Assembly (NCBI GenBank): GCA_903887415.1
Contig: CAISPO010000059.1
Location: forward strand, 62,001-126,000
DNA: 64,000 nucleotides
Reading direction: 5' to 3'
Source of the DNA: an uncultured Bacteroidota bacterium
Lineage (GTDB): Bacteria; Bacteroidota; Bacteroidia; Chitinophagales; Chitinophagaceae
Part shown: positions 1 through 64,000 of the stretch, piece by piece
Numbering within the stretch: the first letter of the stretch is position 1
How the letters are laid out: each line of letters starts with the position of its first letter
The notes under the pieces: model-generated
Database searches by the model: none
The model's input: the letters and a program-made list of their open reading frames with translations, nothing else
What the model was told of the DNA's origin: nothing
Translations under genes and position numbers: made by a program

Positions 1-985
1 AATCGCCATACTGGTTTTTGGACAGGAATTCTGCATCGAGTGTCTGCCAGCCGCCAATACCATAGGTTACGGATACATAGCGCATAATAGTTTGCATGTA
101 GGCGTATAATATCCTTATCTTTTCGCGGTCATCGCTTATCCCGGCTACTAATTGCTGTACTTTGTTTTTTACCTCAGGCGGAAGTTTGTCCCGCCCTTCA
201 TTTAAATGGAAGACGAACGCGCCGAAGTCTTTCCAGGAATTGGTGCTCCCTTTGAAATTGCCGAGCATAAAATCATCTACAGCCAATAGAACAACAGGCG
301 TAGTATATACACCGGTAAAACGCATCGGCTCTTTTTTTTCAGCCCGTACATTTTTTAATGTCCATTTATATCTTTTTTCAGCAGCCTGTGAAATAACCGG
401 TTCGCTGTCTATATTGAAGCTCTTATATTTCAGGTTCATGCTGCCCTGAGTGGTTACAAGGAGGAGCGCAGATTCAACCGCACATTGTTTGTTGACCTGC
501 GGCATCCATTGCGGAATGTGAAAACTATGGTTTTGTTTTGTCTCTATTGTATATTCAATCGTGTAGGGATATTGCCCATAACTCAGGTGATAGGCTTTGA
601 ACTTTGCATCACTGAACTCGCCTGCCCGCATTGATGCAGGAAGCTCCACAAAATCTGACTGTTTTATCTTTTTCACTTTAACTCCATTAGCATCGTACAG
701 GCACCCGCTAATACTTTCTATGCTGTTCAGGGAAGAGCAGTACTCGGCATGGTTAGCATCGCTGTTACCATTTTCATTGAGCACAGTGATCGCATAATGT
801 TCTTTTATGTAAACTTCTTCGGGCGAAACAATGTCTATACGCTCCTCGTAGGTTCTCATAACCGTATTGGCATGTGCTAGCAGTTCCGGAGGTATATTTT
901 TATATGCATAATCAGGGTTGTCCTGTGCAAAAGAAAAGACAGGGCAAAGTAGAAAAACGGAAGCCAATCGCAGAAATAGGTTCAT
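1..985 (-). CDS. DUF3857/transglutaminase-like secreted protein (3' end outside window)
   Basis: An ATG at 985 opens a frame that runs for 328 codons to the left edge without a stop, so the C-terminus is missing. Residues 1-20 form a signal peptide ending FSFAQ, so the protein is exported. The rest matches the DUF3857 layout: a beta-rich N-terminal domain, then the start of a transglutaminase-like core (YGIGGWQTLDAEF, then QYGD at the edge). The last base in view is a T, as expected for the Cys codon of the canonical YGDC nucleophile motif, so this copy may keep an active cysteine. It starts 2 bp after the stop of the next paralog and is the last of three in-line genes, probably one operon. 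Substrate and role are unknown. The family call is confident; enzymatic activity is inference. Confidence 0.85.
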   Translation of the reverse strand, partial: MNLFLRLASVFLLCPVFSFAQDNPDYAYKNIPPELLAHANTVMRTYEERIDIVSPEEVYIKEHYAITVLNENGNSDANHAEYCSSLNSIESISGCLYDANGVKVKKIKQSDFVELPASMRAGEFSDAKFKAYHLSYGQYPYTIEYTIETKQNHSFHIPQWMPQVNKQCAVESALLLVTTQGSMNLKYKSFNIDSEPVISQAAEKRYKWTLKNVRAEKKEPMRFTGVYTTPVVLLAVDDFMLGNFKGSTNSWKDFGAFVFHLNEGRDKLPPEVKNKVQQLVAGISDDREKIRILYAYMQTIMRYVSVTYGIGGWQTLDAEFLSKNQYGD

Positions 986-987
986 GG

Positions 988-2955
988 TCATAATTTTTTT
1001 ATGGCCAGTGTTTTTTGCTGGCTTGCTATCAACTTATCGAAAAAATACTTTAGTGAGGGATAATCCTCGGTTGGGAACTGTGTCTTTTTTGTTTCAAAAT
1101 GTGCAGATACAGAGAGTATATTATCAGCGCGGTTATACTTTACACTGTTTGTAAAGATGGCGGAATAGTCCAGGTTGCCTTTTGACGGAGCAAGCGTGTC
1201 TTCTATGCTATAGCCCGCTGGTAACCGCAGCTCGCCGGTGCAGGTAATATCATACACATATGGCATCTCTACCGGGTATTGGCGGGATTCATTTATCAAA
1301 GGATTTTTGCTGAAGTATTTATACAGGTATGGATCCAGGTAGTTTAGTTCACGCCAGTCTGTAGAGGCATGAACTACCAGCACAAGCGGGGAGTCTGGGT
1401 CTTTCATGTTTTGCACTTCATAACTTTTCAAGTGCAGGCTTAGTGGTATGTCTTTAAACAGATTGCTTATGTAGTCTTTTAGCTCCGCGCTGTCAGTGTT
1501 CCATTTTTGCCGGTGGTGCAGCCCGGACCACGTGCCGAATGCACAAGTTACCGAAAGCACATAGCCGGTGTCAGAATTATTGTCTGTAGCAATTTTGTAA
1601 GAAGCGATTTCCCTGGCATTGTTTGGAGATAGAATGGCGGCCCTGCCATGTTTGGCAATTACACGCGCATATCCGTTGTAGCATTTTTCAGAAAGAACGC
1701 CAAATGGGTTGTACCGTCCCGATGCATCAAGATAGTATGTTTTGTCATTGATGATTACCGCGCAAATGGTATAATTGAAGCGGTTAAGGTCGGGGTATAG
1801 CTCTGACACTCGCCCATTGTCTCTTGTGCTTAGCACCAATGGGTCGCAGGTAATACCGGCACTCCTGAGCATTGTTGCCAGCAGCATATTTACTTCGGCT
1901 TCACTGCCTGCTTTATCAGCCAGCACTTCACCAGGGGCTTTCTTTGCCTGGATACCTTTTTCTCCGTTAGTCCGTACGGAGTCCCGGACGAAGGCATATA
2001 TTTTCATAGCTTTTTGCAGATCCTCGGTGAGGTTACTGGTAAGCGCATCCGCCCTGCCCGATACTTCGCGGTCTTTCTTTGTTATTGCTTTATAATAATC
2101 GTCAGAAGTGAGGAGTATATCGTTTGCTTTTTCCCATGAGTAACTGTCGTTTGTGATACCATTTTCAACTCCGTCTATATAAAAAGACATTTGCTCCTTG
2201 AAATTATTGATGTTATAGATATAGGGCTCCTTGGTGATGGCTTTAATATTTCTTCTTACGTAGCGTTTGTCATAAAGCCTTCCGATGGAGGCCTCATTGA
2301 TAATGTAGGCATCCGGCAAAAGTGAGTCCACCTTTTCATCCACGTGTTCTGCAAATTCGTGGACCCTTTGCTGTAATGTGAGTATTTTCATTGTGGCCGG
2401 AAATATCAGCTCGGTCTCGCTGTATAATTTGGGTGCCTGGGCTTCGATATCCCACCTCCCAAAACTCCTGGACAGCTCAATTTCCATCTCGAAGGTGTAA
2501 TCAATTATGGAGCCTTCGTGAACCGAAGGCATACTGAATTTCTTCTCTTTTATTTTATCGTAGGTACCCGATGAGGTATTATCCGCATCGAGCTTCTGCG
2601 TAGTTACAACACCACTGTCGAGGTTATAGGTAGTGCCGGATATTTTGCTGATCTTAGAATAGCGATTGCGGATATGATAAACAACGACGTTTATATCCGC
2701 ATTACTGATACCACTTTTTTTTAGTATTTTAATCACTCTTCTTACTTTAAACGTCATTATGTTACGGCCGCCGCTCAGGTCAAAGTCATATTTCTCATAA
2801 AGCACAACAGCAGCTGCAGACGTATCAATATCATAACAGGATCTTTTCAGGTTCCGTTCTATAAAATCAGGCTTGTCTTTGAAGTAGTTCCTGGCGTGCG
2901 CCTGCAGTGTGTGCAGCAGCAATAACAGGCATATTATTTTTGTATAAAACCGCAT
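988..2955 (-). CDS. DUF3857/transglutaminase-like secreted protein, degenerate catalytic residues
   Basis: A 655-residue protein with an N-terminal signal peptide (MRFYTKIICLLLLL, cleavage near HAR). A DUF3857 domain covers about residues 40-250, a transglutaminase-like core about 280-420, and a beta-rich C-terminal domain follows. At the nucleophile position, where the family has GDCKDK, this protein has GSEAEV, so the cysteine is absent. The catalytic His position reads NYTICAV (Tyr), while the Asp of YYLDAS is kept. It is therefore probably a non-catalytic, binding or scaffold member of the family. It lies between two paralogs, 12 bp after the upstream stop and 2 bp before the downstream start, which argues for co-transcription. 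Sequence similarity to the neighbour at 2968-4980 runs the full length, suggesting tandem duplication. Function unknown. Confidence 0.85.
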   Translation of the reverse strand: MRFYTKIICLLLLLHTLQAHARNYFKDKPDFIERNLKRSCYDIDTSAAAVVLYEKYDFDLSGGRNIMTFKVRRVIKILKKSGISNADINVVVYHIRNRYSKISKISGTTYNLDSGVVTTQKLDADNTSSGTYDKIKEKKFSMPSVHEGSIIDYTFEMEIELSRSFGRWDIEAQAPKLYSETELIFPATMKILTLQQRVHEFAEHVDEKVDSLLPDAYIINEASIGRLYDKRYVRRNIKAITKEPYIYNINNFKEQMSFYIDGVENGITNDSYSWEKANDILLTSDDYYKAITKKDREVSGRADALTSNLTEDLQKAMKIYAFVRDSVRTNGEKGIQAKKAPGEVLADKAGSEAEVNMLLATMLRSAGITCDPLVLSTRDNGRVSELYPDLNRFNYTICAVIINDKTYYLDASGRYNPFGVLSEKCYNGYARVIAKHGRAAILSPNNAREIASYKIATDNNSDTGYVLSVTCAFGTWSGLHHRQKWNTDSAELKDYISNLFKDIPLSLHLKSYEVQNMKDPDSPLVLVVHASTDWRELNYLDPYLYKYFSKNPLINESRQYPVEMPYVYDITCTGELRLPAGYSIEDTLAPSKGNLDYSAIFTNSVKYNRADNILSVSAHFETKKTQFPTEDYPSLKYFFDKLIASQQKTLAIKKL

Positions 2956-2967
2956 AATGAGTTGGTG

Positions 2968-4980
2968 CTAAATTTGTTTTTTAATTACAACAGTTGACTG
3001 CTGCTCATCTCCCATTTTCTGAAAAAACTCCTTTAGCATAGCATAATCCGAAACAGGGAAATATAAACGCTGTAACTGCAGCCTGGAGTGAATATCGAGT
3101 GTGTTTGTCTCTTTGTTATAATCAATCATGTTTTTATATTGATTCGCACCGTCAATCTCTATAACGGCAGATTTTGGCACTTCATCAACAGCATAGCCAT
3201 CAGGCAGCCTCAGGCTGAACGTGTAGGTTATGTTTTCTGTTGCCGGAAATTCGACCGGGTATTTCCGCTTTGGGTTTTTGAATGGCTCGCGTTCGAAGAG
3301 CTTAACCGCATATGGATTCAAATAAACCGGCCCCGAGTCGGGCCATTTGAGCTTTATACTGAAATCGAGGATAAGTTGCTTTTCCGGGTCATTCAGGTTG
3401 AGGACTTTGTATTGTACCAGTTTTGTATCCATTGTTATATCTTTCAACATTGCCAGGATATACTGTTTGACCTCTGCGGTGTCCTTATTCCAATCTGTAC
3501 GTTTTTCAATAGAAACTGCATCGCTATAATAGAATTTATAGTTTAGCGTATAGTCATTTAATGCACTGTTGGTAGTCGCAACTGAATACAAGGCTTTCTC
3601 TTTTGCCATTTCCGGTGCCAGGACAATTCCGCATGTGTCTTTTTTATTTTTGTCAATAACGCGGGCGTAGCCATTAAGGCAATAGGTGGGCAGCCGGCCA
3701 AAAGGGTTATACTTTTCAGAGGCGTCAAGATAGTATTTTTCGCCGCTGATGCGGAGTTCGCATATAGTATGATCATATTTTCCGAGGTCAGGCTGCAACG
3801 GATTAGGCATTGCGTTGTCTTTTGTAGCAAGAATAACCGGACTGCAAGACAGCCCTGCCTGTCGCAGCAGCCCCATCAGCAAAAAATTGGCTTCAGCCGG
3901 GCTACCTGTTCTATCATTCAGCACTTTAACAATATCCTTTCTTGTGAAGATTGTCAGATTGCCAGATACAGTAATAGAATCTCTGACGAACTTGAATATT
4001 TTCCGGGCTATGCTCAAGTCGCTGGTGTCGTTTCCGGCGAGTTCCCTTGCTTTTTCCTTAACAGGCGCATTTGATTCCGGGAAGGCGCGGTAAAAATGAT
4101 AGTTTTTCACGAGGGCTTCATTTATTTTGCCCCAGGTATTTAATATACCTTCATCTCCCAGGTCGTGGATGCCAGTGAGCCGGACATGCATACGTTCGCG
4201 ATAGTTGTTTTCATTTGAGAGGTACGGCTCATCACTGAACGCGGGTACATTTTTCCGGACCCAATATTGTTTCAAGAGGTCTTCCCCGATTGTTTCCCTG
4301 TAGAAGTAAGAATTCGGAAGCAGGCTGTCAACTATTTTCTTTTTACTGTCATCCACTTCTATGAACCTTGAGATAATATCATCTGTCGCGAATAGCGCCC
4401 TGTGGTTAATATAAAGCTCCGTGCGGCTATATAGCTTAGGAATATCTTCCTGTATCTCCCAGTTTGCAATATTTATGGGATAATTTTCTTCTTCTATTTC
4501 GAAGCTAAAATCAATAATAGAGCCTTCATGTACGGCAGGCATGCTTATTTTTCTTTCCTTCAGCGCGTTTGAGCGCTCCAGCGATATATTGTCGCCGTCA
4601 ATTTCCTGTTTTACCAGATTGCCATTTTCGAGATTATAAGTGGTGCCGTGCACTTTATTTACCCGGTAAAATGTGAAGCGGGAAACAGGTAGCGGGATAT
4701 TAATATCGGCATATTCGGAACCATTTTTCTTAACTATTTTTATTATCCTTCTTACCTGGTGTTTCAGCATCGCATCGGAAGAGTGTAGGTCATAGGAATT
4801 GTATTCGTATAGCACTACCGCAACTGCCGATGTATCAATTTCAAATTTTTGCTGCTGGAGATATTTTAAGAAAAAGGCGTCATCATCCTGAAAGAATTTA
4901 TCGGCGAACGAATGGACGGAAATTGACGTACAAAGAAGAAATAGAGCGGCACAAAATGCCAGGATACGGTTTTTGGGCAT
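2968..4980 (-). CDS. DUF3857/transglutaminase-like secreted protein, nucleophile missing
   Basis: A 670-residue paralog of the gene at 988-2955 and the first gene of the three-gene run. It has a signal peptide (about residues 1-26), an N-terminal DUF3857 domain and a transglutaminase-like core. The nucleophile motif reads GSPAEA instead of GDCKDK, so the Cys is lost. The His (YDHTICEL) and Asp (KYYLDAS) positions remain, so the triad is less eroded than in its neighbour. A perfect TAnnTTTG-type -7 box lies upstream at 5026-5033. DUF3857 proteins are widespread in Bacteroidota, but no defined biochemical role is known to me. I infer an envelope-located role from the signal peptide only. Confidence 0.85.
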   Translation of the reverse strand: MPKNRILAFCAALFLLCTSISVHSFADKFFQDDDAFFLKYLQQQKFEIDTSAVAVVLYEYNSYDLHSSDAMLKHQVRRIIKIVKKNGSEYADINIPLPVSRFTFYRVNKVHGTTYNLENGNLVKQEIDGDNISLERSNALKERKISMPAVHEGSIIDFSFEIEEENYPINIANWEIQEDIPKLYSRTELYINHRALFATDDIISRFIEVDDSKKKIVDSLLPNSYFYRETIGEDLLKQYWVRKNVPAFSDEPYLSNENNYRERMHVRLTGIHDLGDEGILNTWGKINEALVKNYHFYRAFPESNAPVKEKARELAGNDTSDLSIARKIFKFVRDSITVSGNLTIFTRKDIVKVLNDRTGSPAEANFLLMGLLRQAGLSCSPVILATKDNAMPNPLQPDLGKYDHTICELRISGEKYYLDASEKYNPFGRLPTYCLNGYARVIDKNKKDTCGIVLAPEMAKEKALYSVATTNSALNDYTLNYKFYYSDAVSIEKRTDWNKDTAEVKQYILAMLKDITMDTKLVQYKVLNLNDPEKQLILDFSIKLKWPDSGPVYLNPYAVKLFEREPFKNPKRKYPVEFPATENITYTFSLRLPDGYAVDEVPKSAVIEIDGANQYKNMIDYNKETNTLDIHSRLQLQRLYFPVSDYAMLKEFFQKMGDEQQSTVVIKKQI

Positions 4981-5025
4981 AAAATCTATTTATCGGTTGA
5001 AAACCAGCGAATTAATGTGAGGATG

Positions 5026-5033
5026 CAAATGTA
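5026..5033 (-). promoter_or_regulatory. Putative -7 promoter element for the DUF3857 run
   Basis: On the minus strand the sequence reads TACATTTG, a perfect match to the Bacteroidota TAnnTTTG -7 element, 46 bp upstream of the ATG at 4980. I see no clear TTTG -33 box at the usual distance, so this is a weak call. Confidence 0.35.
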
Positions 5034-5237
5034 ATATTCAAAATGAATTATTTCATACTAATCTAAAGCATCTGAGCAATCGGATGATGCTATATTGGAT
5101 AGGTGCTATTGTATAAATTCCCTGGGGCGAGTTGGAAATCCGCTTAATCTGGTGGGCATGAGTTCGCTGCGCACAGGGTTTGGCTACAGACCTGCGCAGT
5201 TTGGGTCGCTGGGTTTTAATGGTAAAAAGCCTGAAAG

Positions 5238-5714
5238 CTAATTCAGATAAAGGATTGCAGCATTGAGCAAAGTGGCGAAAGATACCCACGCGATGTAGGG
5301 TAGCTGCAGCAATGAGGCGAGCCTGTTGACGCAATGGAAAAGAACAATCATCGCGATTATTGCAGCCCACATCAATATTATGTCTATAAGGGCCAAGGCG
5401 ATAAAATGGAGGTTGAAAAAGATGATGCTCCAAAAGAAGTTGAGTACAAGTTGTATGGTAAAGATGCCGATGGCATTATTGCGCGCATTAGACTTCGGTT
5501 GTTTTAAAATGAGATAAAAAGATATGCCCATGAGCATGTACAGGGACGTCCAGACGGGGCCGAAAATGGTGTTTGGCGGATTGAAGAAAGGTTTATGTAA
5601 AGCAGGATACCATGTATTAACGCCCTGGATGGTAAAATACCCAGAGATACCGCCGGTGAGCAGCGTAACGAGCAGGCAGCCGGTAAGCAGCAGTGGATTT
5701 TTTATGCGTTGCAT
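5238..5714 (-). CDS. tspO: TspO/MBR family tryptophan-rich sensory protein
   Basis: A 158-residue, five-helix membrane protein of normal TspO length. Diagnostic motifs are visible: WYPALHKPFFNPPN and FGPVWTSLY between helices 1 and 2, QLVLNFFWSIIFF in helix 3, and LPYIAWVSFATLLNAAI in helix 5. The last of these carries the Asn-Ala signature of the family. TspO proteins bind porphyrins and related ligands in membranes. In bacteria they are linked to tetrapyrrole and stress responses, but a specific role here cannot be read from context. The gene stands alone on the minus strand, followed by about 250 bp without a convincing gene. Start: ATG at 5714 with a plausible promoter just upstream. Confidence 0.93.
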   Translation of the reverse strand: MQRIKNPLLLTGCLLVTLLTGGISGYFTIQGVNTWYPALHKPFFNPPNTIFGPVWTSLYMLMGISFYLILKQPKSNARNNAIGIFTIQLVLNFFWSIIFFNLHFIALALIDIILMWAAIIAMIVLFHCVNRLASLLQLPYIAWVSFATLLNAAILYLN

Positions 5715-5733
5715 TTGAAAATATTAGCTTACG

Positions 5734-5763
5734 TAAAGGTATTTTATATAACGCGTAAACCAA
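5734..5763 (-). promoter_or_regulatory. Putative promoter of tspO
   Basis: On the minus strand a TTG (5763-5761) is followed after 19 bp by TACCTTTA (5741-5734), one mismatch from TAnnTTTG. The spacing lies within the range described for Bacteroidota promoters, and the start codon is about 20 bp downstream. Confidence 0.4.
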
Positions 5764-6060
5764 TGCAAAGTGTATGAAAACGATAGCTTGTATTTCGGTT
5801 TGTTTATAATTATGTTTTTGTACGAGTTAGTTGTTTAAACAATTATGTTCATAAAAGAAATAACCTGGCTGCACTCCGAGACAATGGATGAACAACCGCG
5901 AAGAATTTTGCTCCACAAAAAACAACGCATGGTTTTGTGTTATGGAAGGAAGTTAATGAATGGGTAGTGATAAAAAACGATAAAGATTTCGGGTTCAAGC
6001 CTTGCAAACGCCTATCCAATGGGACCCACGTTACAAACGTGGACAAGTGGGGCAATGTAA
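5764..6060. other. Intergenic stretch with one short perfect hairpin
   Basis: The only structure I can point to is a perfect 7-bp inverted repeat at 6026-6042 (CCACGTT, 3-nt loop, AACGTGG). It lies 18 bp beyond the stop of the lipoprotein gene on the minus strand. It lacks a U tract, so it is at best an atypical terminator. A 40-codon plus-strand frame at 5848 has no recognisable product. Confidence 0.4.
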
Positions 6061-7275
6061 CTAATGATAATAAAGAGCCCTATCAAACATTATGTATTCA
6101 TGTGTCGTATCAGCCACCGCATCAGTGCGGTGCTGCGGAATATCGTATTCCGGTGCAAAATGGGATAGTCCATTCTCCTCCTTTCCCTGTTCTTTCCCAT
6201 TGAACAGCGTAACAAGGTGAGTTCTTAGCGTGTCGTTCCAAAATTCACGCCCATCAATATCTGTCAAAAATACCCTGTTATTATAGAGGAAATAGTAATT
6301 TGCAACGTGCAGGTCGTTATATTGCCATACCATCCTCAATTCTTTATCCATACAGCGCAGCCCACCTCTGCCCCTGCAATAAAAGTAACCCCGGTAATAT
6401 TTAAACTCTTCAAGTCCCGTTATGTCGGTTGAATCTATCATTTGCCCTGTTTCTGCAGCGCACCGGTATGACATGCCCCTCTTAGCACTATGCGCAAAAA
6501 TATACAGTATGCTGTCTTGCGCAATTATGTTGTCTGTAAATGGCAGCCTGATGGTGTCACACCATACACACCTTTTTTTACAGATCGAAAAACTTTGAAC
6601 CACGCACCAGTTCTTTTCTGCATTGTATTTGCAGTTTACATTTGTCTCACTTGACAAGATTAGGTTGTTTTTATAGCTGCACGACACCCAAAAGTCACTA
6701 CCGCTATAAACGTTTGGCACTGGCAGGCAGGGTACCATCGTGTCATTTTTATAGAGATACATACAAAATCCCCCGGTAGGCCTGCTCAGTATTATAGTGC
6801 TGTCAAGAACGGTGATCCACCACCATGCAATATCATTTTTTACACGTACAAGTGTTTTCAGCCTTTCTTTAGCTGTGTCTAGTTTATAAACAACTGTGCC
6901 TTCTGTGCCCCGTTCATGGCCAACTATAATGAACGTGCTTCCATTGTACAAAGCCATGTCGCTCATGTAGCCGGTGTATTCGCCAATAGGTATTCTTTTC
7001 ACACCTCCACCATTCAGCCTGTTGTCTATTACAAAATCCATGTTGCCAGGCATGCCGCCAGGTTTGTATGCAGAGGACAGGTAAAAAAGTTTGCCGTCCA
7101 TCATTTCAGGTTTCCCCACGCCGAAGGATGTATCAAACTCAAGTACTTGCACGGACGCCGCCGCCAGTAAGGCCTTTGGCTTCGGTATAAAAGGCTCCTG
7201 CGTATCATTATCGCAGCAACATAAACAACAGTTTAGAGAAATAGCCAGCAGTAACAGCCGTATGCCCTGTTTCAT
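6061..7275 (-). CDS. Putative lipoprotein of unknown function
   Basis: A 404-residue product read from the ATG at 7275; a TTG six codons upstream is less likely. The N-terminus MKQGIRLLLLAISLNCC leads into a Cys cluster (CLCCC DND) that looks like a lipoprotein signal with lipobox, so the mature protein should be a membrane-anchored envelope lipoprotein. The rest has no cofactor or catalytic motif I recognise. It contains many short beta-strand segments with spaced aromatic and Asp residues (for example GKPEMMDGKLFYLSS and LYNGSTFIIVGHE), compatible with a beta-propeller. Cysteine content is unusually high for a secreted protein, including FSICKKRCVWC. No operon partner: the flanking genes are more than 150 bp away. 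Confidence 0.6.
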   Translation of the reverse strand: MKQGIRLLLLAISLNCCLCCCDNDTQEPFIPKPKALLAAASVQVLEFDTSFGVGKPEMMDGKLFYLSSAYKPGGMPGNMDFVIDNRLNGGGVKRIPIGEYTGYMSDMALYNGSTFIIVGHERGTEGTVVYKLDTAKERLKTLVRVKNDIAWWWITVLDSTIILSRPTGGFCMYLYKNDTMVPCLPVPNVYSGSDFWVSCSYKNNLILSSETNVNCKYNAEKNWCVVQSFSICKKRCVWCDTIRLPFTDNIIAQDSILYIFAHSAKRGMSYRCAAETGQMIDSTDITGLEEFKYYRGYFYCRGRGGLRCMDKELRMVWQYNDLHVANYYFLYNNRVFLTDIDGREFWNDTLRTHLVTLFNGKEQGKEENGLSHFAPEYDIPQHRTDAVADTTHEYIMFDRALYYH

Positions 7276-7466
7276 TTTATCAATAAAACTCAAAGACTAA
7301 GAACGATATTTTGCCAAGAAATATTGCGCATGGCTTGCGCTGTCGCCGTGATTCAAGGTTGAAATTGCTTTGTTTTTCGCGGAGGTTGATTGGGTGAAGT
7401 GCATGGGCTAGGCAGTTCATGGTTCGGCTGGGCTCACCAAGATTCTTCGATTTGGCAATGCTTTTG

Positions 7467-8891
7467 CTAGCATTCACTTAAACTTATCGGCAACTGCACG
7501 GCGAGGCCGCCTTCGGCGGTTTCTTTGTATTTGTGGTTCATGTCAAGGGCTGTTTCCCACATGGTGTTGACTACGGTGTCGAGGGAGATGCGGGCGTGGC
7601 CGGAGGTAGCCTGGAGGGCGAGCTGGGCGGCAGTGATCGCTTTTATGGCGCCCATGGTGTTGCGCTCTATGCAAGGCACTTGTACGAGGCCGCCTACGGG
7701 GTCGCAGGTGAGGCCCAGGTGGTGTTCCATTGCGATTTCTGCGGCCTGCAGGCATTGCTCTACGGTGCCGCCAAGGGATTCGGCAAGAGCTGCGGCGGCC
7801 ATAGAAGAAGAAACGCCGATCTCTGCCTGGCAACCACCCATTGCTGCCGATAGGGTAGCGCCTTTTTTAAAGATGCTACCTATCTCTGATGCGGTGAGGA
7901 GGAACTTAATGATCTTTTCTTCATCATAACCATCGCAGAAGGCAATGAAGTAGAGCAGCACGGCCGGCACTACTCCCGCCGCGCCGTTGGTGGGCGCGGT
8001 AACTACACGGCTGAATGCTGCGTTCTCTTCATTTACCGCGAGGGCAAAACAGCTTACCCAGTCAAGTGTGTATTTAAAGGACTGCCCGCCGCTGCGAATG
8101 ACGTTAAGCCATTCATCGAAGTTTTTATAGGATTTTCCTTCTGTAAGTTTTTTGTTTATCGCATCTGCGCGGCGCTGCACCTGCAATCCGCCGGGTAATA
8201 TGCCGCCTATATGAGCGCCACGGTAGACGCAGTCGCGCATGGTTTCCCATATGCGCAGTACACCTTTACGGGTTTCTTCGGGAGTGCGGATGGCATCCTC
8301 ATTTTCCATAACTATGCCAGAGATACTGAGACCGGTTTTTTCGCAGGCGGCTTCGAGGTCTGCGGCGATCTCTATAGGGTAGGGTAGCCGCACGTGGCCA
8401 TCGTGGCCGTCTTCTTCACCTTCTTTTACCACAAAGCCGCCGCCTATAGAGTAGTAAGTCTCCGCTATCTCATCGCCATTATTAAAAGAGCATAAAAAAG
8501 TAAGCGCATTGGGGTGATAAGGCAAGCTCTCATCGAACAGGAAAACAACATCAGTAACCGGGTCGAAATCTATTTCTTTTTCGCCGTTCAGCACCAGTTT
8601 TTTTAGGGATGCAATTTGTTCGGTGCGGGGTGTTATCTCATTTACATCGAAGGTTACAGGGTCTTCTCCGCAAAGACCCAAAAGGACTGCTACATCTGTG
8701 CCGTGGCCTTTGCCGGTTTTGGCGAGTGAGCCATAGAGCAATACACGAACAGAGTTTACGTCGTTAATGCCTTTGCTTTTTAAAGTGGCAATAAACCGCT
8801 GGGCGGCACGCCATGGGCCAAGTGTATGTGAACTGCTGGGGCCTACTCCTATCTTGAAAATGTCGAATACCGAAATGCTTTCCTGCGCCAC
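7467..8891 (-). CDS. sdaA: L-serine ammonia-lyase, iron-sulfur type
   Basis: A 474-residue single-chain L-serine dehydratase that converts L-serine to pyruvate and ammonia in the cytoplasm. The N-terminal beta-domain begins [21 protein letters not shown], a family hallmark. The C-terminal alpha-domain holds [35 protein letters not shown] and [16 protein letters not shown]. The cysteines in GCQAEIG, TCDPVGG and VPCIERN are those expected to ligate the [4Fe-4S] cluster. Both domains are fused, as in the E. coli enzyme rather than the split two-subunit form. A good promoter lies directly upstream. The gene is monocistronic, with convergence or spacing on both sides, and is probably used for serine catabolism. 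Confidence 0.96.
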
Positions 8892-8918
8892 TGCTTTTAT
8901 CTGAGATTAAATTGCGGG

Positions 8919-8952
8919 CAAAGATACATAAGCCTGACGGCTAAAATCCAAA
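8919..8952 (-). promoter_or_regulatory. Putative promoter of sdaA
   Basis: On the minus strand TTTG (8952-8949) is followed after 22 bp by TATCTTTG (8926-8919), an exact TAnnTTTG -7 element. The predicted start of transcription is about 20 nt before the sdaA ATG. Confidence 0.5.
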
Positions 8953-9096
8953 GGCAATACTCAAAATTCAAAAGTTTACAGTTTCATTAAATATGGGATT
9001 AGTTGCTGCGGCTATAGCCGCGAATGTGTTACCAGCCGGGTGCTAGCCAACCACCCAACGCGCTCTCATTTCATGCTCCGGTGATCTTTACCCAAC

Positions 9097-9126
9097 AAAA
9101 AAGACCTTCCACAAGGAAAGCCTTTT
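9097..9126 (-). terminator. Rho-independent terminator after the fasciclin gene
   Basis: Read on the minus strand, AAAAGGCTTTCC, a TTGT loop and GGAAGGTCTTTT form a 12-bp stem with two G-U pairs, ending in a run of T. It lies 42 bp beyond the stop of the fasciclin gene. Confidence 0.75.
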
Positions 9127-9167
9127 GCTGTTTATTGGAATTTAAAATTTTATTTTTGGAATTTCAC

Positions 9168-9722
9168 CTATGGCATCAGCACCTTGTCTATCACGTGTAT
9201 CACACCGTTTTTCTGATAGACGTCTTTTATGGTTACCATAGCGACGCCGCCTTTGCTGTCTTTTACTTCCAAGTGCTTGCCTTTCTTCATTATTGTGAGC
9301 TCTTCGCCCTGCACGGTGGTAAGTTTCGCCATACCGCCGCCTGCTTTTATTTTTTCCATCAGGTCTTTAGAGTCCATCTTGCCTGCTACAACGTGATAAG
9401 TGAGCACTGAAGTAAGAGTGGCTTTGTTCTCTGGTTTCAGCAGGTTGTCAACAGTGCCTGCAGGCAGTGCTGCAAATGCTTCGTTTGTTGGTGCAAATAC
9501 TGTGAACGGCCCATCGCTTTGCAGCGTAGGAACTAGCCCCGCGGCCTTTACTGCGGCCACCAGGGTAGTGTGGTCTTTGGAGTTCACAGCGTTCTCCACA
9601 ATGTTCTTTTGCGGATACATGGCTGCGCCGCCCACCATTACTGTGCCTTGCGCAAGGCTGTTTACTGCATTGGCTGCTATCATGGCAATAGCGAATACGG
9701 GAATCAAAAGGATACGTTTCAT
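9168..9722 (-). CDS. Secreted fasciclin (FAS1) domain protein
   Basis: A 184-residue protein starting at MKRILLIPVFAIAMIAANA. A longer frame exists upstream, but its extra residues are polar and do not form a signal peptide, so I use the ATG at 9722. The signal peptide ends near SLAQG. One FAS1 domain fills the rest, with the conserved blocks DGPFTVFAPTNEAFAALP (H1 box), LTYHVV (YH motif) and GVIHVIDKVLMP (H2 box). FAS1 domains mediate adhesion or ligand binding at the cell surface; in Bacteroidota they are often single-domain secreted proteins like this one. A strong terminator follows. It is divergently arranged with the glycosyltransferase at 9991. Confidence 0.93.
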   Translation of the reverse strand: MKRILLIPVFAIAMIAANAVNSLAQGTVMVGGAAMYPQKNIVENAVNSKDHTTLVAAVKAAGLVPTLQSDGPFTVFAPTNEAFAALPAGTVDNLLKPENKATLTSVLTYHVVAGKMDSKDLMEKIKAGGGMAKLTTVQGEELTIMKKGKHLEVKDSKGGVAMVTIKDVYQKNGVIHVIDKVLMP

Positions 9723-9859
9723 ACAATTGTTTTTTGGTTGGTTAGAAATTGTTTTACACATACATCTACGGTACGTTTTGTGTTTAGGTTTTCGGGAAGG
9801 GGAGTTTTTTTGTGTGCTCCATCCAATTTGAATTATTCCTGCACAAAGTAGGTGCGTGT

Positions 9860-9928
9860 AAAAAAGTCTCGTGCAAAGGCGCAAAGCTCGCTATTTCCTC
9901 ATTTCGTTTTTAGGACAGGCAAGCGGGA
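9860..9928. repeat. Intergenic repeat, copy A (TCTCGTGCAAAGGCGCAAAG family)
   Basis: This stretch is an A run, then GTCTCGTGCAAAGGCGCAAAG, then TTTCCTCATTT and a GCAAGCGGG segment. The same ordered blocks recur at 15303-15420, with a hairpin inserted in the middle. The shared blocks are non-coding in both places. The GCAAAGGCGCAAAG motif resembles a dispersed intergenic element I have seen in many environmental bacterial genomes; its function is unknown to me. Confidence 0.5.
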
Positions 9929-9990
9929 GTACGTTTATTTATGACGATTTTTAATGACCAAATGGCTTAGTTTTTTATCTTTAGAACCGC

Positions 9991-11529
9991 ATGAAAAGAT
10001 TTGTGTCAACGTATTATCCCGGTATTTTGCTTTTTGTTGTGACGTTGTGCGTTGGGCTATACGTTTATCAGGATTATGGTATGAGCTGGGATGAGCCGGA
10101 CCAGAGAGGCATTGGGAATGTGACGTACAATTATGTTTTCAAGGGAGATACTTCTTTATTAACTTATGATGACCGTGGACTGGGGCCGGGGTTTGAGCTG
10201 CCACTGATCTTTATAGAAAAAATGGGGCATTTTGAAAGCAGCAGGGACATTTACTTATCAAGGCACCTGGCGACGCACATTTTTTTTCTTATTGGTGTTT
10301 TCTGTGGGTATGTGTTGGCTTACAGGCTCTTTAAGAACCAGTTTATTGCTTGCCTCGCTTTTGTGCTGCTGGCTTTTCATCCGCGTATTTACGCACATTC
10401 TTTTTTTAATACAAAGGATGTCCCTTTTTTGTCTGGTTTGCTGATCGTGATGCTGGTGAGCCATATTGCGTTTAACAGGAACAAAATGGGATGGTATTTG
10501 CTGCTGGGCATTGTAACGGGCTATGCAACCAGCATCAGGGCCATGGCTGTGCTGTTTGCGGCACTTGTATTTTGTTTCCTGGCAATCGACTTGTTGAGGA
10601 GAAGGTATCTTAAGGAACGCGTATTGCCATTAGGTAAGGGCGCCTTGTGCTTTGTTATTGGCTTTTGTGGAATGTTATACCTGTGCTGGCCGCTGCTGTG
10701 GCATAACCCTGTTCATCGTTTTCTTGAATCTTTTCATAACCTGGCAAATATTGTGTGGACGGGGAAAGTATTATTTAATGGCCATTCGTTTGCCGGTAAC
10801 GAACTACCGCTGAGTTATATGCCCGTATGGTTTTCGATTACTGTGCCGGAATTGTGGCTGGTGGCAGGGTTGGTGGGCTGTAGCTATGTGGTCGTTGCGT
10901 TTTTCGGAGCTCCCCTGAAGTATCTGGGCAATACTGCCGAACGGAATTTTCTTTTTTATGCTGCGGTGTTCCTGGCACCTGTGGCGGCTATGGCGCTGCT
11001 GCACGGAGTAAACATTGATGACTGGCGGCATTTATATTTTATTTATGCTCCATTTGTGATGCTGGCGCTGTTTGTAATAAACAAACTGCTGATTGGTAGA
11101 AAGAAGATCATTATACAAACAGCCTGTGTATTGCAAGCTTCGGTAGTATTTTATTTTATGGTAAAAAACCATCCGTTTCAGCAGGTGTATTTCAACCGGT
11201 TTGTATCTCATGATAAAGAGTATTTGAGGAAGCATTACGACCTGGAATATTGGGGCTGCAGTTTTTACCAAGGATTACATCATTTACTTGCAACCAGGCA
11301 GGGGACGATCAAAATAACTACAGACCTTTCCGGAACCCCCCCGCTCAGGAATAACGTTAGTATGCTCACAGCGCAGGAGAAGGGACGGATAATGATAACT
11401 GATGAAGCAAGCGCAGACTATTTCATCACCAATTATCGGCTGCATCCCGATGATTTTTCATATGCAAAAATTGATTGCTCCATTTGCGTGCTTAATAGTA
11501 CGATCTTATGTATTTATAAGATCCGCTAA
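9991..11529 (+). CDS. Polytopic membrane glycosyltransferase, GT39/ArnT-like (GT-C fold)
   Basis: A 512-residue integral membrane protein with about ten to twelve hydrophobic helices. After helix 1 a periplasmic loop carries YGMSWDEPDQRG; the acidic pair here corresponds to the catalytic Asp-Glu of GT-C enzymes such as PMT and ArnT. A second family feature is FNTKDVPFLSGLL (about residue 140). Such enzymes use polyprenyl-phosphate sugars and glycosylate protein or lipid on the outer face of the inner membrane. The acceptor and sugar cannot be told from sequence. The gene heads a same-strand run with the kinase at 11604, but 74 bp separate them and nothing else ties their functions. A UbiA-type prenyltransferase lies further downstream. 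Confidence 0.75.
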   Translation: MKRFVSTYYPGILLFVVTLCVGLYVYQDYGMSWDEPDQRGIGNVTYNYVFKGDTSLLTYDDRGLGPGFELPLIFIEKMGHFESSRDIYLSRHLATHIFFLIGVFCGYVLAYRLFKNQFIACLAFVLLAFHPRIYAHSFFNTKDVPFLSGLLIVMLVSHIAFNRNKMGWYLLLGIVTGYATSIRAMAVLFAALVFCFLAIDLLRRRYLKERVLPLGKGALCFVIGFCGMLYLCWPLLWHNPVHRFLESFHNLANIVWTGKVLFNGHSFAGNELPLSYMPVWFSITVPELWLVAGLVGCSYVVVAFFGAPLKYLGNTAERNFLFYAAVFLAPVAAMALLHGVNIDDWRHLYFIYAPFVMLALFVINKLLIGRKKIIIQTACVLQASVVFYFMVKNHPFQQVYFNRFVSHDKEYLRKHYDLEYWGCSFYQGLHHLLATRQGTIKITTDLSGTPPLRNNVSMLTAQEKGRIMITDEASADYFITNYRLHPDDFSYAKIDCSICVLNSTILCIYKIR

Positions 11530-11603
11530 ATTATCGGGCCTGATGGCATGATTTTTACAGAAGTAAAAATTACTGTTTGTTTTTTTGGGGGGTATATAAA
11601 TCT

Positions 11604-14600
11604 ATGTTCGTGGAAGAAGCTATTGTAAACGACCAGACGGCTAAAACGTATTCGAAGGAACGTCTTTTTTTTAGGTACTTGCCCGGCTATGCAGCATTTA
11701 TCCGGGACAATTGCCTGATCCCATATATAAAGGAGCAGATAAGCCTTTGCAGGTCTATAGACCTGCCGATGATGAAGTTCGTGGGAGGGATGAGTGATGA
11801 CGAACTGGTAATGATGGGCATCGAATCGCATAAACTATTTCTGACGAGTGCAGAGAACAATACGTTGAAAGAACACCTGGAAGTGTCATTGCGTAAATGG
11901 GTGTCGGACCAACTGGTGATCATGAAGAAGGAAGACCTGACCGCTGAAGATATTACGTATGCAGGGTATGTGCGAAAAAGGTCGTTAATAAAATTTTTAC
12001 CTGCCTATACCAGTGACCTTTATGAAGCGCTTGAGATAATAAACGAGATAGACGCGCTAAGCGTGCATAACGATATTGCCGCAACCAACGTATATATTAA
12101 GTTGCTGAAGGACCGGATAAGCGAGCAGGCATTTTTTACGGAGATATTGTCAAATACAACGCCTGGGCTGAATTATATTTTTGACCTCAGCAGGCGCTCC
12201 ATTAAATACGCTAATAAGAACGCCGTCAGCTTTTTTGGCCAATCCCTGGAAAAGATGCAGGAAATGGGAGGCGCTATCATTGCAAACAATGTACATCCGG
12301 ATGAAGTGCAACTGACTGCTGAATCGCTGGAAAAGTGTGCGATTGCCGATGATGGGTCTGTGATCTCGTGGGAGTTCAGGCTCCGGGCTGAAAACGGAAC
12401 CTATCCGTGGATGCGTAATTATGCCTCTGTTTATAAGCGGAATGAAGAAGGTGTTCCGCTGGAAATAGTAGGTATCATATTGAATATTGACAAAGAGAAA
12501 GAAATATCGGATAAACTGATACTAAGTGAAAGGCAATTGCTGGAGGCGCAATCGCTCACGAATCTTGGCAGTTTTGAACTGGAAACCGATACAGGGAAAA
12601 TGGTCGTCACCCCTCAATTTAAAAAGATATACGAACTTGAAGATTTTGACCTTTATAAACTGATAGACCATGTACACCCAGATGACCGTGAAAGGATAAA
12701 TAAGAACAGGGACAGAGCTATACAGGAAGGGGGGATGTATGATAATGAATACCGGTACCGGATAAATGGCAAAGAGAAAATTTTATGGTCCAGGGGATCG
12801 GTGACCATAAGGAATGGAAGAAAGATGATGATAGGTACCGCAATGGATGTGACCAACCGGCATAAAATGCTTCGGGACCTGCTGGAAAGCAGAGCACTAT
12901 ACCAACAGGCGCAGCAACTTTCTCATACCGGCAACTGGAATTGTGACCTGGAGACCAACGAATATTCATGGTCTGACGAGTTATTCCGTATCTATGAAAT
13001 GGAACCTCAATTTGGAAAAATTGAACCAGAAGTAACAAGATCGTACCGGCATCCTGATGATATAGCCATGGTAGATGAACAAGAGCGGCGTTTAAGAGAA
13101 GAGCACGTTCCTTCGGACTACACATTCCGAATAAATCTGCCGTCAGGAAAGCTGAAATACCTTCATGTGAAGGGTGAAGCATCCTTTGATGTGGACAATA
13201 AAGCAACGCGGCTATATGGTACTGTGCAGGACGTCACCGAAAAACAAATGTTGTTTGAAAAATTAAAGGATAGTGAAACACGTTTCAAACAGGCACAGGA
13301 ATTGTCCCATATCGGCAACTGGTCGTGGGACCTCGTGAGTGGTAAGATCTTTTGGTCTGAGGAGTTGTACCGTATATATGGCAGGCAGTTGGGAACAGAG
13401 ATAACGTTTGATAAAGTGATGCTGCTGAACCACCCGGAAGACCAGTTGAAAATAAAAAAGAACCTGCAGGACTGCATTGATACCGGGAAACCAATGGAAA
13501 CCTATTGCCGGGCTGTGCTGAAAGACGGGACGCAGAAAGTACTATATGCGAAAACAGAAACGTTGCAGGGCAAGACTGGGAAAGCAGTGAAACTAGTTGG
13601 CACTATACAGGATGTGACCAAGCAAAAGCTAGTGGAAAAAAAGCTGGCGGATTCGCAGGAATTTATCCAGAAAATAACTGATGTAACACCGTCTATTATC
13701 GCGGCATACAATATCGATAACGGGCAGTTATCCTTTATCAACGATGCTGTTGAAAAGCAACTTGGGTACAAACGATCTACGGTAATAGAAGGTGGTGTTC
13801 CATTTTTTGTTTCCATAACGCACCCGGATGACCTGCCTGCACTGATGGAGAAGAATGCCAAAGCGCTCGAAGAGGCTAATACAATAGCGCCCGGTGCCGA
13901 AGAACCTATAGTGGAGTTTAAGTACAGGATGAAAAACAGTAACGGGGAATATAAATGGTTCCATACGTTCGGTACTATTTTTGAGCGCAATGAAAAAGGG
14001 CTGGTTGAAAGTATATTGAACATATCTATTGACATCACAGACCAGGAAGAAGCAGAACAGGCCGTGTATCAAAAGAACCTTCAACTGCAGCAATCTAATT
14101 CCAGCCTTGAGGAATACGCATATGTAGCCAGCCATGACCTGAAAGAGCCATTGAGAAAAATTGTGACATTCAGCGACCGTATGTTGACAACCCAATTGAA
14201 TACACTCAGTGAGGACGGCAAGGCATATCTTGGTAAAATAATGGAGTCATCGAGGCGTATGCAGAAAATGGTCAATGACCTGCTGTATGTGTCAACTATT
14301 GCCGGCAATAAGGAATACCAGTTGTGTGACCTGAATCTTATTTTGTCGGAAGCATTGCTGCCGCTGGACCATAAGATCGAAGAAGTGAAAGCTATTATAG
14401 ATTCAGACGACTTGCCTACTGTGCCGGTAGTGCCTGCACAGTTCCGGCAATTGTTTCTGAACCTGGTTGGCAATTCGCTTAAGTTTTTGCGAAAAGGCGT
14501 TATGCCGGAGATAAAGATCACGCACAGTTTTATTACTGGCATGGCAGCAGAACGACTGGAGCTTGCCAAAGCAAAAAAGTACATGAAAATTGAGATCAGC

Positions 14601-14801
14601 GACAATGGTATCGGATTTGACAACCAATATGCCGGAAAGATATTTGCCATATTCCAGCGGCTTCATGGCAGGGCAGAGTATGAAGGCACAGGTATTGGCC
14701 TGGCAGTATGCAAGCGTATTGTAGAGAATCATGGAGGGGCAATTTTTGCGGAGGGGAAACTTGATGAAGGTGCTACATTCACTATCATAATTCCGGTCTG
14801 A
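11604..14801 (+). CDS. Multi-PAS sensor histidine kinase
   Basis: A 1065-residue soluble kinase with no signal peptide or clear membrane helix, so probably a cytoplasmic sensor. I start at the ATG at 11604; an in-frame TTG at 11577 would add nine residues. Layout: about 170 N-terminal residues of no recognised family (helical, two similar halves around SKERLFFRYLPGY and KRSLIKFLPAY), then five PAS/PAC units at roughly 185-310, 320-430, 440-560, 565-680 and 690-825. The HisKA helix follows (ASHDLKEPLRKI, phospho-accepting His near 844), then a HATPase_c domain with the N-box NLVGNSLKF (about 953), G1 DNGIGF (about 1000) and G2 GTGIGLAVCKRIV (about 1030). The response regulator 85 bp downstream is the likely phosphotransfer partner. 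Confidence 0.92.
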   Translation: MFVEEAIVNDQTAKTYSKERLFFRYLPGYAAFIRDNCLIPYIKEQISLCRSIDLPMMKFVGGMSDDELVMMGIESHKLFLTSAENNTLKEHLEVSLRKWVSDQLVIMKKEDLTAEDITYAGYVRKRSLIKFLPAYTSDLYEALEIINEIDALSVHNDIAATNVYIKLLKDRISEQAFFTEILSNTTPGLNYIFDLSRRSIKYANKNAVSFFGQSLEKMQEMGGAIIANNVHPDEVQLTAESLEKCAIADDGSVISWEFRLRAENGTYPWMRNYASVYKRNEEGVPLEIVGIILNIDKEKEISDKLILSERQLLEAQSLTNLGSFELETDTGKMVVTPQFKKIYELEDFDLYKLIDHVHPDDRERINKNRDRAIQEGGMYDNEYRYRINGKEKILWSRGSVTIRNGRKMMIGTAMDVTNRHKMLRDLLESRALYQQAQQLSHTGNWNCDLETNEYSWSDELFRIYEMEPQFGKIEPEVTRSYRHPDDIAMVDEQERRLREEHVPSDYTFRINLPSGKLKYLHVKGEASFDVDNKATRLYGTVQDVTEKQMLFEKLKDSETRFKQAQELSHIGNWSWDLVSGKIFWSEELYRIYGRQLGTEITFDKVMLLNHPEDQLKIKKNLQDCIDTGKPMETYCRAVLKDGTQKVLYAKTETLQGKTGKAVKLVGTIQDVTKQKLVEKKLADSQEFIQKITDVTPSIIAAYNIDNGQLSFINDAVEKQLGYKRSTVIEGGVPFFVSITHPDDLPALMEKNAKALEEANTIAPGAEEPIVEFKYRMKNSNGEYKWFHTFGTIFERNEKGLVESILNISIDITDQEEAEQAVYQKNLQLQQSNSSLEEYAYVASHDLKEPLRKIVTFSDRMLTTQLNTLSEDGKAYLGKIMESSRRMQKMVNDLLYVSTIAGNKEYQLCDLNLILSEALLPLDHKIEEVKAIIDSDDLPTVPVVPAQFRQLFLNLVGNSLKFLRKGVMPEIKITHSFITGMAAERLELAKAKKYMKIEISDNGIGFDNQYAGKIFAIFQRLHGRAEYEGTGIGLAVCKRIVENHGGAIFAEGKLDEGATFTIIIPV

Positions 14802-14885
14802 ATGTAATATCTGTGTCAAAAGCAGGTAAATTCTTATTAAGTCCATATAATTGATTATTTTACAGTTCCGAAAACAACAAATGCC

Positions 14886-15293
14886 ATGATTCAATCAGCA
14901 AAGCACTCTGTGTTTATTGTAGATGACGATGAGGACGACCGGTTAACAATGCGTGACGCTTTTATTGAAAATAAGCATAGCCATAACTATGTATTTATGC
15001 AGAGCGGCGACCAACTGATGGGGCATTTTGCCGATGATAGTACCGTTAAGAAACATCCATCGCTTATTCTTCTGGACCTGAATATGCCGGGAAGGGACGG
15101 CAGGGAAGTACTCAGGGAGATGAAAAAGAACGATGACCTGAAACCTATACCGGTGATAGTTGTTACTACCTCCTCATCTGCAAAAGATAGGGAAGCATCT
15201 TACAAGCTAGGGGCCAATTGCTTTGTCACAAAGCCAGATTCTTACCAGGCAATGGTGGCGCTGACGGATGCTATCGCCAAGTTGTGGCTGTAG
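14886..15293 (+). CDS. Single-domain response regulator (CheY/Rcp1-like)
   Basis: A 135-residue stand-alone receiver domain with no output domain. The acidic pocket is present (IVDDDEDD), with the phospho-accepting Asp64 in LLDLNMPG, the Thr in VVVTTSSS and the conserved Lys116 in FVTKPD. The family resembles Rcp1-type receivers that pair with PAS or phytochrome kinases. Its position 85 bp after the multi-PAS kinase, same strand, supports a cognate pair. As it has no DNA-binding part, it probably passes phosphate on or acts by protein contact. Start: ATG at 14886. Confidence 0.93.
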   Translation: MIQSAKHSVFIVDDDEDDRLTMRDAFIENKHSHNYVFMQSGDQLMGHFADDSTVKKHPSLILLDLNMPGRDGREVLREMKKNDDLKPIPVIVVTTSSSAKDREASYKLGANCFVTKPDSYQAMVALTDAIAKLWL

Positions 15294-15302
15294 TATTTTA
15301 GC

Positions 15303-15420
15303 AAAAAAGGTCTCTCGCAAGGGCGCGTATTTACACTCTCTAGCCCCCTTCGCCAGCGCATGGAGCCAACGCCAAAAGGGGGAATTTTCCTCATTTGCTT
15401 TTAAGGCCGCCAAGTGCGGG
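15303..15420. repeat. Intergenic repeat, copy B, with an inserted hairpin
   Basis: The blocks AAAAAAGGTCTCTCGCAAGG and TTTTCCTCATTTGCTTTTAAG match the order of copy A at 9860-9928. Between them lie about 50 bp with an inverted repeat, CCCCCTT (15344-15350) and AAGGGGG (15376-15382). It separates the response regulator from the prenyltransferase and could also act as a weak terminator. Confidence 0.45.
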
Positions 15421-16352
15421 TTTTAATTTTTTTTATTTTGAACGGTAATAAATCTGATAATACAGGCTTTATTTTCGATAGGGATACGGTATTGCATTTG
15501 CGCATTCCTTTCTCTTTTTTCCTGCTGCCGGTATTTTGCTTTGGCGTCAGCCAGGCATCATCTGTGCACATAGCTCACGCTATCATAGTTTTTATTGCCC
15601 TGCACTTTTTTATATACCCCGGCAGCAACATATACAACAGTTACATGGACAGGGATACGGGAAGCATAGGTGGGCTGAAAAATCCACCGCCGGTAACGCG
15701 GAAGCTGTATTATGCCAGTATTATTTGCGATGCAACAGGCTTATTGCTGTGCGCCATTACCGGCCTGGAAAATATGGTCCTTATGGCAGTCTATGTGGCG
15801 TTCTCCAAAGCATATAGCTGGCACGGCATAAGGCTGAAAAAATACCCGTATGTAAGCTGGCTGGTGATCGCTTTTTTCCAGGGCGGATACACCTTTATGC
15901 TGGCAAAAATGACGGCGGAAAATAATACGCATATCTCCTGGTTCAACACTCAGAACATACTGGCGATGGCAATTGCTTCCCTGCTTATAGGCGGATCTTA
16001 CCCGCTGACGCAGATATACCAGCACGATGAGGACAGCCGCAGGGGAGACAATACCATCAGTTACCGGCTGGGCATAAAGGGCACATTTATTTTTACGCTG
16101 ATGATGTTTGTTTTAGCCGCGGGCTTATTGTTTTACTATTTCAGCACTTATAGCCGGGTGTTTGATTTTTTCATTTTTTCGGCATGCCTTACCCCTGTTA
16201 TGGCCTACTTCCTCTACTGGTTTTTTATAGCGGTAAAGGATAAGCAAAACGCCGGTTATGCGCATGTAATGCTGATGAACAAAATATCAGCGGTGTGTAT
16301 GGTGGTGTGCTTCACGATAATTTTCATGAGTAATCATGTGCCTGTGCGGTGA
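15414..16352 (+). CDS. UbiA-family prenyltransferase-like membrane protein
   Basis: A membrane protein of about 312 residues with eight to nine predicted helices. The first UbiA motif is clear: NIYNSYMDRDTGSIGG supplies the NxxxDxxxD metal-binding aspartates. The second acidic motif is QHDEDSRRGDNTISYRLG in the middle loop. Members of this superfamily condense isoprenoid diphosphates with an aromatic or lipid acceptor in the membrane (quinone, heme and lipid pathways); the substrate cannot be assigned here. There is no in-frame ATG before helix 1. The frame opens with GTG at 15414, and a TTG near 15438 is an alternative, so the start is uncertain. Its stop codon abuts the stop of the convergent cyclase gene with no base between them (TGATCA). 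Confidence 0.8.
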   Translation: MRVLIFFILNGNKSDNTGFIFDRDTVLHLRIPFSFFLLPVFCFGVSQASSVHIAHAIIVFIALHFFIYPGSNIYNSYMDRDTGSIGGLKNPPPVTRKLYYASIICDATGLLLCAITGLENMVLMAVYVAFSKAYSWHGIRLKKYPYVSWLVIAFFQGGYTFMLAKMTAENNTHISWFNTQNILAMAIASLLIGGSYPLTQIYQHDEDSRRGDNTISYRLGIKGTFIFTLMMFVLAAGLLFYYFSTYSRVFDFFIFSACLTPVMAYFLYWFFIAVKDKQNAGYAHVMLMNKISAVCMVVCFTIIFMSNHVPVR

Positions 16353-18146
16353 TCATTGCTCCACAAAATACATCTTTAGCAGCCCTTTGTTTTTGGCTTC
16401 CACCTCACCGCGGTAAGTGCAGCGGAATTTGTCTTTTACCAGTTCGTAGGTAGTTTGGGAGATGTTTATTTTTCCGGCTTCACTCGTTTGCTCCATACGG
16501 GCTGCGGTATTTACGGTATCGCCCCAAATGTCGTATGAGAACTTCTTTACGCCAACAATGCCGGCTACCACGCTGCCACTGTGTATGCCAGTGCGCATTT
16601 CGAAAGCGGTATCGCCCAATTGTTGCTTTCTCGCATTTATGAACGCATTTATTTCCAGCGCGGCGTCAATTATGTTTTCGGCATGGTTGAGGTTGGCGGC
16701 GGGCATACCTGATACGGCAAGGTAGGAGTCGCCAATGGTCTTTATCTTTTCGATGTTGTGCCTGCCAATGATGTCGTCAAAAGCCTTGAAGCAAAAGTGC
16801 AGCTCATCAATAAGCTGTTGCGGCGTCATGAACTCACTTGCGTGAGTAAAGTTGACGAAATCTGTGAACAGCACTGTAACATTGTCGAAGTGGCGGGCTG
16901 CGGCTACGCCGGTCTCCTTAAGTTCTTCGGCTACCTCGGCGGGTAATATATTCAGTAGCAGGTCTTCTGATCTCTGTTTCTCCCTGGCCAGGGCGGCATT
17001 ATATTTTCTTTGTGTTTTTAAGTTGCGGTACACAAATATCCCAAGCATCAGGAACAGGGCGGAGCTCAGCACCAGCAGGATATTGAGCCTGCGATTGTAT
17101 TTCAGCGCTTTTTCCTGACCGGCGATTTGCCTGTCTTTATCATCCGAGTCAAACTTCACCTGTAGCAGCTTTAGCTGTTGAGATTTTTCCTTATTGAGGA
17201 TGGAGTCTTTTATTGCGCTGAGCTTTACGCTGTAGTCAAGCGCTTCCGGGTACTTTTTTTGTTTAGTGTATATTTTCAGTAAGGTTTCATAAAGATCTTT
17301 CAAGACCCCCGGCTGTTGAAATTTGTTCTGCAAGTAGATTGCTTTTAGTGCGTACTGTTCGCTGTGGAGAAGGTCGTTCATGTCATAGAATAATATGGCC
17401 AAATTGGCGTAGATCACACTCTCGGCATAGCCCTCGTCAGATGAGTCGATGAGAGCAAGCGCCTGCTTGTAGGTAGCCAGTGACGCATCATATTGTTTTG
17501 TACTCTTAAGGGCGATGGCAAGATTGCACAATGACTCCAACTGTTGTAATTTATTGCCTTCATTCCTGGCCATGGCAATTGCGTCATTATACAATCGGAT
17601 AGCGGTATCATACCTTTTTTCTTTTTTGTAAATGGTGGCCAGGTAATCCATAACCAGTGGGAGTTTCTTTCGGACTTTTTCGTTATCCAGGTGTTGCCGG
17701 GTGATGGCCATCGCATCTTCTATCGTTTTCTTTTCAGATGTTGTATCATCGGTAATTTCATATACCCGTGCAATGCCCAGCATATCGCTGATCTGGAGCC
17801 TGTACTCTTTCTGGTCTTTATGAATACGCAGGGCATCCAGGTAAAACTGAAGGCTTTTGGGGTAGTCAGTAATCACTTCATAGCCCTCAGCGATCATTTT
17901 GTCGGCCATTGCTGCCTGGAGCAGTTTTCCGTGGGCTGTGGCTTCGGCAAACAGAATTTTTCCAATCGTTATTATCTCTTTCGGGTGATCCATCAATTCC
18001 CGGTCGGCATAATCAAGGTACGCGCTCATGCGCTGTGTATCATTGCTGATATGCATCAGCCGGGCAAGTACGGTATCTTCTGCGGCACTTTGTGCCTGCA
18101 TGTAAAAGGCCAGTAAAAGAAAAATGGTGCATGTGAGCAGGCGCAT
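16353..18146 (-). CDS. TPR-sensor class III adenylate cyclase
   Basis: A 597-residue protein read from the ATG at 18146, which has AGGA just before it; an upstream TTG is possible. It has a signal peptide (MRLLTCTIFLLLAFYMQAQ), a periplasmic helical region with several TPR units (about 40-330), one membrane helix (LNILLVLSSALFLMLGIFVY), a short coiled linker (LLLNILPAEVAEELK) and a C-terminal class III cyclase domain. Metal-binding Asp residues are in LFTDFVNF and KTIGDSYLAVSG. The Lys of IKTIGD and the Asp of SYDIWGDTVNTAARM are the purine-specifying pair of adenylate, not guanylate, cyclases, and the transition-state Asn and Arg are kept. It therefore probably makes cAMP in response to a periplasmic signal. 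Monocistronic and convergent with the prenyltransferase. Confidence 0.9.
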   Translation of the reverse strand: MRLLTCTIFLLLAFYMQAQSAAEDTVLARLMHISNDTQRMSAYLDYADRELMDHPKEIITIGKILFAEATAHGKLLQAAMADKMIAEGYEVITDYPKSLQFYLDALRIHKDQKEYRLQISDMLGIARVYEITDDTTSEKKTIEDAMAITRQHLDNEKVRKKLPLVMDYLATIYKKEKRYDTAIRLYNDAIAMARNEGNKLQQLESLCNLAIALKSTKQYDASLATYKQALALIDSSDEGYAESVIYANLAILFYDMNDLLHSEQYALKAIYLQNKFQQPGVLKDLYETLLKIYTKQKKYPEALDYSVKLSAIKDSILNKEKSQQLKLLQVKFDSDDKDRQIAGQEKALKYNRRLNILLVLSSALFLMLGIFVYRNLKTQRKYNAALAREKQRSEDLLLNILPAEVAEELKETGVAAARHFDNVTVLFTDFVNFTHASEFMTPQQLIDELHFCFKAFDDIIGRHNIEKIKTIGDSYLAVSGMPAANLNHAENIIDAALEINAFINARKQQLGDTAFEMRTGIHSGSVVAGIVGVKKFSYDIWGDTVNTAARMEQTSEAGKINISQTTYELVKDKFRCTYRGEVEAKNKGLLKMYFVEQ

Positions 18147-18200
18147 TCCTACAAAAATAAACAATTTCGTATATGGGGGAAATTATTGTTTTGCCAGCGC

Positions 18201-19256
18201 TTATTGCTTCACAAATTCTACTCTGCGGTTTTCGGCTTTGCCTTCCGGTGTGGCGTTGGGGACTTTGGGTTTAGTGAGGCCATAACCTATGGGGATGAGC
18301 CTGCTCCCATCAATGCCTACGGACTCCAACTGCCTTTTCACTGCATCAGCACGTTCCTGCGATAGCTTCATATTTGCATCAGCATCGCCATCGCTGTCCG
18401 TATGCCCGTCTATTTCTAATTTTAAAAAGGGGTTTGCTCTCAAAAACTGACCTAACTGCGTGAGGAACGCTAATCCTTCCGCGTTGATGTCGTATTTATT
18501 TACTTCAAAATTTATGGCATGGGTAACGAGTGTGCTTCCGGAGAGGATCTTTGTGAAATCGTAACTGTTAGCGCCAGTTGTGACCCTGAAGTGTTTATAA
18601 GATACCGGGTTATGGCTGCCGATGGAAACACCGTAGGGCGAAAAGCCGCAATCTGCCAGTGACGCAACATGCGAACTGTCTATATAGAAATCAGCTGCGC
18701 CTTTTTTATAGGCCATTGCAAAATGGTGCCAGGCACCTTTAATGAAGGGAGCGGGGTATTTCCCCAACGCTTTGTCCAGCCGGCTTCCAGAGCTGACATC
18801 TCTTCGCAACTGTCCTGAAGACCATACCTGGATACGTTCTTTCAAGCAGGGATTTGGGTTTTCATAAGGATAAAAAACAAGCTCTGTGCCTCCGTTTGGT
18901 GAATCAAACCGGAAATCGAATTCAACAGCAAAGCTATCATGCAGGTAAAACCGCTGGTCTATATTGGGGTCTAAATAGCTCCCATTTGTCATAACCAGGA
19001 GCGAATGGCCAGGGCTGTCACTTTCTACTTTCCATAGATGCCTGTTTGAAGTATCGTGGGCATAGTATTCATTGCAGGATGAAATGTGCCACCTGGATGG
19101 AAACGCCCCAACACTATCCTGGCTGAAATCATCTTCAAAGATCACCTTTTCGCCGGGCGTAAACTCATAGGTGTTGTTTGCAGTTTGTGCACTGCTTGTT
19201 CTGCCGGACGCGATTAGAAACAACAGCGGCAGTATAAATTTGAAGGATGAACGCAT
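18201..19256 (-). CDS. OmpA-C domain protein with an N-terminal lectin-like domain
   Basis: A 351-residue protein with a signal peptide ending near SSAQT. Residues about 30-225 form a beta-rich region (EDDFSQDSVGAFPSRW, FAVEFDFRF, KGAWHHFAMAYKKGAADFYID) resembling a concanavalin A/LamG-like jelly roll. Residues about 240-351 are an OmpA-C domain: the block KLEIDGHTDSDGD, the helix SQERADAVKRQLES and NRRVEFV give the conserved Asp and Arg that hold peptidoglycan diaminopimelate. It is probably a periplasmic or outer-membrane-linked protein that ties the envelope to peptidoglycan and may bind a glycan. It lies 54 bp upstream of the cyclase on the same strand, so the two may be co-transcribed. 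Confidence 0.87.
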   Translation of the reverse strand: MRSSFKFILPLLFLIASGRTSSAQTANNTYEFTPGEKVIFEDDFSQDSVGAFPSRWHISSCNEYYAHDTSNRHLWKVESDSPGHSLLVMTNGSYLDPNIDQRFYLHDSFAVEFDFRFDSPNGGTELVFYPYENPNPCLKERIQVWSSGQLRRDVSSGSRLDKALGKYPAPFIKGAWHHFAMAYKKGAADFYIDSSHVASLADCGFSPYGVSIGSHNPVSYKHFRVTTGANSYDFTKILSGSTLVTHAINFEVNKYDINAEGLAFLTQLGQFLRANPFLKLEIDGHTDSDGDADANMKLSQERADAVKRQLESVGIDGSRLIPIGYGLTKPKVPNATPEGKAENRRVEFVKQ

Positions 19257-19415
19257 AATTTCAAATTATTGTCGTAAATATACATAATATGTTTTGGCGA
19301 TTCTAATTCTTAAAAATAAACCTTCCTCTAACAGAACTTTTTTCCTTTACCAAAGATTTTGTACAGTTTATACGTCTATATAAGGGAGTTGGGGTTTTAC
19401 CATTAAATTTATTGC

Positions 19416-20735
19416 ATGAAGAGACTGTTATTGCTGTTGCTATTGTTGCCTGTGATTGTGCAGGGGCAGATCATTACTACTGTGGCGGGGAATGATACAA
19501 CAGGTTATAGTGGTGATGGGGGAATGGCAACAAAATCACGCTTAGCTTGGCCAACTTTTGTACGACCTGATATTGCTGGCAACCTTTACATAGCTGATCT
19601 TTATAATTACAGAATAAGAAAAGTAGCGATCGATAGTATAATCAATACAATTGTTGGCGATGGATTATCAAATCGTAGTGGCGATGGGGGACTTGCTATA
19701 GCTGCGGGGATAGCATATCCGACTAGTGTGGCAGTTGATAGGATAGGTAATCTTTATATTGCCGAACAGGATAGCTTTTCAGGTAATGGCCCCTCATGGA
19801 TAAGAAAGGTGAGTGTCGATGATACTATTTCTTCTATTGCTGGCAATGGTACAATTGGTTATAGTGGAGATAGCGGTCAGGCTACAGCCGCTGGATTCCA
19901 AAATATTATTGATATAGCTGTCGATGGTTTTGGAAATATTTACCTGGCTGATGGCAACCGTATAAGAAAAATAAACAACATAGGTATTATCACTACAATA
20001 GCAGGCAATGGGATCGCAGGCTTCACAGGTGATAATGGGCCGGCTACTGTAGCAGAATTAAATAATCCTGTAGGTATAGCAGTTGATGAAATAGGGAATG
20101 TTTATATAAGCGATAATTCGAACGACCGAATAAGAAAAGTCGATACTGCAGGAATAATCAGCACTATCGCTGGTAATGGCATTTTTGGCTTTAGTGGAGA
20201 TGGGGGATCGGCTATTTCAGCAGAGTTATATCGACCTGAGGGTATAGCAGTTGATAGATTAGGTAATGTTTACATTGTTGATCAGGGAAATCTCCGTATA
20301 AGAAAAATTGACACATCAGGCATTATAAACACAATAGCTGGAGGAGGTTCAGCAGATTTAGGTGATGGAGGACCTCCGACATCAGCAGAATTTATTGGTC
20401 CTTATGGAGTATCAATTGATAGTGTTGGTAACATATACGTCGCAGATCCAGGTGCATATAATGTAAGAAAAATATCACCAATTAGTACAGAGGTAATTAC
20501 TGTCTGTTCGCCTACCTACATTACCCTCTACCCCAACCCCGCAACCATCCAACTCACCATCTCCTCATCAGAAAACATCACCTCCATCTCCATCACCAAT
20601 CTCCTGGGGCAAACAGTTTACAGTTCGAAGTATAGTGGTAGTTTGCAGAAGAGTGTTGATGTTGCGGAGTTGCCGAGTGGCGTTTATATCATAAAGATCA
20701 ATGGAGCAGAAATAAGGAAGTTCTTGAAGGAATAA
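19416..20735 (+). CDS. NHL-repeat beta-propeller protein with T9SS sorting domain
   Basis: A 439-residue secreted protein with a signal peptide (MKRLLLLLLLLPVIVQGQ). About six NHL repeats follow, each with the pattern of a GNLYIAD or GNVYISD strand, RIRKV or RIRKI, and IITTIAGNGxxGxxGDGG, typical of a six-bladed beta-propeller used for binding. Residues from about 365 (YITLYPNPATIQLTIS) to LPSGVYIIKINGAEIRKFLKE are a type IX secretion C-terminal sorting domain, so the protein is exported across the outer membrane and attached to the surface. The ligand is unknown. It stands alone between divergent and parallel neighbours. Confidence 0.92.
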   Translation: MKRLLLLLLLLPVIVQGQIITTVAGNDTTGYSGDGGMATKSRLAWPTFVRPDIAGNLYIADLYNYRIRKVAIDSIINTIVGDGLSNRSGDGGLAIAAGIAYPTSVAVDRIGNLYIAEQDSFSGNGPSWIRKVSVDDTISSIAGNGTIGYSGDSGQATAAGFQNIIDIAVDGFGNIYLADGNRIRKINNIGIITTIAGNGIAGFTGDNGPATVAELNNPVGIAVDEIGNVYISDNSNDRIRKVDTAGIISTIAGNGIFGFSGDGGSAISAELYRPEGIAVDRLGNVYIVDQGNLRIRKIDTSGIINTIAGGGSADLGDGGPPTSAEFIGPYGVSIDSVGNIYVADPGAYNVRKISPISTEVITVCSPTYITLYPNPATIQLTISSSENITSISITNLLGQTVYSSKYSGSLQKSVDVAELPSGVYIIKINGAEIRKFLKE

Positions 20736-20932
20736 CTTTCTTTACCTGCTTCGGTTATCGTTTTTTACAATAATTCTGCTTTGCCCGATCTTGCCCGCGA
20801 TTCCAAAATCCGGACTTACCCACAAAATTGACCCAAAAATCAGCCAAAACCAGCTACGGCATTGGTTATAACCACTTCTGAAAATTGTGGATATCTTCTT
20901 TTGGAAATCGAATATGGTGTAGCTTTTTAAAG

Positions 20933-20940
20933 TAATTTTG
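20933..20940 (+). promoter_or_regulatory. Putative -7 element of recA
   Basis: TAATTTTG is an exact TAnnTTTG match. Transcription would begin near 20947, which favours the ATG at 20974 over the one at 20953 as the recA start. No convincing -33 box was found. Confidence 0.35.
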
Positions 20941-20973
20941 GTAAAATGTTTTATGGCTAAAAATGTAAGTAAT

Positions 20974-21984
20974 ATGGCAGACGAAAAATTAAAAGTTTTG
21001 AAACTGGCACTCGACAAGATCGAGAAAGACTATGGCAAGGGCTCTGTAATGATGCTGGGCGACAAGCAAAAAGAAAAGATGGATGTGATCAGCACCGGCT
21101 CTATAGGGTTGGATGTGGCATTGGGTGTGGGCGGCTTGCCATGTGGCCGTATCGTAGAGATATACGGGCCGGAATCTTCCGGTAAAACGACAATAGCGAT
21201 ACATACTATAGCACAGGCGCAAAAGAAGGGCGGTATCTGCGCTATTATAGATGCGGAACACGCATTTGACGCCAGCTATGCCCGTAAGCTAGGTGTGGAC
21301 GTGGACAACCTGATCATCTCTCAGCCAGACTACGGTGAGCAGGGCCTGGAGATCGCAGACCGGCTAATATCATCGGGTGCGGTGGATGTAGTTGTTATTG
21401 ACTCTGTTGCGGCACTGGTGCCCAAGGGCGAACTGGATGGCGAAATGGGCGAAAGCAAAATGGGCCTGCAGGCAAGGCTGATGAGCCAGGCGCTGAGGAA
21501 GCTCACGGCTACTATCTCGCGTACCGGCTGCTGCTGCATATTCATCAACCAGCTTCGTGAGAAAATTGGTGTGATGTTCGGCAACCCCGAGACAACAACC
21601 GGCGGTAATGCACTGAAGTTCTACGCATCAGTGCGTCTTGACATCAGGCGCATCAGCCAGATAAAGGATGGCGATGTGGCCAGTGGTAACCGCACCCGTG
21701 TAAAAGTGGTGAAGAATAAAGTAGCACCGCCTTTCCGCCAGGTAGAGTTTGATATTATCTTCGGCGAGGGTATCAGCAAAGTAGGCGAGATCATAGACAT
21801 GGGCGTGGAACTGGGCATACTCCAGAAGAGCGGCTCATGGTTCAGCTATGGCGACAGCAAAGTAGGGCAGGGCAGGGATGCGGTAAAGCAGTTCCTTGCA
21901 GACAACCCCGAAATGATGGAGGAAATGGAAGGGCGCATACGTGAGGCACTGCTGGTGCCAGTGGCAGCGGCGGTTGTAGCGTAA
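20974..21984 (+). CDS. recA: Recombinase A
   Basis: A 336-residue RecA, the ATP-dependent strand-exchange protein of homologous recombination and the trigger of LexA-type self-cleavage. Visible motifs: Walker [10 protein letters not shown] (about 64-72), Walker [11 protein letters not shown], loop L1 [23 protein letters not shown] and loop L2 [16 protein letters not shown]. The start at 20974 ([10 protein letters not shown]) gives an N-terminal helix of the same length as E. coli RecA. An in-frame ATG at 20953 would add seven residues. The C-terminal tail is not strongly acidic (it ends VPVAAAVVA). A strong terminator follows, so the gene is monocistronic. I saw no obvious LexA box, but the Bacteroidota operator is not one I can call by eye. 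Confidence 0.98.
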
Positions 21985-22009
21985 TTGTGGAATTGGGAAT
22001 TAGGTTTTT

Positions 22010-22049
22010 GGAATTTGGATTGTGTTGTGGCAATCCAGATTCCTTTTTT
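22010..22049 (+). terminator. Rho-independent terminator of recA
   Basis: GGAATTTGGATTG (22010-22022) pairs with CAATCCAGATTCC (22031-22043) over 13 bp with a single G-U, with an 8-nt loop and six T residues after it. It begins 25 bp past the recA stop. Confidence 0.85.
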
Positions 22050-22127
22050 AATTTACAGGCATTTTATTAAGTATTACGCAGCAATTCCAATTCCTAATTA
22101 CTAAAAGACTAATTCCATATAGAAACA

Positions 22128-22682
22128 ATGGATACTTCAGATTTTAAAACGGTAGGCTACTCCAAGACAACACTAACGGAGTTGATGATACCTACCTACG
22201 CCAATTTTGGTGGCAAGGTGCATGGTGGTATATTGCTGTCGCTGATGGATAAAGTGGCGTATGTATGTGCGGCAAAGCACGCGGGTAACTACTGTGTTAC
22301 AGCCTCAATAGATAGTGTTGATTTCCTGGCGCCGATAGAGGTGGGTGAACTCGTGTCACTGAAAGCGTCTGTGGTATATACAGGCCATTCGTCACTTGTG
22401 GTAGGCATACGGGTGGTAGCCGAAAATGTAAAAACACAGGTTACGAAGCACGCCAATACCTGCTATTTTACTATGGTTTCTATGGATGAGCACCACCGGC
22501 CGGTGCAGGTGCCGGGGCTGATACTGGAGTCGAAAGATGAGATACGGCGGTTTGCCGATGCGATCATGAGAAAGACATTGAAAAAAGACCAGCGGAAGCG
22601 GCTGGAGGAATTGAAAACGCCGATGGCTGTAGAAAACTATATGAAGCTGCTGCAAAATGAGCGGTGTATTATTTCTAAATGA
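22128..22682 (+). CDS. Acyl-CoA thioesterase, hotdog fold
   Basis: A 184-residue hotdog-fold protein that should hydrolyse acyl-CoA thioesters in the cytoplasm. The family signature is NFGGKVHGGILLSLMDKVAYVCA, with the conserved Asn, HGG and the Asp of the central helix. The strands SIDSVDFLAPIEVGELVSLKASVVYTGHSSLVVGIRV follow, as in YciA/BFIT enzymes. A 40-residue charged C-terminal tail (KDQRKRLEELK) extends past the domain. Chain-length preference cannot be read from sequence. It follows the recA terminator and so has its own promoter. Confidence 0.92.
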   Translation: MDTSDFKTVGYSKTTLTELMIPTYANFGGKVHGGILLSLMDKVAYVCAAKHAGNYCVTASIDSVDFLAPIEVGELVSLKASVVYTGHSSLVVGIRVVAENVKTQVTKHANTCYFTMVSMDEHHRPVQVPGLILESKDEIRRFADAIMRKTLKKDQRKRLEELKTPMAVENYMKLLQNERCIISK

Positions 22683-22775
22683 AACGATGCCCCCCTCTAA
22701 CCTCAACTTCGCAGATATAAAGTGCTGAGAAATAAACGTATTAATACTGAACCTTACCCCGAAACTATTTGCGCG

Positions 22776-23788
22776 ATGAACAGTGAGCCGATCTTTGTTG
22801 CGAAGCCATCTGCGGCTGATATTGTTTTTATGTTTATTATAGTTATTGTTTTAGGTATTGGTTGTTGCTGGAGTTTATACTTTGGCTTGGCGTCTGACGT
22901 ATATCCCCAATTAATTCCTTTGTTATTTTCAGTCCTGTTGGGGTTGATGGCTTGCCTTATTTTTTTTAGTTCTGCAAAACTGGACAGAATAAAATTGTAC
23001 GAAGACAGGTTTGAAGTAATATCAATTCTCGGGCACATCAAAAAAATATTTGTCTTAATGAGGCAACTAGTTGGAGTGAGTATGTGTTCAGGAACGGCAC
23101 AAAATACCTGACGGTATTTGCAGGGAATGATTCATACAAGCTAAAAAATACCGATTTTGCCGACTATGACTTTTTGAAGGAAAATATTACCAAAGGCAAA
23201 ACTCAAATTGAGCCAAAGTTGAATAAAACGGCATTATTGATTGCTTGCACATTTTTCCTTTTTATTGGTATTTTGTCTACTGGGTTTGCTTGTTACAGTT
23301 ATTGGGTAAAAGATAATAAACTCGCTGTTAACGATGTTGCAACTGTGGGTGGTATTATAGTAAACCCGGTAAGAATATCGAACACTGGGGGGGAAAGCTC
23401 AAGGAATTACATCAGGGTAATTTTATATCAATATCCTGATTTTATTTTTGATATTTATGATGTGGCATATCGAGTTACAAACCGTAGGGCTTATCTTGAG
23501 TATGTGAAGCCTGGCGATTCGGTATATCTTGATGTACTTGCTGATGTTTATAAAAAAAAGATAACAGGTCAAATGCCGCTTGGGTTCTTTGATAAGACAG
23601 TCAATTACAAAAAGATATCCGTTTATGGATTGCGGGATAAACATGCCAATTACCTGACGCTGAAAGATTACAATAATGCGGATCAACTGCGTGGGCATTT
23701 TTATCCGCCGTTGGTGTTAGGGACATTCTTTTTGATCATGGGTATAATATTAACTCGGGCTGTATATCGTCAAGAATCATGGGTATAA
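22776..23788 (+). pseudogene. Frameshifted membrane protein gene (or recoded gene)
   Basis: Two overlapping frames together make one plausible protein. Frame 1 from ATG 22776 encodes two hydrophobic helices and then a PH-like strand run, KLDRIKLYEDRFEVISILGHIKK. It then turns into junk and stops at 23111. In the -1 frame, the natural continuation appears: CLNEATSWSEYVFRNGTKYLTVFAGNDSYKLK, a further helix pair, a soluble loop and a final helix, ending at 23788. The switch point is the run of seven A at 23040-23046; one extra A would restore a single frame of about 338 residues. Possibilities are a true single-base deletion, a homopolymer sequencing error, or slippage on the A run. The family is not recognised beyond the PH-like element. 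Confidence 0.7.
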
Positions 23789-23885
23789 GAATTACTCTGT
23801 ATATTTTCGATCCGTAACAAATTTTAGGCATTTCTTGACGTTTGACTTATTAATTTTGGGTTGCTTAGGTTTTAAATGGCCCTTA

Positions 23886-25031
23886 ATGAGATCAAAACAA
23901 CTACTCTTCATTCTTATTGCAATATTCGGGTTAGTTGCTTGCAGCAGCGGTAACCGGAAATTCACCATTATTGCCAACATTAACGGCCTGCCCGAGCAAA
24001 CAGTGGTGCTGGAACAACTGAACGCCAACGAGATCATCACTATTATTGACTCGGTCCATTCCAATGCAGACGGGCATTTTGAGCTGTCCGGCATAGCGCC
24101 GGAGCCAGGGCTGTACCGCATACATTTCCAGCAGAAAAAATACATATTGCTGTCGGTGGACAAGGGCAATATGAAGATAACCGGCGACTGGAATACGCTT
24201 GAAAAATACTCGGTTGCAGGTTCGCCGGCATCGGCACAACTGCAGATGTACCTCGCCGCCATACGGTCGCACCTGAACGATTTTAACGCGATGAGCGGGG
24301 TATTGGATACGCTGAAAGCCAAAGGTAATGACAGCCTGCTGGCGATTGCCAAAAAAGACTTCCAGGATATGGGGCAGCATTTTACCCAATACGTGGAACA
24401 TTTTGCAGACACTACCCAGTATGAGCCAAATGCAATATTTGCTGTGCGGATGCTGAACCCGGCAACAGAAGGAACTTACCTGGATGCCTTTGGGCAGGGC
24501 CTGGGGCGCAGGTTTCCAGGCACTAGAATGTCGCGGGATTTTACAGAATATTATCTGAAGGCTACCGCGAGGATGGGCGGGCAACCGAGAAGGCCTGTAC
24601 CGATAGGTGGCCCTGGCAGCACTTCTACAGCTCCCGAAGTGGCGTTGCCGGATGTAAACGGGAAAACAGTATCGTTATCTTCTTTGAGGGGCAAGTATGT
24701 GCTGCTGGACTTTTGGGCATCATGGTGCAGCCCCTGCCGCGCTGAGAACCCGAACGTGGTGGCAGCCTATGCAAAATTCAAGGGAAAGAATTTCACTATA
24801 CTCAGCGTGTCGCTTGATAACAACAAGGATGCATGGGAAAGGGCCATAAAGGACGATGGCCTCACATGGACACAGGTAAGCGATCTTAAAGGGTGGGCAT
24901 CTGCTGCCGCAGCGGCCTATAATGTACAGTCTATTCCGTCTAACTTTCTGATAGATACCAGCGGCAAGGTGATTGCCAAAAATCTGCGCGAAAAACAGCT
25001 CGATGAAACGTTGAGCAGTGTGCTGAAATAG
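23886..25031 (+). CDS. TlpA-like thioredoxin-fold lipoprotein with DUF4369-type N-terminus
   Basis: A 381-residue protein read from the ATG at 23886; the frame upstream is open but leads into the lipoprotein signal only from this Met. The signal MRSKQLLFILIAIFGLVACSS has a clear lipobox (LVAC), so it is a lipoprotein. Residues about 22-110 resemble the DUF4369 N-terminal domain (TIIANINGLPEQTVVLEQL). A helical middle region follows. Residues about 250-381 are a thioredoxin-like domain: VSLSSLRGKYVLLDFWASWCSPCRAENPNV contains the redox-active CxxC (WCSPC), and VQSIPSNFLID supplies the cis-Pro loop. It probably acts as a periplasm-facing thiol-disulfide oxidoreductase; the substrate is unknown. 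Confidence 0.93.
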   Translation: MRSKQLLFILIAIFGLVACSSGNRKFTIIANINGLPEQTVVLEQLNANEIITIIDSVHSNADGHFELSGIAPEPGLYRIHFQQKKYILLSVDKGNMKITGDWNTLEKYSVAGSPASAQLQMYLAAIRSHLNDFNAMSGVLDTLKAKGNDSLLAIAKKDFQDMGQHFTQYVEHFADTTQYEPNAIFAVRMLNPATEGTYLDAFGQGLGRRFPGTRMSRDFTEYYLKATARMGGQPRRPVPIGGPGSTSTAPEVALPDVNGKTVSLSSLRGKYVLLDFWASWCSPCRAENPNVVAAYAKFKGKNFTILSVSLDNNKDAWERAIKDDGLTWTQVSDLKGWASAAAAAYNVQSIPSNFLIDTSGKVIAKNLREKQLDETLSSVLK

Positions 25032-25132
25032 CTTTGTATAAGCGTTACCGCAAATGGGACATTAATAGCACGGAAACCAATATCCTTGGAATTTAGTCCC
25101 GATGGCTATCGGCATAATCCCGGAATTTTACT

Positions 25133-26464
25133 TTATTCCTTCTTCGCCTCAAACAGATCTTCCTTTTTCACAACCATTACTTTCGTTTTATCTTTAAGTG
25201 TACGTGCAATGGCCCCATACGGTGCGGTTACCACTTCTTCGCCTTCTTTCAGCCCTTCTGTTATCTGCAGGTATTTGTTGTCCTGCAGGCCTGTTTTTAC
25301 GTCGCGTATATTTACCATCTTGGTCTTGTCGTCCAAAACAAATGCTACCTGGCGTATATTATCAGATGCCGACAACTGGGTGTTTTTGTTCTTGATGCTG
25401 TCTGGCCAGTCGCGTGTGGTTACCGCATTTACCGGCACGGAAAGTATGTTTTCCTGCCTGTTGGTCTGTATCTCCACAGATGCTGACATGCCGGGCTTAA
25501 AAGGGAATTTTCCATTTATTGGTTTAGCCGTAAGGTCGGCATAGCTCTCCGGTAAAATGAGGATATGCACCGTATAGTTAGTTACCTGGTCGGTGCTGGT
25601 TGTTGACGCCGCGGTTGCTGATTTGGTACTGCTTACAGCTACCTTCGATACCACACCCTTGAACTTCCTGTTCCGATAAGCATCTGCATCAATTACAGTC
25701 GTGTCACCTATCTTTACTTTCGATATGTCTGTTTCGCTTACATCCACGCGCACTTCTATGCGGCTCATATCTGCTATGGTCAGCATTTCGGTACCCGCCA
25801 TTTGAGCAGTCCCTACCACACGCTCGCCTTTTTTTACATTGAGCTCAGATATGATGCCGCCGGTAGGCGCTATGATCGTGGTTTTCAATAAATTCTCCTG
25901 CGCCTGTGTAAGCCCTGCCTGGGCGCCCTGTATGCCATATTTACCGCCCGAAGTAGATGCTGCGGCGGCGTCCAGTGCAGCTTTCGCTGATTTGAAAGAT
26001 GCCTCGCCCTGTTCAAACTCCAGTTGGGAGATCACTTTCTGGTCATAGAGCTTCTTATTTCGGTTGTAAGTAGCCAGCGCCAGTTCATATTGAGACTGTG
26101 CCTGCGCCATCATTTCTTTACTGTTGTTGGCGCTGGCCCGGGTCTGTTCTACAGTAGCTTCTGCCTGGTTTACCATAGAGTTATAAATATTGGGGTTTAT
26201 CTTTACCAGCACGTCGCCTTTTTTCACGCTGTCGCCCTCCTGTATGTTCAGCAAAGTTATTTCACCGCTTACTTCAGGGGCTATTTTTACGTCTGTTTCG
26301 GGATATATTTTGCCGCTTGCAGTTACCGTTTCGGTAATAGTATGCAGGCCTGTTTTTTCAACAGTCACTTTGGTAACACCGCTATCGCTGTTCTTGGCAA
26401 CGATAATGAGAATCACCAGCAGCACTAAGCACACGATTATGATCCACCAGACTTTTTTAGACAT
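25133..26464 (-). CDS. RND/MacA-type efflux periplasmic adaptor subunit
   Basis: A 443-residue adaptor (membrane fusion protein) with one N-terminal membrane anchor (VWWIIIVCLVLLVILIIVA). The order is standard: a half lipoyl motif (GKIYPETDVKIAPEVSGEI, EGDSVKKGDVLVKINP), a long alpha-hairpin (about 95-195), the second half lipoyl (TTIIAPTGGIISELNVKKGERV), a beta-barrel and a membrane-proximal domain. It would link an inner-membrane ABC or RND pump to an outer-membrane TolC protein. No transporter or TolC gene is beside it: the left neighbour is the convergent TlpA gene and upstream is metG, 46 bp away. Its partners are therefore elsewhere. The start is the ATG at 26464. Confidence 0.93.
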   Translation of the reverse strand: MSKKVWWIIIVCLVLLVILIIVAKNSDSGVTKVTVEKTGLHTITETVTASGKIYPETDVKIAPEVSGEITLLNIQEGDSVKKGDVLVKINPNIYNSMVNQAEATVEQTRASANNSKEMMAQAQSQYELALATYNRNKKLYDQKVISQLEFEQGEASFKSAKAALDAAAASTSGGKYGIQGAQAGLTQAQENLLKTTIIAPTGGIISELNVKKGERVVGTAQMAGTEMLTIADMSRIEVRVDVSETDISKVKIGDTTVIDADAYRNRKFKGVVSKVAVSSTKSATAASTTSTDQVTNYTVHILILPESYADLTAKPINGKFPFKPGMSASVEIQTNRQENILSVPVNAVTTRDWPDSIKNKNTQLSASDNIRQVAFVLDDKTKMVNIRDVKTGLQDNKYLQITEGLKEGEEVVTAPYGAIARTLKDKTKVMVVKKEDLFEAKKE

Positions 26465-26465
26465 A

Positions 26466-26495
26466 GCTTGCAAATTCAAAATTCAAAATTCAAAA
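26466..26495. repeat. AAATTC-rich short tandem repeat, copy 1
   Basis: Three tandem units of about 8 bp (AAATTCAA type) lie between metG and the adaptor gene. The same unit occurs inside metG at 27320-27353 in the opposite orientation, and a degenerate form is upstream of metG at 28629-28658. Confidence 0.65.
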
Positions 26496-26510
26496 AAGCC
26501 AAAAGTCAGC

Positions 26511-28625
26511 TTATTTTACTTCACTCCCATTATCGGCTGTCTCCAATGGCGACACGAATATAAGGCGGCCATCGGCATTCTGCGCCATAAGTATCATTCC
26601 GTTGCTTTCTATTCCTCTCATTTTCCTTGGTGCGAGGTTGGCCACAACGGTTACCTGCTTGCCTATTATCTCTTCCGGCTTGAAGTGCAATGCTATACCT
26701 GAAACTACTGTTCTTATCTCTGTGCCCATATCCAGTTCCAGCTTCAGCAGCTTGTCGGCTTTCTCCACCTTTTCAGCTTTCATTATTGTACCTACCCTAA
26801 AGTCCATCTTGGCAAAATCATCGTAGGTGATCTCTGCTTTTTTCGCAGGTACTTCAGTTGTCACTTCTGCTTTGGGCTCGGCGGTTGTCGGGGCAGTTGT
26901 ATTTTCCATCTTTGTCGCAGTCGATTTTGTTAGGTTATTCCTTAGTTTTTCTACCTGCGCGGCAACTTCCGTATCCTCTATTTTTCTGAAGAGCAGCTCG
27001 GGTGCGCGCAGCGGGTAATTGGTTTTCAGCAGGTCGGTTTTCCCTGCATTTTCCCATTCCAGCATCCTGTCCACTACCTTCATCATGTAGCACATTTTCT
27101 GCGCGGAATATGGCAGAAATGGGTTCACCAATATCGCCAGGTTTGCGGTAAGCTGCAGGCATAGGTGCAGGCAGTTGTCTATCAGTTGCTGGTTGGCGGG
27201 GGTTTCTTCCACCGATTTAGCAACGATCCACGGCTGCTTGTCTTGCATGTATTTATTGCCTTTCCGTGCAAGGTCTATCACTTCATACAGCCCGTCCCGG
27301 AACTTATAATTTTCCAGGCAATTCTGAACTTTGAATTTTGAATTTTGAATTTCATAGATAAGTGCCCTGTCCGCATCGTCCATTACTGCTGTATGCAGCG
27401 GCGGCATCCTGCCATTGCACAGTTTGTGCATCAGCACAAACGCACGGTTCACAAAATTTCCGAAGATAGAAACCAGCTCATTGTTGGTCCGGTCCTGGAA
27501 ATCCTTCCAGGTAAAATCGTTGTCCTTGGTCTCGGGGGCATTCGCGCAAAGCACATACCTCAGCACATCCTGCTGATCAGGGAAGTCCTTTACATATTCA
27601 TCCACCCATACTGCCCAGTTGCGCGAGGTGGACACTTTCTCGCCCTCTATATTCAGGAATTCATTGGCAGGCACACTTTCCGGCAATACAAAGCCGCCGT
27701 GCGCTTTAAGCATAGCCGGGAAGATAATGCAATGAAATACAATGTTGTCCTTTCCTATGAAATGCACCAGCTTGGTATCTTCCTTGCACCAGTAGTCTGC
27801 CCATTGATTGGTAAGCTCCTTTGTTGCGCTGATATAGCCTATCGGAGCGTCAAACCACACATAGAGCACCTTACCCTGCGCGTCCGGCAGCGGCACAGGT
27901 ACGCCCCAGTTGCTGTCGCGCGTCATGGCGCGGGGCTGCAGGCCGCTGTCTATCCAGCTTTTGCACTGCCCATATACATTCGGCTTCCACTGGTCTTTCT
28001 TGCCATCTACAATCCATTCCTTCAGCCATCCTTCATATTTATCCAGCGGGAAATACCAGTGCTTCGTTTTGCGTTTCACCGGCACCGCGCTGCTCAGCGC
28101 ACTCCGGGGATTAATTAGCTGTTCAGGGGACAGCGTACTGCCGCATTTCTCACATTGGTCGCCATAGGCATTTTCATTGCCACATACGGGGCAGGTGCCT
28201 ACAATGTATCTGTCTGCCAGGAAGATACCCTTAGACTCATCGTAATACTGTTCGCTTTCCTTTTCTTCAAATACCCCATCATTATACAGCTTTGTAAAAA
28301 AAGCCTGCGAAGTATCGCTATGTATCTTATTGGACGTCCGGGAATATATATCGAAGGATATGCCCATCGCCGTAAAACTGTCTTTAATGATCGTATTGTA
28401 CTTGTCCACTACATCCTGTGGGGTTATGCCTTCCTTCATGGCGCGTATGGTTATCGGCACGCCATGCTCATCGCTGCCGCATATAAATTTTACGTCTCTT
28501 TTTTGCGCTCTCAGATAACGCACATAAATATCAGCAGGCAGGTAGCAACCGGCAAGATGGCCTATATGCACAGGGCCATTGGCATAGGGGAGGGCAGCAG
28601 TAATTAAGTATCGTTTAAAATCCAT
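26511..28625 (-). CDS. metG: Methionyl-tRNA synthetase with C-terminal tRNA-binding domain
   Basis: A 704-residue cytosolic enzyme that charges tRNA-Met. The start is the ATG at 28625 ([26 protein letters not shown], containing the HIGH motif); nine extra codons upstream are unlikely. A zinc knuckle is seen in [18 protein letters not shown], the KMSKS-like loop in [13 protein letters not shown], and an anticodon-binding helical domain from about 400. From about 600 an EMAP/Arc1p-like OB fold ([20 protein letters not shown]) provides tRNA binding and dimerisation. An unusual feature: residues near 425-436 ([12 protein letters not shown]) are encoded by an intergenic-type AAATTC repeat inserted in frame. 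The adaptor gene follows 46 bp downstream on the same strand. Confidence 0.97.
27320..27353 (-). repeat. AAATTC-type repeat inserted in frame within metG
   Basis: On the minus strand about four units of the AAATTCAA type encode the peptide [10 protein letters not shown] inside metG. Its unit matches the intergenic copies on both sides of the gene, which suggests a mobile or amplifying short repeat tolerated in a surface loop. Confidence 0.65.
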
Positions 28626-28628
28626 GTT

Positions 28629-28658
28629 GCAAAGTAAAAATTCAAAAATCAAAAGTAA
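28629..28658. repeat. AAATTC-type repeat, degenerate copy upstream of metG
   Basis: The AAAGTAAAAATTCAAAAATC stretch just before the metG start repeats the unit found at 26466 and 27320. The minus-strand TACTTTTG at 28657-28650 also fits a -7 element, so the repeat may contribute promoter sequence. Confidence 0.45.
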
Positions 28659-28766
28659 AAGCGGGTTAGCGGCTCTTCTCGGTTTATTAATGAGGGTGCA
28701 AGATAATTAATGGTAAGGAGTTTAAGCTAAATCAATTGATTTTTCACATTTACTATCTTTATCGCA

Positions 28767-29513
28767 ATGAAACAGCCCATAGACAATTTCTCCACCGGCG
28801 GCGAAGGTTACGCTCTTTACCGGCCGGAATCGCCTAAAGAAGTATTCGATTTCCTATACGCGCATGTAAAAGGCTTCGATTCGGCATGGGATTGCGGCAC
28901 AGGAAACGGGCAGGTTGCGGCAAAGCTCGCTGAACGCTTTAAAGCAGTTTATGCAACAGATATAAGTGAAGACCAGCTAAAACACGCCCCGCAAAGGGAC
29001 AACGTGATCTACCGGCAGGAGCGCGCTGAAAAAACTGCTTTCCCTGATCACAGTCTCGACCTCATTACCGTTGCACAGGCCATCCATTGGTTCGATTTTG
29101 AACCTTTTTATAAAGAGGTGCACCGCGTAGCAAAGCCTGGGGCTTTGTTTGCAGCATGGACATATAGCCTATTGAAACTGACGCCTGCGATAAACGAAGT
29201 GATAAACCATTTTTATCTGCGCATTACCCACCCATATTGGGACAAACAAAGGGACTATGTGGATGCCAAATACAAGACGATACCATTCCCTTTTAAAGAG
29301 ATAAAAGCTCCTGAAATGTACATTATCAGATCATATACACTGGAGCAGCTCATGGGCTACCTGCGCACATGGTCTGGCGTGCGGCATTATATAGAAAAAG
29401 AAAAATCAGATCCTACTGATCTTATAATGGACGACCTTAAAAAAGCATGGGGCAGTATCGAAAAACAAGCAGTGCGATGGCCAGTGCATGTCAGGGCTGG
29501 ATTTGTGTCGTAG
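28767..29513 (+). CDS. SAM-dependent class I methyltransferase
   Basis: A 248-residue cytosolic protein. The nucleotide-binding motif I is DSAWDCGTGNGQVAAKLAERF, motif II is AVYATDISEDQL, and the block PDHSLDLITVAQAIHWFDFEPFYKEVHRVAKPGA matches the Methyltransf_11 family and its yeast Tmt1/YafE-like branch. The C-terminal part (MGYLRTWSGVRHYIEKE) is also typical of that branch, which in some members methylates small carboxylates such as trans-aconitate. The substrate here is not assignable. Its 3' end overlaps the convergent membrane gene by 23 bp. Confidence 0.9.
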   Translation: MKQPIDNFSTGGEGYALYRPESPKEVFDFLYAHVKGFDSAWDCGTGNGQVAAKLAERFKAVYATDISEDQLKHAPQRDNVIYRQERAEKTAFPDHSLDLITVAQAIHWFDFEPFYKEVHRVAKPGALFAAWTYSLLKLTPAINEVINHFYLRITHPYWDKQRDYVDAKYKTIPFPFKEIKAPEMYIIRSYTLEQLMGYLRTWSGVRHYIEKEKSDPTDLIMDDLKKAWGSIEKQAVRWPVHVRAGFVS

Positions 29514-30072
29514 GCTCAATCGATTTTTTATGTTTTTTCCTGAATAAAAAACGGCCTGTTTCAAAAATACTCACAAACAGACCGCCAACCAAAAGAACGG
29601 GTAAAGACTCTATGATGCCGAATGCAAACCCGATACCCGCCAGTGTCGCGCCTCGCCTGTGAATAGTTTTGCCAGTACTTATATTGTCGTGTATATGATG
29701 GTGGTGGGCGCCGCCAAAACTCATGTACCCGGTACCGACGGCGCCTAATCCCAGTATGAGCATACCTGCAGCAGCAAAACAGACTCCGACAATGGATGTG
29801 GACCACAATGCGATCATTATGCCGGCTGCTGCCAGGCCTGCCAGGGCAAATGTGAAAGACAGGATACCATAGTCCAGATCGGTCCAGCTCTTTGGCATTG
29901 TTGCCTGGCTCAATATCGTATTGTTTCGAGCTTGCGAAAGTGCATCTGCTTTGCGAGTATTGACAGTAATGCCTGAGTTTGCTTCAAGCGCGCGCTTCTT
30001 TACGTAAAAGCCGGCGCTTGCATATAGCGGCAATAGCGCGAGCAGCAAGATGATCAGTGTTTTGTGATACAT
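29491..30072 (-). CDS. Membrane protein of unknown function
   Basis: A 193-residue protein with a signal peptide (MYHKTLIILLLALLPLYASAG). Three to four hydrophobic segments follow (GILSFTFALAGLAAAGIMIALW, IVGVCFAAAGMLILGLGAVGTGYM, GIIESLPVLLVGGLFVSIF). A His-rich turn AHHHHIHD sits between segments and might bind metal. The tail is strongly basic and polar. I recognise no family. The in-frame ATG at 30084 would add four residues. It overlaps the methyltransferase by 23 bp at its 3' end, tail to tail. No other neighbour suggests a role. Confidence 0.65.
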   Translation of the reverse strand: MYHKTLIILLLALLPLYASAGFYVKKRALEANSGITVNTRKADALSQARNNTILSQATMPKSWTDLDYGILSFTFALAGLAAAGIMIALWSTSIVGVCFAAAGMLILGLGAVGTGYMSFGGAHHHHIHDNISTGKTIHRRGATLAGIGFAFGIIESLPVLLVGGLFVSIFETGRFLFRKKHKKSIEPTTQIQP

Positions 30073-30249
30073 TGTATATCCCATTAACGAAGAAAACGTC
30101 TATTTATTTTATTGTTTATTCGGGGCGATCTCCAGTGAATTTAAGGCTGCTGGAGACCGCGCGATTGATGCCTGTGATTTGCCCTTAAAATCCCAATTCT
30201 AAAATCCTGTCCAAATCGTTACCTTCGCGGCAGTTTTAAACCACTCTTT

Positions 30250-31617
30250 ATGCCGCAACGCGTTTACGACAATATCCTCCAAACCATTGGTAATACCCCA
30301 TTAGTGCGCCTCAATCGTGTAGTGGCCGATCTTCCCTGCAAGGTTTACGCCAAGGTCGAGACCTTCAATCCCGGCAACAGTATTAAAGACCGCATGGCGC
30401 TGAAAATGCTGGAGGTGGCTGAAAAAGAAGGCAAGATAAAGCCCGGCGGCACTATCATAGAAGGCACCAGTGGTAATACAGGAATGGGCCTGGCAATGGC
30501 CGCTATCATTAAGGGGTACAAATGTATTTTCGCTACTACCGACAAGCAGAGCAAGGAAAAGGCCGATATTCTCAAGGCGCATGGCGCGGAAGTGATCGTT
30601 TGCCCTACAAACGTGGACCCCGAAGATCCCCGCAGCTACTACCAGGTAGCCCGCCGCCTACAGCGCGAGATACCTAATTCGTGGTATGTGAACCAGTATG
30701 ATAACCTGGCCAACCGCCAGGCACACTACGAGCAGACCGGCCCCGAGATATGGGAACAAACCGAAGGTAAGGTAACGCACCTTGTAGTAGCAGCCGGTAC
30801 CGGTGGCACTATCGTGGGCACCGGCAAATACCTGAAAGAAAAAAATCCAAGCGTCAAGGTTTGGGCCATAGATACTTACGGCAGCCTGCTGAAGAAATGG
30901 TTTGATACCGGCGAGTTGGATATGGGTGAGGTGCATCCCTATGTTTCAGAAGGTTTCGGCGAAGATTTTTTGCCGGAGAATTACGACCGCGCAGCATTAG
31001 ATCATTTTGAGAAAGTAACCGATAAAGATGGCGCGCTGATGGCCCGCCGCATCACCCGGGAAGAAGGGATATTTGTAGGCTATTCGGCGGGTTCGGTAGT
31101 TGCAGGCCTCCGCCAGCTAAAAGATAAACTGAAGAAGGACGACCTTGTAGTGGTTATATTCCATGACCACGGCAGCCGTTACGTGGCAAAAGTGTATAAT
31201 GATGAATGGATGATGGATCGGGGCTTCCTGGAAGTGAGTACTGTTCGTGACCTGATCGGTGGCCTCGGCCGCCGCAGGCTGGTGACAATTGATGAAAACA
31301 GCAAAGTGATGGATGCGCTCACTTTAATGAAGAAGTACGACATAGAGCATATACCGGTGATGATGGACCTGGAGCTGACTGGCAGCATATCGCAGGCCAG
31401 CCTGTTCAAGAAGCTGATAGAAGAACCAGATGTGAGGGACCAGCTCGTAGCTGATGTTATGGATAAGCCCTTGCCGGTAGTGGATATGGATACTGCGCTT
31501 GAACGCCTCACCCACTATATAAATAAAGACAACGGAGCTGTTCTGACAAGGGATGAGAGCGGGCAGTACACCATACTTACTAAGTATGATATACTGAATG
31601 CGTTTAGTAAGGGGTAA
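30250..31617 (+). CDS. Cystathionine beta-synthase with two CBS domains
   Basis: A 455-residue PLP enzyme of the cysteine synthase/CBS family. The catalytic core spans about 1-325: NTPLVRLNRV, NPGNSIKDRMA (PLP-binding Lys), EGTSGNTGMGLA (phosphate-binding loop), AAGTGGTIVGTGKYLKE and GIFVGYSAGS. The C-terminal 120 residues hold two CBS motifs, one near LVTIDENSKVMDALTLMKKYDIEHIPVM and one near VADVMDKPLPVVDMDTALERLT. It should condense serine with homocysteine to form cystathionine; a cysteine synthase activity cannot be excluded. CBS domains suggest adenosyl-ligand control. A TACCTTCG box (30220-30227) is a near match to a -7 element. GC-rich hairpins follow the stop. Confidence 0.93.
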   Translation: MPQRVYDNILQTIGNTPLVRLNRVVADLPCKVYAKVETFNPGNSIKDRMALKMLEVAEKEGKIKPGGTIIEGTSGNTGMGLAMAAIIKGYKCIFATTDKQSKEKADILKAHGAEVIVCPTNVDPEDPRSYYQVARRLQREIPNSWYVNQYDNLANRQAHYEQTGPEIWEQTEGKVTHLVVAAGTGGTIVGTGKYLKEKNPSVKVWAIDTYGSLLKKWFDTGELDMGEVHPYVSEGFGEDFLPENYDRAALDHFEKVTDKDGALMARRITREEGIFVGYSAGSVVAGLRQLKDKLKKDDLVVVIFHDHGSRYVAKVYNDEWMMDRGFLEVSTVRDLIGGLGRRRLVTIDENSKVMDALTLMKKYDIEHIPVMMDLELTGSISQASLFKKLIEEPDVRDQLVADVMDKPLPVVDMDTALERLTHYINKDNGAVLTRDESGQYTILTKYDILNAFSKG

Positions 31618-31670
31618 CTCCCGGTCACCCCCGGCTCCTCCCGCAAAAGCGGGACTTTGTTCCGGGGAGT
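31618..31670 (+). terminator. GC-rich stem-loop after cystathionine beta-synthase
   Basis: An outer pairing of CTCCCGG (31618-31624) with CCGGGGAG (31662-31669) encloses a perfect CCCGC-AAAA-GCGGG hairpin (31640-31653). There is no T tract, so it may stabilise the mRNA end rather than terminate by itself. Confidence 0.4.
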
Positions 31671-31788
31671 GCTTTAACTACTTGTCATCGGCTACAGGGT
31701 CTATGCGGAGCTTTTACCCCCATTCTTTACAAAACAGGTACTTTTGCCGATTGTTTTAAGATTAAACTCTGATACATTTCTAGTAACC

Positions 31789-32151
31789 ATGCGCAGCCCC
31801 AAACAGTTAACTATTGATATAATTAAGAAGCCTCCGGTATCATTCCCGGTTATTGGTTTGTTTCACGTCCTTTGGTTTTTTTATATCATTTGGAGCGACC
31901 GGCATGAGCCTTTCCCGGATGTTGTTTGGCTGGAAGCGCTATGGATGCTTGGCTATACTGCTTTCTGGATTGCTGCCTGCGACCTGCGGAAATGGGGCGC
32001 CACGGGTTATATAGCACTTACCTTGCTGAATGCATCGCTTTATCTGGCTATCAGGAACGGTAAATTGTCGCGGGATTATATGAGCGACATGTTTTTGATC
32101 GATGGCTTGTTCAGTGTATTCCTGGTCTTTTACTTCAAAAGGTTCAAATAA
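31789..32151 (+). CDS. Small four-helix membrane protein
   Basis: A 120-residue protein from the ATG at 31789; the frame is open further up, to a TTG at 31744. Four hydrophobic segments are visible: VIGLFHVLWFFYIIW, ALWMLGYTAFWIAAC, GYIALTLLNASLYLAI and FLIDGLFSVFLVFYF. I recognise no named family. Its TAA stop overlaps the ATG of the next gene by one base, so translation is likely coupled to that of the BtuF-like protein. That may suggest a membrane partner for it; this is inference only. Confidence 0.7.
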   Translation: MRSPKQLTIDIIKKPPVSFPVIGLFHVLWFFYIIWSDRHEPFPDVVWLEALWMLGYTAFWIAACDLRKWGATGYIALTLLNASLYLAIRNGKLSRDYMSDMFLIDGLFSVFLVFYFKRFK

Positions 32152-32939
32152 TGAGCAACCGTGTATTCACGGATATGATCGGTAACGAGGTTGCCATAGG
32201 CTTCCCTCCAGTGCGTATCATATCATTGGTTCCCTCACAAACGGAATTGTTGTACGATCTCGGACTTGGTGTCGAAGTTGTCGGTATTACTAAGTTTTGC
32301 GTACACCCTAATGAATGGTTCAGGAACAAAAAGCGGGTAGGGGGCACAAAGACATTGCACCTCGATATTATCAGGTCGCTTCAGCCTGACCTTATTATTG
32401 CCAACAAAGAAGAGAATTCGAAAGAGCAAGTGGAGGAACTGGCTGCTGAATTTCCAGTCTGGACGAGCGATATACAATGCCTGGAAACTGCACTGGCTAT
32501 GATAACACAGGTAGGGCAGATCGTTGACAGGGGTACACAAGCCGAGGCCCTGGTAAATGAAATAAGACACGGTTTCAGCAATTTAGCCGCTGCTGCAAAG
32601 CCTACGCGGGTAGCCTACTTCATCTGGCGAAATCCCTGGATGTCGGTTGGGGGCGATACATTCATCAGTGATATGATTGAAAAGATAGGCTGGATCAATG
32701 TACTGGCCGACCAAAAGCGTTATCCGGAAATAAACCCGGATAGCCTAAAAGGAAAAGATATTGATCTTGTACTTCTTTCATCCGAACCATATCCTTTTAA
32801 AGATATTCACATTGCAGAGATAAAGGCCATCTTGCCGGGTGTTGAAGTCATGCTGGTGGATGGCGAAATGTTTAGCTGGTACGGAAGCCGAATGAAGGAA
32901 GCGCTGGATTATTTCAAAATATTAACTGAAAGTAAATAA
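32151..32939 (+). CDS. BtuF-like helical-backbone metal/cobalamin receptor without signal peptide
   Basis: A 262-residue protein of the ABC-transporter substrate-binding family with a helical backbone (BtuF/FhuD type). Motifs: RIISLVPSQTELLYDLGLGVEVVGIT, GGTKTLHLDIIRSLQPDLIIANKEENSKEQVEEL, AYFIWRNPWMSVGGDTFISDMIEKIG and LLSSEPYPFKDIH. Known members are periplasmic and bind cobalamin, heme or siderophores. This protein begins directly with MSNRVFTDMIGNEVAIGFPPVR and has no signal peptide or lipobox, so it may be cytosolic unless exported by another route. No ABC permease or ATPase gene is nearby. It is translationally coupled to the small membrane protein before it. Confidence 0.82.
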   Translation: MSNRVFTDMIGNEVAIGFPPVRIISLVPSQTELLYDLGLGVEVVGITKFCVHPNEWFRNKKRVGGTKTLHLDIIRSLQPDLIIANKEENSKEQVEELAAEFPVWTSDIQCLETALAMITQVGQIVDRGTQAEALVNEIRHGFSNLAAAAKPTRVAYFIWRNPWMSVGGDTFISDMIEKIGWINVLADQKRYPEINPDSLKGKDIDLVLLSSEPYPFKDIHIAEIKAILPGVEVMLVDGEMFSWYGSRMKEALDYFKILTESK

Positions 32940-33080
32940 AAATACTAATTTTATGGTAGTGTCCTAATTTGAATGTTAAAACGTCTTAACAAAATCAGAA
33001 AATCAGAAAACACTCAAATATAGCCGAATTGTGCAATTGATGCTAAGAATATTACTTTAGTATTCTAAACATTAAATCGC

Positions 33081-33509
33081 ATGGATTACATATCATTTTT
33101 TGAAGGGTTAGTATTAGGTTTAATAGCGTTAGATATGGAAAGGTTTTTAAGGCTTTTAAAGGTTGCATTGTGCTGCATAACTGCTGGGTATATAATGCTA
33201 ATTACACATCCGCACATCTATATTTGGCATCACGAGGACTATAACAAATGGGCTAATTTCAATCGTTTTTTATTTCATTCAGAATATGGATGGCAATCAG
33301 TCTTGCTAATAGCTGTAGTGTATTCTTTTTTTTATGTGGTTCTATATAAAATAAGTGACGACCTGTTGGCTAATGTTATCAGTAAAAGATTGATTCGATT
33401 TACACAATCTGTTACTAGCATTCAATTAGCTACAGGAATTGAACATCTCATAAAAATTATGGTTCGATGGTTGTGGCGAGCGAGTTTGATTTCGTATGAA
33501 AAAAAATAA
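33081..33509 (+). CDS. Hypothetical membrane protein (islet)
   Basis: A 142-residue ORF with three hydrophobic stretches (FFEGLVLGLIALDM, LLKVALCCITAGYIMLIT, WQSVLLIAVVYSFFYVVLY) and a basic, amphipathic C-terminal part. No family recognised. It lies at the left end of a visibly AT-richer stretch (about 32.95-36.28 kb) whose codon use differs from the neighbouring metabolic genes. The next ORF begins 30 bp downstream on the same strand. Confidence 0.5.
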   Translation: MDYISFFEGLVLGLIALDMERFLRLLKVALCCITAGYIMLITHPHIYIWHHEDYNKWANFNRFLFHSEYGWQSVLLIAVVYSFFYVVLYKISDDLLANVISKRLIRFTQSVTSIQLATGIEHLIKIMVRWLWRASLISYEKK

Positions 33510-33538
33510 ATGACGATAAAATACGTACCTTCTTAGAA

Positions 33539-33820
33539 ATGAAAAAAATTTTATGCTCTCTACTTATCGCCTCTATTCATGCTATTCTCTGCTCTCTTGT
33601 ACTGAATAAGGTGTTTGGTTTCAATACCGTTGTGCTGTGGGGTATATTAATTACTATAGGGTTGATTATTATTGTCGCTGGTTACTGTTTAATTTTAATG
33701 CCGTTTATTAAACAGGTATACCATATAATCGCTTCTGCTGCGAAACACGAAGTAAATCAAATTATTGATGAACGGAGCTTACCCATTTCTTTGTCACAGC
33801 CGAATCGGCAACAATCATGA
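33539..33820 (+). CDS. Small hypothetical membrane protein (islet)
   Basis: A 93-residue ORF starting MKKILCSLLIASIHAILCSLV, with two hydrophobic helices (residues about 4-25 and 32-55) and a polar tail. It is 30 bp downstream of the 142-residue ORF and probably shares its transcript. No family recognised. The sequence just after its stop resembles that before the upstream ORF (see findings). Confidence 0.5.
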   Translation: MKKILCSLLIASIHAILCSLVLNKVFGFNTVVLWGILITIGLIIIVAGYCLILMPFIKQVYHIIASAAKHEVNQIIDERSLPISLSQPNRQQS

Positions 33821-33913
33821 TTTGAATGTAAAATACGTTAACCCAAAATTTGCAGCCATACCCTGTTAAAGTAAATTAACAATGAGCCGAGAAATTTGTA
33901 TAGAAATAATAGT

Positions 33914-34561
33914 CTAATTTGCGATAAGTAAATCAAAGTCAGCCGTTTCTTGGAGACAAGCAATTATCTTAGAGCCGATTACTCTCCTAAACCCAGTATC
34001 GTCCATTTTCTTTATCTGGCGCGGCTCGGCAGTTTCATTTGTAGTAATCAAGAATTCAAAATGCCAATAATTAGTCATTGTAGGCTTATGAACGATGCGT
34101 AGGGTGAATTCAAATTTCTTGTTTGGTTTATCGGGAGGGTTATTAAAGTCTCCAACGAGTCCGTCTACGTCTACAGCTTTGAAAAAATATAGCTGCCTGT
34201 CTTCGCGATATTCCCATTCTTCATTTTCAGGAACCAAACCGTCTATACCTACCTGCCAAGGAGCAAGGTATCGACTTCTCATTTCTTTGTCGCAAACAAA
34301 ATTTATTTTCAAATCTTTCGGGTGTGACGATGGAATTTTATTTGTAGAAAAACCAGCTAACGAGGCTACATCGACTGCGGATGAACTCAATCGACCATCT
34401 TCGTCTTTTAGTTCAAATTCAGGTTCCACCCATTTACCCAACCTGTCCGATGTGTCAAATGCATGTATGAATTTGAGGTCCTTTCTTGGAATCAGATGTT
34501 GCGGGTAGTAGTTAATTTGAGGTTGTTCTTTCTCAGTCTCGCTAGTAACTGATTGTTGCAT
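33914..34561 (-). CDS. Unrecognised protein, third gene of the islet operon
   Basis: A 215-residue ORF from the ATG at 34561, which overlaps the end of the upstream gene by 20 bp and so suggests coupling; an earlier in-frame start would deepen the overlap. The product is soluble, with alternating charged and aromatic segments and a likely beta-rich core (LKINFVCDKEMRSRYLAPWQVGIDGLV, FEFTLRIVHKPTMTNYWHFEFLITTNE). It has no signal peptide, no nucleotide-binding loop and no nuclease or other catalytic signature I can see. Function unknown. Confidence 0.6.
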   Translation of the reverse strand: MQQSVTSETEKEQPQINYYPQHLIPRKDLKFIHAFDTSDRLGKWVEPEFELKDEDGRLSSSAVDVASLAGFSTNKIPSSHPKDLKINFVCDKEMRSRYLAPWQVGIDGLVPENEEWEYREDRQLYFFKAVDVDGLVGDFNNPPDKPNKKFEFTLRIVHKPTMTNYWHFEFLITTNETAEPRQIKKMDDTGFRRVIGSKIIACLQETADFDLLIAN

Positions 34562-35282
34562 AGGATTCTTGATTCTTAGCCACAGTTTTCGCAATGAGAG
34601 AAAACAAATATTCCATCGACCCATAGTGGGATTCTATGTTAACTCGTGATTGATAAATTTGCAAAGTCGCCTCAATATCGTTCTCATCTTTTCTGTCGTA
34701 ATCGTAAAACACATCGAACTTAAACTCAAGGCTGCTGTTGTCGACAAAAAGTCTAAAAAACAAGCTATTGGCTCTCGTAAGTGAAATAAAGCACCTATCA
34801 AAATGAGAATTAGATAAAAGTATGAGGCTTCTAACCTGTCCAAGTTTTTTTAGAATACTCTCAAAATCCGAATTACCTAAAACACTCTTTTTTGAAAAGA
34901 AATTGGACTCAGCGCCATGAAGCATCATGGCGTTACCTAGATTTATCTTTTGATAATTAACCCAGTCTTTGTGCGCGATAGTAAAATCACTTTTTTTAAA
35001 ATCGATATTGTCAAGGTTAATTTCAATGTTACTCAATTCATCATCTCTTTTTCTAACTAACGATGGCGATTGCATTTGCGACAATCCCTTGTAAAATATC
35101 TCAGACGGAGTGATGCTGGTCGTAGTACCCATAGCCACGCTTCCGAATGCCATAACGGCACCAACCGTAGCGCAATACGGCAAATAAGACCACTTAGCAA
35201 TAGTCTTATGACCATCACCATTGTAACAAGGCATTGCTATTGGCAAAACCGCCGCCGTCTTTTGTTCTATAGTGCTTACCAT
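34542..35282 (-). CDS. Unrecognised protein with a hydrophobic segment, second gene of the islet operon
   Basis: A 246-residue ORF. Near the N-terminus a moderately hydrophobic stretch (YLPYCATVGAVMAFGSVAMG, about residues 33-52) may be a membrane helix preceded by a short polar leader. The remaining 190 residues look soluble and mixed alpha/beta, ending with EYLFSLIAKTVAKNQESYATISY. No motif recognised. It starts 6 bp after the stop of the first gene and overlaps the third by 20 bp, so the three are almost certainly one transcript. Confidence 0.6.
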   Translation of the reverse strand: MVSTIEQKTAAVLPIAMPCYNGDGHKTIAKWSYLPYCATVGAVMAFGSVAMGTTTSITPSEIFYKGLSQMQSPSLVRKRDDELSNIEINLDNIDFKKSDFTIAHKDWVNYQKINLGNAMMLHGAESNFFSKKSVLGNSDFESILKKLGQVRSLILLSNSHFDRCFISLTRANSLFFRLFVDNSSLEFKFDVFYDYDRKDENDIEATLQIYQSRVNIESHYGSMEYLFSLIAKTVAKNQESYATISY

Positions 35283-35288
35283 ATATTG

Positions 35289-35960
35289 TTAGTTATAGAT
35301 GGACATGATGTCTGAACAAAAAAATTGATATTCTTCATAGTCATTTATGCAGCTCATAATTTCATTTTTATTTTTCACGATGTCTGTTTTCTCAATCACA
35401 TCAACATGAAAATTAAAAATAAATGCTACGCCTTCGTTAACTGGTCGTGTTTCTCCTGTACCCAAAACATACTGTTGAGTTATGATTGGCTTAACGTCAA
35501 GTTTTAATCTTGATTGTTTAAATTCCCGGCTACAATAAACTCCATAAGCACAATCTTCATCGTTAAAAAACTTTGAAAACAAACTAATTGAATCGCTATA
35601 AAAGTATTTTTTAGTCATTTTGTGAATTGTACTGTTTTCGGTCGGCACGACGTAATGTAAATTTAGTCCGATTGCTGTAATGCAATTATCAATCAGCGGT
35701 ATCAACTTTTGTACTGCGGCTACTATCGAATTTCTGTTATTTGTTGGAGTTGACTCGGTAACGATAATCTGAAACTGGTTGACCGCAATATTGAGAATCG
35801 AACTAGTCACAATTGTCCCTCCAAAATCACCGATGAAAGGGACGCTAACAATTTCCTCTTCTTTTATAATTTGGTTCTTAATCATGAAGTGCTTGTCGAA
35901 AAAGCTAGGATTAAAAAATCCTACTAGGACGATATTTTGCACTTGAATAGACGATGACAT
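35289..35960 (-). CDS. Unrecognised conserved-looking protein, first gene of the islet operon
   Basis: A 223-residue soluble ORF. The pattern (IQNIVLVGFFNPSFFDKHFMIKN, then QFQIIVTESTP, then CITAIGLNLHYVV, then RLKLDVKPI) resembles a loose family of roughly 200-residue proteins I associate with unannotated genes in several phyla. I cannot name it and no function follows. There is no signal peptide, catalytic motif or ATP-binding loop. It heads the three-gene minus-strand operon and is preceded by a TAnnTTTG box and inverted repeats. Confidence 0.6.
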   Translation of the reverse strand: MSSSIQVQNIVLVGFFNPSFFDKHFMIKNQIIKEEEIVSVPFIGDFGGTIVTSSILNIAVNQFQIIVTESTPTNNRNSIVAAVQKLIPLIDNCITAIGLNLHYVVPTENSTIHKMTKKYFYSDSISLFSKFFNDEDCAYGVYCSREFKQSRLKLDVKPIITQQYVLGTGETRPVNEGVAFIFNFHVDVIEKTDIVKNKNEIMSCINDYEEYQFFCSDIMSIYN

Positions 35961-36282
35961 GTTCTAAAGATTTTATTTCGACGTTGTTTTGCTTAGGACG
36001 TTGAGACTAGAAATTGAAGGGTTGTTCTCAACGACTACGTCGTCAAAAATAATGATTATTAGTACAATTATGAGAAATTAATTAAAATTATAAACTGAAT
36101 TTGTGACATTGATAACAGATATTTACTCATTTTCATTTATTTATAGGCGCGCTCTTCGATTTAATAGCTATTTTTTTACAGATAACGAGTTAATGTATTT
36201 CTGCCAATAGAATGTATGAATGAACTTGTGACCATCGACAACTTTTACAACGAATTTGTATCTCTTAATAGAAAATAATGTG
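35961..36282. other. AT-rich intergenic region upstream of the islet operon
   Basis: This 322-bp gap holds the leader and candidate promoter of the islet operon (35999-36051). From 36052 to 36282 I see only AT-rich sequence with no convincing ORF, RNA or repeat. Confidence 0.5.
35999..36051 (-). promoter_or_regulatory. Candidate promoter with operator-like inverted repeats
   Basis: On the minus strand TATTTTTG (36051-36044) is an exact TAnnTTTG -7 element. Directly after it lies a perfect dyad, ACGAC-TAC-GTCGT (36031-36043), covering the predicted transcription start. A second perfect inverted repeat, CGTTGAGA (35999-36006) with TCTCAACG (36026-36033), has arms 19 bp apart in the leader. No -33 TTTG is evident. 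The dyads would fit a repressor site or an RNA hairpin; neither is proven. Confidence 0.4.
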
Positions 36283-36600
36283 TCATTTAGCCTGTTCCTT
36301 TATCATCTCCGTCAATCTCCTTATGATAGTCAGCTTATGATTAAATCCCCTCATGCTCATGACGGTATTTACGCTTCGGGTTGCAAAAACAACTGCATTT
36401 GAGCGGGCATCTTTTATCTGCACGTATCCTTTGAATGAATGCGTACCTATGCGCTCAATTTTGTAGTCTACCACGTAATCCGCATCCTCTTTTCGGTCAA
36501 CTACTCGCCAATACCCCCAGTAGTTTAAGTCATCATTCCCATGCGCAACTGCACCCTTATCAACAGATTCTACAGCCAGGCGAGAACTTTTGCCCCCATA
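36283..36600 (-). pseudogene. 3' fragment of an unrelated gene fused behind the O-antigen ligase
   Basis: The frame ending at 36283 encodes about 90 C-terminal residues that look like a real protein end: GNDDLNYWGYWRVVDRKEDADYVVDYKIERIG, GYVQIKDARSNAVVFATRSVNT and a basic helix LTIIRRLTEMIKEQAK. Upstream of about 36600 the same frame is only the shadow of the O-antigen-ligase gene. The 5' part of the original gene is therefore missing. The piece resembles small lipoprotein-like proteins that carry one beta-sheet domain, but the family is not named. Its stray position next to a truncated gene points to a deletion or recombination junction near 36575-36600. Confidence 0.6.
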
Positions 36601-37759
36601 TACCTGTAGAGCCCAGGCCGACCCCCATGGGGTGCGACACAATGAATGGTTGTATCCGCTTCTGGTTTATTTTTCTTACTTTATAAGATGCATCGTCCGA
36701 TGGCTTGAATGCACTCTGGAAGCGGTATAATGTGCCATTCGAGGTAGGTATGAAAATGAGCACTACCATGATAGCCGCCGCTGCTGCGCCGATAAAAAGT
36801 ATCTTTTTTGAGAATTTCAGTATGCCGTAAAGTATCATAGCTGCCGGTACCAGTACAAATGCACCCCGTGTGCCTGAATACAGCATATTGCTGAGGTAAA
36901 AGCAAATGAGCAGGAACAGGATTATTTTTTTCTTTTTAGAGATCGGCCCGGTCATCAGGCCGATGCAGAGCAGGCTGGTTACCGCCATGGTATAGGCAAA
37001 CACTACAGGGTCTGAGAATATGGAAAACTTACGCCATACCCCGCCGATGAACAGAAGCAATTCAATATTCGGGTCTGAATGGAGATAGGCTTCTTCGAAC
37101 GGGAAAAACCCAAAGTATTGCTGCTTGGTAGCATACACTGCGCCAAATAATGCAAGCCCCAGCCAGAGCTTTAACAGGAAACGAATAAACTCCTTGGTGC
37201 GGATATTGTACAGAAAGACAAAATACATCACCATTACCAGTGCTACAGTTCTCACTGTATAAGCCCATGCAGTAGTTGATGCGGCGACCGGGTTGCCCAA
37301 CTCCGCTAAATTATAAAGTATCCAGATGATGATGATCGCGGTAACAGGTCCTTTAAAGATCGCCCAGTCTTTTTTTCGCTTTTGCTGTATGAATATATTA
37401 AGTACCAGCAGCACCTCCATGCCATCCATGAGTGTGCCCAGCGGGAAATTGACAATATTCATGCGGAGAATCCACATAATGAGGTAAGACACGGTAAGCA
37501 CTATCGTCATGCCCACTTTGGGGAATACAATAAGGCAATAAAGGACAGGTAAGCCAACGGTCATTGCCAACACCAAAGCGCCCACTATAATGCCTGCCTT
37601 GGCAGTTGCCACCGCTATCAGCGTAGCTAACGCAAGTATTAAAAAATACCCCAGCGGGGTATTCATTTTTTTTATTAAAAAAAAGTCACGCATCCGGCTG
37701 CGAAGCGAGGGGCTTGCAGGCTCAATTTGCACGACCGGGACTGCCTGTGTTTTGCTCAT
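36560..37759 (-). CDS. O-antigen ligase/polymerase-like membrane protein, C-terminus truncated
   Basis: A 399-residue protein with about ten membrane helices of the Wzy/WaaL (O-antigen ligase) superfamily. The large periplasmic loop and the late block FLIGGVWRKFSIFSDPVVFAYTMAVTSLL, SGTRGAFVLVPAAMILYG and HPMGVGLGSTGIWGQKFSPG are family-typical; the last normally precedes one or two further helices. Here the reading frame ends five residues later (CRIC, stop), so the C-terminal helices are missing. The gene is the last of the coupled polysaccharide operon, its ATG overlapping the stop of the 50-residue ORF. If still functional it would polymerise or ligate glycan at the periplasmic face; loss of the end makes that doubtful. 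Confidence 0.8.
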   Translation of the reverse strand: MSKTQAVPVVQIEPASPSLRSRMRDFFLIKKMNTPLGYFLILALATLIAVATAKAGIIVGALVLAMTVGLPVLYCLIVFPKVGMTIVLTVSYLIMWILRMNIVNFPLGTLMDGMEVLLVLNIFIQQKRKKDWAIFKGPVTAIIIIWILYNLAELGNPVAASTTAWAYTVRTVALVMVMYFVFLYNIRTKEFIRFLLKLWLGLALFGAVYATKQQYFGFFPFEEAYLHSDPNIELLLFIGGVWRKFSIFSDPVVFAYTMAVTSLLCIGLMTGPISKKKKIILFLLICFYLSNMLYSGTRGAFVLVPAAMILYGILKFSKKILFIGAAAAAIMVVLIFIPTSNGTLYRFQSAFKPSDDASYKVRKINQKRIQPFIVSHPMGVGLGSTGIWGQKFSPGCRIC

Positions 37760-37911
37760 TATAAAAACAGCAGCTTAATAAAGAAAAAAAATACGCCGAT
37801 GAATACAAAGGTCAGCGCTATGATACGTGTGATCTTTTCTGTTCGCTCCTGCTTTAATCGCAGTTTTTCAGCAGCTTTGTCACGCCTCTGGTATGGATAG
37901 CTATAGCTCAT
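37759..37911 (-). CDS. 50-residue single-helix membrane protein
   Basis: This small ORF was found by reading the 150-bp gap between two large genes. It encodes 50 residues: a very basic N-terminal half (MSYSYPYQRRDKAAEKLRLKQ), then one strong membrane helix (IIALTFVFIGVFFFFIKLLFL) at the C-terminus, so the N-terminus probably stays in the cytoplasm. Its ATG overlaps the stop of the GT2 gene (ATGA), and its own TAA overlaps the ATG of the O-antigen-ligase gene. Such double translational coupling strongly suggests a real product, perhaps an accessory or assembly factor for the glycan machinery. No family is recognised. Confidence 0.7.
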   Translation of the reverse strand: MSYSYPYQRRDKAAEKLRLKQERTEKITRIIALTFVFIGVFFFFIKLLFL

Positions 37912-39095
37912 TTCTTAAGTTCATTAATGGTTTTGTCGCTGAAATGATTGGTGGCAACAGATAGTTTATTTGCATTCCTGCTGCGCATCAATAAAAGCAC
38001 CTGGTAAAAAACGAATACAGGGATGCTAAGCAGGGAGCGCACAATACGTTTGTCTGGATGGGCATGCACTATAGCGATAATAAAGCCGCCGATAAAACAG
38101 GCAAAGCCTGCAAGCCACAAAATCAGCGCCAGCTTACTGACCCATATACTTATGGCCATGAAAAACATGGATAGGATAAGGAAGATAAAAAGCGGCGGGC
38201 GCAGCAGGATGACGCCGAACAGGAAGCGGTTAAGATCGAACTTCTTAATGCCTGCTCCAACCAGTGTGAAGCCAAATTTAAAATAACGGAACCACGTATT
38301 TATCCAGCGGGCGCGCTGCTTTACCAGTTGGTCTGATTTTGTGGTTTTCTCATCATACACTATGGCGCGTTCGTTAAATGCTATCCGGTAACCGCGGCTC
38401 ACGATCTCCATTTGCAATACTTTATCGAATCCCGCGCCGGTAATGTCCAGGTGTTCCAGGCATTCACGGTAGAGGCTGGTTTTAAAGGCCATACCGGAAC
38501 CTGCAAGTGTAGCCGAGGATCCGATATTGAAGAGTACATCGCCATCATAGAAGTGATAATAAATGTCGCGTGATGCATCAAGGCAGGCAAAGGTGGTGTC
38601 CAGGTTCTTAGCCATTCTTATGCCCTGCACAGCAGAAAACCCGGCATCGAAATACCTGTTCAGTTCGTTTAGGTATGCTGGATCAGCAAGGTTATCTGAA
38701 TCAATAATGGTGAGTACATCGTGGGGCCTGATGAAATTGCGGATGGCATAGAAGTGTGACCTTGTATTGCTGGCAAGTGTTTCTGGTGGGCGCAGGACAA
38801 CAACCCGTGGATCATTAAATTTCAGCCCCGATACATCGCATTTATCTGCGACTATATAAATGATGTAGTTGGTGTAGCTGAGCTGGAGCAGTGAATCAAC
38901 AACTGCATGGAGCGATCCGGTTTGCTCGTAGGCGGTGACAATTATGGCATAGTCATATTGCTCCGTATTTTTTGCAGCGGGTCTTACCTTTCGTATTACA
39001 GCCCACACAAGAAACAGGACAAAAGGAACACCCAGGTTATACCCGATCGTCCACTGGAGTAGTATCCATATCCCGTAAAGAATTTTCAAAGGCAT
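37908..39095 (-). CDS. Processive family 2 glycosyltransferase
   Basis: A 395-residue membrane-bound GT2. An N-terminal membrane helix precedes the catalytic domain (DYAIIVTAYEQTGSLHAVVDSLL). Substrate and metal residues lie in DVLTIIDSDNLAD (DxD), the acceptor/base region is at AGSGMAFKT and TGAGFDKVLQMEI, and the QRARW motif (QxxRW) marks processive synthases of the cellulose/hyaluronan synthase class. Three C-terminal helices follow (FGVILLRPPLFIFLILSMFFM and others). It probably builds a homopolymer or repeating backbone from nucleotide sugars at the inner membrane. It starts 6 bp after the co-polymerase gene and overlaps the 50-residue ORF by 4 bp (ATGA). Confidence 0.9.
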   Translation of the reverse strand: MPLKILYGIWILLQWTIGYNLGVPFVLFLVWAVIRKVRPAAKNTEQYDYAIIVTAYEQTGSLHAVVDSLLQLSYTNYIIYIVADKCDVSGLKFNDPRVVVLRPPETLASNTRSHFYAIRNFIRPHDVLTIIDSDNLADPAYLNELNRYFDAGFSAVQGIRMAKNLDTTFACLDASRDIYYHFYDGDVLFNIGSSATLAGSGMAFKTSLYRECLEHLDITGAGFDKVLQMEIVSRGYRIAFNERAIVYDEKTTKSDQLVKQRARWINTWFRYFKFGFTLVGAGIKKFDLNRFLFGVILLRPPLFIFLILSMFFMAISIWVSKLALILWLAGFACFIGGFIIAIVHAHPDKRIVRSLLSIPVFVFYQVLLLMRSRNANKLSVATNHFSDKTINELKK

Positions 39096-39101
39096 GCCGG
39101 G

Positions 39102-41330
39102 CTACTTTTTGGGGTTATCGTTCTCATCCACCTTGTTCAATACCCACCCTATGAATTTTCCATTTATCGCTTTTAGGTATTCTATCTGGTCGGCTTTTTC
39201 ATGAGTGATGTTGGTATTGGCTTCAAATACACACAACATGCGGTCGGCGATCACTACCCATTCTTTCGACTGGTTGAGTGTGTTAAGCGCCGATGCCTCT
39301 ATAATGATCACTTCAAAAAGATCTTTCAGCTCCAGCAGCTTTTGTTCTATGTTATACTGGCTGTTTATCTCAAACAGTGAAATATCATTGCCTTTATTGC
39401 CCAACACAGTAATGTTTCCGGCATCTATGATGTCGTCAATGGTTGTGTTGCCTGTAAGGTAATCCTCGATAAAAAACTGCGGCTGCGTAATAGCTGTGAT
39501 GCCCGGGTTCAGGAAATTACCATCTATGAGCAGCACCTTTTTGTTCATCATCTGGTAGGCGCTTACCAGGCTCAGCGCCAGTAATGTCTTTCCCTCGTTC
39601 CGTGTCATGCTGGTTATTACCAGGCTCCGTGCGCCTGCCATTGCCATATTTACTTCAAAACGTGTGGAGCGCAATAGTCTTTTGAACGCGATATTGGACA
39701 GGTTAATAGATTTTTTACGGGTTATTTTCTGGATGTCCATCTTTGTAGAGCGCAGCAGCTTTCTGAACTCGTTGTTCATAGGGTCTATATTCCATAGCTT
39801 CTGAATGTCCAGGAAAGAGCTTCTTACCACAGGTAAGTAACCGAGTACCGGTATGTCCGTTCTTGTAAGCAGGTCATTGGATGTCTTTACTGAATTGTCA
39901 AGATAGTAAAGTATGAAGAGGATGAAAAAGTAAAGGACAACCGAGACAACACCGGCGTCTATCACCAGCAGAAGTTTCACGGATCCTTGTTTCTTTCCCG
40001 GTACGCCCGGTTCGATCATTTTTATGTGGACATTAGTATTATAATCAATAGTTGACTGGTCGAATTTTTTTAGCATCTCAATATACTCCTTTGAATCCAC
40101 GTCGATCTCATTTTCAAACGCCTGTATCACCGCCTCATTGGGTACCATTGCATCAAGGCGCTTATTAAGGCCCGATATTACGTCCTCTAAAGAAGTAATA
40201 CTGCTTTTTGCAAGGCCCAGTTCTACTTCCAGCCGCAGCTTTTCGCCGATCAGGGTGGTTTTTGCAGATTGCGGCTCGGAAGGATTATTATCAACGATCT
40301 GGCTGATCTTTTGGTTGATCTGGCTTCTGAGGGTATTGATCTTTTGTTTTATATTTTCGTCATAATTGCTCCGGATATATTTGTCGTTGTATGATTTGAG
40401 CAATTCCTGGTCAGCGACAATATCGCGGTTTACAAGGTTCTCTTTTGCCGCATCGAGCAGTTTTTCATTTTCGCTGAACTTTGAATTGATGGTTTCGATC
40501 GCGCCCATATTGGCAGCCACCTTTTTGTGGGCAATGCCCAACTGGGTTTCAAAATCGGCAATTTCGCCATAAAGCACTTTTGCCTGGTCGCTGATGTTCA
40601 GCACCCTGTTTTGTATCTTGTAGCTTTTCAGCCGGTCATTTCTCGCATCCAGTGAATCCTTTTTTTGCTGCATCACCTGGCTCAGGTAATCCATGTTTTT
40701 GCGTTCATTTTCCTGGGTAAAGTAGCCATAGTAGCTGATGAACTCAGCACATACGGCATTAACCACGAACGCAGAAAGCATAGGGTTCTCCGATTCATAA
40801 TCCACATCAATAAAATCACTGTTCTCAACACGTGATATTTTTATTTTTTTTCTCAGCGCGTCGTAGTCATATTCCATAGATACCAACACCTGGTAATAGC
40901 CATTTTGGTCTTTATCGAAAAGGGAAAGCGGGAGCCGTTCTTTATATAGCCGGGTATAGAGCTCAATGCCATGGGCCCTTGCATCGGCGTTAAGGTCGTT
41001 AAGTAGTTTGCTGGGTTTCCGGAATGGGGTTGCTGATGTGAGGTCGTGAATGATAAGTTGGTAAGACACTTCGTCTGATACAGCCTTCAATTGCATGGTT
41101 TGTATCAGGTTGGCGAAGTTCTGGTTTATTCTCAGTTCGCCAAGTTCCTGTACATTTTGCAGTAGTTGCTGTGATTTTTCGGTAATACCCGATGACAACC
41201 GCGCCTTCGACTCATAAGTATCCGGCAGCTTCCGCACCAGGAAGTAGGTAAGTACCATCATAAGAACGGGTATCGCCATGAGGCCATACTTATGCTTCTT
41301 TAGGATGTTTAAATACTTAATTACCTCCAT
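39102..41330 (-). CDS. Wzz/Wzc-like polysaccharide co-polymerase with degenerate ATPase domain
   Basis: A 742-residue chain-length and export regulator. The N-terminal Wzz domain starts with a membrane helix (YGLMAIPVLMMVLTYFLV). A long periplasmic coiled-coil region (about 60-460) follows, then a second helix (LLLVIDAGVVSVVLYFFILFILYYL). The cytoplasmic part resembles a bacterial tyrosine kinase: SMTRNEGKTLLALSLVSAYQ (Walker A), KKVLLIDGNFLNPG (Walker A') and FEVIIIEASAL in place of the usual IIDTPP Walker B, with Glu for Asp. There is no tyrosine cluster at the C-terminus. Before the ATPase the helix motif (F)RKLLRST...DIQK / FKRLLRSTRFEVN occurs twice. It probably works as a structural co-polymerase, not a kinase. 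It overlaps the TolC-like gene by 1 bp. Confidence 0.87.
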   Translation of the reverse strand: MEVIKYLNILKKHKYGLMAIPVLMMVLTYFLVRKLPDTYESKARLSSGITEKSQQLLQNVQELGELRINQNFANLIQTMQLKAVSDEVSYQLIIHDLTSATPFRKPSKLLNDLNADARAHGIELYTRLYKERLPLSLFDKDQNGYYQVLVSMEYDYDALRKKIKISRVENSDFIDVDYESENPMLSAFVVNAVCAEFISYYGYFTQENERKNMDYLSQVMQQKKDSLDARNDRLKSYKIQNRVLNISDQAKVLYGEIADFETQLGIAHKKVAANMGAIETINSKFSENEKLLDAAKENLVNRDIVADQELLKSYNDKYIRSNYDENIKQKINTLRSQINQKISQIVDNNPSEPQSAKTTLIGEKLRLEVELGLAKSSITSLEDVISGLNKRLDAMVPNEAVIQAFENEIDVDSKEYIEMLKKFDQSTIDYNTNVHIKMIEPGVPGKKQGSVKLLLVIDAGVVSVVLYFFILFILYYLDNSVKTSNDLLTRTDIPVLGYLPVVRSSFLDIQKLWNIDPMNNEFRKLLRSTKMDIQKITRKKSINLSNIAFKRLLRSTRFEVNMAMAGARSLVITSMTRNEGKTLLALSLVSAYQMMNKKVLLIDGNFLNPGITAITQPQFFIEDYLTGNTTIDDIIDAGNITVLGNKGNDISLFEINSQYNIEQKLLELKDLFEVIIIEASALNTLNQSKEWVVIADRMLCVFEANTNITHEKADQIEYLKAINGKFIGWVLNKVDENDNPKK

Positions 41331-42034
41331 TATTTTATCTCCTCAAGTTTTGTCCCTATTATTTCTTCAAGGTTGCTTTTCGCAATCAGCAATTGTGTTT
41401 CCGCCTGTATTTTAGCCTGTACAGTACTAGTATAGCTCAGGTAAGTGCTGTTATAAATGTCGAACAGAACATCTCCTTTTTCAAACTTGTGTTTTGTTTC
41501 CTGGTAGATGTGGTCTGCGCTCTCTACGTTTCGCGCGGTCCAGTTGACCAATGATTGCTGCTGTACGTACAGGTAATATCTTTGTTTTACAATGGCTGCA
41601 ATGTTCAGGTAATACTCTTCCTCGTTCAGTTTTGCAATATCATATTCCTGTTTTGCAATTTTTACCTGAGTGGGTTTCTGCAGGATATTGCCTACACTTG
41701 TACTGAGGCCAATGGAATAACCACCCAGGAACGACTGACCTGAGCCTGTAACCACAACTGAGGATGAACCACCACCTTGTGCCGGGCTATAGAGGTAGTT
41801 AAGGGAAAAGATATTATACCAGTCCTGGCGCGCCTTTTGAATATTGAGCTGCGCGATATTTACGCGGTCTTCAAAGGTTTTGGCTTTTGGGTAGTGGGCT
41901 TTCGCCGAGGCAACCAGTTTTTCAATAAAAGTGTCGGAGATATTCGGCAGAATTGACTCCGGTGTCGATTCCTGCGCTCTGCATATATTTACTATGAACA
42001 AAAACAGTATAAAAAATATATACCTTGAATTCAT
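41330..42034 (-). CDS. Half-length TolC-family outer-membrane protein
   Basis: A 234-residue protein with a signal peptide (MNSRYIFFILFLFIVNICRAQ), followed by one TolC-type repeat: a long helix (AKTFEDRVNIAQLNIQKARQDWYNIF), a beta-strand pair (LNYLYSPAQ...GYSIGLSTSVG) and returning helices (IAKQEYDIAKLNEEEYYLNIAAIVKQRYYLYV). Full TolC proteins have two such repeats and over 400 residues; this one has one. It is the first gene of the polysaccharide operon, and its stop overlaps the start of the Wzz-like gene (TAATG). It may be an export channel component replacing Wza, needing twice as many subunits per pore, although that is inference. Confidence 0.8.
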   Translation of the reverse strand: MNSRYIFFILFLFIVNICRAQESTPESILPNISDTFIEKLVASAKAHYPKAKTFEDRVNIAQLNIQKARQDWYNIFSLNYLYSPAQGGGSSSVVVTGSGQSFLGGYSIGLSTSVGNILQKPTQVKIAKQEYDIAKLNEEEYYLNIAAIVKQRYYLYVQQQSLVNWTARNVESADHIYQETKHKFEKGDVLFDIYNSTYLSYTSTVQAKIQAETQLLIAKSNLEEIIGTKLEEIK

Positions 42035-42186
42035 TAAAATAATTTATCTGTATAGAAAAAGCGCAAAATGCCCTGAAAAAATCAATAGAGATTCCAGGTA
42101 AGGCAAAAAATATGCAGTAAAATTAAGACATTTAAAAGGAAAGGCAGCTTTTAATGGAGGAGCAATATTTTTTTAATAACATGTTT

Positions 42187-42199
42187 CCCCCCCCCCCCC
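42187..42199. repeat. 13-bp cytosine homopolymer upstream of the polysaccharide operon
   Basis: Thirteen consecutive C residues (poly-G on the coding strand of the operon) lie 153 bp before the first operon gene at 42034, in an otherwise AT-rich gap (42035-42308). The rest of the gap holds no ORF, RNA or clear promoter that I can call. Such tracts are prone to slipped-strand length change. Confidence 0.8.
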
Positions 42200-42308
42200 A
42201 TTTGGAATATGGAAAAATATCATTAAAATAATACAATATAAATAAGAAAAGTGAATGAAATTACACTAAATATTATGATGCGAATATTAATTGCATGTGT
42301 ATTTTGCC

Positions 42309-42623
42309 TTATCTTACTTTGGCTTCGTCTATTATTTTCATGATGTGGTCAATGATCTCTTTATTAAGACCATCGTTCAAAAATTCCTCTTCTACCACAA
42401 CCTCGTTATTTTTCATAACGGGGTGCTGAACGTGAAATTTCCAAGTGCCATCGGCTTCATCCAGCATCAGGTGCGGGCGGTGTGGGAGGCTACTATTGAA
42501 GTCTGCGTGTATTTTAATTTCGTTCGCAGAGGCAGAGTTATCATGGTCATTGAAATGCAGCATGAAGCTGACCTCGACAATACCTTTACCTGGTACGGCA
42601 ACCTTAAATTCCCTTAGTTCCAT
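42309..42623 (-). CDS. Hypothetical small protein
   Basis: A 104-residue acidic soluble ORF starting at the ATG at 42623 (MELREFKVAVPGKGIVEVSF). It appears as a beta-rich N-terminal half with a short C-terminal helix (LNKEIIDHIMKIIDE). It contains three closely spaced His-Pro or His residues (SLPHRPHL, FHVQHP). No family recognised and no signal peptide. It is separated from the polysaccharide operon by the gap carrying the C tract and lies divergent to the giant surface protein. Kept as a gene because the frame fills the space and the composition is protein-like. Confidence 0.55.
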   Translation of the reverse strand: MELREFKVAVPGKGIVEVSFMLHFNDHDNSASANEIKIHADFNSSLPHRPHLMLDEADGTWKFHVQHPVMKNNEVVVEEEFLNDGLNKEIIDHIMKIIDEAKVR

Positions 42624-42820
42624 TTAGCATTATTTAGCACTGCAATATAGCCAGTAACAATTACATTTTCAAAACAGGATTGATTTTGGAACATAAAACC
42701 CGGCATGATTTTGGGTAGTAGTTCATGGTGATCTCCGGGAGGAAGTCCCAACTTGTAATGCGGGATATAAATCTGTTTAATTCAGGCCTGTGGAAAACAT
42801 TACTATTATTCGAATTGCCA

Positions 42821-42852
42821 TTTGTGGGTAACTTTATTTTTCATTAAATTTG
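42821..42852 (+). promoter_or_regulatory. Promoter of the giant surface-protein gene
   Basis: TTTG (42821-42824) and TAAATTTG (42845-42852) are separated by 20 bp, matching both Bacteroidota promoter boxes exactly. Transcription would start near 42860, leaving a leader of about 137 nt before the ATG at 42997. In the remaining 42624-42996 gap I see no other feature. Confidence 0.7.
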
Positions 42853-42996
42853 CTACCAAAGTGTATTATATTAAGTGGGATGGCCGAAATGCCCGCTATG
42901 TCTATGATTATGCGTTTTTCTTCGGTAGCAGGGAAGCAAGTGGGCGGTGTATATGTTAAAGAGTCTTATTTAGTTTATTTTTTGAAAAACCGGTTT

Positions 42997-45900
42997 ATGA
43001 ATAAAATTTTTCTGCTGCTTGTTTGCTGTTTCCTGAGTGTGGCTGCATCTGCAACTGTAACGATCTATCCTGAAAGCATTTCTACGCCTTATGGAGGAGC
43101 AACGCAGACTGTTTGCCAGAACAGCTCAAATGTAGCGACTTTTGTTTTCTACTCGGCTTGCGGCACATCAACTGCCGGGACCCCGTTAACTATTACCCCT
43201 AACTGGTATTTTAACGGGGTTATAGTATATACCGGTGCGCCAGTTACTATATCAGCGTCAGGTGGAAACATATTGCTGCCGGCAGGGGTTTTTACTTATA
43301 CGGCATCGGGTACATTTTCAGGGGCCAGCGGCCTTTACTGTGAGCTGGACTGGGCCGGTGCCTCTCCATGTGCCGGTGTTACAACAGTGCAAAGCGCTTC
43401 ACCTATAATAAATGTTGGCTTATCACCTACAGCTATTACGGGCGCAGCGGCGGTTTGTACCGGGCAGGCTACAACCTTAAATGCCACCCCTGCGGCTGGT
43501 GTATGGACCAGCAATAATACCTCTGTGGCAAGTATAGCATCCATTAGCGGAGTTGCTACGGGAAACACAGCAGGCACTGCGGTGATAAGCTATACACTTG
43601 GTTCGGGATGTGCTTCTACCCTGGTCTTGACCGTTGACCAGACGCCTGCCGGCATTACAGGGCTCATAAACCTCTGCACGAATACGATCAATACTATGCA
43701 TGACGGTACGGCAGGCGGTATATGGACCAGCAGTGACATAACTGTAGCTACCATTGGTTCGGCAACCGGAACCATGACAGATTTTACTCCAGGTATCACA
43801 ACGATCAGTTATACTTTGAATACAGGCTGCCAGTCAACGATCGCTGTAACCGTGAACCAGGCGCCATCTGTAATTACCGGCACCAGGTCGATTTGCCTCG
43901 GCGACCAAACGACATTAACGGATACTTTGACTGGCGGTGACTGGACGAGCGGCGCACCCGGTTATGCAAGCGTAGTATTCAGCTCCGGCTTAGTTACCGG
44001 GAATACAGCAGGCACTGCCAGCATTACCTATACGCTCAGTTCGGGCTGTAATACATCTTCAGTCGTTACCGTGAATCCCCTCCCCGCAGCTATATCAGGC
44101 GTTGCCTCCGTTTGCGTAAATGGACTCACTATTTTGACAGATGCTACTTCAGGGGGGTTCTGGAGTTCCAGTAACAGTTCAGTTGTGAATATTGGCACTG
44201 GCTCTGCTTTTGCAGCCGCAGGTACTGCACAAGGGTATGATACTATCGTTTACCGGCTGAGTGTAACGGGATGTTCGCAGAGCAGGGTGGTGACCGTAAA
44301 CCCATTGCCAGCTTCTATAAGCGGTAATCTTTTAGTTTGCGTTGGGTTAACAACAGCCCTTACTGACAGCACAGCGGGCGGGGTTTGGTCCAGCACTCCA
44401 ACAAGTGTGGCGATTATCAATTCTTCAACCGGTGTTGCTACAGGGGAGGCTGCGGATACCAGTATAATTACTTACAAGCTGTCCACTGGCTGTAGCATTT
44501 CGGCAATTTTGACGGTGAACCCGCTCCCTGCGGCGATCACAGGGGTGTCTTCCGTATGCGTGGGGTCATCAACAACACTAAGCGATGCCAGCGCCGGTGG
44601 GACCTGGGGAAGCAGCGATCCGTTGGTCGCAACAGTTGTGTCTGGTTCCGGAGTCGTTACAGGGGTTAGTGCAGGAACAGCAATGATCACTTACACCCTT
44701 GCTACCGGCTGCATAAAAACATTTACGATTACCGTGTATTCTGTGCCGGTAGGTATTTCAGGCCCCACCAGTGTTTGTGTGTCCTCAACCATAGCGCTGA
44801 GTGACCCTACTTCAGGTGGTGTCTGGTCCAGCAGCATACCTACTGTAGCCAGTGTTCTAGGCACGGGCGTAGTTTCCGGCCTTGTTGCAGGCACAACAAC
44901 CATATCTTATAAAATAAGTGCAACCGGCTGTTATGCTGCATATGGCATCACCGTTAACCCATTGCCACTTGCTATTACAGGCACTCCGCGTATGTGCCAG
45001 GGGCAGGGCACAGTGCTTACAGATGTTACCACTGGCGGCACGTGGAGCAGCACCACGTTAAGCGTTGCAACGATAGATGGCTCCGGGAATGTAGCCGGCA
45101 TAGGTGCAGGTACATCAGTTGTCAGCTATATATTGCCAACGGGATGCCATGTGACTTCATTAATTACGGTTAATCCTGTACCCGCAGTTATTTCCGGCCT
45201 TTCGAGTGTTTGCTCCGGCTTAACTATATCTGTAAGCGATGCAACTTCCGGCGGCAGTTGGAGCATTACCAATACCTCAGTAGCTACTATTTCAGGCTCA
45301 GGAATTATTACTGGAGGCTTAACTGCCGGTACAGATACAGTGGTTTATACTTTGACGACAGGTTGTTTATCCTCTAAATCGATCACGGTAAATCCGCTGC
45401 CATCTTCAATAACGGGCACTGCTACTGTGTGCGTTGGGCTGACGACTCAATTGAGCGATGTAACAGGTGGCGGCTTGTGGACTAGCAGCAGCACAGCAAA
45501 GGCAACAGTTGATGGTGCCGGACTGGTTACCGGGGTAGCAGCGGGTACGGTAACGATCACTTATGCGTTGGGCACAGGCTGTTTAAAGACAATTGCCGTA
45601 GTCGTGAACCCAATACCCGCAGTCATTTCGGGGACTACTTTCGTATGTGCCGGCTCTACAACCAGCCTCAATGACGCGGTTGGCGGCGGTGGGTGGACGA
45701 GCAGTAATACCGCTGTAGCTACAGTTGTTCCATCCGGCATAGGCGTGGTAACCGGGGTTTCTGCCGGAACTACCACTATCAGCTATACTTTATCCACAAC
45801 TTGTGCCATATCTACGGTAGTAACCGTGAACCCCTTGCCGGCTGCGATTACCGGTACCCCGGCTGTTTGCGTAGGGCTGACGACATCGCTGACCGACGCA

Positions 45901-48900
45901 ACCGCAGGTGGCTTATGGACAAGCAGCAATACACTTGCTGCGACCGTAGGGCTGAGCACAGGCCTTGTTTCCGGTGTTGCAGCGGGAATAACAAATATTA
46001 CTTATACACTTGGTACAAATTGCAAGATATGGATTCCTGTTACCGTTGATCCTTTGCCGGCCGCTATTTCCGGCCCGGCCCAGGTATGCATTGGCTTTTC
46101 AATCACATTAGGCAACACTTCCACTGGTGGCACATGGTCCAGCAGCGATCCTACAATAGCTACAATAGCGCCGGGCTCCGGCATTGTTGTTGGCGTTTCA
46201 AGTGGAGTTGCCACCATGACTTATACACTTGCTTCGGGCTGCATACGTACCACTAATATTCTCGTTAACCCATTGCCTGCTACAGTATTGGGCCCAGGTA
46301 ATGTATGCCAGGGTACGAGCGTAACATTAAGTGACCCTGATGCAGGTGGCACATGGACCACCAGTAGTACCATCATCGCAACTGCTGGGGCAGGTACAGG
46401 GGTTATTACCGGTGTTAGTCCGGGAACTGTAAATATTACTTATACGTTAAGCACCGGCTGTTATACAACAAGCAATATGGTTGTCAACCCTGCTCCTCCG
46501 TCTATTACCGGGATTACTTTTGTTTGCCCTGGGCTTACAACTACATTGAGCGATGGCCTGTTTGTGGGAACATGGAGCAGCGCTAATACCCTGGTTGCGA
46601 CGATAGATGCAGGCGGCGTTGTTACCGGTGTGGCTGCCGGTACTGCTATCATCAGTTATACATCAAGTTTCGGCTGTTATAAAACAATTACTATTACCGT
46701 ACATCCGCTACCATCACCAATTACAGGAAGTAGGTATGTTTGTGCCGGATCTACTTCCATTTTGGGCGATGGCACACCGTCGGGGGCATGGAGCAGCAGT
46801 AATCCTGGCGTAGCTACGATTGCTGGCACAGGCCTTGTTACAGGCATCGCTTCTGGTACAACTACAATGACCTATTTATTAACAACGGGCTGTTATCTTA
46901 CTACTGTAATGACAGTAAACCCGATACCGGGAGCAATATTGGGAAATAATAATGTGTGTCTGGGAGCTTCTACAACGTTAAGCGATCTGACGTCCGGTGG
47001 CACGTGGACAACTAATAACGCTTCTATTGCCGCGGTAGATTCGCTAACGGGTGTTGTAACAGGCGTTACTGGCGGCTTAACTACGATCACTTATACGCTG
47101 CCCACAGGTTGCAGGCAGACTCTTAGCTTTACTGTAAATGTACCACCAGCGCCAATAACCGGTACTACTTTCCTGTGCGAAGGGTTAACGACTACTTTGC
47201 ACGATGCGGCCGCAGGTGTATGGAGCAGTGCCAATACAACCATCGCTACAATAACCAGCGCAGGTGTGGTAACCGGGGTGAACATAGGTACTGCAGTTAT
47301 TTCTTATACATCCGGCGCAGGGTGCCCTGCAACAATTTTTGTGACAGTTAACCCTTACCCAACAGCAATACTCGGGACTTTAGGTGTTTGTACCGGACAA
47401 TCGGTTACATTGACTGATGCAGTAACCGGCGGAGAATGGACCAGCAGCAACCCTGCTAAAGCTACCGTTGGCTTGCTTACCGGGGTAGTAACCGGAACCG
47501 GAGCCGGTACTGCTACCATTACTTATACTATGGGTACAGGCTGTAATATCTTGGCTACCGTAACCGTAAACCAAACCCCTGTGGCAATTGTCGGCCTGTC
47601 CAATGTTTGTGTTGGTTCTACCATATTTCTCACGGATGCTACCTCCGGTGGCACATGGAGCAGCGCGGATGCCACTATCGCAACTGTTGGAATTGGTACC
47701 GGGCATGTTACCGGGATAGACACAGGTAGCGTAACTATTAGCTATACTTTGGGGCAGTGCAGTGCTTCAACCGTAGTATTGGTCAATCAGGGGCCTTCCC
47801 TCATTTATAACACCATAACGCCGGGCTCGCTTGTTTTATGCTCTGGCACATCAACTGTTTTAGCTGATACGGTAGGCGGCGGTACCTGGAGCAGCAGTAA
47901 TACATCTGTAGCCACTGCGGGTCTCAGCACAGGCATTATCAGTGGTATGTCTCCCGGCACTGCTACTATTTCTTATACACTCGGTTCCGGCTGTACCACT
48001 AATGTTACTATAACCGTAAATTCCAACCCGGGAATAATATTAGGCGCTGACAATGTATGCCCTAATGCATCCATAACCCTGAGCGATGCAGTGCCAACCG
48101 GTACATGGATAAGCGGGGATCCTACCATTGCCAGCGTTACATCGGGAACAGGCATCGTTACCGGGGAGTCGGCTGGTACAGTTGTCATCACTTATTCCCT
48201 AGGTATAGGTTGTACGGTTACAACGACCATCAATGTAAACCCTGCGCCGGGCCCGATAAATGGGGTGCTCGCAATGTGCCAGGGCCTGACAACAACATTA
48301 ACCGACATCACTCCCGGTGGTGTATGGACAAGCAGCCACCCGGCGATAGCAGCAATTGTTTTAAGCACCGGTGTATTATCTGGTATTTTGCCCGATACAG
48401 CCACGATCACCTATCAAATATTAGCAACCGGCTGCTTTGCGACGGCTATTGTAACCATCGACCAAAACCCGACAGCTATTATTGGCGTTACGAATACCTG
48501 TATGGGCTCAACGACTACACTTTCTGATGCCATTCCTCTTGGCTCATGGAGCAGCAACGATCTTTCTATAGCTAACATCGGTGCGGCGACGGGCGTTGCC
48601 AGTGGCGTTGATACCGGAATAACCACCATCACATATACATTGCCTACAGGGTGCTATACCACTACATTGTTCCGGGTAAATAATACACCCGTTGCAATCA
48701 CCGGAACCGGAGCAATATGTGCTGGAACTATCACTACATTAAGCGATATAACACCATTTGGCACTTGGATCAGCAGTGACCCTGCGGTGGCTACCGTTAA
48801 CTCCGTGTCAGGGGATGTTACCGGCTTATCTGCCGGAACAGCAACGATCACCTACCAGCTTGGCACTGGCTGTAATGCAACGTTCCAGATCACCATCAAT

Positions 48901-50829
48901 GCACTGCCTGCACCCATAATTGGCCCGTCTTACCTGTGCATAGGGTCCACGATATTTATGAGCGATGCCACACCAGGCGGCAACTGGAGTAGCAGTGATC
49001 CATCTGTTGCTACCGTTTCAGGGCCTGTCGGGGATGTTACAGGGGTGTCTGTGGGTATTACTTCTGTTACCTATATGCTTTCTACAGGTTGTTTCCTGAA
49101 CCAGTTGATAACAGTGAATGCTGACCCTACGCCAATAGTTGGCAATGCAATGATATGCGCCTTATATACAGACACTTTTACATCAACACCCTTGGGCGGC
49201 ATATGGACCAGCAGCGATACCTCCATCGCTACAGTGGACTCCTTTACCGGTGTGGTTACAGGACGTATTGTAACTGGAGTTACGTTCAAACTTGCGACAA
49301 TAACTTATACAACATTGGCCGGATGCAATGCTACAATAGAAGTGACGATAAATGCCATACCTGGCCCAATCACCGGCGTAAATCATCTTTGCGCAGGATC
49401 ATCAACCAACTTGTTTGATGCGACCGGTGGCGGCGTATGGAGCAGCAGCGATATTACGGTAGCGACGGTAGGTAGCAGCACTGGCACAGTAACGGCTATA
49501 CTGTCATCCGGCACAACTGTTATTTCCTATGCATTTGTTACATCGGGCTGCGCTGCTACCAAGGTATTCTCGGTTGACCCGGTTCCATATATCGGCCTTA
49601 TTCATGGTCCGTCTGCCGTATGTGTGGGTTCCACGATCGCGCTTAGTGATTCTGTCTCTGGTGGGGTATGGAGCAGCTCAAATACAGCGATGGGGACTGT
49701 TGGCTCTGTCAGCGGAATAACCGGTGGTATTGATGGTGGTGTTATCATTATCAAATACCTGGTTACGCAGCAATGCGGCCTGGATTCAACATCAACTACA
49801 GTAACAGTGAACCCGCTGCCATATGCCGCACCTATACACGGCTTTACACAAGTGTGCGCTAACTACAGCGCAGCAGTATCAGATTCGGTTGCAGGCGGTA
49901 TATGGACGAGTAACAACACAGCCGTTGCGACCATAGATTCATTCACAGGCGTAGTCACCGGAATAACGGGAGGGGAGGCATTTATTACCTACACTGTTAC
50001 CAACTCCTGCGGATCGGCATATGCCGTAGATTCGATCACGGTAAATGAAGCATTCGCATTTGGCCATATCATTACCTTCCCCGATACGCCTATGTGCTCC
50101 AACACTTTGTTCCAGAATTTCGGGGCGATGGCTGCAGCGCCTTCTGGCATCTATTACCACTGGAGTGCCACTAACGCCCAGATATTTGATACATCTCTGA
50201 ACGGGCAATACGCACTGGTTAGCTTTCATGATCCGGGGCTTGCTATTGTGAGGCTGTCTGCTGAGATATTGAGCTCGGGTTGCTCCATTTCAGATAGTTT
50301 TACTACCATCATAGGCTCCGGTGTTTCACTGAGCCCTCACGTACAATATTACCTTTCTGAATTTGTATGTACCGATAATACAGCAGACGCATACCAGTGG
50401 GGTTATGATAATATAGAAACGTTAGATTCAACAATCGTTCATGGCGCTACCAGCCAGGATTACTACAATCCTACACCGGATACCCTGGGCCGGAACTACT
50501 GGGTGCTTACCACTAAGAATGGCTGTACGCAGAAATCATATTACTCCTTCAATACCGTTACTTCGGTGGGTTCTGTGAGCCAAAGCTACGGTGTAACACT
50601 CTTCCCGAATCCTGCAGAGTCACTGGTGAACATTGAAGTGAATGGAGTGAACTGGTCGGATGAAGTAATTATGAAGATGACCGACATGCTTGGAAAAGAA
50701 ATACAGTCTGCGCCTATTACACAGGGCAGGGGCAGTGCAGATGTTTCTCAGTTGTCTTCCGGTGTTTATACCGTCATCATCACCAGGAATGGAGTACGGA
50801 TAGCCTCCAAAATGTTTGTGAAGAATTAA
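42997..50829 (+). CDS. Giant T9SS-secreted surface protein with 30 Ig-like (Big_2) repeats
   Basis: A 2610-residue protein from the ATG at 42997; the frame is open further up, but only here does a signal peptide begin (MNKIFLLLVCCFLSVAASA). An N-terminal beta domain of about 125 residues precedes 30 tandem units of 70-75 residues. The unit consensus is ITGxxxVCxGxTTxLxDxTxGGxWSSSNxxVATV...GxVTGVxAGTxTITYTLxTGCxxTxxVTVNPLP, a bacterial Ig-like group 2 fold. Nearly every unit has two Cys (VC and GC), which could form one disulfide per domain. After the repeats come about 170 residues with further Cys and aromatic residues, then a type IX sorting domain (VTLFPNPAESLVNIEV ... LSSGVYTVIITRNGVRIASKMFVKN). 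It is probably a long cell-surface adhesin or stalk. Own promoter and terminator. Confidence 0.93.
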   Translation: MNKIFLLLVCCFLSVAASATVTIYPESISTPYGGATQTVCQNSSNVATFVFYSACGTSTAGTPLTITPNWYFNGVIVYTGAPVTISASGGNILLPAGVFTYTASGTFSGASGLYCELDWAGASPCAGVTTVQSASPIINVGLSPTAITGAAAVCTGQATTLNATPAAGVWTSNNTSVASIASISGVATGNTAGTAVISYTLGSGCASTLVLTVDQTPAGITGLINLCTNTINTMHDGTAGGIWTSSDITVATIGSATGTMTDFTPGITTISYTLNTGCQSTIAVTVNQAPSVITGTRSICLGDQTTLTDTLTGGDWTSGAPGYASVVFSSGLVTGNTAGTASITYTLSSGCNTSSVVTVNPLPAAISGVASVCVNGLTILTDATSGGFWSSSNSSVVNIGTGSAFAAAGTAQGYDTIVYRLSVTGCSQSRVVTVNPLPASISGNLLVCVGLTTALTDSTAGGVWSSTPTSVAIINSSTGVATGEAADTSIITYKLSTGCSISAILTVNPLPAAITGVSSVCVGSSTTLSDASAGGTWGSSDPLVATVVSGSGVVTGVSAGTAMITYTLATGCIKTFTITVYSVPVGISGPTSVCVSSTIALSDPTSGGVWSSSIPTVASVLGTGVVSGLVAGTTTISYKISATGCYAAYGITVNPLPLAITGTPRMCQGQGTVLTDVTTGGTWSSTTLSVATIDGSGNVAGIGAGTSVVSYILPTGCHVTSLITVNPVPAVISGLSSVCSGLTISVSDATSGGSWSITNTSVATISGSGIITGGLTAGTDTVVYTLTTGCLSSKSITVNPLPSSITGTATVCVGLTTQLSDVTGGGLWTSSSTAKATVDGAGLVTGVAAGTVTITYALGTGCLKTIAVVVNPIPAVISGTTFVCAGSTTSLNDAVGGGGWTSSNTAVATVVPSGIGVVTGVSAGTTTISYTLSTTCAISTVVTVNPLPAAITGTPAVCVGLTTSLTDATAGGLWTSSNTLAATVGLSTGLVSGVAAGITNITYTLGTNCKIWIPVTVDPLPAAISGPAQVCIGFSITLGNTSTGGTWSSSDPTIATIAPGSGIVVGVSSGVATMTYTLASGCIRTTNILVNPLPATVLGPGNVCQGTSVTLSDPDAGGTWTTSSTIIATAGAGTGVITGVSPGTVNITYTLSTGCYTTSNMVVNPAPPSITGITFVCPGLTTTLSDGLFVGTWSSANTLVATIDAGGVVTGVAAGTAIISYTSSFGCYKTITITVHPLPSPITGSRYVCAGSTSILGDGTPSGAWSSSNPGVATIAGTGLVTGIASGTTTMTYLLTTGCYLTTVMTVNPIPGAILGNNNVCLGASTTLSDLTSGGTWTTNNASIAAVDSLTGVVTGVTGGLTTITYTLPTGCRQTLSFTVNVPPAPITGTTFLCEGLTTTLHDAAAGVWSSANTTIATITSAGVVTGVNIGTAVISYTSGAGCPATIFVTVNPYPTAILGTLGVCTGQSVTLTDAVTGGEWTSSNPAKATVGLLTGVVTGTGAGTATITYTMGTGCNILATVTVNQTPVAIVGLSNVCVGSTIFLTDATSGGTWSSADATIATVGIGTGHVTGIDTGSVTISYTLGQCSASTVVLVNQGPSLIYNTITPGSLVLCSGTSTVLADTVGGGTWSSSNTSVATAGLSTGIISGMSPGTATISYTLGSGCTTNVTITVNSNPGIILGADNVCPNASITLSDAVPTGTWISGDPTIASVTSGTGIVTGESAGTVVITYSLGIGCTVTTTINVNPAPGPINGVLAMCQGLTTTLTDITPGGVWTSSHPAIAAIVLSTGVLSGILPDTATITYQILATGCFATAIVTIDQNPTAIIGVTNTCMGSTTTLSDAIPLGSWSSNDLSIANIGAATGVASGVDTGITTITYTLPTGCYTTTLFRVNNTPVAITGTGAICAGTITTLSDITPFGTWISSDPAVATVNSVSGDVTGLSAGTATITYQLGTGCNATFQITINALPAPIIGPSYLCIGSTIFMSDATPGGNWSSSDPSVATVSGPVGDVTGVSVGITSVTYMLSTGCFLNQLITVNADPTPIVGNAMICALYTDTFTSTPLGGIWTSSDTSIATVDSFTGVVTGRIVTGVTFKLATITYTTLAGCNATIEVTINAIPGPITGVNHLCAGSSTNLFDATGGGVWSSSDITVATVGSSTGTVTAILSSGTTVISYAFVTSGCAATKVFSVDPVPYIGLIHGPSAVCVGSTIALSDSVSGGVWSSSNTAMGTVGSVSGITGGIDGGVIIIKYLVTQQCGLDSTSTTVTVNPLPYAAPIHGFTQVCANYSAAVSDSVAGGIWTSNNTAVATIDSFTGVVTGITGGEAFITYTVTNSCGSAYAVDSITVNEAFAFGHIITFPDTPMCSNTLFQNFGAMAAAPSGIYYHWSATNAQIFDTSLNGQYALVSFHDPGLAIVRLSAEILSSGCSISDSFTTIIGSGVSLSPHVQYYLSEFVCTDNTADAYQWGYDNIETLDSTIVHGATSQDYYNPTPDTLGRNYWVLTTKNGCTQKSYYSFNTVTSVGSVSQSYGVTLFPNPAESLVNIEVNGVNWSDEVIMKMTDMLGKEIQSAPITQGRGSADVSQLSSGVYTVIITRNGVRIASKMFVKN
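43432..50046 (+). repeat. Tandem Big_2-coding repeat array, 30 units of about 220 bp
   Basis: I counted 30 unit starts of the form (A/P/V/S)I(T/S/L/I)G....C between 43432 and 49831. The mean spacing is about 220 bp. Units differ clearly from each other at DNA level, so the array looks old and diverged, not freshly amplified. It lies entirely inside the surface-protein gene. Confidence 0.85.
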
Positions 50830-50854
50830 GCGCTGCAACACATTTTTATAAAGA

Positions 50855-50886
50855 CCGCCTCAAAGAAATTTGGGGCGGTGTTTTTA
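50855..50886 (+). terminator. Rho-independent terminator of the giant surface-protein gene
   Basis: ACCGCCTCAAA and TTTGGGGCGGT pair over 11 bp (one G-T) around a GAAA tetraloop, then a G and five T. It begins 25 bp after the stop codon at 50829. Confidence 0.88.
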
Positions 50887-50983
50887 GATATCGTAGCTTG
50901 CTGCCCGAAATATATATTATGGTTTCCAACTCTTGCAAATACAGGAGCATAGTTCTCTTAAAAAAAGAACGGAATATTCGTGA

Positions 50984-51724
50984 TTAATGCCTTACGAAAT
51001 GGATTTTCTCACCGTTAATAAAAGTGTAGGGCGGTTCAAAACCCGGCATCGAGGTAGCGCGTATATGGCGCTCTATTTTTTCCTTTGTCCAGTTTAGGTC
51101 TATTTGTTTTATTTCCTCCATTTCTTTACGGTAGTGCAGGCTGGTACCAAATTTGGCTACCAGTGTTTCCTGGGGAACTAATTTGTAATTACCTGTAACA
51201 AGGTGGGTCAATGTTTGCTGAAAAAGGCGGATCGATGCCTGGTAAGTAAGCTCGTACAGGCCGTTTACCCAGCAGTTCTCAGGTATGGGGAACCTTTTTT
51301 GAAATAGTATATCGCCGTGGTCTATTAGGGTGTCTATTTTGTGTATGGTGGTGCCAAATTCTTTCTTTTCTTCCAGTATTGCAAACGAGAATTGGTTTGC
51401 TCCGCGGTATTCCGGCAGCGGCGCCATATGAAGGTTCACAGCTATTTCACCAGCCTTTTGTATATGCTCCTGCTTCAGCACTTGATGGTATTGTACGGAA
51501 TACAGGATGTCGCAATATGGCAGTTCTTCAAGGTTGTTAATAACAGGTATGCCGTATTCGTTAGCAAGGCTGTTAAGGTCGTGCGCATTACCAAATTCTT
51601 TCCGGGCATGGGTCAGCAGCCCGCTTATTTCTATATCCAATTCCTCCTTCTGCGAGATCACGTAAGAAAGGCACTCATAGCCTATAGGTTTTGATCCAAG
51701 GAACACCAGTTTCTTTTTGGCCAT
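50984..51724 (-). CDS. Formyltransferase-family protein (sugar N-formyltransferase candidate)
   Basis: A 246-residue protein with the N10-formyl-tetrahydrofolate formyltransferase fold. Catalytic features: VQYHQVL, NLHMAPLPEYRGANQFSFAIL (the conserved Asn-His and the HxxxLPxxxG loop) and TIHKIDTLIDHGDIL (the catalytic Asp). It is shorter than methionyl-tRNA formyltransferase (over 300 residues) and lacks that enzyme's C-terminal tRNA-binding barrel, so a sugar nucleotide or other amine is the likely acceptor. Its location next to amino-sugar genes (FdtA, FdtB and WecE types) supports N-formylation of a dideoxyamino sugar. A TAAATTTG box at 51741-51748 fits a -7 element. Confidence 0.85.
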   Translation of the reverse strand: MAKKKLVFLGSKPIGYECLSYVISQKEELDIEISGLLTHARKEFGNAHDLNSLANEYGIPVINNLEELPYCDILYSVQYHQVLKQEHIQKAGEIAVNLHMAPLPEYRGANQFSFAILEEKKEFGTTIHKIDTLIDHGDILFQKRFPIPENCWVNGLYELTYQASIRLFQQTLTHLVTGNYKLVPQETLVAKFGTSLHYRKEMEEIKQIDLNWTKEKIERHIRATSMPGFEPPYTFINGEKIHFVRH

Positions 51725-51740
51725 ATTTATGATTACGTTC

Positions 51741-51748
51741 CAAATTTA
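51741..51748 (-). promoter_or_regulatory. Putative -7 element of the formyltransferase gene
   Basis: TAAATTTG on the minus strand is an exact TAnnTTTG match 17 bp before the ATG at 51724. No clear -33 box was found. Confidence 0.35.
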
Positions 51749-51857
51749 ATACAAAGAAGGCTTATTGTCTCAGATTCCGTTTGTACTATGCCATTTGTCA
51801 AAAATCTCTACGGGGCTGTCTTTAAAGACGGTACATTTATCTATTTTCGCCCTCCAG

Positions 51858-53084
51858 ATGCAGGCACGTAAAATACTGATCATTACCAACCGGGTACCCT
51901 ATCCGCTCAAAGACGGCGGCAACATGGCAATGGATGCTATGATACAGGGTTACCATGAGGCGGGGTGGCAGGTGTATCTGCTGGCAATGAATACCTCCAA
52001 ACATCACATAGCCCATGTGGCGCTGGAGCGCCTGTTTACTCATTTGTATGCTTTTAGCTGGGTGGATGTTGATAATAAGATCAAATTATCACAGATACTG
52101 AAAAACTATTTTTTCAGCAAAGACCCTGAACACGCAATGCGTTTTTATAATGAAGAGTTTAAAGTACGGCTTAAAGAAGTGCTGCAATCCTTTAAGCCGG
52201 ATGTGATACAGGTAGAGAGTGTATATCTCACCACTTATATGCCGGTGATAAAGATGTACTCGAATGCGCTCCATGTATTGCGACTTCACAACGTAGAGTA
52301 CCAGATATGGAAGGGGCTGGAGAAAAAGACGAAGAACCACCTGAAAAGGCTATACTTTGACAACCTTACCAAAAGGGTAAGGGATTTTGAGCGGAACGCG
52401 TGGAAGCAATATGACCTGCTGCTGGCGATTACCGAAAAAGACGCGTCCCTGGTGTCGCGGCTTGCGGAAACGAGCAATGTGATTGTAGCCCCGTTCAGTA
52501 TAAATATACCGGAAATAAAACCGGAGAATGGCAACGAGCGGTGGGTAGGGTACCACATAGGCGCTATGGACTGGATAGCCAACCAGAACAGCATGAAGTG
52601 GTTCCTGAAACATGCATGGCCCTATATACACAAGGCAATGCCGAAATTTGAGTTTTATTTTGCCGGCAGGAACATGCCCGATGAATTTAAGAAAATGCAC
52701 CTGAATGGCGTGTATTGCTATGACGAGGTACCCAGTGCGGAAGAGTTTATCGCGGATAAAAAAATACTGATAGTGCCCCTCTTAACTGGCGGTGGGATAA
52801 GAGTGAAAATACTCGAAGCTATGGCCGCCGGTAAAATAGTGATCACCACGTCCACCGGCATAAAGGGCATAGAAGCGGCCCCTGGTACACACTACCTGAG
52901 AGTACACAAACCGGAAGATTTTGTAAAAGCTATAAAATGGTGTTTCGATAATCCAGTTATGGCAGAGAAAATGACGGAGAATGCCCGCAAAATGGTGATA
53001 GAAAAATACGAGCGGAAGAAGGTGATGAAAACCATTCTCGATGAAGTTGATGCATTGCTGAGTGGCAGGCAGAGGCAAAGATAG
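51858..53084 (+). CDS. Glycosyltransferase family 4-like protein
   Basis: A 408-residue soluble GT-B enzyme. I start at MQARKILIITNRVPYPLKDGG (ATG 51858), since the 31 residues before it do not match the family. The N-terminal half holds the acceptor site (NRVPYPLKDGGNMA, glycine-rich loop). The C-terminal half has the donor site: FYFAGRNMPDEFKK, VPLLTGGGIRVKILEAMAAGKIVITTSTGIKGIEA, whose Glu is the EX7E-type residue. Many Bacteroidota homologs sit in exopolysaccharide loci. Nucleotide sugar and acceptor are not assignable. It runs opposite to the rest of the amino-sugar genes. Confidence 0.9.
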   Translation: MQARKILIITNRVPYPLKDGGNMAMDAMIQGYHEAGWQVYLLAMNTSKHHIAHVALERLFTHLYAFSWVDVDNKIKLSQILKNYFFSKDPEHAMRFYNEEFKVRLKEVLQSFKPDVIQVESVYLTTYMPVIKMYSNALHVLRLHNVEYQIWKGLEKKTKNHLKRLYFDNLTKRVRDFERNAWKQYDLLLAITEKDASLVSRLAETSNVIVAPFSINIPEIKPENGNERWVGYHIGAMDWIANQNSMKWFLKHAWPYIHKAMPKFEFYFAGRNMPDEFKKMHLNGVYCYDEVPSAEEFIADKKILIVPLLTGGGIRVKILEAMAAGKIVITTSTGIKGIEAAPGTHYLRVHKPEDFVKAIKWCFDNPVMAEKMTENARKMVIEKYERKKVMKTILDEVDALLSGRQRQR

Positions 53085-53115
53085 GTCGGTTGCAGATGGC
53101 TTTTCAATTTACTTC

Positions 53116-54666
53116 CTAATAAACGCGCTCCACATTGGCAGTTGCCAGCAATTCCGTTGCCAGGAAGGGAGCAAGGTAGGTGAGCCTCGATGCATTCTCT
53201 AACTGCCAGAAGTGGATGCGTTTGTTCACATTTCCGGCCAGTAGCGGCCCCATGACATAGAGATTTGGCGCAGCTTCAAACTTTTCACTCACTTCAATGC
53301 CCTTGCCGGATAAATTCATCTTACAGAGGCCATTATTCACAATGTTGTACAGGAGTCGGGATGAAGATTGGTCCAGGTTATCAGATCCGCTGCAATTAAT
53401 GATCGCCTTAAACGTGAGCGGATATGTTTGCAACTGACCGTTTGCATCCTGATAATGTAACACAGCCCCATTGCCGGATGGCTCGGAATTAATGAACCTG
53501 CCTTTTATTACAGTTGCTTCTTCGGCATCTATTAATAATTGGGAAATACCCTTATATTCCGGCCCCGACCGCCGGAAACTATCGCGCAACTTAATACCGT
53601 GAATACAATAAAACTCTTTTTTTGCTTCTTCGCCCAGTGGCTCCATAAGGGCAAGCGTTGCGCTTATTACTGTTGCCACGTAATCCATGTTGGCACCGTT
53701 TTGCAATGCCAGCTTTATGTCGGCAGCGGCTGCATCCGAAAGCGTTTTTATGGTATATTTTTCTCCGGCCTTTATTTTATCAATATTGGGCGTAGGATGT
53801 TCAGAAAGCACTTCGGTCGAAATATGTATCGGTAAGCTGCCGCTGGGAGATATGATAACTGTTTTGTTCACCAGCTTTCTAAGATGCGGCAAACCTTCCA
53901 GTAAGTAAAGCCACTCAATACTACTCGCATTAGACCCGATAATTAAAACATTATTTCCGGCTTCGCTGCCTGTATTCTTTAACGAAGTCTCCAGCAATTT
54001 TGTATTTTCAACTACTGAGGGTTCGTATATATCATTGATATAAACAACAGCCTCTGCCTGGAGGTCGCACATTTTCCGGACCGGGGGCGAGCCTGCAGCA
54101 ATAACCACCTTGCGGGAGGTAACGGTGGACTCAGAGAGATCCGGGTACTCCAGTGCAATTTCGTACAAGTCTTCCCCATTCATCCGTACGTCTGTTGCTT
54201 CAGCATGTATCAATTTCACTTCAGCAAGCTGTTTTTCCGCTGCTGCTTTTATTAAGCTGGCTAGCTTTTGTTGCACATAATTACCAAATAAAAACCGCGG
54301 CACATACACCGTTTCCCAGTCTTCTTTGTCTATGAGCGGCAGGTTGTTATCCAGCCACCGGGCTGCTGTGATGCCGCCTTGCCCCCGGTACCAGGAAGAC
54401 CAATCCTGCTTATTGCTTTTCAGCCATTCAAAGAATAGTGGCCTTTCTTTTTCATTGATGAAATCATAAACGCTGGTGATGGTAAGTGCGTTTACGGAAG
54501 ATCGGGACCCGTATGGAACACCTTTCCAGAACTCATTGTTCTTTTCAATGACGGCAATGGTGATCTTTTTACCGGCAGGGCTGTTTAATAGCCCACCCAA
54601 TACCTCGATCAACGTAAGTGAGCTGGCCACTCCACTCCCAATCAGCGTAATATCTGCAACATCCAT
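53116..54666 (-). CDS. FAD/NAD(P)-binding protein (pfam13454 type)
   Basis: A 516-residue protein with an N-terminal Rossmann-like dinucleotide fold: ITLIGSGVASSLTLIEVL (GxGxxxS/G) and FWKGVPYGSRSS. A second nucleotide-binding block is VVIAAGSPPVRK, and the C-terminal IINCSGSDNL with LYVMGPLL is typical of FAD/NAD(P)-binding oxidoreductases of the NAD_binding_9 group. Reported members occur in secondary-metabolite and glycan clusters, but their reactions are mostly unknown. It is 9 bp from the FdtB-type aminotransferase on the same strand and so probably belongs to the same operon. It is possibly a sugar or lipid oxidoreductase, by inference only. Confidence 0.78.
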   Translation of the reverse strand: MDVADITLIGSGVASSLTLIEVLGGLLNSPAGKKITIAVIEKNNEFWKGVPYGSRSSVNALTITSVYDFINEKERPLFFEWLKSNKQDWSSWYRGQGGITAARWLDNNLPLIDKEDWETVYVPRFLFGNYVQQKLASLIKAAAEKQLAEVKLIHAEATDVRMNGEDLYEIALEYPDLSESTVTSRKVVIAAGSPPVRKMCDLQAEAVVYINDIYEPSVVENTKLLETSLKNTGSEAGNNVLIIGSNASSIEWLYLLEGLPHLRKLVNKTVIISPSGSLPIHISTEVLSEHPTPNIDKIKAGEKYTIKTLSDAAAADIKLALQNGANMDYVATVISATLALMEPLGEEAKKEFYCIHGIKLRDSFRRSGPEYKGISQLLIDAEEATVIKGRFINSEPSGNGAVLHYQDANGQLQTYPLTFKAIINCSGSDNLDQSSSRLLYNIVNNGLCKMNLSGKGIEVSEKFEAAPNLYVMGPLLAGNVNKRIHFWQLENASRLTYLAPFLATELLATANVERVY

Positions 54667-54675
54667 TGTAGTGCG

Positions 54676-55764
54676 TTAATTAAAATTATTTAAAGCCTCA
54701 ATTACTTCCACTATCTCACTTTCGGTATGGCAAAAAGAACATGGAATACTCAATGTAGTATTATGTATCTCATCGGCAATAGGATACTCTTTGCCATTAT
54801 ACAGGTCTTTCAGCGCTTTCTGCCGGTGAGGGGGCACAGGATAGTGTATTACAGTGCCAATACCTTTTTCCAGCAGGTATTGCTGCAGTTCATCGCGTTT
54901 CGGGTGGCGGATATTAAAGATGTGATACACATCATAAAAGTCATTGTTCTTAGCAGGTAAAATATATTGCGGTGATAAGTTGGCCAGGTATAGGTCCGCC
55001 AGTTTGTTGCGGTGGGCATTCATTTGGTTCAGGCGCTTTAGCTTCACGGTTAGGAAAGCTGCCTGCATTTCATCGAGCCGGTTATTGTAGCCCACTACAT
55101 CATTGTAATACTTACGGTCAGAGCCATAGTTGCGCAATTGCCTTACCGCATGGATGTGATCATCATCATTGCATATTATTCCGCCTGCATCTCCCAGTGC
55201 GCCCAGGTTTTTGGTAGGGTAAAAGCTAAAAGCACCAAACTCGCCAAACGTGCCCGCCAGTTTGCCTTTGTAGGTGCCGCCATGCGCCTGTGCACAATCT
55301 TCCACTAAAAACAAGCCGTGTTTTTGCTTGATGTCCATAATTGGTCCCATGTCACATAGCTTGCCATACAGATGCACTACTAGCAGCACTTTTGTTTTTG
55401 GCGTTATTACGGCCTCGATTTTAGTCGGGTCAATATTGTAAGTGCGGATATCCGGCTCCACCAATACTGGTGTTAAGTTGCACGCAATGACGGACAGGAT
55501 GCTGGCAATATAGGTGTTTGAGGGTACGATAACCTCGCTGCCTGCCGGCAGGTTCAGCGCTCTTAGCGCCAGGATCAAAGCATCGAGGCCATTCGAGATA
55601 CCTGCACAGTGTTTTGCGCTATGATAGGCGGCAAATTCCTGTTCAAAAACCTCGAGCTGATGCCCAAGAATATAATGGCCTTTTTCCAGTACAGCATCAA
55701 ATCCCGCCTTCAGCTCTGCTTCAAAGGGCTCGTTTAAACGTTTCAGGTTTTCGTATGGTATCAT
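54676..55764 (-). CDS. DegT/DnrJ-type aminotransferase (FdtB/QdtB-like)
   Basis: A 362-residue PLP-dependent sugar aminotransferase. Motifs: GISNGLDALILALRAL (cofactor phosphate loop), VIVPSNTYIASILSV, VEDCAQAHGGTYKGKLAG, and the PLP Lys in FYPTKNLGALGDAGG, with YGSDRKYYN and VGYNNRLDEMQAA after it. The order and spacing match the branch that makes dTDP-3-amino-3,6-dideoxyhexoses (FdtB or QdtB). It overlaps the FdtA-type ketoisomerase by 4 bp, its natural pathway partner (ketoisomerase, then aminotransferase). The product would be dTDP-Fuc3N or dTDP-Qui3N. The acetyl- or formyltransferase step is discussed under findings. Confidence 0.92.
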   Translation of the reverse strand: MIPYENLKRLNEPFEAELKAGFDAVLEKGHYILGHQLEVFEQEFAAYHSAKHCAGISNGLDALILALRALNLPAGSEVIVPSNTYIASILSVIACNLTPVLVEPDIRTYNIDPTKIEAVITPKTKVLLVVHLYGKLCDMGPIMDIKQKHGLFLVEDCAQAHGGTYKGKLAGTFGEFGAFSFYPTKNLGALGDAGGIICNDDDHIHAVRQLRNYGSDRKYYNDVVGYNNRLDEMQAAFLTVKLKRLNQMNAHRNKLADLYLANLSPQYILPAKNNDFYDVYHIFNIRHPKRDELQQYLLEKGIGTVIHYPVPPHRQKALKDLYNGKEYPIADEIHNTTLSIPCSFCHTESEIVEVIEALNNFN

Positions 55765-56129
55765 TGCGGAATTTGTGGTTCTATGTGGTTGTAATCGGAA
55801 TGGTCGTAATTAGTTGACGAAACACCCATGAGTATTGCGCCGGGGCTGAAATTATGTATCATGTGAAAATCATAAGGCTCCACGATCAGGCACTGGGTCC
55901 GGTCATTCAAAAAATACTCGGTTTTTGTTTTGCCATTGTTGATCATCACATTGAAAGTGCCATAGACACAGAAAATAGCTTCCACTGTAATGTAATGGGA
56001 GTGGCCGCCGCGCTCTGCCTCGTTGCTTATTTCATCAATATAATACAGGCGCTTAATGTCGAAGGGTAAGATACCATCAACGGGTGTAAGGCGCCCACGT
56101 TCATCTGTAAACGTTTTTAAGCTAAGCAT
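55761..56129 (-). CDS. dTDP-4-keto-6-deoxyglucose 3,4-ketoisomerase (FdtA/QdtA family)
   Basis: A 122-residue cupin of the WxcM/FdtA family, slightly shorter than usual (about 130-140). Diagnostic blocks: DERGRLTPVDGILPFDIKRLYYIDE, RGGHSHYITVEAIFCVYGTFNVMINNG (the active-site His cluster, RGxHxH in relatives) and VEPYDFHMIHNFSPGAILMGVSST. It isomerises dTDP-4-keto-6-deoxyhexose to the 3-keto form before transamination. It overlaps fdtB by 4 bp. The presence of both, with no fdtC-type acetyltransferase here, makes formylation of the amino group an option. Confidence 0.9.
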   Translation of the reverse strand: MLSLKTFTDERGRLTPVDGILPFDIKRLYYIDEISNEAERGGHSHYITVEAIFCVYGTFNVMINNGKTKTEYFLNDRTQCLIVEPYDFHMIHNFSPGAILMGVSSTNYDHSDYNHIEPQIPQ

Positions 56130-56153
56130 GTAGGCTATAAGAAAAGTTTGATG

Positions 56154-56999
56154 TTAGTGTTTATTTTTCTCGTCCAGTAAATTAAAAATATTTTCGTCTG
56201 TGTTTATGTCGAATTTCCGCCCGAAAATGCCATCCGATGCCATGATTCGGTCAAAATCGGCGGTAACAAATATATTGGGCCGGCTGCCTACCGGCGGCCA
56301 GTTGATGTAACGGTAATTGTTGTTTACTACCTGCGATTTAAAATGAGAGTGCATAATGATAGTTTGAAAAATAAACTCATCGCTGCCCCAGGTAAATCGT
56401 AAGAACCTTCTGAGTTTGGGATGGGAGTCTAGATATTCAACAACATACATTGCACAGTCCTGGCTCAATGTCCAGAAGGTTTCCTTTCCGCAAAGCTCCA
56501 TATTGCCAGGGAATTTCCGTTTAGGTGCGATAAAGTTGACCGCCTGTTCCAGTCGGTGCCTTCCCCTGAAGTTAAAGTCATTAAAATGATATTTTTCTAC
56601 CCTTGCCTTGGCCTCAGTCCATTCCGTGTTGAAATATTTGAACGACATAAATTCCTTCCCGGTATTGCTGCGAAGAAAATCAGAAATATAGGCGGCAGAT
56701 TTTATCGGGTAATCTTGTCCGCTAATGAGACTAATAAAGTCATATTTTTTGCCGGTAGCGTTAATTTCCCTAAGGCTATTCAGCGCAGCTTCCGCTGTGG
56801 TATAACCAGCCCACCGTATATCTATGCGTTTTTTAATAAAGTAAACATTGGGCATATCAAACAATTCTCGGTGTGTTTCCAGGTCAACTTTTATGTCCAG
56901 GTGGATGTAAAAATCGAAGTCGCCATTGTTCAGACTACTGATAAGCCGTTTAGTTTGATTGGGTGAAGTATAAGTTACAATTATTATAGCAAATTTCAC
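56154..56999 (-). CDS. GT14 (core-2/I-branching type) glycosyltransferase
   Basis: A 281-residue protein of the beta-1,6-N-acetylglucosaminyltransferase (GT14) family. Motifs: FAIIIVTYTSPNQTKRLISSL, FDFYIHLDIK (the DxK/DxD region), DFISLISGQDYPIKSA (the SGQDYP signature), KETFWTLSQDCAMYVVEYL and FTWGSDEFIFQTII (the catalytic DE box). Bacterial GT14 members are less common than those in animals and are known from glycan loci. The donor is probably a UDP-HexNAc; the acceptor is unknown. A paralog lies 59 bp upstream (57059-57901), and a promoter with exact boxes precedes this gene. Confidence 0.88.
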   Translation of the reverse strand: MKFAIIIVTYTSPNQTKRLISSLNNGDFDFYIHLDIKVDLETHRELFDMPNVYFIKKRIDIRWAGYTTAEAALNSLREINATGKKYDFISLISGQDYPIKSAAYISDFLRSNTGKEFMSFKYFNTEWTEAKARVEKYHFNDFNFRGRHRLEQAVNFIAPKRKFPGNMELCGKETFWTLSQDCAMYVVEYLDSHPKLRRFLRFTWGSDEFIFQTIIMHSHFKSQVVNNNYRYINWPPVGSRPNIFVTADFDRIMASDGIFGRKFDINTDENIFNLLDEKNKH

Positions 57000-57025
57000 T
57001 TCAGGGAAAGTTATTAGTGGTTATC

Positions 57026-57054
57026 CAAAAGTATAAAATTATTACGGAAACAAA
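57026..57054 (-). promoter_or_regulatory. Putative internal promoter before the 56999 GT14 gene
   Basis: On the minus strand TTTG (57054-57051) and TACTTTTG (57033-57026) are separated by 17 bp. Both boxes match the Bacteroidota consensus and the spacing is within the reported 17-23 bp. The gene starts 27 bp downstream, so part of the operon can be expressed on its own. Confidence 0.45.
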
Positions 57055-57058
57055 AGCA

Positions 57059-57901
57059 TCATTTAGTGGCCAAATTATCAAGGTAATCGAAAATTGCTGT
57101 GTCAACAGCAGCATCAAATTTTCGGGCGTAAAACTTCCCCGAATTTGCTAGTGTATCTGCATCGGCAATCGTTAAGGTACGTGGGCGAAAATCCGGTTGC
57201 AGTTCCACGTATCGCAAATTATCATTTACCAATTTGTCCCGAAGCGTGGAATTACAAAGAATAATCTGAAAATATACTTCATCTACAGCCCAGGTCATCT
57301 TGAAAAAACGCTCTAATGCAGGGTGATCTTTCATATATTTAAAGATAAATACAATACATTCAGGGGTGATAGTGAGCCACTGGGCGCGCCCATAAGCTGT
57401 TAACTTATAAGGCAATTTGCGGTTCGGCAACAGTTTGTTCATTAATGCCGCTAAATGATACCGTCCCGGAAAGCCATATTCACCAAGGTAGTAGTTGTTT
57501 ATCCTTGCCTGCCCATGGTGCCAGTCATTGTAGATGGGCTCATACCACATAAAGGTTTTGCCGGTATTGGCAAACAGGAAGCGGTGTATGTTATCGGCTT
57601 TCTGAAGGGGGTAATCGTTTCCGCTTAACAGGTTTATATGTGTGTAATCAATTCCCGTTTCTAATATTTCTTCCATTCCAATCACGGTGCACAATATGGT
57701 ACTATATTCACCCCATGCTACTTTTATCCTTTTTTTTATGAAAAAAGTATTGGCGATGTCTTTGATGTGGTTGAAATCGGCTACATCTGTTTTGCTGTCT
57801 AAGTGAATATATACATCTGCATCCGGGTGGCTAAGGCGTTTTACCAGGCGCTCCAGTTGCATTGGGTTATTATGGGCTAAGATCAGATGTGCCAGTTTCA
57901 C
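57059..57901 (-). CDS. GT14 (core-2/I-branching type) glycosyltransferase, paralog
   Basis: A 280-residue paralog of the neighbouring gene with the same landmarks: HLILAHNNPMQLERLVKRL, DVYIHLDSKTDV, HINLLSGNDYPLQKA (SGxDYP signature) and MTWAVDEVYFQII (DE box). It differs enough (no extended identical stretch) to suggest an old duplication and a different acceptor. It starts 14 bp after the WecE-type gene, so the two are probably one operon. Confidence 0.88.
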   Translation of the reverse strand: MKLAHLILAHNNPMQLERLVKRLSHPDADVYIHLDSKTDVADFNHIKDIANTFFIKKRIKVAWGEYSTILCTVIGMEEILETGIDYTHINLLSGNDYPLQKADNIHRFLFANTGKTFMWYEPIYNDWHHGQARINNYYLGEYGFPGRYHLAALMNKLLPNRKLPYKLTAYGRAQWLTITPECIVFIFKYMKDHPALERFFKMTWAVDEVYFQIILCNSTLRDKLVNDNLRYVELQPDFRPRTLTIADADTLANSGKFYARKFDAAVDTAIFDYLDNLATK

Positions 57902-57915
57902 GGTTTACTCTATGG

Positions 57916-59049
57916 TTATTGGCTGATTAAAGTTGTTACCACTCTGCTTATATCCGCGTCAGTTAGTTCATAAAACATAGGCAACCTGAACAAACAATCC
58001 GTGTAACGGTCTGTTTCAGGTAATTGCTCACCGTGATATTTAGATTCGTAAAAAGGGCTCTTGTGGAGGCTGAGATAGTGATATACAGAACTGATCCCAT
58101 TTTTCTTGAGATGCTCGATGATCTCTGTGCGCTCAGCTAGGTTATTGCACACCAGGTAAAACATATGCGCGTTGTTGGTGGCATACGAGGGTATTACCGG
58201 CAAAGAGAACCTGTCCTTAAAAGGTAATAATAATTCCTGGTATTTGTTCCATATGGAAATTCGCTTCCTTTGAATATCTTCTACATTTTCCAGTTGGGCG
58301 TAAAGAAATGCGGCAATAATATCAGAAGGCAAAAAAGAGCTGCCAATATCGCACCAGCCGTATTTATCCACCTCGCCTCTGAAAAACTTGCTCCGGTTCG
58401 TGCCTTTTTCCCTGATAATTTCAGCCCTTTCGGCAAACTGCGGGTCATTTACTACCAACATACCGCCTTCTCCCGACTGGATATTTTTGGTTTCGTGAAA
58501 AGAAAATGCAGACATGTGGCCGATGGAACCTAATGGTTTCCTGATGCCATCTTTGCCGGTGTAGTAGCTCTCTATACACTGGGCTGCATCTTCCACCACA
58601 TACAAGCCATGCCTGCCGGCAATATCCATGATCTTGTCCATATCGCAGGCTACGCCACCATAGTGTACTGGGACAATTGCTTTAGTGCGCTCTGTGATAA
58701 GGCTTTCTATCTGGTCTTCATCCATGCCTGGATGGTCTGTGCGGCTGTCGCAAAAAATAATATTGGCACCGCGCAAAACAAAGGCGGTGGCAGTGGACAC
58801 AAAGGTGTAAGATGGCATAATGACCTCATCGCCCGGCTTAATGTTGAGAAGGATAGCGGCCATTTCAAGGGCGTCGGTGCAGGAAGAGGTTAACAGGCAC
58901 TTATTAAAGCTGTATTTTTTTTCAAAAAAACCGTGACATTTCTTGGTAAACATACCATCACCCGAGATCTTTCCTGATTGCACTGCCTGGTATATGTAGT
59001 CAATTTCCTTACCGGTGAGGTATGGCTTATTAAATGGTATCTGCGACAT
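57916..59049 (-). CDS. wecE: dTDP-4-amino-4,6-dideoxygalactose transaminase
   Basis: A 377-residue PLP aminotransferase of the WecE/RffA family. Motifs: IPFNKPYLTGKEIDYIYQAVQSGKISGDGMFTKKC (the hallmark N-terminus), SSCTDALEMAAILL, EVIMPSYTFVSTATAFVLRGA, VEDAAQCIESYYTGKDG and SAFSFHETKNIQSGEGGM (PLP Lys). It makes dTDP-4-amino-4,6-dideoxy-D-galactose from the 4-keto sugar, as in enterobacterial common antigen (Fuc4N). A TACCTTTG box (59103-59110) fits a -7 element. The formyltransferase might use its product instead of, or as well as, the 3-amino sugar. The rmlA/rmlB genes for the dTDP-4-keto precursor are not in this window. Confidence 0.93.
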   Translation of the reverse strand: MSQIPFNKPYLTGKEIDYIYQAVQSGKISGDGMFTKKCHGFFEKKYSFNKCLLTSSCTDALEMAAILLNIKPGDEVIMPSYTFVSTATAFVLRGANIIFCDSRTDHPGMDEDQIESLITERTKAIVPVHYGGVACDMDKIMDIAGRHGLYVVEDAAQCIESYYTGKDGIRKPLGSIGHMSAFSFHETKNIQSGEGGMLVVNDPQFAERAEIIREKGTNRSKFFRGEVDKYGWCDIGSSFLPSDIIAAFLYAQLENVEDIQRKRISIWNKYQELLLPFKDRFSLPVIPSYATNNAHMFYLVCNNLAERTEIIEHLKKNGISSVYHYLSLHKSPFYESKYHGEQLPETDRYTDCLFRLPMFYELTDADISRVVTTLISQ

Positions 59050-59102
59050 ATTTTTTTTATTAAATAGAAATTGCTGTTTTCAGGCGAGTTATTTAAAGCA
59101 GG

Positions 59103-59110
59103 CAAAGGTA
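59103..59110 (-). promoter_or_regulatory. Putative -7 element of wecE
   Basis: TACCTTTG on the minus strand matches TAnnTTTG exactly, 54 bp before the ATG at 59049. No -33 box at a good spacing was seen. Confidence 0.35.
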
Positions 59111-59175
59111 GAAAAATATGGGTAATACCTATGGTTTTCAATATGGCCATGCAAAATTAATATAACAATAACTCA

Positions 59176-60507
59176 TCATTTCGTGGTCCTGTATTGCCGG
59201 ATATTTTCTTTTATTTCCGCATATCCCGAGGAAAGGATGCCAGATATGGTATAATCCAGGTGCTTACCTAACTGGTAATTGCCATAAATTATGGCTGTAA
59301 TAATAACTATGTACGTGCAAAGCGCGGCCCCGTAAACATTGCCCAGCAAAGCAATCCCAATGTAGTCGAAAACGACTGTCAGCACAAGCATAATGAGTAT
59401 TTTGTAAAAATTGATCTTCGTGTTGCGGGTAATATCAAGAGCAACGCCATTGAACCGGTCGAGGGGAAACAAAATTGATAATATCATGAACAGCCGGAGT
59501 GTATTAGCGGCGGCGCTGCCATGATACTTAACCCCGCCAAGGAAATTGATAGGTATATCTGCGAACAATACGGCGCAAATGATGATTGGTATCAACGCTA
59601 TGGTAAGCATACCCGTATATTTTTTGAAGATACTGGTTGTTTTCAGTATGTCATTTTTATTAAAGGCAATTGCCATTTCCGACATTCCAGTAGTAAGGAA
59701 AGTGCGGATAGGCAGTTCCACAAAAGCAATGAATCGCAGCGCTAGGTTGTAAACGGCTACCTGCGCCGGCCCAAGCATAAAATTAATGATCCAGGTATCG
59801 GCATTGTTGAGCATTACGGCAATACTGGTTGTGCCCAATGTATATTTTCCATAATGAAACAGCTCTGTCATGCATTCTTTCGAACGGTGAACAATGTACT
59901 TTATACCGGATAGGTTCCAAATAATGCCCATCGCACTTACGATGACGCTGGAAAGGAAGCTCCACAACAATACATGCCCTACGGTCATTTTGTGCAGCAC
60001 TATCAGCATGGTATAGGCTACCAGCACCGAAACGCTTTTCATTATATTGTACACGAACATTTTACGGTACTGTTCATCGGCCTGTAGTCGCCACAAAACA
60101 ACATCTGAAGGCAGTGTGGCGAAAAAAGTGATACCTACCCATTTTATGCAAAGAATAAGCTCTTCATTATGGGTGTAAGGTAAAAACAATAACGCTCCGG
60201 CGTTAAGCGCCAGCGCCAGCAGGGATAAAGCAAGCCCCAAAAACCATACTGACCCTAAAACAGTTGCAGCCCTTTGCGGGGTAGCGCCCGCATAAAATGT
60301 AATCGTGGCCGTACATAAAAAACCAGTTCGTGCCGAACCGCCTAAACTTACAAACGACTGGACGAAAAAAAACACCCCGGCTGCTTCTATAGATAAATAA
60401 TGAAACAGCAAATACCCGGTAGCGAAATTGGCAAGGAACACAAAGGCATTCATCATCAGCACCACAAAGTGTTTATTATTCAGCCTGGAGAAATTCAGTT
60501 TGCTCAT
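59176..60507 (-). CDS. Polysaccharide flippase (Wzx/MOP family)
   Basis: A 443-residue membrane protein with about twelve helices, read from the ATG at 60507 (MSKLNFSRLNNKHFVVLMMNAFVFLANFATGYLLF); the longer frame upstream lies inside the glycoside hydrolase gene. Features of the oligosaccharide flippase family: AGVFFFVQSFVSLGGSARTGFLCTATI, a central NNADTWIINFMLGPAQVAVYNLALRFIAFVELPI (common in Wzx), and C-terminal helices. It would move undecaprenyl-linked oligosaccharide across the inner membrane. It lies 59 bp beyond the end of the GH gene and upstream of wecE on the same strand. It supplies the transport step for glycans built by the enzymes to the left. Confidence 0.85.
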   Translation of the reverse strand: MSKLNFSRLNNKHFVVLMMNAFVFLANFATGYLLFHYLSIEAAGVFFFVQSFVSLGGSARTGFLCTATITFYAGATPQRAATVLGSVWFLGLALSLLALALNAGALLFLPYTHNEELILCIKWVGITFFATLPSDVVLWRLQADEQYRKMFVYNIMKSVSVLVAYTMLIVLHKMTVGHVLLWSFLSSVIVSAMGIIWNLSGIKYIVHRSKECMTELFHYGKYTLGTTSIAVMLNNADTWIINFMLGPAQVAVYNLALRFIAFVELPIRTFLTTGMSEMAIAFNKNDILKTTSIFKKYTGMLTIALIPIIICAVLFADIPINFLGGVKYHGSAAANTLRLFMILSILFPLDRFNGVALDITRNTKINFYKILIMLVLTVVFDYIGIALLGNVYGAALCTYIVIITAIIYGNYQLGKHLDYTISGILSSGYAEIKENIRQYRTTK

Positions 60508-60565
60508 TGTATATTGTCCGTGGTAGCTCTCGTGAAAATAGTATTTTCTGCAACAAGGCAACCGC

Positions 60566-62560
60566 TTATTTACATTCAAAGGTTGTGACGAATATAGGAG
60601 TGCCGCTCACCGTGATCTCAGCTTTGCCTTTAATGGTCTTTATTTTTTCAAAGCCCATATTTGCGGCTCCGGCCGTTGGCGTATAAACATATGCATAAGG
60701 GGCACTCCCCAGGTCGAGTATATAGACTGCTGCATTGTTATCATCGGCTACCAGCATATACATATCTGCGCTGTTGAAAGTGTAGTGGTCTGCAACAGGG
60801 TTTTTACTTATCGTTTCCTTAAAGGTGTATTCGCCAAAAAGTTTGTTGGCCTGGTATAAAAAATCTGCCGCAGGGCGCTTCGTTTTATTTTCGCCCATAA
60901 GCCCGCTTGTGGCATATCGGTCGTTTTTGCCGGGATTGTCGTCATACAATTCGTAGTAAAAAACTTTATGTACTCCGCTGCGGGCATATAGCAAGCTTGT
61001 TCTCAATATCCACTCAGCTTGTGTTTCAAGAGCAGTACGGTTGCCGGCTGCGGGTGCTTTTTGTATGCTGCCGGGGTTGATGTCGTAGCCGGCCTCGGTC
61101 ACCCATACTGGCATATCCCCGGCATACTGGTGGGCCATCTGGATAAAGTCATCTGCATATTTTCCGGTATTTGCTTCTTCAGGGGAAACGCCGGTAGTTT
61201 GTTTTTTGGATGGGTCTGCACTGGCGTCATTGGCATAAAAGTGATAGTTGATGATATCCCATGGATAATCAATTGTCCCATCCGGTCTCAGTCCCCTGTG
61301 CTCCTTGCTCCAGTCTATCATGCCGCGCACATAGTCCGTAGATGGCCTGGCAAGGCCGGCCATCACTACCTTCATTAATGGGTCAGCATTTTTTACGCCC
61401 ACGCCTGGCCCCATTGTATTTTTGTTGCCATCATAAAATGCAGAAAGATTGGCGGCATACTCGCGGCCTGTCTGGTATGCCTTGCGGCCCTTCCACCATT
61501 TGTCACGTTCATTGTCGCACTCTATATAACTGATGAAACCAAGGCCTGTGCGTACTTGATTGTCCTTTTTTAAAGTAAGCAATGAGCGGTCAATGTTTTT
61601 GTTATTCCCATATCGGGCAGCATATTGAAATGCAACCTTCGCCTGCTCTTTATAAGATGTCGGATCTGAAGGATCTTTGCCATAGCGCATAGGTATGTTC
61701 TCATTATTTTGATCAGCGGCAGGGTAGGTTTTCTCCAGCCATTTTGGTATAGTTTTAAGGCAAGCCAGCACTTCTATTTTGTTGGCCTTGCACCATTGGT
61801 ATATGGTGTCATAATTCCAACTGCCGTTATACGTGGGGCTAAATGCGTACTGACCCTCGACCCCTTCCAGTTTCTCCCAATCCATATAGTGCCGGACACC
61901 GGTAAAATTTTTTATAGCCGCGAGTCTGGCTGGATCCAGGTTGCCCGGATCCGTTGGCTTTTCAAAATCCCATTCAAATGCATTGATACCAAAGAAATTT
62001 TTAAGTGGCACGTGTTTAACTACTGCTTTAGAAACAGGAGTGGGTGGGGTATAGCCGCCATAAAATTCCAGTTCACCCGGAAAGTTGCCCCAGGTGTTTA
62101 TGACCAGGTAACGAATATCGGCTACCGGTTTGCCCAGCGCATATATCCCTGGTTTCGCTGGGTCAGGCCCTACCCATTCATTATATCTCGATCCGGTAAA
62201 CACCGCGATGGGCAACTTTTTCCAGTCACCGAGTATAGCATAGATGGTCATTGGGTGCTCTGCATCAGCGCCTTCGCCGTCAAACATTTTTATGCTGTCT
62301 ATCGTGATTTTTTCACCAGGTAATATGGGATAATAAGCATCGTAATTTTTCAGGATCATCCCATAGCCCGTATTCACTCTGTCATAGGCACGATTGTTAA
62401 AAAGAGCCTCCAGCCCCGTTGATGTATTATTAAGCTGGTACCATCTGCCCGCATCAATCGGTATCTTACCAGGCTGATGATAATCGCGGGTATCATCCTG
62501 AGAGCATCCGGTGAGGCAATATAAAACAAGCAGGAAAGTGAACATTGATGTTTTCATCAT
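60566..62560 (-). CDS. Lipoprotein glycoside hydrolase, clan-A (TIM barrel) type
   Basis: A 664-residue lipoprotein from the ATG at 62560 (MMKTSMFTFLLVLYCLTGCSQ; lipobox LTGC). Residues about 25-180 form a beta-rich module (RWYQLNNTSTGLEALF, VNTWGNFPGELEFYGGY). The catalytic domain spans about 195-560: FFGINAFEWDFEKPTDPGNLDP, FISYIECDNERDKWW (Asn-Glu, likely acid/base), DIINYHFYAND and MPVWVTEAGYDINPG (likely nucleophile Glu). A C-terminal beta module follows. The layout resembles GH39/GH5-like clan-A enzymes; I cannot assign the substrate. It is probably bound to the outer face of the envelope and trims glycans. Its neighbours are a flippase gene and kup. Confidence 0.78.
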   Translation of the reverse strand: MMKTSMFTFLLVLYCLTGCSQDDTRDYHQPGKIPIDAGRWYQLNNTSTGLEALFNNRAYDRVNTGYGMILKNYDAYYPILPGEKITIDSIKMFDGEGADAEHPMTIYAILGDWKKLPIAVFTGSRYNEWVGPDPAKPGIYALGKPVADIRYLVINTWGNFPGELEFYGGYTPPTPVSKAVVKHVPLKNFFGINAFEWDFEKPTDPGNLDPARLAAIKNFTGVRHYMDWEKLEGVEGQYAFSPTYNGSWNYDTIYQWCKANKIEVLACLKTIPKWLEKTYPAADQNNENIPMRYGKDPSDPTSYKEQAKVAFQYAARYGNNKNIDRSLLTLKKDNQVRTGLGFISYIECDNERDKWWKGRKAYQTGREYAANLSAFYDGNKNTMGPGVGVKNADPLMKVVMAGLARPSTDYVRGMIDWSKEHRGLRPDGTIDYPWDIINYHFYANDASADPSKKQTTGVSPEEANTGKYADDFIQMAHQYAGDMPVWVTEAGYDINPGSIQKAPAAGNRTALETQAEWILRTSLLYARSGVHKVFYYELYDDNPGKNDRYATSGLMGENKTKRPAADFLYQANKLFGEYTFKETISKNPVADHYTFNSADMYMLVADDNNAAVYILDLGSAPYAYVYTPTAGAANMGFEKIKTIKGKAEITVSGTPIFVTTFECK

Positions 62561-62720
62561 TGCCCTTTCTGAGAATGTTTTTATTATTACCATAGTTGGT
62601 GCAATATCCGGCTTTTTTCTGCGAAAGCAAACAGAGAGGAAAATATAGAAAGTGAGAGACAGCGGCTTTCCTAAAGTTCTTAAACCGGTGTTTCAGTTTT
62701 ACCAAGATACTGCCGTAACA

Positions 62721-64000
62721 TTAGGTTTCCTTTATAAGATCAATTTCAGATAATTCTGTAACGATAAGAGGTACCCGCTCCACAACTACATTGTCATAGT
62801 CAAGGCCAAAAGCTGCCGCCTCCGGCAGGCTGATCTTATCAAGGATAAAATACAGCCTCATCATCTGGTTTTTCCAAAACGGCAGTTGATTCTCAAATGA
62901 CAAAAAACTCTTCATGACCACAAAACGAAAGTCACCACAGCTTTCATTCCCTTCTATAGTGCAATAAGGGTGTTTCAAAGTAATCTCATTGCTATGTACC
63001 ATATCATTGACTATTTTTTTGAAAAACAGGTTGATGCGCGGCACAATACGAAACCCGAGTTTTAAGCGTACATGAATAAGATCATTTGGGGCCAGGATCT
63101 TAGTCGAATACCTCATGGTGTAAGGCGCATCATCTACGTCCACATGTATGAGCCAGTATATATCTGCCCTTTTAGGCTGCTGGTAAAAGATAGAATCAAT
63201 GATCCGCTCTTCAATTACGCTGGGCCTCTCAGCCAGTGTGAGATATATCAGGTGAGTTGAAAATTTTGGCACCGTGGCGTCATTGCTCAGTTTTATCAGG
63301 TCAGGGATGTACCTGTCGAGACGAAGGTATTTCTTGTATTTGCCCTTTAATTTTCTGCCTGCCTGCCAGATATACATTATTGTTATTAACAACAAACCGA
63401 TCAACATTGTCAGCCATCCTCCGTGTGCAAACTTTTTCATGTTGGCGACCAGGAATGTGATCTCTATCCACAAATAGATAATGAGTACGGCAAACGTAAA
63501 TATTTTTGGATACCGTTTAGTATAAAGGTAGTAGCTCAGCAGTACCGTAGTCGTCAGCATTGTAAGTGTTACTGACAACCCGAAGGCGGCTTCCATGTTG
63601 CTGGATTCCCGAAAGTATAACACCATCCCGATGCAGCCTGCCATCATCATCCAGTTGATTGCCGGGATGTAAACCTGGCCTTGCAGGTCGGAAGGAAATG
63701 CCGTTCGAAGTTTTGGCCAGACATCCAGCCTTATAGCTTCATTTATTAGTGTGTAGGTGCCGCTGATCAATGCCTGGCTGGCAATGATCGTGGCCAGGGT
63801 AGAGATAATAATGCTGGGGATCAAAAACCATCTGGGCACGAGGGCATAAAACGGATCAACCTCCTTTAGTGTCTGCCCAATGTGTTTTTCCAACAATGCG
63901 GCTTCGCCAAAATAGCGCAATATCAGTGAAATCTTAATCAATATCCACGCTATTTGGATATTACGCCTGCCTACGTGGCCCATATCGGCATATAGCGCTT
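62721..64000 (-). CDS. kup: Kup-type potassium transporter (5' end outside window)
   Basis: The right edge cuts this minus-strand gene, so its N-terminus is missing. At least 425 residues are visible. The first visible residues, ALYADMGHVGRRNIQIAW, are the conserved Kup loop; an internal Met must not be taken as the start. The block SLILRYFGEAALL, several helices (LISGTYTLINEAIRL, FGLSVTLTMLTTTVLL, GGWLTMLIGLLLITIMYIW) and a long cytoplasmic C-terminal domain (from about KYLRLDRY on) are typical. Kup proteins take up K+ with H+ symport. No regulatory signal is visible here. The gene is separated by 160 bp from the GH gene on the same strand. Confidence 0.95.
   Translation of the reverse strand, partial: ALYADMGHVGRRNIQIAWILIKISLILRYFGEAALLEKHIGQTLKEVDPFYALVPRWFLIPSIIISTLATIIASQALISGTYTLINEAIRLDVWPKLRTAFPSDLQGQVYIPAINWMMMAGCIGMVLYFRESSNMEAAFGLSVTLTMLTTTVLLSYYLYTKRYPKIFTFAVLIIYLWIEITFLVANMKKFAHGGWLTMLIGLLLITIMYIWQAGRKLKGKYKKYLRLDRYIPDLIKLSNDATVPKFSTHLIYLTLAERPSVIEERIIDSIFYQQPKRADIYWLIHVDVDDAPYTMRYSTKILAPNDLIHVRLKLGFRIVPRINLFFKKIVNDMVHSNEITLKHPYCTIEGNESCGDFRFVVMKSFLSFENQLPFWKNQMMRLYFILDKISLPEAAAFGLDYDNVVVERVPLIVTELSEIDLIKET

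Follow-up and report, generated by a model that had tools for sequence, protein, structure and literature searches.

What is a tightly packed set of three unrecognized genes doing in an AT-rich islet of a Bacteroidota genome, and does the set recur elsewhere? The question is raised by the window, a 64,000-nucleotide stretch of contig CAISPO010000059.1 from an uncultured member of the Chitinophagaceae, in which the relevant features are the following:

35289..35960, minus strand: gene A, 223 aa, of the "FNPS" type; head of the module, in a slot that is filled by TIGR04255 in most relatives
34542..35282, minus strand: gene B, 246 aa; middle position, with recognizable sharing in its C-terminal part only
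33914..34624, minus strand: gene C, 236 aa, or 215 aa from an internal ATG at 34561; the best conserved of the module
32940..36282, no strand: AT-rich islet containing the module and two small plus-strand ORFs

The preliminary description reported three minus-strand ORFs of 223, 246, and 215 residues in an AT-richer islet, and both observations proved sound when recomputed. With the 215-aa start of C, a 6-bp gap is followed by a 20-bp overlap, and with the 236-aa start B and C overlap by 83 bp; GC content is 0.350 in the islet (32940-36282) versus 0.447 in the window. In 500 mononucleotide shuffles of the islet, the longest stop-free frame was 186 codons, and A, B, and C are each longer. Their coding status is settled by the existence of homologs of A and C, together with an identical gene order elsewhere. 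The proteins do lack a recognizable motif, as previously noted: no credible match to A, B, or C was found in Pfam, NCBIfam, PADLOC, or PHROGs (no PADLOC-DB 2.0.0 model matches any of them), nor was a clear match to a housekeeping family.

The window's copy of the operon has a metabolic locus on one side and a polysaccharide cluster on the other, judging from ORFs read by eye, and the repeats flanking the islet are short and imperfect. Stretches were fetched around the gene at 32151-32939 in seven relatives from the genus, four of them with ORFs read; neither the islet genes nor the adjoining polysaccharide genes had a tblastn match in these stretches at 1e-6. The two small plus-strand ORFs of the islet (33081-33820; 142 and 93 aa), which are hydrophobic, were likewise unmatched in those stretches. 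Beyond the islet, an ORF in another frame (36283-36642) overlaps the 3' end of a membrane-protein ORF at 36560-37759, perhaps a polysaccharide gene that has been truncated or frameshifted; the polysaccharide region also contains a plus-strand ORF of 2659 aa at 42850-50829.

The recurrence of the set was followed chiefly through C. Profiles of this protein matched 2 of 395 genomes in a sample of the phylum, 7 of 395 in a sample of the class, 9 of 348 in the window's order, 2 of 79 in the family of genome G150, and one genome in each of two small orders (of 6 and 7 genomes); these counts contain the window's own genome and some repeats and amount to 17 distinct genomes. One locus, L015 (G669), was left out of the context count, as the contig stops a short way upstream of C. 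In 15 of the 16 judgeable loci, the A and B positions immediately upstream of C are occupied, with spacings that range between an overlap of 164 bp and a gap of 30 bp, and the three genes thus travel together. A was recognized by profile in 14 of these 15 loci, the window included, and in G599 (L020) by position only. A single exception, L119 (G1086), possesses a C without a recognized A or B and counts against the reading proposed below. Overall, the survey of gene neighborhoods found homologs staying together rather than scattered singly, and with no housekeeping match either, neither outcome named at the outset as refuting was seen; it is nearly certain that A, B, and C constitute a conserved three-gene module.

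Protein C provides the strongest thread between the loci. Its kinship across them is firm: a profile built solely from the members at L015-L020 and L022 recovered the six window-like C proteins at E-values of 1e-16 to 2e-29. The initial matches in G599 (E 1.8e-4), G787 (E 7.1e-4), and G1127 (E 1.2e-5) were weak. Among about 5.8 billion proteins, C has four homologs besides its own cluster, at 34-40% identity. C carries the motif H-x-P-x3-N-Y-W-H, and polar residues of the protein are conserved; it is read as a putative small enzyme or ligand-binding protein that would use the conserved H, P, N, W, and H. A collinear H-P-N-H alignment was also obtained between long C and short C proteins (hhalign P 0.0075, probability 5%); a single superfamily of all C-position proteins was nevertheless rejected, for short C ranked among the background by HMM search and the likeness is one of motif and position only. 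Structure prediction, one of the follow-ups initially proposed, yielded models for C (pLDDT 81, pTM 0.77) and for A (pLDDT 81, pTM 0.80), but neither had a convincing match among solved structures, and the TIGR04255, C, and B profiles had no match among PDB sequences up to E 0.1.

The relationship of B across loci is weaker than that of C. Its search against about 5.8 billion proteins found only a shorter version of itself. With leave-one-out profiles, seven of eight B proteins were the top match among 213 targets (L020's was not recovered), and the window's B came first at E 0.0024, ahead of a runner-up at 0.5. Within the order sample, B was identified by profile in five of eight loci, and the B position is unsupported by profile in L020, L118, and L120. 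The membrane helix suggested for the middle protein is borderline in the window's B, where the Kyte-Doolittle maximum is 1.43 over 19 residues relative to a usual cut-off near 1.6, and it is so far unsupported as a general feature of B. Several candidate relationships were considered and discarded. Among 10 relatives scanned with PADLOC, one B gave a sole weak match to GajB (E 0.00044) that was not taken as real; DUF4585 and other weak single-member matches to B relatives (best E 0.0012) were set aside; and the "NWD" type of B resembles B by motif and position only, a single family being unsupported by hhalign (P 0.37) or by HMM search.

Two kinds of A fill the head position. In the first eight judgeable loci, TIGR04255 occupies the A position above the cut-off in five (G700, G477, G433, G486, and G787), an FNPS-type A is found in the window and G150, and the A of G599 is without an assigned type; in the order sample, an FNPS-type A occurs in L113 and a TIGR04255-type A, by local profile, in six loci (L114-L118 and L120). 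TIGR04255 (NCBIfam "sporadTIGR04255"; phrog_5464) is an uncharacterized family whose genes share with the window's A the head slot before the same B-C pair, as well as an approximately equal length, a sporadic distribution, and residence in tight operons. The window's A nevertheless differs from it in sequence, with no match to the NCBIfam model at E up to 1; none of the seven members of A3 matches that model either. Comparison by hhalign gave P 0.59 with 6 sequences and P 0.023 (probability 2%) with 21, and HMM cross-searches scored at background level; by sequence the window's A is no member of TIGR04255, and homology between the two is not claimed. Also set aside for A were RNase HI (E 0.027, weak), NF047490 (a weak match of one relative, E 0.0023), and chance-level matches to McsB and AdoMetDC.

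The window's operon agrees with the TIGR04255-B-C module in its B and C, in their order, and in their tight packing (C by profile, E 7.6e-21; B at the value given above). Judged from sequence, A is exchangeable while B and C are kept, with two A proteins that lack detectable similarity sharing the same partners, and the window would represent a rarer variant with a different A protein. This A is sparsely distributed. It has four homologs besides itself among about 5.8 billion proteins, at 30-40% identity; within the window's genus it is present in 1 of 35 genomes, the window's own; and its profile matched 2 of the 395 genomes of the phylum sample, namely the window's own and G150. Genome contigs scanned with an alignment of A yielded two loci, in a Thermodesulfovibrionia MAG and an Ekhidna MAG, and A therefore crosses phyla. 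In G150, a run of A-, B-, and C-like genes lies beside enolase-like and glutamine-synthetase-like genes (named by reading). The C match in G150 crosses a TAA and a TIGR04255 match in G648 crosses a TAG, and these two copies may be broken, given the stop codons inside the matches. Upstream of the enolase-like gene in L021 lies a long run of repeats with KYPRQELNLPSEGRPAT-like units (positions 1134-2925).

TIGR04255 was found in 19 of 295 genomes of the class (20 matches) and in none of 14 control genomes. Subtracting three already known modules left 17 further contexts, all of which were fetched, and in 14 of these the TIGR04255 gene is followed by two more packed ORFs on the same strand, the spacings ranging between an overlap of 140 bp and a gap of 101 bp. 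The exceptions are L053, in which the contig ends after one follower; L047, with one tight follower; and L054, with none. The third genes of these modules differ. As classified by eye, they include a short "LSV" type, an "FQGD...TNTCD" type (L046, L059, and L025 from the plasmid collection), a HEPN-like type (L051), and others. The L051 protein belongs to phrog_5176, which we take, by reading, to be HEPN-like, and a second member follows A and B in L003, whose A is of the window's FNPS type. The two align with each other at E 5e-9, and Pfam gave no match to the L003 protein. The presence of this HEPN-like family in the third position of L051 and after B in L003 suggests an effector role for that position; the window differs in having C there, and its own A, B, and C match no PHROG. 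In L120 (745-3254), a TIGR04255-headed module has a further pair behind it, one gene B-like and the other short and C-like, resembling two module types in tandem, and L115 (6839-8868) contains two adjacent TIGR04255-type genes in opposite directions beside a 1119-aa ORF that reads as helicase-like.

Could such sets be toxin-antitoxin-like or selfish addiction cassettes that gather in permissive islands without anti-phage benefit? Their sporadic distribution (1 of 35 genomes in the genus for A, 9 of 348 in the order for C), mobile settings, variable third gene, and third protein read as HEPN-like all fit such a cassette. It is an unlikely explanation all the same, for a set of three conserved genes, at about 200 aa apiece, is larger than would be expected of a toxin-antitoxin-like cassette, and restriction genes, present in the flanks, were unseen among the families listed for a control set.

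For 24 loci (7 C modules and 17 TIGR04255 contexts, a set separate from the window, the order sample, and the named records), every ORF of 130 aa or more lying no farther than 3 kb away, 106 in total, was compared with the PADLOC models at an E-value limit of 1e-10. Among the 25 of 158 families listed, one MTase_III model matched 5 of the 106 ORFs, REase_III matched 2, and type II methyltransferase models matched up to 3, with the proviso that PADLOC models overlap and one protein may count under several. The control, a small one drawn from contig starts, comprised 106 ORFs, out of 160, on other contigs belonging to 20 of the 23 genomes; no restriction model appeared among its listed 25 of 31 families, each with one member, and its ORFs did match the PDC-S02, PDC-S05, PD_DExK, and mad3 models. 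Single proteins were also checked. In L116, the module has HsdR (E 3e-38) on one side and an HsdS-like gene, with HsdM (E 1e-79) next after it, on the other, and it runs on the strand opposite to the hsd genes; in L022, there is an overlap between C and a type III Mod gene (E 7e-57); and in L003, L017, L054, L055, L057, and L118, restriction genes named by reading are nearby. Similar 254-aa genes precede the module in L017 (3961-4725) and L022 (9321-10085), that of L022 being DUF3800 by Pfam and that of L017 by likeness.

Modules are also carried by mobile elements. The temperate Pseudomonas phage VW-6S encodes a TIGR04255-like gene (250 aa), a 105-aa gene, and a 198-aa "FQGD" gene between its CI repressor and integrase, and the same "FQGD" type stands behind a recombinase-like gene in the Phocaeicola plasmid record OY726032.1 (names by reading; the record is unannotated), the one match of plasmid searches with three other module proteins. 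To the early question of whether homologs sit near defense or mobile genes, the answer is yes for the operon's relatives and for TIGR04255-headed modules; defense genes beside the window's own copy have so far no support. Several observations count against a defense reading: A, B, and C have no known domain, no restriction gene was seen by eye among the window's ORFs at 26.5 to 64 kb, the window-type A and C found nothing in plasmid, phage, and viral collections, and L018, L019, and L021 are among ordinary genes as read. Restriction-modification genes nonetheless recur next to the modules, one of which resides in a phage, and the set is therefore probably an undescribed anti-phage system.

Two further explanations bear on these neighborhoods. 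The module might be an accessory of restriction-modification that regulates, assembles, or protects the enzymes rather than an immune system by itself, which would agree with its position inside the type I locus of L116, its overlap with the Mod gene in L022, and the methyltransferase matches among flanking ORFs. This is quite improbable, however, as the neighbors vary among type I, type III, and, by reading, type II systems, many modules have none, and the window and phage VW-6S copies are without restriction genes as read or annotated. It is equally improbable that the module has a non-defense role, such as stress response or cell surface modification, and simply moves with variable regions: the window copy does adjoin a polysaccharide cluster, and L020 is among glycan genes as read, but a location next to hsd and mod genes, or within the lysogeny region of a phage, would be unusual for such a role.

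Returning to protection against invading DNA, a defense role for the module is judged reasonably probable, and confidence is about evenly poised that the operon in the window represents one instance of a conserved A-B-C module which moves horizontally and whose likeliest function is protection from phages or other incoming DNA. The early suggestion of a new defense or stress system has thus gained a conserved module with restriction and mobile neighbors, and defense itself is still reached by inference only. In the proposed mechanism, recognition would fall to A, B would act as linker or switch, and the third gene would encode an effector that, once triggered, damages either the infected cell or the invader; this division of labor into sensor, link, and effector is itself doubtful. 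The module may serve as a back-up to restriction. A parallel, in how it would work only, is PrrC, an effector gene embedded in type I restriction loci, as the L116 module is likewise placed between hsdR and hsdS-hsdM. Differences from PrrC include the opposite strand of the L116 module, the lack of hsd genes in the window as read, and the fact that no PrrC-like protein was found.

No paper in the open literature that was searched contains the name "TIGR04255", with most subscription journals and preprints lying outside that search and a description elsewhere therefore possible, and broader searches returned nothing on the three-gene module in those parts of the open literature that they reached. 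It is tentatively proposed, with a little less than even confidence, that these loci form an undescribed modular immune family in which a recognition protein (TIGR04255 or the FNPS type) is combined with B as linker and with an exchangeable effector encoded by the third gene, the family being spread across bacterial phyla, in restriction islands and in a temperate phage, with the window as a rarer variant bearing the other recognition protein and with C possibly an effector of new fold. As the head of mobile three-gene modules near restriction systems, with third genes that differ, TIGR04255, a sporadic family without an assigned function, acquires a testable role. The pairing of two dissimilar types of A with the same B and C shows which parts of the module are exchangeable, and the modules add candidate immune systems for which PADLOC-DB 2.0.0 had no credible model.
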